From: a virus
IMG/VR virus record: IMGVR_UViG_3300036804_000173
Location: 1-21,314 of that record
DNA: 21,314 nt
Direction: 5' to 3' (one strand)
The notes below the pieces were generated by a model. The model saw nothing but the letters and a program-made list of their open reading frames with translations, was not told the DNA's origin and did not search any database. Numbering within the stretch: the stretch's first letter is position 1; each line of letters begins with the position of its first letter. Shown here piece by piece: positions 1 to 21,314 of the stretch. The position numbers were made by a program, and so were the translations under genes.

Positions 1-570
1 GCATCGCAAATTTACGACGTTGTGACGGAGCGAAGCGTAGCGCGTTGTGACTGACGCGTGACGCATGCTTTGTTTATCTCGAAAGCATTCCTTCGATCAA
101 TAGCTTACAGAGTGGAACGCTCCCTTGTGCAGGGAGAGTGCTAGCTAACCCGTTGTAAACCCGCTGTCGTCGAGTCGTCTGTTCGTGCTCTGTACCCTGC
201 GACCGGCTGCCGCGGCTCGAGGCCCGACCCCCTCCGGTGCCCGCGGCCGGGAGGGCCCGACGGCCCTCCGTCGATTAAAAGTTCGCGACGCCACCCTCAC
301 GTATTCCCCCAGGTGGTGTCTGGCTGAGACACCAGTAGACACCGGTTCAAAAGAGTGGTGTTCCGGAAAATCGTTTCAGATCAGATAGATCACCAGTAGG
401 CACCAGTGCACCAGTAGTTTCCTATCTTTGTGTACACGCACACACACGGGCGCGCATATGCGCACATACATATACATATACTGGTGCATGTGGTGCATCT
501 GGTGATTACTAGTGCATATCAATGGGTTAACGATAGACACCACTAGACACCAGTAAGGGGTAAGTGGTGT
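1..570. other. Non-coding region upstream of the window's first gene
   Basis: I see no open frame here with a ribosome-binding site or recognisable protein, and the short frames that exist are Arg/Pro-rich translations of GC-rich DNA. The first 300 bases hold two short perfect hairpins: CTCCCT/AGGGAG at 120-136 and GGAGGGCC/GGCCCTCC at 250-269. Neither is followed by a T-run on either strand. From about 312 the region changes into a dense set of short direct and inverted repeats with a low-complexity alternating tract, annotated separately. It lies beyond the 3' end of the minus-strand primase-helicase gene. Confidence 0.7.
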
Positions 571-580
571 TTAGTCGGCT
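312..580. repeat. Iteron-like repeat cluster, candidate replication origin or regulatory region
   Basis: Short motifs recur in both orientations. TAGACACC-type units occur at 335-343, 534-541 and 544-551, the last two as a 10-bp tandem (TAGACACCAC, TAGACACCAG). CACCAGT units occur at 331-336 (partial), 391-397, 401-407 and 409-415. Inverted forms appear at 315-321 (GGTGTCT), 482-489 and 491-498 (TGGTGCAT), 499-504 (CTGGTG) and 564-571 (GTGGTGTT). GGTGTCT at 315-321 and AGACACC at 327-333 form a perfect 7-bp inverted repeat with a 5-base loop. Clustered iterons beside a primase-helicase gene are a known layout for phage and plasmid origins. Origin function here is inference; a transcription-factor binding array is the alternative. 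Confidence 0.55.
429..482. repeat. Alternating purine-pyrimidine tract with 12-bp palindrome
   Basis: Bases 429-448 and 450-482 alternate strictly between purine and pyrimidine, interrupted only by one extra G. The run passes from TG/CA dinucleotides through GCGC into TA/CA dinucleotides. It contains the perfect palindrome GCGCATATGCGC at 452-463. Such tracts can adopt Z-DNA or melt easily under negative supercoiling. It lies between the two halves of the repeat cluster, where a duplex-unwinding element would be expected in an origin. The structure is directly visible; the function is inferred. Confidence 0.6.
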
Positions 581-2592
581 GGGGCAGCAAAGTATCTCCA
601 TTCGCGGTTTTTGCCGGTGCCGCTTTGGCGGCGGGTCCAGCCGATTGAGCGCAGGCACCGGGCGATGCGGTTTTGGTCGCGTTGCGACCAGTCGGCCTGG
701 GCTTCGAAGCCGATGATGTCGCGGAGCGCTTCGCCGACCGAGAGGTCGCTGACGAGGTTGCGGCGGATGTATTGGGTGATGACGTCGTCCCAGGCGTCGG
801 GTTGGTAGCGCTGGGCTTGTTGGTTTTGGGCTTCGGCGAGGATCTCGGGTCGGTCGTCGGCGGAAAGGAACCATGGTTCGCCCGAGAGGTATCGGTCGCG
901 GGCTTCGGCCCACAGCTGGTCGCGGTCGCGGGTGAGAAGATCGATGTCGATGCGTCCGCAGCGCAGCGGCCAGAAGCGGCGGCCACCGGTTTCGTCTTTC
1001 AGATATTCGGAGTGGTTGACGGTTCCGGCGAAGATGCACTGGCGCGGTTGCAGGGCTGGCATTTTGGCGTAAGGGGCGCGGAAGCGGTCGACCTGGCGCG
1101 ACATGAAGGATTTGATTTTGGCGGTATCGGCGCGGGTGAAGCTGTCGAGTTCGGCGAGTTCGACGATCCACACCCCGGCGGTTTCTATTGCCGCGTCTTT
1201 GGACGAGAGGTCGGGGAAGTGGTCGGTGAACCAGGGGTCGGCGATGGTTCTGAGCGCGGTTGATTTTTTGCGGTCTTGCGGGCCTTCGAGGATGAGGGCG
1301 CAATCGGCTTTGCAGCCCGGCGAGAAGACGCGGGCGACGGCGCTGATCATCCAGCGCGCGGCGACGACCTCGACATAGCCGGGTTGCCGATCGTCGGCGG
1401 GTCCGCGCCACGTCGCTTCGACCCCGAGATAGGTGCTGGCCCACCCGTCGAGGCGGGGGGTTCCGTCCCAGCGGCAGCGTTCGAGATAGAGGCGGACGGG
1501 GTGGAAGGCGCGGTCGTGGGCGATCGTCCAGACGGCGTCGCCGACGATGGCGCTGCTGACGAGGAGGCCCGCGTGCTGGATCCAGTCGGTGGCGAGGTTG
1601 TTGTCGAGCTCGGACCACGGCTGGTTTTGCCCGGCCGCCGCCCAGGGTGGGGTGCCGGTGCGGATGATGTCTTTGGTGAATTCGTCGAAGGCGACGAGGT
1701 TTTGCCACTGGGGGCTGGAGCGCAGGAGGGTGACGGCGTTGGCGAGGACCGGAAGGAGGTTTCCGGTTTTGCTGCGGATGAATTGGCCTGTGCCGGGTTG
1801 GGGCGCGGTGCTTTTGGCGGCTTCTACGAGATCCTCGAGTTCGCCCTGGCTGTGGCCTTGGGCGATCCAGTCGAAGACGTCTTGCTTTGGTCCGAGCCCG
1901 GGGATCTCGACGATGGTGACGAGGGCGGCGACGCCCTTGAGGTGCGTTGCGACCTGCTGGGCGTGGTCGCGGCCGGCTTTGTCGTTGTCGACGAGGATGA
2001 CGGCGTCGGCGCCGCGGAAGTGCTGGTTGTATTCGGCGCGCCACTTGCCGGCCCCGCCGGGGTTGGTGGTTGCGGTGACCGACCACGCTTCGCGCATCCG
2101 ATCGACGCATTTTTCCCCCTCCGGGATCCACACCCGCCACGGTGTGCTGGCGGTAGCGGCGGCACGGGCGTGAAGGAGCTCGTCGAGGTGGTAGGGGATT
2201 CGGTCTATCCCGTTGAGGTTCCACACCCAGTCGGCATCGACGAGCCGGCGCTGAAGGAAATCCTTGGAGCGGCCGGCTTTGCCGGGTTCGATGCGGACGA
2301 CTTGGTAGCGGCGCTGTCCTGCGGCGTCGACGTAGTCGTATTGGGCGGTGATGTTGAGCGCGTTCGGGCGGCGGTCTTCGCCATTCTTCAACGGCCACAG
2401 GCTACGGGCCTTCAGCGCGGCGATGACACTATGTTGCTCGCAGCCGGCGCGGCAGATGACGAGCAGCTGGCCGTCCTTTTCGGTGATCGAGAGCGTCGGG
2501 TCGTGATCGTCGTGGGCGGGGCACAGGCAGCGCCACTCGCGCCCTTCACGGTGGGCCTTGCCGAGGTGAGCGGCGAGTTCCGCCGCGTTCAT
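571..2592 (-). CDS. Primase-helicase: zinc finger, TOPRIM and VapE/VirE-type P-loop domain
   Basis: This 673-residue protein looks like a complete phage replication primase-helicase. Residues 22-51 carry a CHC2-like zinc-binding pattern (CLCPAH, then CRAGC). Residues 155-245 look like a TOPRIM fold, with EGE at 158-160 and DNDKAGRDHA at 202-211, which would bind metal for primer synthesis. Residues 365-560 match the VapE/VirE P-loop family: the RLYLERCRWDGTPRLD entry motif, a P-loop at about 437-445 reading GPQDRKKST, an acidic Walker B strand at 474-485 (VWIVELAELDSF) and the TVNHSEYLKDETGGRRFWPL segment at 524-543. The P-loop lacks the usual glycine before the catalytic lysine. The C-terminal ~70 residues may be a winged-helix DNA-binding tail. 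It is the last gene of a three-gene minus-strand operon, starting 16 bases after its upstream neighbour's stop, with only a weak ribosome-binding site. Confidence 0.88.
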   Translation of the reverse strand: MNAAELAAHLGKAHREGREWRCLCPAHDDHDPTLSITEKDGQLLVICRAGCEQHSVIAALKARSLWPLKNGEDRRPNALNITAQYDYVDAAGQRRYQVVRIEPGKAGRSKDFLQRRLVDADWVWNLNGIDRIPYHLDELLHARAAATASTPWRVWIPEGEKCVDRMREAWSVTATTNPGGAGKWRAEYNQHFRGADAVILVDNDKAGRDHAQQVATHLKGVAALVTIVEIPGLGPKQDVFDWIAQGHSQGELEDLVEAAKSTAPQPGTGQFIRSKTGNLLPVLANAVTLLRSSPQWQNLVAFDEFTKDIIRTGTPPWAAAGQNQPWSELDNNLATDWIQHAGLLVSSAIVGDAVWTIAHDRAFHPVRLYLERCRWDGTPRLDGWASTYLGVEATWRGPADDRQPGYVEVVAARWMISAVARVFSPGCKADCALILEGPQDRKKSTALRTIADPWFTDHFPDLSSKDAAIETAGVWIVELAELDSFTRADTAKIKSFMSRQVDRFRAPYAKMPALQPRQCIFAGTVNHSEYLKDETGGRRFWPLRCGRIDIDLLTRDRDQLWAEARDRYLSGEPWFLSADDRPEILAEAQNQQAQRYQPDAWDDVITQYIRRNLVSDLSVGEALRDIIGFEAQADWSQRDQNRIARCLRSIGWTRRQSGTGKNREWRYFAAPAD

Positions 2593-2608
2593 CGCCCGAT
2601 GGCCCTAT

Positions 2609-3181
2609 TCAGGCGAAGGGTCGGTCGTCGGGCCGGGGCGGATCCTTGTTGTCGTCATCGAGAGGGAAGACGGTGCTGATCGGCTGGTCTTCGCCGCAGC
2701 CGAGTTCTATGGCGGTATCGAGCACGAGGATGAATTTGTTTAGCTCGACTTGTTGTCCGACGACGATTTCACGGCGGTGTTCGATGATGCGCCTGAGTTC
2801 GGGGGGGGTTGTGTCGCGGTCTTTTTTCCAGCCTGCGCCGGAGTGGTTTGGGGATGGGACGGCGAACCAGTCGGCGAGTTCGAGCCCCGGGAGGAGTGGT
2901 TGGATAAAGGTGGGTTGTCCGGTGATGCGTTCGCCGAGGACGCTTGGAACGATGCGGGAAAGCAGGGTCGCCACCATCGCCGGTTGGTTGTCGCGAACGA
3001 GCTCGACGGCGTCGTCGAGCATGGCGTTGACGATCGCGGCGTTGGAGAGTCCGTGTTCGCGGTAGCGCTCTCGTTCGGCTTTGTCGGTGGTCGAGCGCAG
3101 ATTGTTGGCGGTTGCGCGGATGAGGTCGACAATCTCGCCGTAGAGATTTTTTGGGATAGTGATGCGGCGGTGTTTGGCCAT
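2609..3181 (-). CDS. Hypothetical protein, middle gene of replication operon
   Basis: I do not recognise this 190-residue protein. The start at MAKHRRITIP is chosen because GAGGAGG lies just upstream and the ATG overlaps the previous gene's stop as TAATG, showing translational coupling. The first ~30 residues are basic (KHRRITIPKNLYGEIVDLIR), then a Lys/Arg/Glu-rich helix and a helical region ending near residue 90. The C-terminal half contains a predicted helix (PPELRRIIEHRREIVV) and an acidic, Pro-rich tail. No signal peptide or membrane segment is visible. Its place between a DUF3102-like protein and a primase-helicase suggests a replication or regulatory accessory role. A run of eight G residues at 2801-2808 is a possible sequencing-error site, although the frame is intact. 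Confidence 0.8.
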   Translation of the reverse strand: MAKHRRITIPKNLYGEIVDLIRATANNLRSTTDKAERERYREHGLSNAAIVNAMLDDAVELVRDNQPAMVATLLSRIVPSVLGERITGQPTFIQPLLPGLELADWFAVPSPNHSGAGWKKDRDTTPPELRRIIEHRREIVVGQQVELNKFILVLDTAIELGCGEDQPISTVFPLDDDNKDPPRPDDRPFA

Positions 3182-4122
3182 TAGTTGTCCTCCTCGAGGA
3201 TGGCGAGATATTGGGTAAGCCATTGGAGGATCTGCGGCCCGGCGCGGCGATGTTGGTTTTGCTGCACGGGCCAGGTCGCGGCCTTGACGGCCTCGGGCGC
3301 CGGCGCCCCGACGAGGGTTTCGAAGGCGACGGTGATGGCGCTGGCGATGCGCAGGTTTTCTTCGTTCTGGGCGATCTCTTCCTTGGAGAGCGGCTGGAAC
3401 GAGCGTCTGCCGTTGGAGATGGTTTTGCCGAGGATTTGGGCGAGCCAGCGCCATTGGTCGGTCGAAAGGTCTTTCTTTCCGAGGATGCCGCAGAGATCGC
3501 GGTGGATGGTGTCGACCCCGGGTTTGCGGCCGCGGATTTCGGCGATCTCGCGGGCGAGCGCATCCTTGTCGAAGGCGAGGCGGCTGGTGGCCTCGCGAAC
3601 GGCGGTTTCGGTTCGCTCGATTTCAGCTTCTTGGGCTTTTTGGACGGCGTCGCGGAACTGCTGTTCCTTTTCCTCGGCGGTGGTGCGTTTGGCGGCCGCG
3701 ACGGCCTCTGCGACCATTTCTTCGGCCAGGGCTTTGGTGATGTGCTCGCCGGCTTGGGCGCGGTCGACGGCTTCTTCGCGGATCGGCTCGGGTACGTAGG
3801 GTCCGGAGAGTAGGTAGAGCGCGCTGGCGTCGATCGGCAAATCCCTAACCGTTAGGAATTTCCCGAAGTGTTCGGCGACCGCCATAAAATTCCGGGCCGT
3901 CTGGTCATCCCAGCTAAACTCGCGGCCAAGCCAAGGGAGCCACTCGCCGCGCGAGCAAGTCCCGCGCACGGTGATCAGGCGCCGGCCTATCTCGATGATA
4001 TCGCTGGCGACTCGTTTGCCGAGGACGCGGATCGCCTCGGCGTGTTCGGCGCGGAAGACATCGAGGTTTGCTGGTAGCGTGGGCTCGGCTGGCAGGAGCG
4101 GCAGTCTCAAAGGCTCTGGCAT
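3181..4122 (-). CDS. DUF3102-like protein with coiled coil
   Basis: The N-terminal ~90 residues of this 313-residue protein resemble the DUF3102 family of phage and mobile-element proteins. The diagnostic stretch at about 27-86 reads as an helix, then GRRLITVRGTCSRGEWLPWL (47-66), then EFSWDDQTARNFM. The latter resembles a DNA-binding helix-turn-helix with a Trp-rich linker. Residues 113-140 (IREEAVDRAQAGEHITKALAEEM) are helical and ParB-like in flavour. Residues 138-198 are rich in Ala, Glu, Lys and Arg and probably form a coiled coil. A strong GGAGGAAG lies upstream of the ATG. It is the first gene of the minus-strand operon, which suggests a DNA-binding regulator or replication-initiation accessory. 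Specific function is unknown for the family. Confidence 0.82.
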   Translation of the reverse strand: MPEPLRLPLLPAEPTLPANLDVFRAEHAEAIRVLGKRVASDIIEIGRRLITVRGTCSRGEWLPWLGREFSWDDQTARNFMAVAEHFGKFLTVRDLPIDASALYLLSGPYVPEPIREEAVDRAQAGEHITKALAEEMVAEAVAAAKRTTAEEKEQQFRDAVQKAQEAEIERTETAVREATSRLAFDKDALAREIAEIRGRKPGVDTIHRDLCGILGKKDLSTDQWRWLAQILGKTISNGRRSFQPLSKEEIAQNEENLRIASAITVAFETLVGAPAPEAVKAATWPVQQNQHRRAGPQILQWLTQYLAILEEDN

Positions 4123-4146
4123 GCCGCTCTTCCTCCCCAGATTGAG

Positions 4147-4278
4147 CGGTTCAATACGTCTGTCGTTGGCGTATTTGAGCGTAATTTTTCGGCTCGTGAC
4201 AGTCGGGTGTCAAGGCATGGTCGATCGGTAATTTAGGGTGCCGCCTCGACGCCGCTCGCGACACAAACTATTGAACCG
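4147..4278. promoter_or_regulatory. Separated 10-bp inverted repeat flanking the operon's promoter region
   Basis: CGGTTCAATA at 4147-4156 is repeated exactly in inverse orientation as TATTGAACCG at 4269-4278. The two arms enclose the candidate minus-strand promoter, and the left arm lies only 25 bases from the DUF3102-like start codon. Two distant identical arms around a promoter are typical of repressor loop operators, but no binding protein can be assigned from sequence alone. Confidence 0.4.
4184..4213 (-). promoter_or_regulatory. Candidate sigma70-type promoter for the replication operon, with overlapping palindrome
   Basis: Read on the minus strand, a perfect TTGACA (4208-4213) is followed after 18 bases by AAAAAT (4184-4189), a four-of-six match to TATAAT. 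It points toward the DUF3102-like gene about 60 bases away. The palindrome TGACA-N6-TGTCA (4197-4212) overlaps the -35 box and would be well placed for a repressor. The motif match is direct; promoter activity is inferred. Confidence 0.45.
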
Positions 4279-4371
4279 GCAGATCAACTAATAGATTTGA
4301 CCGATGGAAATTCGGGGCGTTTCGAAAATTTACGATTGCCAAGCCACGCCGGAGGTTGGAAGCTAGGCGAC

Positions 4372-4638
4372 ATGACAACGACCTGCAATTGTCCGGCGTG
4401 GTGGTGCTATGGGCTGGCTGACTGCCGCAAGATGACGACGCGGCCGGCGTTGAGGCGGAGGCACCCGGAGATGCAAGGGCTGCAGCCGATCAATGCGCTG
4501 CGTCTGCAATTTCTGGAAGACCGCCACGACGCGCTGGTGGCCGAGCTCGCGGAAGACGGCTGGACCGTGCATCAGCGCGAGGCCAAACGACATGCACTAG
4601 CGGCCATCGACGCGGCGATCGAGAGGCGCACGGCGTGA
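4372..4638 (+). CDS. Small Cys-rich hypothetical protein
   Basis: This 88-residue protein starts MTTTCNCPAWWCYGLADC, with four cysteines in the first 18 residues (C5, C7, C12, C18) and two adjacent tryptophans, which suggests a small metal-binding or redox motif. The remainder is helical and charged, ending AIDAAIERRTA. I chose the ATG at 4372 because a purine-rich GGAAG lies about nine bases upstream. An in-frame TTG at 4297 would add 25 residues and has no better ribosome-binding site. Its stop codon overlaps the GTG start of the methyltransferase as GTGA, so the two are probably translated together. Function is unknown. Confidence 0.6.
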   Translation: MTTTCNCPAWWCYGLADCRKMTTRPALRRRHPEMQGLQPINALRLQFLEDRHDALVAELAEDGWTVHQREAKRHALAAIDAAIERRTA

Positions 4639-5579
4639 GAAGCGCCACGATCACCGCCGCCGGGCGCAAGTTGACCTTGGCCGGTCGGCACCCGGTGTAT
4701 CTCGAGGGCCTTGATGGCACCGTTGCCGACACCGGGATGCTCGCCTCGGCAATCGCCGATCTACCTGCGGATAGCGTCTTCCTCGATGTCGGTGCCAATA
4801 TCGGCGCCACCGCGTTGCCAATGGCGGTGCAGCGCCCGGATTGCCGGGTGATAGCGTTTGAAGCCGTGCCCTCCAACGCCGATTGCCTGCGCGGCAACCT
4901 GCGGGCCAACGACATCGCCAACGTCAAGGTCGTCGAGGCAGCGGTCAGCGATACGCCCGGCACCATCGTGATGACCGACCATGGCCCGTGGTCCTATGCC
5001 GCTACCCATGATGCGCAGGAGCTCAACACCGTCCAGTGCCGATCGATTGTGCTGGACGACTACGCCGATCCTGCGGTTCGGTTCATCAAGATCGATGTCG
5101 AGGGGTATGAACCCAACGTCCTCGCGGGCGCTTCTCGGCTGCTGCAGGCCAGACCTCTGGTGGCGATGGAGTTCAATGCCTGGACCCTCTTGTTGCAGCA
5201 CTACGATCCATGGTCTTTCGCCGAGGCGATCTGGGAAAATTGGGAAATGCTGGCGATCAATCACCGGGGCGCATCGACAGCGAAATGGCCGCAAAACGGG
5301 CTAGATTTTCTCCACGATAACCTGGTTTTTCATTCCTGTGTCTCCGATCTGCTGCTGCGGCCCCGCGATCCGTTGCCGGATCTGGCGACCATGACGGAGA
5401 CGCCCGCCTCTTCCGCGCTTCGCGCCGAACTGGCCGCACTGCGCGCCGGCCTCGCCCAGGTGCAGACGGATCTCAACGGTTTGCAGTTGCAAATGGCGGA
5501 GATCCAAAGGTCGAGATCGTGGCGCGTCACCGCGCCGCTGCGTGACCTGAAGCGTATGTTTGGCCGCACGCGCCGATAG
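4635..5579 (+). CDS. FkbM-family SAM-dependent methyltransferase
   Basis: This 314-residue protein has the Rossmann-fold signature of the FkbM family. FLDVGANIG at 49-57 is the SAM-binding motif I, FEAVPSN at 75-81 carries the acidic residue of motif II, and KIDVEGYE at 152-159 is the family hallmark. FkbM proteins O-methylate sugars, polyketides and other small hydroxylated substrates. After the catalytic domain (to about residue 245) there is a linker, then a coiled coil at 257-293. The tail SRSWRVTAPLRDLKRMFG is also common at the ends of surface-glycan biosynthesis enzymes. The GTG start overlaps the upstream stop as GTGA. A phage carrying it may modify a host surface glycan or a virion glycan; the substrate cannot be inferred. 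Confidence 0.88.
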   Translation: MRSATITAAGRKLTLAGRHPVYLEGLDGTVADTGMLASAIADLPADSVFLDVGANIGATALPMAVQRPDCRVIAFEAVPSNADCLRGNLRANDIANVKVVEAAVSDTPGTIVMTDHGPWSYAATHDAQELNTVQCRSIVLDDYADPAVRFIKIDVEGYEPNVLAGASRLLQARPLVAMEFNAWTLLLQHYDPWSFAEAIWENWEMLAINHRGASTAKWPQNGLDFLHDNLVFHSCVSDLLLRPRDPLPDLATMTETPASSALRAELAALRAGLAQVQTDLNGLQLQMAEIQRSRSWRVTAPLRDLKRMFGRTRR

Positions 5580-5584
5580 AAACC

Positions 5585-5665
5585 ATGATGTATGTGGATT
5601 TGGGCGCTCTCTTTCTTGGCGTCGTGACCGGGTTCGGCGTCATTCTATGGCTGAAGAAGGAGTGA
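5585..5665 (+). CDS. 26-residue single-span membrane micropeptide
   Basis: A short frame starting with two ATG codons right after the methyltransferase stop encodes 26 residues: a short MMYVD head, a hydrophobic stretch of about 18 residues (LGALFLGVVTGFGVILWL), and a KKE tail. The arrangement fits one transmembrane helix with positive charges on the C-terminal side. It fills the gap between two confident genes, and its last codons (AAGAAGGAG) form the ribosome-binding site of the following gene, so the two are likely coupled. No strong ribosome-binding site precedes it. It could be a small inner-membrane effector or only a coupling leader. Confidence 0.5.
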   Translation: MMYVDLGALFLGVVTGFGVILWLKKE

Positions 5666-5667
5666 GC

Positions 5668-6213
5668 TTGAACGATCGGCGCTGCGGCGCTTGCACCTTG
5701 TGCTGCAAGCTCGTGCCGGTGCGCGAACTGGCAAAGCCGGCCAACACCAGATGCCGGCACCAGAGCCACAAGGGCTGCGCCGTCTACCACCGGCCGGAAG
5801 CAGGGTTTCCGCCGTCCTGCGAATTATGGAATTGCCGCTGGCTGGTCGCGCCGGATGCCGCCGACCTGCACCGGCCCGATCGCACCCACTATGTCGTCGA
5901 CATCATGCCAGACCTCGTCCGCGCCACCGACAACGCGACGGGCGAGGTCACCGAGATCACGGTCATTCAGGTCTGGGTCGACCCCCATTACCCCGATGCG
6001 TGGCGCGACAAGGCGCTCCTCGCTTATGCCGAAAATGCGCGTGAGGGGCTCTTGGTGCGCTTTTCGAGCGAGCGGTCGGTGATCGTTTTTCCACCGTCGA
6101 TCGCCACCGACAATAGGTGGCACGAGGTTTGGACGGGAACGTTTGTCCCCTCGCCCTCGGGTTCGCTGCTGCTCGACAAACTTGCGGATCAACGAGCGGC
6201 GCCGCTCGCTTGA
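5668..6213 (+). CDS. YkgJ-type cysteine-cluster protein, putative metal binding
   Basis: The N-terminus has the YkgJ-family cluster: RRCGACTLCCK (C6, C9, C12, C13), followed by C29, C37, C51 and C56, with the typical C-x-VYHRP and CELWNCRWL motifs. The family is predicted to chelate zinc or iron (possibly an Fe-S cluster), but its biochemical role is not established. The C-terminal ~120 residues are a separate alpha/beta region with no recognised domain. I chose TTG 5668 because AAGGAG ends five bases upstream. GTG 5662 and ATG 5647 are in-frame alternatives. Its start region overlaps the micropeptide gene's end, placing it in the methyltransferase cargo operon. Predicted length is 181 residues. 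Confidence 0.82.
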   Translation: MNDRRCGACTLCCKLVPVRELAKPANTRCRHQSHKGCAVYHRPEAGFPPSCELWNCRWLVAPDAADLHRPDRTHYVVDIMPDLVRATDNATGEVTEITVIQVWVDPHYPDAWRDKALLAYAENAREGLLVRFSSERSVIVFPPSIATDNRWHEVWTGTFVPSPSGSLLLDKLADQRAAPLA

Positions 6214-6255
6214 GGGTGGTGGCGCCGCCACTGGCCTTTGACGTAAGCGCCGGTT

Positions 6256-6747
6256 TTATTCGGCGGCTTCGGGCTGCGGCTCGGCACCTGGCTCGGGCTC
6301 GCCCGGCAGATAGCGGGCGTGCGCGACCCGCCGCACTCCGCCGGTCAAGGTCAGCTGGCGCAGCGCAAAGCGCACGGCCTGGACGTTGATCGGCATGCCA
6401 TTGGGGCGCACCTGTTCGGCGATCATCTGCGGGCTGGCGCCGCCGGGGTGGTCGATCTGCAGGGTCACCAGCGCTTGCCTGATCAGCGGCGCGACCTCGC
6501 CCGGCGATAGCCAGACGGTGGTCGGCGGATCGTCGTCGTCGTCCGCCTTTGCCACAGACGGTTTGCGCGGCTTTTTCGGGCGCTGCTCGACCGGCTCGAT
6601 GGGGAAGGCTTCCTCGAACTTGTCGAAGAAGAAGCGCAATTCGTCGCGCGCCTCTTTGCGCCCGGCGATGCGGCCCTCGTGGAAGGCGGCGCTGCGCACC
6701 TGCTCGAGATAACCCGAAACGGCGTTCTGAAATTGGTTCGTATCCAT
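6256..6747 (-). CDS. Hypothetical protein with winged-helix-like C-terminal domain
   Basis: This 163-residue protein is the only gene on the opposite strand within this stretch. The N-terminal ~48 residues are helical (MDTNQFQNAVSGYLEQVRSA). Residues 50-78 form a Pro/Lys-rich then acidic linker with a run of Asp (ADDDDDPP). Residues about 85-147 (EVAPLIRQALVTLQIDHPGG, PQMIAEQV, VRFALRQLTLTGGVRRVAH) have the helix-helix-wing spacing of a winged-helix DNA-binding domain, ending in an acidic Pro-rich tail. ATG 6747 has AGGA eight bases upstream; a longer frame to 6831 lacks one. It is divergent from the KTSC gene across 61 bases containing a perfect palindrome, so it may regulate that junction. 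Confidence 0.65.
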   Translation of the reverse strand: MDTNQFQNAVSGYLEQVRSAAFHEGRIAGRKEARDELRFFFDKFEEAFPIEPVEQRPKKPRKPSVAKADDDDDPPTTVWLSPGEVAPLIRQALVTLQIDHPGGASPQMIAEQVRPNGMPINVQAVRFALRQLTLTGGVRRVAHARYLPGEPEPGAEPQPEAAE

Positions 6748-6791
6748 ACGATCGATCCTATCACATTTGCTCTGGCGTTTCGCTCCTTCTG

Positions 6792-6805
6792 GCGTAAATT
6801 TACGC
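6792..6805. promoter_or_regulatory. 14-bp perfect palindrome between divergent genes
   Basis: GCGTAAATTTACGC reads identically on both strands and ends three bases before the ATG at 6809. Its half AAATTTACG recurs at 8-16 and 4326-4334, both outside genes, and once inside the portal gene (17005-17013). Position and symmetry suit an operator. The divergent winged-helix-like protein encoded next to it is a possible partner, which is inference. Confidence 0.45.
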
Positions 6806-6808
6806 GCT

Positions 6809-7039
6809 ATGGCGCGACCCGCGATGCGCAATGTCTTCTCCAGCCATGTCGACCAGATCGGCTATGACGAAGATGCGCGCGAATTGCATGTGGCGTTTCA
6901 GACCGGGCGGACTGCGGTTTACCGGGGTGTGCCGCAGGAGGTCGCGCGCGACGTGATGGAAGCCCCGTCGATCGGCGAAGCGATGTGGAACTCGATCCGC
7001 GGGAAATTCCCGTTCGGCTATTTACGGGGCCAGCGATGA
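6809..7039 (+). CDS. KTSC-domain protein
   Basis: This 76-residue protein is essentially one KTSC domain (residues about 10-68). It has FSSHVDQIGYDEDARELHVA, a central Gly-Arg turn, VYRGVPQEV and a C-terminal IRGKFPFGYL. KTSC is a small domain found alone in phages and bacteria and at the C-terminus of some lysyl-tRNA synthetases; its function is unclear, though nucleic-acid binding has been suggested. ATG 6809 is the first ATG after the palindrome, but no clear Shine-Dalgarno is seen; ATG 6824 is an alternative. Its TGA overlaps the next ATG as ATGA. Confidence 0.75.
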   Translation: MARPAMRNVFSSHVDQIGYDEDARELHVAFQTGRTAVYRGVPQEVARDVMEAPSIGEAMWNSIRGKFPFGYLRGQR

Positions 7040-7290
7040 GCGCGCCCGCCGAATTGCTTCGGGCGATGGCTGACCGCATCGAGCGCAACAGCGAAGAGGA
7101 GTTCGCCGGGTGTTTTGTGGTGATCCCGCCGCAGTCGGCGGACGGTCGCGGCGGCGACACGGTTGAGATGCTGCTGATCGATCCGACCCGCGACCCCAGC
7201 AATTTTTGGACGGCTGCGGGGTTTAAGCTCGATACCGCCGTGGGACGCTTCAAGGAGATCAACAGCACACCGCAACTCGGCTACCGCTAA
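7036..7290 (+). CDS. Small hypothetical protein
   Basis: An 84-residue protein, translationally coupled to the KTSC gene by an ATGA overlap. The N-terminal 20 residues form a helix (MSAPAELLRAMADRIERN). The middle is a beta-rich segment with one Cys (C26), followed by a conserved-looking EMLLIDPTRDPSNFWTAA and a final helix. No known domain is recognised. It may be a regulatory or structural accessory because it lies immediately before the tail genes. Confidence 0.65.
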   Translation: MSAPAELLRAMADRIERNSEEEFAGCFVVIPPQSADGRGGDTVEMLLIDPTRDPSNFWTAAGFKLDTAVGRFKEINSTPQLGYR

Positions 7291-7299
7291 GAGGGGGAC

Positions 7300-8310
7300 A
7301 TGGCGCTAGGGGGCATCCCGAGCGGCGACCAGATCCTGGCGCAGCAGATGAAGCCAAAGGGGTTCCAGTTCGGCCCGACCCCGGGCGGCATCTATGGCGG
7401 CGGCAATTCGCCGGTGCGCCACACCGATGTGGTGTCGCCCGCGGATTTCGGGCAGCTGGCGATGTGGTCGGGCGACGGCTACATCGCAGTCACCACGACG
7501 AAATACGCCCCGGAAGCGCCGGCGGACGGGCTCGTCTATGGGCGGCGCGGTTACGACGAGGAGTGGGTGCCGGTCGCCTCCAACCTCGGCGTCCCTGAGG
7601 CCCCGGTCGACGGTCGCACCTACACCCGCGACGGACAGTTGCAGGCCTGGCTGCCGTTGCCCTACGTCATTCCCGAAGCGCCGTTGACCGGCCTCGGCTA
7701 TGTGCGCAACGGTCTCAACCAGCTGTGGCAACCGGCCTTCAGCCAGGCCAATGCCAATGCACTCTACGCGCCGATCGGCACGGTCAGCTTCCCCGAGGCA
7801 CCGGCTGACGGCACCGCCTACGCGCGGCGTGGCTGGGATCGGCAGTGGATACCGGTGGCGACCAATATGGGGGTGGCCGAGGCCCCGCCGACCGGCAATC
7901 TCTATGACCGCGACGGGTTAAACGAGCGCTGGGTTCTGTCTTTTACCGAGGCGCAGGCGAATGCGCTCTATGCGCCGATCGGTCTGGTACAGACCGCGAT
8001 TGGCGAAGCTCCAACCGATGGCCTCGATTATGTGCGCAATGGCGCGCTGCGGATGTGGCAGCCGGCGTTTACCCAACAGAACGCCGTCAACCTCTTTGCT
8101 CCGATCTGGACGGTTTCGTTCCCCGAAGCCCCGACCGATGGGCGCGATTACGCGCGGCGCGGCGCCGACAATTCCTGGCAGGTGATCCCGGTCGTTCAGA
8201 ACTGGATCACCGACGCGCCCGATGACGGCACGCTCTATGTCCGCAATGGGCTTTTGCATGTCTGGGTCAGCGTGCAGGACATGGACTTGGATGGGGGCCA
8301 GTACCCATGA
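7300..8310 (+). CDS. Tail fibre-like protein with eight EAPxDG repeats
   Basis: This 336-residue protein has no enzymatic motif and is built almost wholly from repeats. Units of the form EAPxDGxxYxRxGxxxxWxP begin near residues 71, 99, 125, 165, 193, 236, 275 and 305. Some are joined by short FSQANANALYAPIGTV-type linkers that recur at about 148, 216 and 258. The N-terminus shares YGGGNSPVR and GDGYI with the protein encoded at 8702. Such DG-Y-R-NG-W repeats are known in phage tail fibres and appendages, where they form trimeric beta-rich shafts. A GAGGGGG ribosome-binding site precedes ATG 7300. The gene opens the tail block and ends with an ATGA overlap into the next. A receptor-binding or appendage role is inferred. 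Confidence 0.72.
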   Translation: MALGGIPSGDQILAQQMKPKGFQFGPTPGGIYGGGNSPVRHTDVVSPADFGQLAMWSGDGYIAVTTTKYAPEAPADGLVYGRRGYDEEWVPVASNLGVPEAPVDGRTYTRDGQLQAWLPLPYVIPEAPLTGLGYVRNGLNQLWQPAFSQANANALYAPIGTVSFPEAPADGTAYARRGWDRQWIPVATNMGVAEAPPTGNLYDRDGLNERWVLSFTEAQANALYAPIGLVQTAIGEAPTDGLDYVRNGALRMWQPAFTQQNAVNLFAPIWTVSFPEAPTDGRDYARRGADNSWQVIPVVQNWITDAPDDGTLYVRNGLLHVWVSVQDMDLDGGQYP

Positions 8311-8702
8311 GCGCACCGCTGCCGCCGCTCCCCGCGCCAGTCCCGATCGGGCCGGGTGTTCCCTCGCCGCCGCCCTACGGCCCGGTGCCGCCGTTTCCCT
8401 CGCCGCCCTTCCCGATCAACCCGTCGCGGTTTTACGGAGGCTACCCGCCGTGTAACCCCTCGAGCGCGTGGTTCTACGCGCCGCCGCCGACCGGGTGTGT
8501 CTATGGTCTGGACGGCACGACGCAGAGCTGGGTGCCGGTCGTAACCTTGTGGCAGTTGCTCTGCGTCGTTCAGCAGGCGGTGCAGCAATACGCGGTCGTT
8601 CCCGAGGCTCCGGCAGACGGTAACGACTACGTGCGCAATGGGCTCCAGCACGCTTGGGTCAATGTGCAGGATCTGGATCTCGACGGGGGGACTTATCCCT
8701 GA
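8307..8702 (+). CDS. Pro-rich small tail appendage protein with EAPxDG repeats
   Basis: The first ~45 residues of this 131-residue protein are Pro/Gly/Phe-rich (PPLPAPVPIGPGVPSPPP) and probably extended. Then come two EAPxDG-type units (APPPTGCVYGLDGTTQSW and VPEAPADGNDYVRNGLQHAW) separated by a hydrophobic linker. It ends VQDLDLDGGTYP, nearly identical to the upstream protein's VQDMDLDGGQYP, so the two C-termini are paralogous. It may be a short fibre or an assembly partner of its larger neighbours. Start and stop overlap its neighbours as ATGA and TGATG. Confidence 0.7.
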   Translation: MSAPLPPLPAPVPIGPGVPSPPPYGPVPPFPSPPFPINPSRFYGGYPPCNPSSAWFYAPPPTGCVYGLDGTTQSWVPVVTLWQLLCVVQQAVQQYAVVPEAPADGNDYVRNGLQHAWVNVQDLDLDGGTYP

Positions 8703-9193
8703 TGGCGGCGCCGATCCCGCGCGGACCCGGCCCGCAAGGACAACTGCCCTATGGCGGGGGAAACTCGCCGGTACGTCAGCAATGCGTGGTCGAGCCGTGG
8801 CAATGGGGGCTGGCCGCGGTGTGGACCGCCGACGGCTATATCTGTCCCGACGGTTATGACGGGCAGCTGCGCCTCGTCTACGAAGCCCCTTGCACCGGAT
8901 TTGCTTACGGGCGGGACGGGTGTTGCGGCTGGGTTCCGGTGCTCACGCGCTGGCAGGCCGACTGTCTCTACGCGCCGATTACCACCGTGCCGTTTGTCGA
9001 CGCGCCGGCGGACGGCAACGCGTATTTACGGAACGGTCTGACCAAGACTTGGGTGATGAACGGAGCTGCGCCCGGTGTGGTGAGCGAGGCGCCGCTGGAC
9101 GGCGGTTTTTATGTGCGCCGCAATGGACAATGGGTGCTGCTCGAAACCGACCCCAATGTCTTGACGGTGCCGATATCAAACGGGACGTACTGA
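8702..9193 (+). CDS. Cys-containing tail fibre-like protein with EAPxDG repeats
   Basis: This 163-residue protein is a paralogue of the 7300 gene product: its N-terminus has YGGGNSPVR then TADGYICPDG, as in that protein. Three repeat units follow (YEAPCTGFAYGRDG, VDAPADGNAYLRNG, SEAPLDGGFYVRRNG). It has several cysteines (CVV, CPDG, APCTG, GCCGW, ADCLY), unlike the parent, so disulphide or metal cross-links are possible. ATG 8702 overlaps the previous stop as TGATG; an in-frame TTG upstream would run through that gene. A perfect 6-bp hairpin (9181-9200) covers the stop codon. Tail appendage role is inferred. Confidence 0.7.
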   Translation: MAAPIPRGPGPQGQLPYGGGNSPVRQQCVVEPWQWGLAAVWTADGYICPDGYDGQLRLVYEAPCTGFAYGRDGCCGWVPVLTRWQADCLYAPITTVPFVDAPADGNAYLRNGLTKTWVMNGAAPGVVSEAPLDGGFYVRRNGQWVLLETDPNVLTVPISNGTY

Positions 9194-9230
9194 TGTCCCG
9201 TGACCCTCGAATAGATGAAGGGCATGACAT

Positions 9231-10622
9231 GTGGCAACGATCACCGATATCCAGATTTTAAGCCGGATCGGCGCACCGGGCCCGCCCGGCTCGCTGCTGG
9301 CTGGACAACTGGCTTATAACCAGCCCGAACCGCTTAATCCGCAGGTTCCAGGCGACGCGCTCTACATCGGCAACGGCAATAGCGTCGAGATGCTGGTCGG
9401 CGCGGCGCGTCAGGTCGAGTTGTACGGCGCGCAGACCATCACCGGCACCAAGACGATCGATGTCGCTGATCTCAAGATCACCGGCGGCGAGAACCAGTGG
9501 CTGTTGCAGACCGACGGTTTGGGCAACATCTCGTGGACTAACGCACCGGGCGGTGGGCTCACCCAGGTCGCGACCGACGGCATCACGATCAGCGGAACCG
9601 GCGTCACGGGCGATGCGTTGGCAGTCATCCCGCATAGCGTTGCCGTATCGATCGACGGCGTGACCCTGAGTGGCGACGGCACGCTGGCTCATCCGCTTGC
9701 CGTTGTTGCCGATACTGTCGGCGTCGCTGTGGACGGCGTCACGCTCGGCGGCAATGGCACGACGGCTACTCCACTCGCGGTGGTCGCTCACAGCGTCGCC
9801 ATCGCCACGACCGGCGCGACGCTCACCGGCAGCGGGACGACCGCCAGCCCGCTCGCCGTTGCGCCCTTTACCGTGCCGGTTTCCACTAATTCGCAGATGA
9901 CCGGCAATGGGACGACCGGGAGCCCGTTGGCGATCGTCGCGGATAGCGTCGCGGTGGCGACCGACGGCATCACGATCAGCGGAACCGGAACGACCGGGAG
10001 CCCGTTGAAGGCGGTTGACGGCACGGTCGCCGTCGTGACCGACGGCGTGACCCTGGGCGGCGACGGGGTTACCGCTAGCCCGCTGCATGTGCTGCCGAAC
10101 ACCGTGCCGGTGGCGACCAATGCCACGCTCACTGGCAACGGGACGACGGGTAGCCCCCTGGCGGTCGTGCCAGATACCGTGGCGGTAGCCGTCAACACTA
10201 CGTTGACCGGCAATGGGACGACGGGCAGTCCGCTCGGTTTAACCGTTCCGGTATCGCTGCAAAACGGCGGGACTGGGGTCAGCGTGTCGAGCAACGCCGC
10301 CCTACTGACGGCGCTCGGCGCAGCCCCGGCCGCAAGTTATGTCCCGTTGGCGGGCGCGACCATGACTGGCCTCCTGGTGCTGTCGGGGCCAGCGACGGCC
10401 AACCTCAACCCGGTCAGCCTTGCGCAAATGAACAGCGCGATCGCGGCGGTTCCCGGCGCGACCTACGGCACGACCGCGCCGACCAGTCCGGTTACCGGCT
10501 CGCTGTGGTTCAATCCGACGAGTGGGGATTTGCAGATCTGGAGCGGGTCGGCCTGGGTGTCGATGCTCTCGACCTTCCTGACCGGTGTGACGCTGCAGCA
10601 CGACGCCACCGGCCATAGCTGA
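9231..10622 (+). CDS. Tail fibre protein with nine ~26-residue beta repeats
   Basis: The start is GTG 9231, with GAAGGG eight bases upstream. The N-terminus (SLLAGQLAYN then DALYIGNGNS, residues 21-50) resembles the virion-anchoring domain of Mtd-type and other tail fibres. Residues 116-338 are nine copies of a 24-26-residue unit of the form DGVTLGGNGTTATPLAVV plus a short linker. From 345 there is GGTGVSVSSNAALLTALGAA and PLAGATMTGLLVLSG, the standard tail-fibre shaft motif, then GSLWFNPTSGDLQIWSGSAW. The protein probably forms a trimeric shaft with a distal tip. Its DNA repeats include two identical 32-base segments (9570-9601, 9957-9988), favouring slippage or recombination. Confidence 0.78.
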   Translation: MATITDIQILSRIGAPGPPGSLLAGQLAYNQPEPLNPQVPGDALYIGNGNSVEMLVGAARQVELYGAQTITGTKTIDVADLKITGGENQWLLQTDGLGNISWTNAPGGGLTQVATDGITISGTGVTGDALAVIPHSVAVSIDGVTLSGDGTLAHPLAVVADTVGVAVDGVTLGGNGTTATPLAVVAHSVAIATTGATLTGSGTTASPLAVAPFTVPVSTNSQMTGNGTTGSPLAIVADSVAVATDGITISGTGTTGSPLKAVDGTVAVVTDGVTLGGDGVTASPLHVLPNTVPVATNATLTGNGTTGSPLAVVPDTVAVAVNTTLTGNGTTGSPLGLTVPVSLQNGGTGVSVSSNAALLTALGAAPAASYVPLAGATMTGLLVLSGPATANLNPVSLAQMNSAIAAVPGATYGTTAPTSPVTGSLWFNPTSGDLQIWSGSAWVSMLSTFLTGVTLQHDATGHS

Positions 10623-10634
10623 GAGGGGTAATCA

Positions 10635-11888
10635 ATGGCGATTTACCGCGTCACTCGCACCTCGCAGCCCAATCTCGCCCCGGCGTCGGGCAGCCTCGTC
10701 CCAGGACAACTCGCCATCGAGATGGCGACCCAACCCAACCCGCGGCTGTGGGTCGGCGTGCCGACGACGATCGACCCGACCGGGCGTCGTTTGGTGGTTA
10801 ACTCCACGGGCGGTGGCGGTGGCGGCGGGATTCCCGACGCCCCAACCGATGGACAGATCTACGGCCGCGACGGGGCGACCGAACTGTGGATCCCAGTGCT
10901 GGCGCTGACCGGTGGCACCATGCAGGGCGAACTGGTGCTTAACAACACCGCGATCAATCCGCTGGACGCGGTGCCGCTTGAACAAGTTGGCACATTTCTC
11001 GGTTTTCCCGTTACGGCGACAGCGCCGCCAAGTCCAGCAGTCGGAGCGCTTTGGTTTAATCCCGCTATCGGTCAGTTGCAGGTATGGAACGGGACGGCCT
11101 GGGTGTCCGATGTGGGAGGCTTCCTCGCGTTGTCGGGTGGGACAATGACCGGCAACCTGATCCTCGACGGCCCGCCGTCAAACGCCAGCCCCGCCAATCA
11201 GGCGGCGACCCGTGGCTATGTCGATGAATTCGTTATGGGGGCGACGCAGTTCATCGGCACCATCGACGCCTCGACCGGGATCGTCACTTACACCACATCG
11301 AGCGGGATCGTCGGCACCGTCCTGGTTGATCCGGCCACGGTCAAGGACTCTTACGTCATTTGTACAGTCAGCGGCACCCTGCCGATTGGCTACCCGTTTA
11401 TTGGTCAGGCGTCGCTTAACGTTGGCGACTGGGTCATTTCGGACGGCACTCAATGGTCGGTGGTTCTGGTCAGCGGCCATGAAGTGCTGGCCCAGAATGT
11501 CGCCGTCGCCCCGCCGGTTCTGGGAGCTGACAATGTTCAGTCGGCGCTCACCGCGTTGCTGGGGAATTTTGGCCTCTACGCGCCGCTTACCAGCCCCGGG
11601 TTGGAGGGCATCCCCACCACGCCGACACCTCCGGTCGGCGATTATTCGTTGACGATTGCCAATACCGCGTGGGTTTCGACGGCCATCGCCATCGCTCTCC
11701 AGGGCGCGGCGGGCGACATTAGTTCGCTGTTGTTTATCGGCAATATCCTGGGTTCGGACAGTGCCCCGTCGGGCGATTTCTTCGACCAGATAACGCTCCA
11801 CGGCGATACCGCTGGCGGCAGTCCAAGCACCGCGCCCGCCTTTATCGATTCAATCGATATGACTGGCGATGCGTCGGGGCTTCCATAG
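10635..11888 (+). CDS. Tail fibre/collar protein related to upstream fibre
   Basis: This 417-residue protein shares the N-terminal anchoring pattern of its upstream neighbour (SGSLVPGQLAIEMA then PRLWVGVP) and a matching GALWFNPAIGQLQVWNGTAW module near residues 136-156, so the two are paralogues. It also carries a glycine run (GGGGGGG at about 59-65), one EAPxDG-type unit (PDAPTDGQIYGRDG), the shaft motif GGTMTGNLILDG with AATRGYVDEFV, and a beta-rich C-terminal half. GAGAGGGG precedes the ATG. It probably forms a distal tail fibre or baseplate spike. No hydrolase motif is visible, so receptor binding is more likely than depolymerisation. Confidence 0.72.
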   Translation: MAIYRVTRTSQPNLAPASGSLVPGQLAIEMATQPNPRLWVGVPTTIDPTGRRLVVNSTGGGGGGGIPDAPTDGQIYGRDGATELWIPVLALTGGTMQGELVLNNTAINPLDAVPLEQVGTFLGFPVTATAPPSPAVGALWFNPAIGQLQVWNGTAWVSDVGGFLALSGGTMTGNLILDGPPSNASPANQAATRGYVDEFVMGATQFIGTIDASTGIVTYTTSSGIVGTVLVDPATVKDSYVICTVSGTLPIGYPFIGQASLNVGDWVISDGTQWSVVLVSGHEVLAQNVAVAPPVLGADNVQSALTALLGNFGLYAPLTSPGLEGIPTTPTPPVGDYSLTIANTAWVSTAIAIALQGAAGDISSLLFIGNILGSDSAPSGDFFDQITLHGDTAGGSPSTAPAFIDSIDMTGDASGLP

Positions 11889-11934
11889 AGACAACCCGGT
11901 GACGCGATGATTCTCTAAAGGAGGGGAATGGGTC

Positions 11935-12468
11935 ATGGTACAGGCAGTTGTTCAAACCACCGTTACCGGGTTGCAGGGTAATCCTGTTGCGGCGACGGTG
12001 CCTGCAGCTAATCAGGCTTTGGTGTGGAACGGCACATCCTGGGCCCCGGCTGGGCCGTATTTACCGTTAATAGGCGTCACCAACGGGTCGAACGCCGCCG
12101 CCGGTCAGGTCGGCGAATATATCGAGACGGTGGTGTCGACAGGGGTTCCCGTGGCAACAAGCGGGTGGACGACATATGCCGCGACGACGCTCAGCCCCGG
12201 CGATTGGGATATTGGGGCAAACATCGGACTTGGTCCCGTATCGGGTAGCAACAACATCGGCGGCGGCATAACCAATACGGTGAATGGCACCCCTCAAACT
12301 CCCGCGTATTTTGCGCTTTCGGGGCCGACTTTTGGCGCTTGTAATGTTTCCGTCCAATCGCGGGTATCGATCTCGACAAGCCAGACGTTTTACATCGCTG
12401 CCGCGATTGCGGGTGGTGCCAGCGGGAATACTGCGACCGGCGTATTCTGGGCGCGGCGGGCGAGGTAG
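11935..12468 (+). CDS. Tail protein with beta-sandwich C-terminal domain
   Basis: GGAGGGG lies upstream of the ATG. The 177-residue protein begins with a short fibre-like head, including NQALVWNGTSWAPAGPYLPL, a module also found in the two upstream fibres. Its C-terminal ~100 residues (TTLSPGDWDIGANIGLG, then VSISTSQTFYIAAAIAGG, ending TGVFWARRAR) resemble the beta-sandwich heads that end many phage tail or capsid-fibre proteins, where they often bind carbohydrate. It may be the distal receptor-binding subunit attached to the preceding fibre. The ligand cannot be inferred. Confidence 0.65.
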   Translation: MVQAVVQTTVTGLQGNPVAATVPAANQALVWNGTSWAPAGPYLPLIGVTNGSNAAAGQVGEYIETVVSTGVPVATSGWTTYAATTLSPGDWDIGANIGLGPVSGSNNIGGGITNTVNGTPQTPAYFALSGPTFGACNVSVQSRVSISTSQTFYIAAAIAGGASGNTATGVFWARRAR

Positions 12469-12484
12469 ATAGGAGAACCAACCA

Positions 12485-12739
12485 ATGCCGTTTAGTCCCA
12501 ATGATGAACTCACCATGCGGTTCACCGTCAGTGAGTGGAATCAAGTCCTGGCGCAGTTGCAGGAAGGCCCGTGGAAGATCGTCGCGCCATTGATCAACAA
12601 GATCAATGTGCAGGCGGCGCAGCACGAGAAACAATCTGCCGGCGGCTATACCAATGGCGGGATGCAGACGCCGCAACCGGAGCAGCCGTCGATCGCGGAA
12701 CGCCTTGAATACCCCGCAACCGATGTAAAAGTTGAATGA
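12485..12739 (+). CDS. Small hypothetical protein upstream of TerL
   Basis: This 84-residue protein has AGGAGAA before its ATG. Residues 11-45 (MRFTVSEWNQVLAQLQEGPW then a helical IVAPLINKIN) could form an amphipathic helix; the C-terminal half is Gln/Pro-rich and disordered. Its final TGA overlaps the terminase ATG as ATGA, so they are translated together. Small genes directly before TerL are sometimes small terminase subunits, but this one lacks an obvious helix-turn-helix, so I leave its function open. Confidence 0.6.
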   Translation: MPFSPNDELTMRFTVSEWNQVLAQLQEGPWKIVAPLINKINVQAAQHEKQSAGGYTNGGMQTPQPEQPSIAERLEYPATDVKVE

Positions 12740-14796
12740 ACCGGCTCACCCATAAAATCGGGCGCCGGCCTTCGGGATTTAATGCTCTGCGCGAGCGCGC
12801 CGACTACTTCGACGAGTGGAAGGACGAGGCCCAAGGGTTTGTCGCCGAACCCAAGTTCGTCACCCCCGCCGGGGCGTGGAATGCGGATAAGGTCGAGGCC
12901 TTCCGCGCCGCGTTTTTCGAGTTTCTCGGCTACCTGCGGATCAATTCCAAGGAAAAGGGCGGCGATTACTGTCTCGCCGACGGGATCTACGAGGCGCAGT
13001 ACCAGTTTCTCGACACGATCTTCGACGGCCTGACCGAGGACATCCACGATTTCAAGTGTCTTAAATCGCGGCAATTGGGGATTTCTACTGTCTCACGCGC
13101 CTTGGTTATCTTCTGGCTCGGCATGCACCGCGGCATGCAAGGGGCGATGATCTTCGATACCGAGGCGCACAAGGAGGAGGCGCGCGAAGAAATCGAGCAG
13201 ATGATCCAGAGCCTCGATCCCGATCTCGGCTTCCCGCGTATCCTGAAGCTCAACCGCTACAATCTCTCGCTTTCGAATAATTCCAGACTGCGGTTTATGG
13301 CCGCCGGCACCCGCACCACCAAATCGAGCGGTGTGCTCGGCCGCTCGAGTGGCATCAACCTCGTCCATGCCAGCGAGATGTGCTCGTGGGAGAACGAGGA
13401 AGGCGTCATCGCCCTCAAAAACGCCCTTTCGCGCAACTTTCCCGACCGGCTCTACATCTGGGAATCGACGGCGCGCGGGTTTAACGCCTGGCACGACATG
13501 TGGACGGAAGCGCAGAAGGACGATCTCAACCAGCGCACCTGTTTTATCACTTGGTATCACAAAGACGACCAGCGCATCCCCCGCGGCACCGCCAAGTTCG
13601 ACCGCTACGGCACCGATCCGCCGAGCGAGCGCGAAAGGGAGCGCCTCGAGCTTGTCCGCGAGCTCTACGACTACGAAATCGACCCCGAGCAACTCGCCTG
13701 GTACCGCGAACTCACCGATCCCAACCGCGAAGCCGAGGACAACGCGCCCGAAGATTCCTACCAGCTGCAGGATCAGCCTTGGGTCGAGGAAGACGCCTTC
13801 CAGATGTCGGGCGCGACCTTCTTCGAAGGCGCCAAACTGCGCGAGCGCATGGCCGTCGCCAGCCAGAAGAAGTTTTCCGCCTACAAATTCTCGCCCGGGT
13901 CGGATTTTGTCACCACCGAGATCTACCCGGCCAAGATGTGGCGCGATGTCGACATCAAGGTGTGGGAGGAGCCGGTCCACGACGCGGTCTACGTCGTCAG
14001 CGCCGATCCGGCCTTCGGCCATCGCCCGCAATCGAACTATTCGGCGGTCGAGGTCGGGCGCTGCTACGCCGACCAGATCGAGCAGGTCGCCGAATTCACC
14101 TCAACCTCGACCTTGACCCACCAGCTGGCCTATCTGCTGTGGGCGCTCGTCGGCTGGTACGGGTCGATGCCGAATTCCAACGTCTTGACGATCATCGAGA
14201 TCAACGGTCCCGGCGAATCTGTGTGGCGCGAGTACAACATGACCCGGGCGGTGGTGCAGAACGGCTATCTGCGCCCGGCGGCGCGTGAGAAGGGCTTGAC
14301 CGACGTCTTCTACAACGCCCGCAACTACGTCTATCAGCGCTCCGACAGCCTCCACCCGGGGCATAATTTCCACTGGAAGACCAATCACCAGTTGAAGGTC
14401 GCGATCATGGAGCGGCTACGCGACTTTGTGCATACCGGCGGCCTCGTGATCAATTCCGCCGACGCGCTCGAGGAGATGAAGGCGATCACCCGCGACGGCG
14501 ACGAGATCGCGGGCGAAGGGTCAGCGCGCGACGACCGCACGATGACCCTGGCGATGATGGTGCGCGCCTGGGAGGAAAAGCTCCGGCGTGGCCTCATCGC
14601 TCAAAACCGCACCAAGGACGCCGATGTCGCGCGCCGGCGGATGAACGTCGTCGACCAGATGCAGCTGCATAATCGTTACAGAATTACCGAGTTCTTTGCC
14701 CGCAAGAGCGAGGTGCGGCGCCGTGAACTCTACGAGGGGCAACGCCGGGCGCTGCATATCCGCTCGCGCATGCCGCTAGGCCTAGCGAGGCGATGA
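12736..14796 (+). CDS. terL: Terminase large subunit
   Basis: This 686-residue protein carries the ATPase and nuclease of DNA packaging. The P-loop is KSRQLGIST at 110-118, with the Q in the adenine-sensing position common in terminases. The Walker B strand is INLVHASEMCSW (207-218), with Glu214 as likely catalytic base; Asp is replaced by Ala/Ser around it. The coupling motif is WESTARGFN at 242-250. The RNase H-like nuclease has ADPAFG with Asp424, EING near 488, and DDRTM with Asp599/Asp600. It is large for the family (usually 400-650). It sits after the tail-fibre genes and before portal, and its stop overlaps the next ATG as ATGATG. No separate small terminase subunit is recognised in the window. 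Confidence 0.92.
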   Translation: MNRLTHKIGRRPSGFNALRERADYFDEWKDEAQGFVAEPKFVTPAGAWNADKVEAFRAAFFEFLGYLRINSKEKGGDYCLADGIYEAQYQFLDTIFDGLTEDIHDFKCLKSRQLGISTVSRALVIFWLGMHRGMQGAMIFDTEAHKEEAREEIEQMIQSLDPDLGFPRILKLNRYNLSLSNNSRLRFMAAGTRTTKSSGVLGRSSGINLVHASEMCSWENEEGVIALKNALSRNFPDRLYIWESTARGFNAWHDMWTEAQKDDLNQRTCFITWYHKDDQRIPRGTAKFDRYGTDPPSERERERLELVRELYDYEIDPEQLAWYRELTDPNREAEDNAPEDSYQLQDQPWVEEDAFQMSGATFFEGAKLRERMAVASQKKFSAYKFSPGSDFVTTEIYPAKMWRDVDIKVWEEPVHDAVYVVSADPAFGHRPQSNYSAVEVGRCYADQIEQVAEFTSTSTLTHQLAYLLWALVGWYGSMPNSNVLTIIEINGPGESVWREYNMTRAVVQNGYLRPAAREKGLTDVFYNARNYVYQRSDSLHPGHNFHWKTNHQLKVAIMERLRDFVHTGGLVINSADALEEMKAITRDGDEIAGEGSARDDRTMTLAMMVRAWEEKLRRGLIAQNRTKDADVARRRMNVVDQMQLHNRYRITEFFARKSEVRRRELYEGQRRALHIRSRMPLGLARR

Positions 14797-15326
14797 TGGC
14801 CGTCTTCCGCCACTACCAATGCCCGGATTGCGAGGGCACATTCCGCTTCCTGCACCATCCGCGGGACGAACCGCCGCCCAATTTCTGCCCGAAGTGCGGA
14901 AGCAACATGACCGTCGAGCCGGTTTTTGTGCCGACCGCGCCGCATATCGCCCGCTCGATCGGCGCAACCGCCGACGGCGTCTACCGGCAGATGGAAGAGG
15001 CTTCGATCGCGAATATGGAGGCGGCGGCCGAACTCGGCGGCGGCGAAGCAGCCGATTACAGCGTCGGAAAAATCACCGATATGGCGGATTATTTGCGTCC
15101 CGGGGATGTCGCGGCGAAAATGCCCAACAACCCGGTGGCGCAGCACATGGCAAATTCGGGCCAAGGCGGCTTTCAGCCGGGAATGACCGGGGCGGAATTT
15201 GCTGCGAGTGCGGTGCAGGGCGCGTTCCCGCGCCAGGGCGAGACGACGCGGCAGAACTTGATTACCGGGCATCAGTCGCGCGCCCGCCAGGTCGAGCGGG
15301 CGGGGCGCATCGCCCGAAGCAAATAA
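14793..15326 (+). CDS. Zinc-ribbon protein, between TerL and HNH
   Basis: This 177-residue protein begins with a zinc ribbon (C10PDC13 and C32PKC35G) as in FmdB-like small regulatory proteins, followed by a helical region (PHIARSIGATADGVYRQMEEA). A Met-rich middle (YSVGKITDMADYLRP then HMANSGQGGFQPGM) leads to a basic C-terminus (RQVERAGRIARSK). Start-stop overlap with TerL (ATGATG) indicates coupling; the second ATG at 14796 is equally possible. It could bind DNA during packaging or be a minor head protein. A weak hairpin follows it. Confidence 0.65.
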   Translation: MMAVFRHYQCPDCEGTFRFLHHPRDEPPPNFCPKCGSNMTVEPVFVPTAPHIARSIGATADGVYRQMEEASIANMEAAAELGGGEAADYSVGKITDMADYLRPGDVAAKMPNNPVAQHMANSGQGGFQPGMTGAEFAASAVQGAFPRQGETTRQNLITGHQSRARQVERAGRIARSK

Positions 15327-15329
15327 GAA

Positions 15330-15358
15330 AAAGGGCGGCACCAGAAGGCGCCGCCTTT
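15330..15358 (+). terminator. Possible imperfect terminator after the zinc-ribbon gene
   Basis: Starting four bases past the stop codon is a GC-rich hairpin. AAAGG at 15330-15334 pairs with CCTTT at 15354-15358, CGGC at 15336-15339 with GCCG at 15350-15353, and CC with GG across an AGAA loop. It contains one bulge and one A-C mismatch, and is followed by TTTAAG rather than a long T-run. It may partly end transcription before the HNH insertion, but this is weak evidence. Confidence 0.3.
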
Positions 15359-15409
15359 AAGTCGAAAAGGTAGTAAGAGCGCCGGCACCGTAGCACGCAA
15401 GCGCAGGCC

Positions 15410-15937
15410 ATGGCGAAAAAAACCTTGGAAGAGCGTTTCTGGGAGCGTGTTTCGCCAGAGCCGAATTCCGGCTGCTGGTTATGGACGGGCGCGTATCAAA
15501 CGAAAAACGGTGGGTACGGCCGGCTTTACGATAGTCCAGGCCGCTTGCGGTATGCCCATGCCATTGCATGGGAACTCTATCGTGGTCCGATCCCAGAAGG
15601 GACCGAGATCGATCATCTCTGCAGAGTGACGATTTGCGTAAATCCCGACCATTTAGAACCGGTAACCCACCGCGAAAACATGCTGCGCGGTAAGGCACCG
15701 TCCGCAGTCAACAACCGAAAAACGCACTGTATTCGGGGCCATGAATTCACCGCAGAAAACACGATGCATATTAAGAACGGCGATAGGCGATGTCGGGCCT
15801 GTTTAAAGCTGCCTCATAGACGGGAATATGAAAAAGCTTACAAGCGCTTGCCTCATAGACGGGCATACGACAACGCATACCAACGTGCGTACAAACGTGA
15901 AAAATATTGGCGGATGAAGAACAATGATCCTTCCTAA
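15410..15937 (+). CDS. HNH endonuclease with C-terminal zinc ribbon, homing type
   Basis: The catalytic core of this 175-residue protein lies at residues 49-93. Histidine 50 is in RYAHAIAWELYRGPIPEG, followed by IDHLCRVTICVNPDHLEPVT with H69, N78 and H81, and the conserved HRENMLRG tail. A second zinc ribbon (C107-RGH111, C128, C131) is typical of phage homing HNH enzymes. A 13-residue tandem repeat (LPHRREYEKAYKR / LPHRRAYDNAYQR, 134-159) gives a basic tail. These enzymes cut DNA at specific sites and spread their own gene. Base composition is lower in GC than the flanking genes. The gene ends 14 bases inside the portal frame, so it inserted close to the portal start. Confidence 0.85.
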   Translation: MAKKTLEERFWERVSPEPNSGCWLWTGAYQTKNGGYGRLYDSPGRLRYAHAIAWELYRGPIPEGTEIDHLCRVTICVNPDHLEPVTHRENMLRGKAPSAVNNRKTHCIRGHEFTAENTMHIKNGDRRCRACLKLPHRREYEKAYKRLPHRRAYDNAYQRAYKREKYWRMKNNDPS

Positions 15938-17633
15938 AAGCCTACCAGAGCTGACGAAGACCGCTCTTGATGTAATAGATCAATGCAATGCGAGCCGGGG
16001 TCAGAGAGCCACGGCATATCGACATTATAGTCTTTGGATTGAGAACGGCCAGGCGCGGCAATCGCCGGCTGGGCCCTCGAATTACCTCGCGCTCGCCAAC
16101 ATGCTCTACAGCCATGTCGATCGCTTGGCCGCACACCTCTTCAGCCCGTCGGAACTGAACTTCACCGTCGACTACGACAACCGCTATCCGAAGCCGATCC
16201 TCGACCGCGCGCAGATCGCCGCGCGGCATCTCTCACGCGAGTGGGAAGCCAACGACATCGATGTCGATTTCGGCCTTTCGGTCAAGGAAGCGCTCTATTA
16301 CGGCTGCTCGATCCCCAAACTCAACCCGAAGATGGTCGGCGGCAACCCCAAGATCGAGTGCGATCTGGTGATGCCGTGGAATTTCGGCGTCTACAACGAA
16401 TCGCGCAACGGCCTCGACAAGCAGGAGGCGGTTTGCGAGACGCTGTGGGTCAACCGCCACGAAGTGTGGCGCCACATCCGCTATCTGCCCAACGCCCGCA
16501 GACTGTGGGAGCGGATCTGGGCGCATTCGCGCCGCGAAGGCTCATCGAGCCTGCCCTCGTCGTTTATGCATCAGGTGTTGAGCACAGCGGTGCTCGATGT
16601 CCAGGGCCGCAACGCCACCCGGCCCGGGGGCATCGTCAATCTCGGCAACATGCCGACCTACGGCCCGATGGGCCCGACCGTCGCCATCGAGATGTTCCCG
16701 ATGTACGAGCTCTACGTGAAAGACGACGATCGCGACGACTACACGACAATCCAAATAATCGAGCCGGATATCTTGATCACCCCGACCAACGAGCGGCGGA
16801 TGAACCTCTTCACCCCGCAGACGCTGCCCTATGGCCTCGTCCAGCCCAACGTCATGGCGGGGTATTTCTGGGGCCGCTCGGAAATCGTCGATTTGATGCA
16901 GCTACAGGACTGGCTGACCGAGCATCTGATCGACATCCGCCGCCTGGTCGAAATGCAGGTCGAGAAGTTTATCGGGTTTGAGGGCCTCGACGCGATCACC
17001 GACGAAATTTACGGCCAGATGCGCCGGCCCGGTTATGTCAGCGTGCCGCAAGGGGCGAAGATCAACGATCTGACCCCGCCCTTCCCCGCCGAGATGATCC
17101 CCATCCTGCGCACCATCCTCGAACTGATGGATCGCGTCTCCGGGTTCCCGCCGATCATGTCGGGTCAGGGCGAGCCGGGGGTGCGCGCCGGTGTCCACGC
17201 CGACACCTTGATGCGCACCGGCAGCCCCAGGCTGCGCGACCGCTCGCTCCTCGTCGAGCGGCAATGCGCGGCCTTTGGCGATGCGACCCTGGCGGCGCTG
17301 CGCGAGAAGGACGGGCGTTTCTACTGGGTCAATGCCGAGGACGAGGCTGACCGCTTTTTGCTCGCCGACCTGCCCGACGACTACCGGGTGTCGGTCGATT
17401 CACACTCGACCAGCCCGATTTACCACGACGACCACGCCAATTTGATCAGCTGGGGGGTCAAAAGCGGGGTGCTCGGCCCCGAGGACGCGATCGAGGATCT
17501 GCCCTTCAGCCACAAGGACGTCAAATTGCAGCGGCAGAAGGAGCGCGCCGCCGCGCGTCAGCAATTTATCCAGCAGCATCCCGAGGTGGCCGAGGGCGGG
17601 GCCGCCGCCAAGCGCTCGCTGCGCGCGGTTTAA
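15924..17633 (+). CDS. Portal protein
   Basis: This 569-residue protein sits between TerL and the capsid block, the expected location of a portal. Its size (typical 450-700 residues) and overall architecture fit. The N-terminal half is mixed alpha/beta, with DVDFGLSVKEALYYGCSI and the acidic VMPWNFGVYNESRNGLD segment. A long helix near 420-455 (GVHADTLMRTGSPRLRDRSL) is followed by a stem/wing region and a basic Gln-rich C-terminal helix (LQRQKERAAARQQFIQQHPE). I did not find a short diagnostic motif, so the assignment relies on context. The ATG overlaps the HNH stop by 14 bases, and the first ~45 codons have the lower-GC composition of HNH, not of the rest of portal. Confidence 0.78.
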   Translation: MILPKSLPELTKTALDVIDQCNASRGQRATAYRHYSLWIENGQARQSPAGPSNYLALANMLYSHVDRLAAHLFSPSELNFTVDYDNRYPKPILDRAQIAARHLSREWEANDIDVDFGLSVKEALYYGCSIPKLNPKMVGGNPKIECDLVMPWNFGVYNESRNGLDKQEAVCETLWVNRHEVWRHIRYLPNARRLWERIWAHSRREGSSSLPSSFMHQVLSTAVLDVQGRNATRPGGIVNLGNMPTYGPMGPTVAIEMFPMYELYVKDDDRDDYTTIQIIEPDILITPTNERRMNLFTPQTLPYGLVQPNVMAGYFWGRSEIVDLMQLQDWLTEHLIDIRRLVEMQVEKFIGFEGLDAITDEIYGQMRRPGYVSVPQGAKINDLTPPFPAEMIPILRTILELMDRVSGFPPIMSGQGEPGVRAGVHADTLMRTGSPRLRDRSLLVERQCAAFGDATLAALREKDGRFYWVNAEDEADRFLLADLPDDYRVSVDSHSTSPIYHDDHANLISWGVKSGVLGPEDAIEDLPFSHKDVKLQRQKERAAARQQFIQQHPEVAEGGAAAKRSLRAV

Positions 17634-17642
17634 GGGGGAAAT

Positions 17643-17852
17643 ATGCCGGATGGCGCGGTGATGCGGCCGCATCCCTGGAACGCCAACCCGTTGCCGCCGA
17701 TCCGCTACCGGCTCGTCGTCGCCAACCGCCGCGATCCCGTCAACCAGCAGCTGGTCGCGGTGTCGGTGTCGCGCGACGCGCTCTCGGCACTGGAGCGCGA
17801 ATTAGCCGATCTCGATTACGAGTTCGTGCGGTTTGAGCGACTCGACGAATAA
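17643..17852 (+). CDS. Small hypothetical protein after portal
   Basis: This 69-residue protein has GGGGG upstream of its ATG. Its core (YRLVVANRRDPVNQQLVAVSVSRDALSALERELADLDYEFVRFE) looks like a small alpha/beta unit: a strand pair, then an amphipathic helix. No known family is recognised. It is in the head operon, ten bases after the portal stop, and is followed convergently by a minus-strand gene. Confidence 0.6.
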   Translation: MPDGAVMRPHPWNANPLPPIRYRLVVANRRDPVNQQLVAVSVSRDALSALERELADLDYEFVRFERLDE

Positions 17853-17853
17853 T

Positions 17854-18048
17854 TCAGGCGCGCAGGGCGGTTTTTTCGGGTTCGACGCGCTCGAGACGGT
17901 CGATTTCGCGGTCGACCAGTTGTCGGATCGCCTCTGCGACCGAAATCTGCAGATGTTTCGCCTCGCCTACGACAAATCGGCTTTGTCGCGGCGATAAGCC
18001 GACGGTGTAGGGGATTTTTTGCAGCGCGGTGCGCGACACGGCTCGCAT
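17854..18048 (-). CDS. Small ribbon-helix-helix-like protein, reverse-oriented in the head operon
   Basis: The 64-residue product from ATG 18048 (MRAVSRTALQKIPYTVGL) has the organisation of CopG/Arc-type repressors: a short basic strand (KIPYTVGLSP), then a helix with Arg and Phe (RQSRFVVGEAKHLQISVAEA), a second helix (IRQLVDREIDRLE) and a basic tail. Ribbon-helix-helix proteins bind DNA as dimers and regulate promoters. The ATG has only a distant AAGGG. A TTG further upstream at 18171 would give 105 residues. It faces the small gene after portal. Reverse orientation inside a structural operon suggests it controls the operon or host genes; target unknown. Confidence 0.55.
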   Translation of the reverse strand: MRAVSRTALQKIPYTVGLSPRQSRFVVGEAKHLQISVAEAIRQLVDREIDRLERVEPEKTALRA

Positions 18049-18085
18049 TAAAAAACACTCGTTCCCTTTTTTCAACGTTATTTCC

Positions 18086-18099
18086 CGCAAACGCTTGCG
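18086..18099. promoter_or_regulatory. Short inverted repeat upstream of the RHH-like gene
   Basis: CGCAA at 18086-18090 and TTGCG at 18095-18099 form an exact 5-bp inverted repeat around ACGC, about 40 bases upstream of the minus-strand start. An autoregulatory operator is a possibility, but such short symmetry may be chance. Confidence 0.25.
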
Positions 18100-18188
18100 T
18101 CCATAGGGCCACTCCGAAACAGCATCTGGTGTAGCGGGCGCGCGCGAGCGCGAGATTCCCGTATTTCGCAACCGGAAGGAGCAACCCT

Positions 18189-18239
18189 ATGGAACCCGTC
18201 CGTCATCGTCGCGGTCGCCGGCACGGCCGCCGCCGCTAG
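18189..18239 (+). CDS. 16-residue Arg-rich micropeptide
   Basis: AAGGAG is present seven bases before ATG, and the frame encodes MEPVRHRRGRRHGRRR, with eight Arg and two His in 16 residues, ending with TAG. It is too short for conventional calling, but the ribosome-binding site is better than that of several accepted neighbours, and it lies alone in a 250-base gap. A basic peptide could bind DNA or RNA, as in head-packaged or nucleoid-like proteins. It may also be a translation-coupling leader, although the next start is about 55 bases away. No function can be assigned. Confidence 0.4.
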   Translation: MEPVRHRRGRRHGRRR

Positions 18240-18294
18240 TCCTCAAAGAAACGCGGATCAGCCGTAGGGAACCGGCGGATCCCGCATCTCACCC

Positions 18295-18792
18295 ATGGCA
18301 GGCGGCGACAGCGCCTTTCCTCCAGGCCCCGGAGCCTCGTCCCCGGGGGCCAGCCCACCGACACCGCCCCCAACTGGCGGTCCCGGTGGCGCACCCCCGC
18401 GCCCCCCTCCCGGCGCATCGACGGGCATCAGCCCGGCGATGTCGGACACCGGCAATCAGGGCGCCGAAATGGAGGCGCGGGTCGCCGTCAACTTTTTAGC
18501 CAATCGCTTGACCGAACTCGCCGGCCGTCTCGGCCTCGGGTCGGAACTCGGCAATGCGCTGCACAAGGCAGCCGGCATTCTCGCCCGGGCGGTGCCCAAG
18601 GGCTCGATCCCGCAAGGCGCCGAGGTGGCACAGATCCAGCGCATTTTGCAGTCGCAGCGGCAGAACGCCGCCAACCTCGCGGCGATGCGCCAGAACGCCG
18701 GCGGCGCCCCTGCCGGCGGTGCGCCTGGCGGCATGCCACCGACCCCGCAAATACCGCGTCCGCCCGCCGTGTCGAGCGCGATGGCCGCTTAA
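18295..18792 (+). CDS. Pro/Gly-rich hypothetical protein of the head operon
   Basis: The first ~45 residues of this 165-residue protein are low-complexity Pro/Gly/Ser (PGPGASSPGASPPTPPPTGG). The middle (residues 58-135) is helical: EMEARVAVNFLANRLTELAG then GNALHKAAGILARAV and IQRILQSQRQNAANLAAMR. It ends in a Pro/Gly-rich tail. No domain is recognised. ATG 18295 is the first start after an in-frame TAG and has no clear Shine-Dalgarno. Position between portal and scaffold suggests a head or internal protein. Confidence 0.55.
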   Translation: MAGGDSAFPPGPGASSPGASPPTPPPTGGPGGAPPRPPPGASTGISPAMSDTGNQGAEMEARVAVNFLANRLTELAGRLGLGSELGNALHKAAGILARAVPKGSIPQGAEVAQIQRILQSQRQNAANLAAMRQNAGGAPAGGAPGGMPPTPQIPRPPAVSSAMAA

Positions 18793-18802
18793 GGAGGCTC
18801 TG

Positions 18803-18973
18803 ATGGCGCAAAACATCTTCCAGAACGACACCAAGACCGTTCCGAAACGTGACTCCCAGATCATCCGGGTCGATTTCGAGAAGCAGGACATCTCCGGTCA
18901 CAACCTCGGCCGACCGACACCGTCACCTGACCTCTCGATCCAGCACGTCCCCAACGCCGGCACCAAGATGTAG
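18803..18973 (+). CDS. Small hypothetical protein with strong RBS
   Basis: This 56-residue frame is preceded by AAGGAGG with good spacing and begins MAQNIFQNDTKTVPKRDSQI. It has an internal IIRVDFEKQDISGHNLG segment and ends in IQHVPNAGTKM. The bases before its ATG contain the previous stop codon TAA. No family is recognised. Being short, with no TM segment and a mix of charged and polar residues, it may be a virion minor protein or assembly factor. Confidence 0.6.
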   Translation: MAQNIFQNDTKTVPKRDSQIIRVDFEKQDISGHNLGRPTPSPDLSIQHVPNAGTKM

Positions 18974-19016
18974 CTGCGGCGCTTTACCGGATTTCTTGGC
19001 CCAAAGGAGGCTCGCA

Positions 19017-19100
19017 ATGGCAAGGCGCAAGGGTGGCAGAAAAATGGTGATGGTACCGGCTTCGCGCCGCGCAGCCCGGGCCCGCAGACGCAGAAAGTAG
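19017..19100 (+). CDS. 27-residue Arg/Lys-rich micropeptide
   Basis: AAAGGAGG is placed seven bases before ATG. The frame encodes 27 residues beginning MARRKGGRKMVMVPASRR and ending ARARRRRK, with fourteen Arg or Lys, then TAG. It is the second basic mini-gene in 1 kb and again has a near-consensus ribosome-binding site. The composition is protamine-like and would bind nucleic acid strongly. It could be a DNA-packaging or scaffold-associated peptide. No homolog can be named from memory. Confidence 0.5.
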   Translation: MARRKGGRKMVMVPASRRAARARRRRK

Positions 19101-19112
19101 CGGTAACCCGCC

Positions 19113-19682
19113 ATGCCCGAAATCAGTGACGCCCAATTAGCCGAGTTCCAGAACGTCGACGCCTTTGTGCGCCGGGCGCTCGGCAGCCCCAAGCACCGTC
19201 GTCGGGTACTCGAGATCCAGAAGGATTTTCACCCCGAGACGGCGATCCCCGAGATCGACGAATCGGAGCCGCTGCGCGACGAGATCAGGAATCTGCGCAG
19301 CGATTGGGAGAAAGAGCGCGAGGAACGGGCGGCGAAGGACAACGAACGCGAGGAACAGCAGCGGATCAGCCAGCTTTCCAGCCGGTGGACCGCCGGCCAG
19401 ACGTTCGCCCGGAAGAAAGGCTACGCCGACGAGGGCCTCGGCAAGCTCGAAAAGTTCATGGAGGAGCAGGGCATCCTCAATCACGAGGCGGCCATCCCCT
19501 ACTACGAGCAGCTGAACCCGCCGCCGTCGCCCGCGAGATCCTCGGGCCCGGGCTGGGACTTCTTCGGGCCGCAGCCGCCCGACACTCCAGATCTGAAGCT
19601 CCTCTTCGACGGCCATGACGAGCAATGGCTGAACCAAGTCATACCGGACACGCTCAATCGAGTGCGCAACGGGGGACTGTAA
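19113..19682 (+). CDS. Probable scaffold/head assembly protein
   Basis: This 189-residue protein lies directly before the major capsid gene. Residues 1-45 include MPEISDAQLAEFQNVDAF and a basic HRRRVLEIQK. Residues 50-90 are highly charged and helical (IRNLRSDWEKEREERAAKDN) and probably form a coiled coil. The remainder has a Lys/Glu helix (KKGYADEGLGKLEKFMEE) and a Pro-rich linker. Small, charged, coiled-coil proteins before the capsid gene are often scaffolding proteins, which co-assemble with capsid and leave. The assignment is positional; no sequence motif proves it. The start codon has only a weak ribosome-binding site. Confidence 0.55.
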   Translation: MPEISDAQLAEFQNVDAFVRRALGSPKHRRRVLEIQKDFHPETAIPEIDESEPLRDEIRNLRSDWEKEREERAAKDNEREEQQRISQLSSRWTAGQTFARKKGYADEGLGKLEKFMEEQGILNHEAAIPYYEQLNPPPSPARSSGPGWDFFGPQPPDTPDLKLLFDGHDEQWLNQVIPDTLNRVRNGGL

Positions 19683-19704
19683 CCAAGTATAGGGGGATAC
19701 ATAG

Positions 19705-19764
19705 ATGCCCACTATCGGGCAAAAATGCCAGAAGTGGGAACATCTCCCGGTAGGAGGTAAATAA
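19705..19764 (+). CDS. 19-residue peptide preceding the capsid gene
   Basis: AGGGGG lies about eight bases before ATG, and the frame encodes MPTIGQKCQKWEHLPVGGK, ending TAA two bases before the capsid ATG. Its last codons (GTAGGAGGT) are themselves the capsid ribosome-binding site, so ribosomes ending here would reload directly on the capsid start. This looks like a translational-coupling leader that boosts the most abundant virion protein. It could instead be a coincidental frame. Confidence 0.35.
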   Translation: MPTIGQKCQKWEHLPVGGK

Positions 19765-19766
19765 TC

Positions 19767-20789
19767 ATGCCTATTCCGGGCCAAGGTGTAGTGCCAACCG
19801 GCGATTTGTACTTGGAACTGACCGCGACTACACGTCGCGCATTCGTCCCGAGACTATTTGTTCAGATGTACTTCTCGACGCCTACCTATTTCTACTTAAT
19901 GGGGGGCGCGCAGAGGGCAGCTGGCGGTCTGTCGCAGATCACCGTGCCGATCCAGGGCCAGTCGATGGTCCAAGGCCAGTTCACTGGCTATTCGGGCGGG
20001 TTCAACAGCCCTGTGGTTACCCCGGGGATCAGCAATGCCCAGTTTCCGCTCGCTTATTGGGTGGTGCCGATCCCGTTGCCGTTCGGCGAAACCGTTCTTC
20101 AGGCGACTGATCGGGAGATCAGCATCTTAAAAGCGCGGATGAACGACGCCTATTCGGTGACGGTGCAGAACCTGGCGCCGTTGGTCTTCGCCAACAACAC
20201 CGGCAACTCGCTCCTGCCGAATTCCTTCCTCGACGCCTTCGACAACGGCACCAATTTCCCGGTTTACGGCGGTGTGTCGCGCACCGCGCCGATGACCCAG
20301 ACCTGGGCCGGGCAATATTACAACGCCTCGGCGATCACCACCGGTTTCACCCGCAAGACGATGTCGAATTACATCATTCGCATCACCGATGCGGCGGGTG
20401 GCGAAAGCCCAACCTGCGGGGTGATGAACCCAAGCGATTTCGCCATCCTCAACGACGATTTTATCGGCGTCGAGCAGATTTTCACCCGCCCGGGGATGGA
20501 ATACACCCAGGCGACCCCGGTGCGGACGTCGTTTCCGAATTTAAATGTAGCCGGAGTACCTATTTACGCAGATCACTTCTGCCCTGTAGGTAATGCTTTC
20601 TTCTTCAATAATAAATACACTAATATGTATATCTCAGAAGATGCCGCCTTCGACTTTAGTGGATTTTATTCTTTAGTTCCTCTTGGGCAGATCGGTCAAC
20701 AGGGCGTTGTTGTCTTGGGATATAACATTATTACTGCAAAACCAAGCGCAAATGCTTGGCTAACCGGCTTCTCAGGGGGTGCCTGGTAA
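19767..20789 (+). CDS. Major capsid protein
   Basis: This 340-residue protein has the strongest ribosome-binding site of the head block (GGAGG, 10 bases before ATG) and follows a probable scaffold gene, which is the standard place for the major capsid protein. Its N-terminus (LTATTRRAFVPRLFVQMY), a long helix with TVLQATDREISILKARM, and a beta-rich C-terminal half (FPNLNVAGVPIYADHFCP) are compatible with an HK97-like fold, but no single motif is diagnostic. The last ~250 bases (about 20530-20775) are clearly more AT-rich than the rest, with codons such as AAT, TTT, ATA and TTA. The stop overlaps the next ATG as TAATG. Confidence 0.68.
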   Translation: MPIPGQGVVPTGDLYLELTATTRRAFVPRLFVQMYFSTPTYFYLMGGAQRAAGGLSQITVPIQGQSMVQGQFTGYSGGFNSPVVTPGISNAQFPLAYWVVPIPLPFGETVLQATDREISILKARMNDAYSVTVQNLAPLVFANNTGNSLLPNSFLDAFDNGTNFPVYGGVSRTAPMTQTWAGQYYNASAITTGFTRKTMSNYIIRITDAAGGESPTCGVMNPSDFAILNDDFIGVEQIFTRPGMEYTQATPVRTSFPNLNVAGVPIYADHFCPVGNAFFFNNKYTNMYISEDAAFDFSGFYSLVPLGQIGQQGVVVLGYNIITAKPSANAWLTGFSGGAW

Positions 20790-21314
20790 TGGCGGACATG
20801 ATTGCTGGTCCCGGCCAAGGGCTCTCGCCGCCGCAGGCGCTTTATCCGAACCTGCTCCACACGACGCCCTTTACTGCGCCGACCAACGAGGTCGAATTGC
20901 AAGCCGGGCAGGCGCTCTTGATCCCAGCGGGTACTTGGATCGTCCAAGGTGGAGTGGTTTCGGCGGTGCAGTGGCTCAACCCCGTCACCTGTGAGTGGGA
21001 CGATCTGACCCAAATCGGTACGGCGTTCGGTATTACCATTCGTTCGGACGGCTTTAATTTTCGCATTGCCAACCTGTCGGCGACAGGGATAGGCGCGACC
21101 GTGACAACGCCGGGAACCGGGTATGTGGCGGGATCGACGGTCGTCACCCCGTCGGCGGGCAATTCGCAGTGGACCGCTGTCGTCGGCGGCAGTCTCGGCG
21201 CGGTGACGATAACCGCTCCGGGTTCGGGCTACAGCATCCCGCCGATCGTCTTTGTTCCGGCGCCGCCTGCGTGTGGTGTTCCGGCGCATGGGCATGCGAC
21301 GCTAACCGGCGGCG
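20789..21314 (+). CDS. Structural protein, 3' end beyond window (partial)
   Basis: The frame starts at ATG 20789, overlapping the capsid stop as TAATG, and stays open to the window end (at least 175 residues). It begins MADMIAGPGQGLSPPQALYP, followed by a beta-rich region with LLIPAGTWIV and a TCEWDD loop. From about residue 105 come Gly/Thr-rich strands with repeated GYxxG/PP patterns (TTPGTGYVAGSTVV and TAPGSGYSIPPIVF), as in phage head decoration or tail proteins. Because it is downstream of the capsid gene, a decoration or head-tail joining role is most likely. The 3' end is not seen. Confidence 0.6.
   Translation, partial: MADMIAGPGQGLSPPQALYPNLLHTTPFTAPTNEVELQAGQALLIPAGTWIVQGGVVSAVQWLNPVTCEWDDLTQIGTAFGITIRSDGFNFRIANLSATGIGATVTTPGTGYVAGSTVVTPSAGNSQWTAVVGGSLGAVTITAPGSGYSIPPIVFVPAPPACGVPAHGHATLTGG

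Follow-up and report, generated by a model that had tools for sequence, protein, structure and literature searches.

A putative iteron origin with an alternating purine-pyrimidine gap beside a VapE-type primase-helicase gene of an environmental phage

The repeat array and the adjoining primase-helicase gene

The window analysed in this study is the whole linear virus record IMGVR_UViG_3300036804_000173, a 21,314-bp fragment of an environmental phage. Near its left end, a minus-strand gene (571..2592) encodes a primase-helicase of 673 residues, and the DNA on the 3' side of this gene holds an array of short repeats around a central alternating tract (312..573). A preliminary description had pointed to a repeat array at 312-580, and both shuffling and a search for repeated words bear this out. 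The pentamer CACCA/TGGTG occurs 12 times in this stretch, against a mean of 1.45 and a maximum of 7 in 2000 dinucleotide shuffles, and elsewhere in the window it reaches at most 4 per 269-bp stretch. Moreover, no other region of the window is as strong in repeated 7-mers and 8-mers. The array is real and lies far beyond chance.

Thirteen copies aligned on an invariant GGTG yield the 14-bp consensus CTACTGGTGTCTAG, whose core GGTG/CACC is present in both orientations. From left to right, writing R for GGTG and F for CACC, the copies are R315, F330, F340 and R357 (left outer iterons, 312..361); F391, F401 and F409 (left inner triple, 386..417, minus strand); and, beyond a 64-bp gap, R483, R492 and R501 (right inner triple, 478..509, plus strand) followed by F538, F548 and R566 (right outer iterons, 533..574). 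As a pentamer, CACCA starts at 330, 391, 401, 409, 538 and 548, and TGGTG at 314, 356, 482, 491, 500 and 565. The two inner triples, each of one orientation, mirror one another across the gap; the orientation of the outer copies alternates, and they too come close to mirror symmetry. The last GGTG, at 566, abuts the stop codon of the primase gene (571-573), which this copy overlaps; the array therefore lies directly 3' of the primase-helicase gene, as previously described. The motifs had also been said to recur in both orientations. This is true of the core CACCA/TGGTG alone, since the exact words CACCAGTAG (a 9-mer) and TAGACACC (an 8-mer), with three copies each, are found on the plus strand only. 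A search of 2.9 million viral contigs for the exact word AGACACCANTAGACACC returned 11 contigs, none of them with a primase relative or such an array in the DNA fetched. At one of the other loci inspected (L300:1725-1805), direct repeats of AGACACC with 10-bp spacing lie inside an unrelated gene, where the word of the window recurs by chance or convergence; that they form an in-gene origin like that of lambda O is a guess.

The central gap is dominated by an alternating purine-pyrimidine tract of 53 bp (429..481), in which 50 of 52 steps alternate, and which we consider a candidate unwinding element. Uninterrupted runs of 20 (429-448) and 32 (450-481) nucleotides are separated by GGG. By comparison, 100 dinucleotide shuffles of the whole window gave alternating runs of up to 25, and outside this tract the longest run of the actual sequence is 11. 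The 12-bp palindrome GCGCATATGCGC, seen directly in the sequence at 452..463, is likewise present, so that both elements reported inside the array are there. The gap is mildly AT-rich (55% against 45% AT). The 3' half of the tract, from 463, falls within the least stable 0.1-0.4% of segments by nearest-neighbour energies, the figure depending on segment length, and the 5' half is alternating sequence containing GC.

The neighbouring protein combines a zinc-ribbon/TOPRIM primase, a VapE-type AAA+ helicase and a C-terminal winged helix, as judged from Pfam, PHROG, PDB and AlphaFold2. It matches the VapE-like helicase family PF05272 with an E value of 8e-75 (251 bits, cut-off 25), is classed as helicase/primase by PHROG, and matches PDB entry 7pds in sequence with an E value of 2.6e-41. 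An AlphaFold2 model built with 52 sequences reached a pLDDT of 81. The best structural match of this model is again 7pds (Z 31.3 over residues 265-673, winged helix included), and the SaPI5 primase-helicase 7ola matches with a Z of 11.9. DnaG-type primases match the N-terminal half (Z 11-15), with a DnaG-type core at residues 83-263 (Z 14). The DnaG-type and 7pds matches, together with the model, assign to a single chain a TOPRIM primase, a helicase and a winged helix. The predicted winged helix (residues 600-668, codons at 589..795 on the minus strand) lies inside the span matched by 7pds and comprises three helices and a two-strand wing, with pLDDT mostly of 86-94. We propose this domain as the reader of the iterons and the whole protein as the initiator.

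Only about 310 bp of the record lie to the left of the array. No function was recognised for positions 1-305, and their matches in the loci fetched from relatives are at chance level only. A G+C-rich inverted repeat without a T tail, GGAGGGCCCGACGGCCCTCC, is found there at 251-270. Rfam and tRNA searches of the window gave no matches, and the search for phage nucleotide relatives gave a single 103-bp match, in the primase of Microbacterium phage Quenya. Pfam and PHROG profile searches assigned no family to the rightward genes, and the names capsid and terminase are inferred for them from gene order and motifs; a pattern search of viral contigs for the putative terminase large subunit (686 residues) was without match. 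An FkbM-type methyltransferase gene (4635-5579; PF05050, E 7e-15) separates the replication genes from the putative structural genes, and an HNH endonuclease gene (15410-15937; PF13392), possibly for a homing endonuclease, is flanked by putative structural genes. Complete IMG/VR relatives with the putative capsid protein of the window (19767-20789) are 60-67 kb long. The helicase family is present in just 8 of the 46 IMG/VR records that have this capsid protein. Complete capsid-sharing relatives of this size that have no VapE-type helicase must therefore use another replication module, and the module seems to be exchanged within the phage group.

The array in relatives: position, layout and repeat word

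We scanned 168 loci of VapE-type primase-helicases from IMG/VR, GTDB genomes and phages, calling an array where, in the 1.5 kb 3' of the gene, a single 7-mer had five or more exact copies per 400 bp, both strands counted. Arrays were present in 99 of the 168 relatives, 92 of them close to the stop codon. By the same criterion, only 7 of 147 upstream regions and 7 of 168 coding regions scored. In a first panel, 58 of 91 loci were significant at p <=0.01 against shuffles, as compared with none of the 91 coding controls. The other 69 of the 168 relatives have no array within 1.5 kb; in several of these, one is found farther out, at 1.8-3 kb, or across the end of the gene.

The repeat word differs by lineage, with ACTGGGAACA, GTCCCAC, GTCACCA, CCGGACC and GGTGTTAC among the forms encountered. 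In a 67-kb relative, GGTGTTAC words flank an AT-rich tract, and in another related contig GGGACACC words flank CGCGCATGCGCGCGCGCG. The nearest full-length relatives, contigs assigned to Bryobacterales and to Terriglobia, have arrays that begin at the stop codon, with the words GTGTCCC and TGTTCCCAGT, which are kin to ACTGGTG of the window. The same plan is found in annotated phages of Paenibacillus, Corynebacterium, Staphylococcus and Rhodobacter, in a gut Evtepia phage and in a Streptococcus satellite. Bacteroides phage BU3-1 has no such array, and that of Streptococcus phage Javan100 is marginal. Absent or scrambled repeats in relatives had been named as grounds for abandoning the idea of an iteron origin; what we find is that the letters change, whereas layout and location, 3' of the same gene, stay constant. 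Near the origin region of one further locus (L100; G039:C1:60100-60400), GGCGAGA/ATCTCGC is dense, with up to 21 occurrences per 400 bp, and is probably a coding repeat, not an iteron array.

For a comparison of layouts, 45 non-redundant arrays were chosen, that of the window included. The inner groups are inverted across the gap in 42 of the 45, most gaps measure 60-120 bp, and the gap is AT-richer than its flanks in 42 of the 45. In 28 of these arrays, the gap contains the longest alternating run (expected share about 0.19, p 2e-10), and an alternating run reaches significance at 0.01 in 11 of the 45. Thus, the alternating gap is recurrent and not peculiar to the phage of the window, although it is not universal.

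Among close relatives, the repeat word changes together with the winged helix. For pairs whose helicase cores are more than 80% identical, and after correction for core divergence, the partial rank correlation was 0.41, a value reached in 0 of 500 permutations; because the pairs are not independent, this covariation is only suggestive. When all non-redundant arrays are taken together, the word follows helicase core and winged helix alike (partial Mantel for the winged helix 0.08, 79/1000). The comparison suggests, therefore, a link between word and winged helix that shows only among close relatives and is not separable from general divergence over the distant panel. In the pair L228 and L131, the helicase cores are 96% identical and the winged-helix regions 58%, and the words are GTCACCA and GTCCCAA, respectively. 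This pair, and the set L132/L155/L160 as compared with L123/L124/L139, are prophage-type loci with helicase cores 95-96% identical, diverged winged helices and different words, and they form a natural domain-swap series. Two other loci, L095 and L096, have near-identical initiators (core 98%), and in several copies their arrays differ by one letter of the word (GTTACACC and GTTGCACC), which suggests a concerted change of the array.

GC skew was followed in five relatives of 60-67 kb, read whole, that carry the putative capsid gene and the same helicase family. Three of the five have 127-bp end repeats, which probably arose where the assembly of a circular contig overlapped itself. Detrended cumulative skew reaches its minimum, in every one of the five, at a distance of 1-3 kb from the place 3' of the primase that the array occupies. 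The Fisher p for this coincidence is 0.002 if the genomes are independent; two of them are closely related. The minima are nearer to the 5' end of the primase gene than to the array, and gene orientation is a confounder that may contribute. Skew on the plus strand of the window climbs at the array, from about zero to +0.2, and across the primase and DUF3102 genes, both coded leftwards, it remains positive. This course is as expected if a fork leaves the array rightwards, and the left flank is too short for a flip to show.

A putative origin and its rival explanations

Altogether, we regard the array region as very probably a replication origin and the neighbouring primase-helicase as its initiator. 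The earlier proposal of an iteron origin beside this gene is strengthened in two ways: relatives preserve the plan, although not the letters, and in complete relatives GC skew has its minimum near the array. The preliminary description had suggested a DUF3102-like protein or a 190-residue protein as the one that binds the iterons. This part is not supported, and the evidence points to the primase-helicase's own winged-helix C-terminus. Nothing was found in favour of the DUF3102 protein, and the arrays accompany the helicase. They occur with TOPRIM-type and prim-pol-type N-termini alike, which points to the helicase with its winged helix as the constant partner.

We infer the following course of initiation. 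The predicted C-terminal winged helix would bind the 13 iterons, and the mirrored halves, with inner triples inverted and outer copies alternating, would seat two oppositely directed VapE-type helicase assemblies. These could melt the central alternating gap, two hexameric rings would load onto the melted DNA and the TOPRIM domain would then prime synthesis. The start would be bidirectional, with forks departing both ways from the array.

The functional element might instead be, in place of double-stranded iterons, a stem-loop of the kind proposed for plasmid pRN1; once extruded, it would have the inner triples as its stem and the alternating tract as its loop. The single strand does fold far better than shuffles (z -5.35), the two inner triples form a long stem with a loop of about 70 nt, and the origin of pRN1 is a stem-loop 3' of its rep gene (PMC4234260). 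Such a fold, however, follows automatically from inverted iterons, and the tract alone folds no better than chance (z 0.41). Moreover, the mixed orientation of the outer copies and the covariation of word and winged helix fit duplex recognition better, which leaves the stem-loop an unlikely answer. Hairpins also enter the argument for an operator or control region, in which the repeats would be repressor sites or mark the end of the primase operon. The array is non-coding and its inverted repeats could make RNA hairpins (z -5.5), yet it sits at the 3' end of a gene, no sigma-70-like promoter was found in 1-2700 and no T-tailed terminator inside the array. For an operator, it would be unusual to have about ten sites on two sides of a special central gap and to persist in this form in dozens of lineages, and we give this explanation little credence.

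Sites for partition, packaging or recombination are likewise made of repeats, and one of these might merely happen to lie beside the primase. In unrelated elements, among them phages, prophage regions and a satellite, however, the array is found together with the primase-helicase, and neither a partition nor an integrase gene was recognised by Pfam and PHROG among the ten window proteins scanned. A site of this type is accordingly very improbable, and the reading as an origin served by the adjoining primase-helicase is the one we follow below.

Relation to known origins and significance

The closest known counterpart is the origin of PICIs, including SaPIs. In PICIs of Gram-positive bacteria and of E. 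coli, the origin is immediately 3' of the initiator gene and has an AT-rich region between two sets of iterons; pri and ori of EcCICFT073 are required for plasmid maintenance, and PICI satellites have been said to be the only elements with this plan (PMC6092414). The array of the window resembles these origins in lying immediately 3' of the proposed initiator gene, in having two sets of short iterons that flank a presumed melting region and in using words that vary between elements, and the helicase is related in fold to Rep or Pri-Rep of these islands (SaPI5 7ola, Z 11.9). Unlike a PICI, which is a satellite-sized island of about 15 kb, the element of the window belongs to a 60-67-kb class of phages, and the fragment alone already measures 21.3 kb. 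Further differences are a gap made of an alternating purine-pyrimidine tract instead of plainly AT-rich DNA, a primase of the TOPRIM and not of the AEP type, and the combination of inner triples with outer copies of alternating orientation. The putative origin is of a known kind, the PICI type, and its variant features are the phage host element, the TOPRIM primase and the alternating gap. The earlier suggestion of an initiator-origin pair new to this phage group was too strong, since PICI/SaPI origins have the same plan and many VapE-type helicases are accompanied by it. Conversely, at the level of sequence, the present data contradict the view that the plan is unique to PICI satellites. Such origins may have been described in VapE phages before.

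Other systems share single traits with the window. PriRep1 (PDB 7pds, molecule "Similar to D. nodosus vapE", title "PriRep1 with dsDNA") is the closest solved relative of the window protein, although the matched chain has no counterpart of its TOPRIM half. The alpha protein of satellite phage P4 has the same make-up, with a TOPRIM-type primase, a helicase and a C-terminal winged helix in one chain, and uses the winged helix to bind origin repeats (as reviewed in PMC4234260). The layout in P4 is a two-site one (ori plus crr); one array is seen in the window fragment. The SCCmec helicase Cch2 has been shown experimentally to bind direct repeats just 3' of its own gene through its C-terminal domain (PMC7581432). 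Its repeats, in a putative origin, are just downstream of the helicase gene, as in the window, but Cch2 has only three AAGTG iterons, a separate primase and the setting of an integrated cassette. The origin of pRN1 is also 3' of a gene for a primase, helicase and winged helix (PMC4234260); it requires a stem-loop and has no iterons, whereas iterons dominate in the window.

As a tentative extension, which we consider possible but would not presume, VapE-type primase-helicase origins might form one large class in tailed phages and satellites. The recurring unwinding element of this class might be an alternating, Z-DNA-prone gap and not merely AT-richness, and, with each change of the winged helix, the word might be altered in all copies of the array together, so that a code between initiator and origin could be read. 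Such a recognition code is directly testable in the natural series of helicases that are nearly identical but differ in winged helix and word. Full phages that have the plan next to a VapE-type primase-helicase come from acidobacterial, alphaproteobacterial, actinobacterial and firmicute settings. Hence, the putative origins of many unannotated phages may be read directly from their DNA, and satellites and phages would have a replicon type in common.
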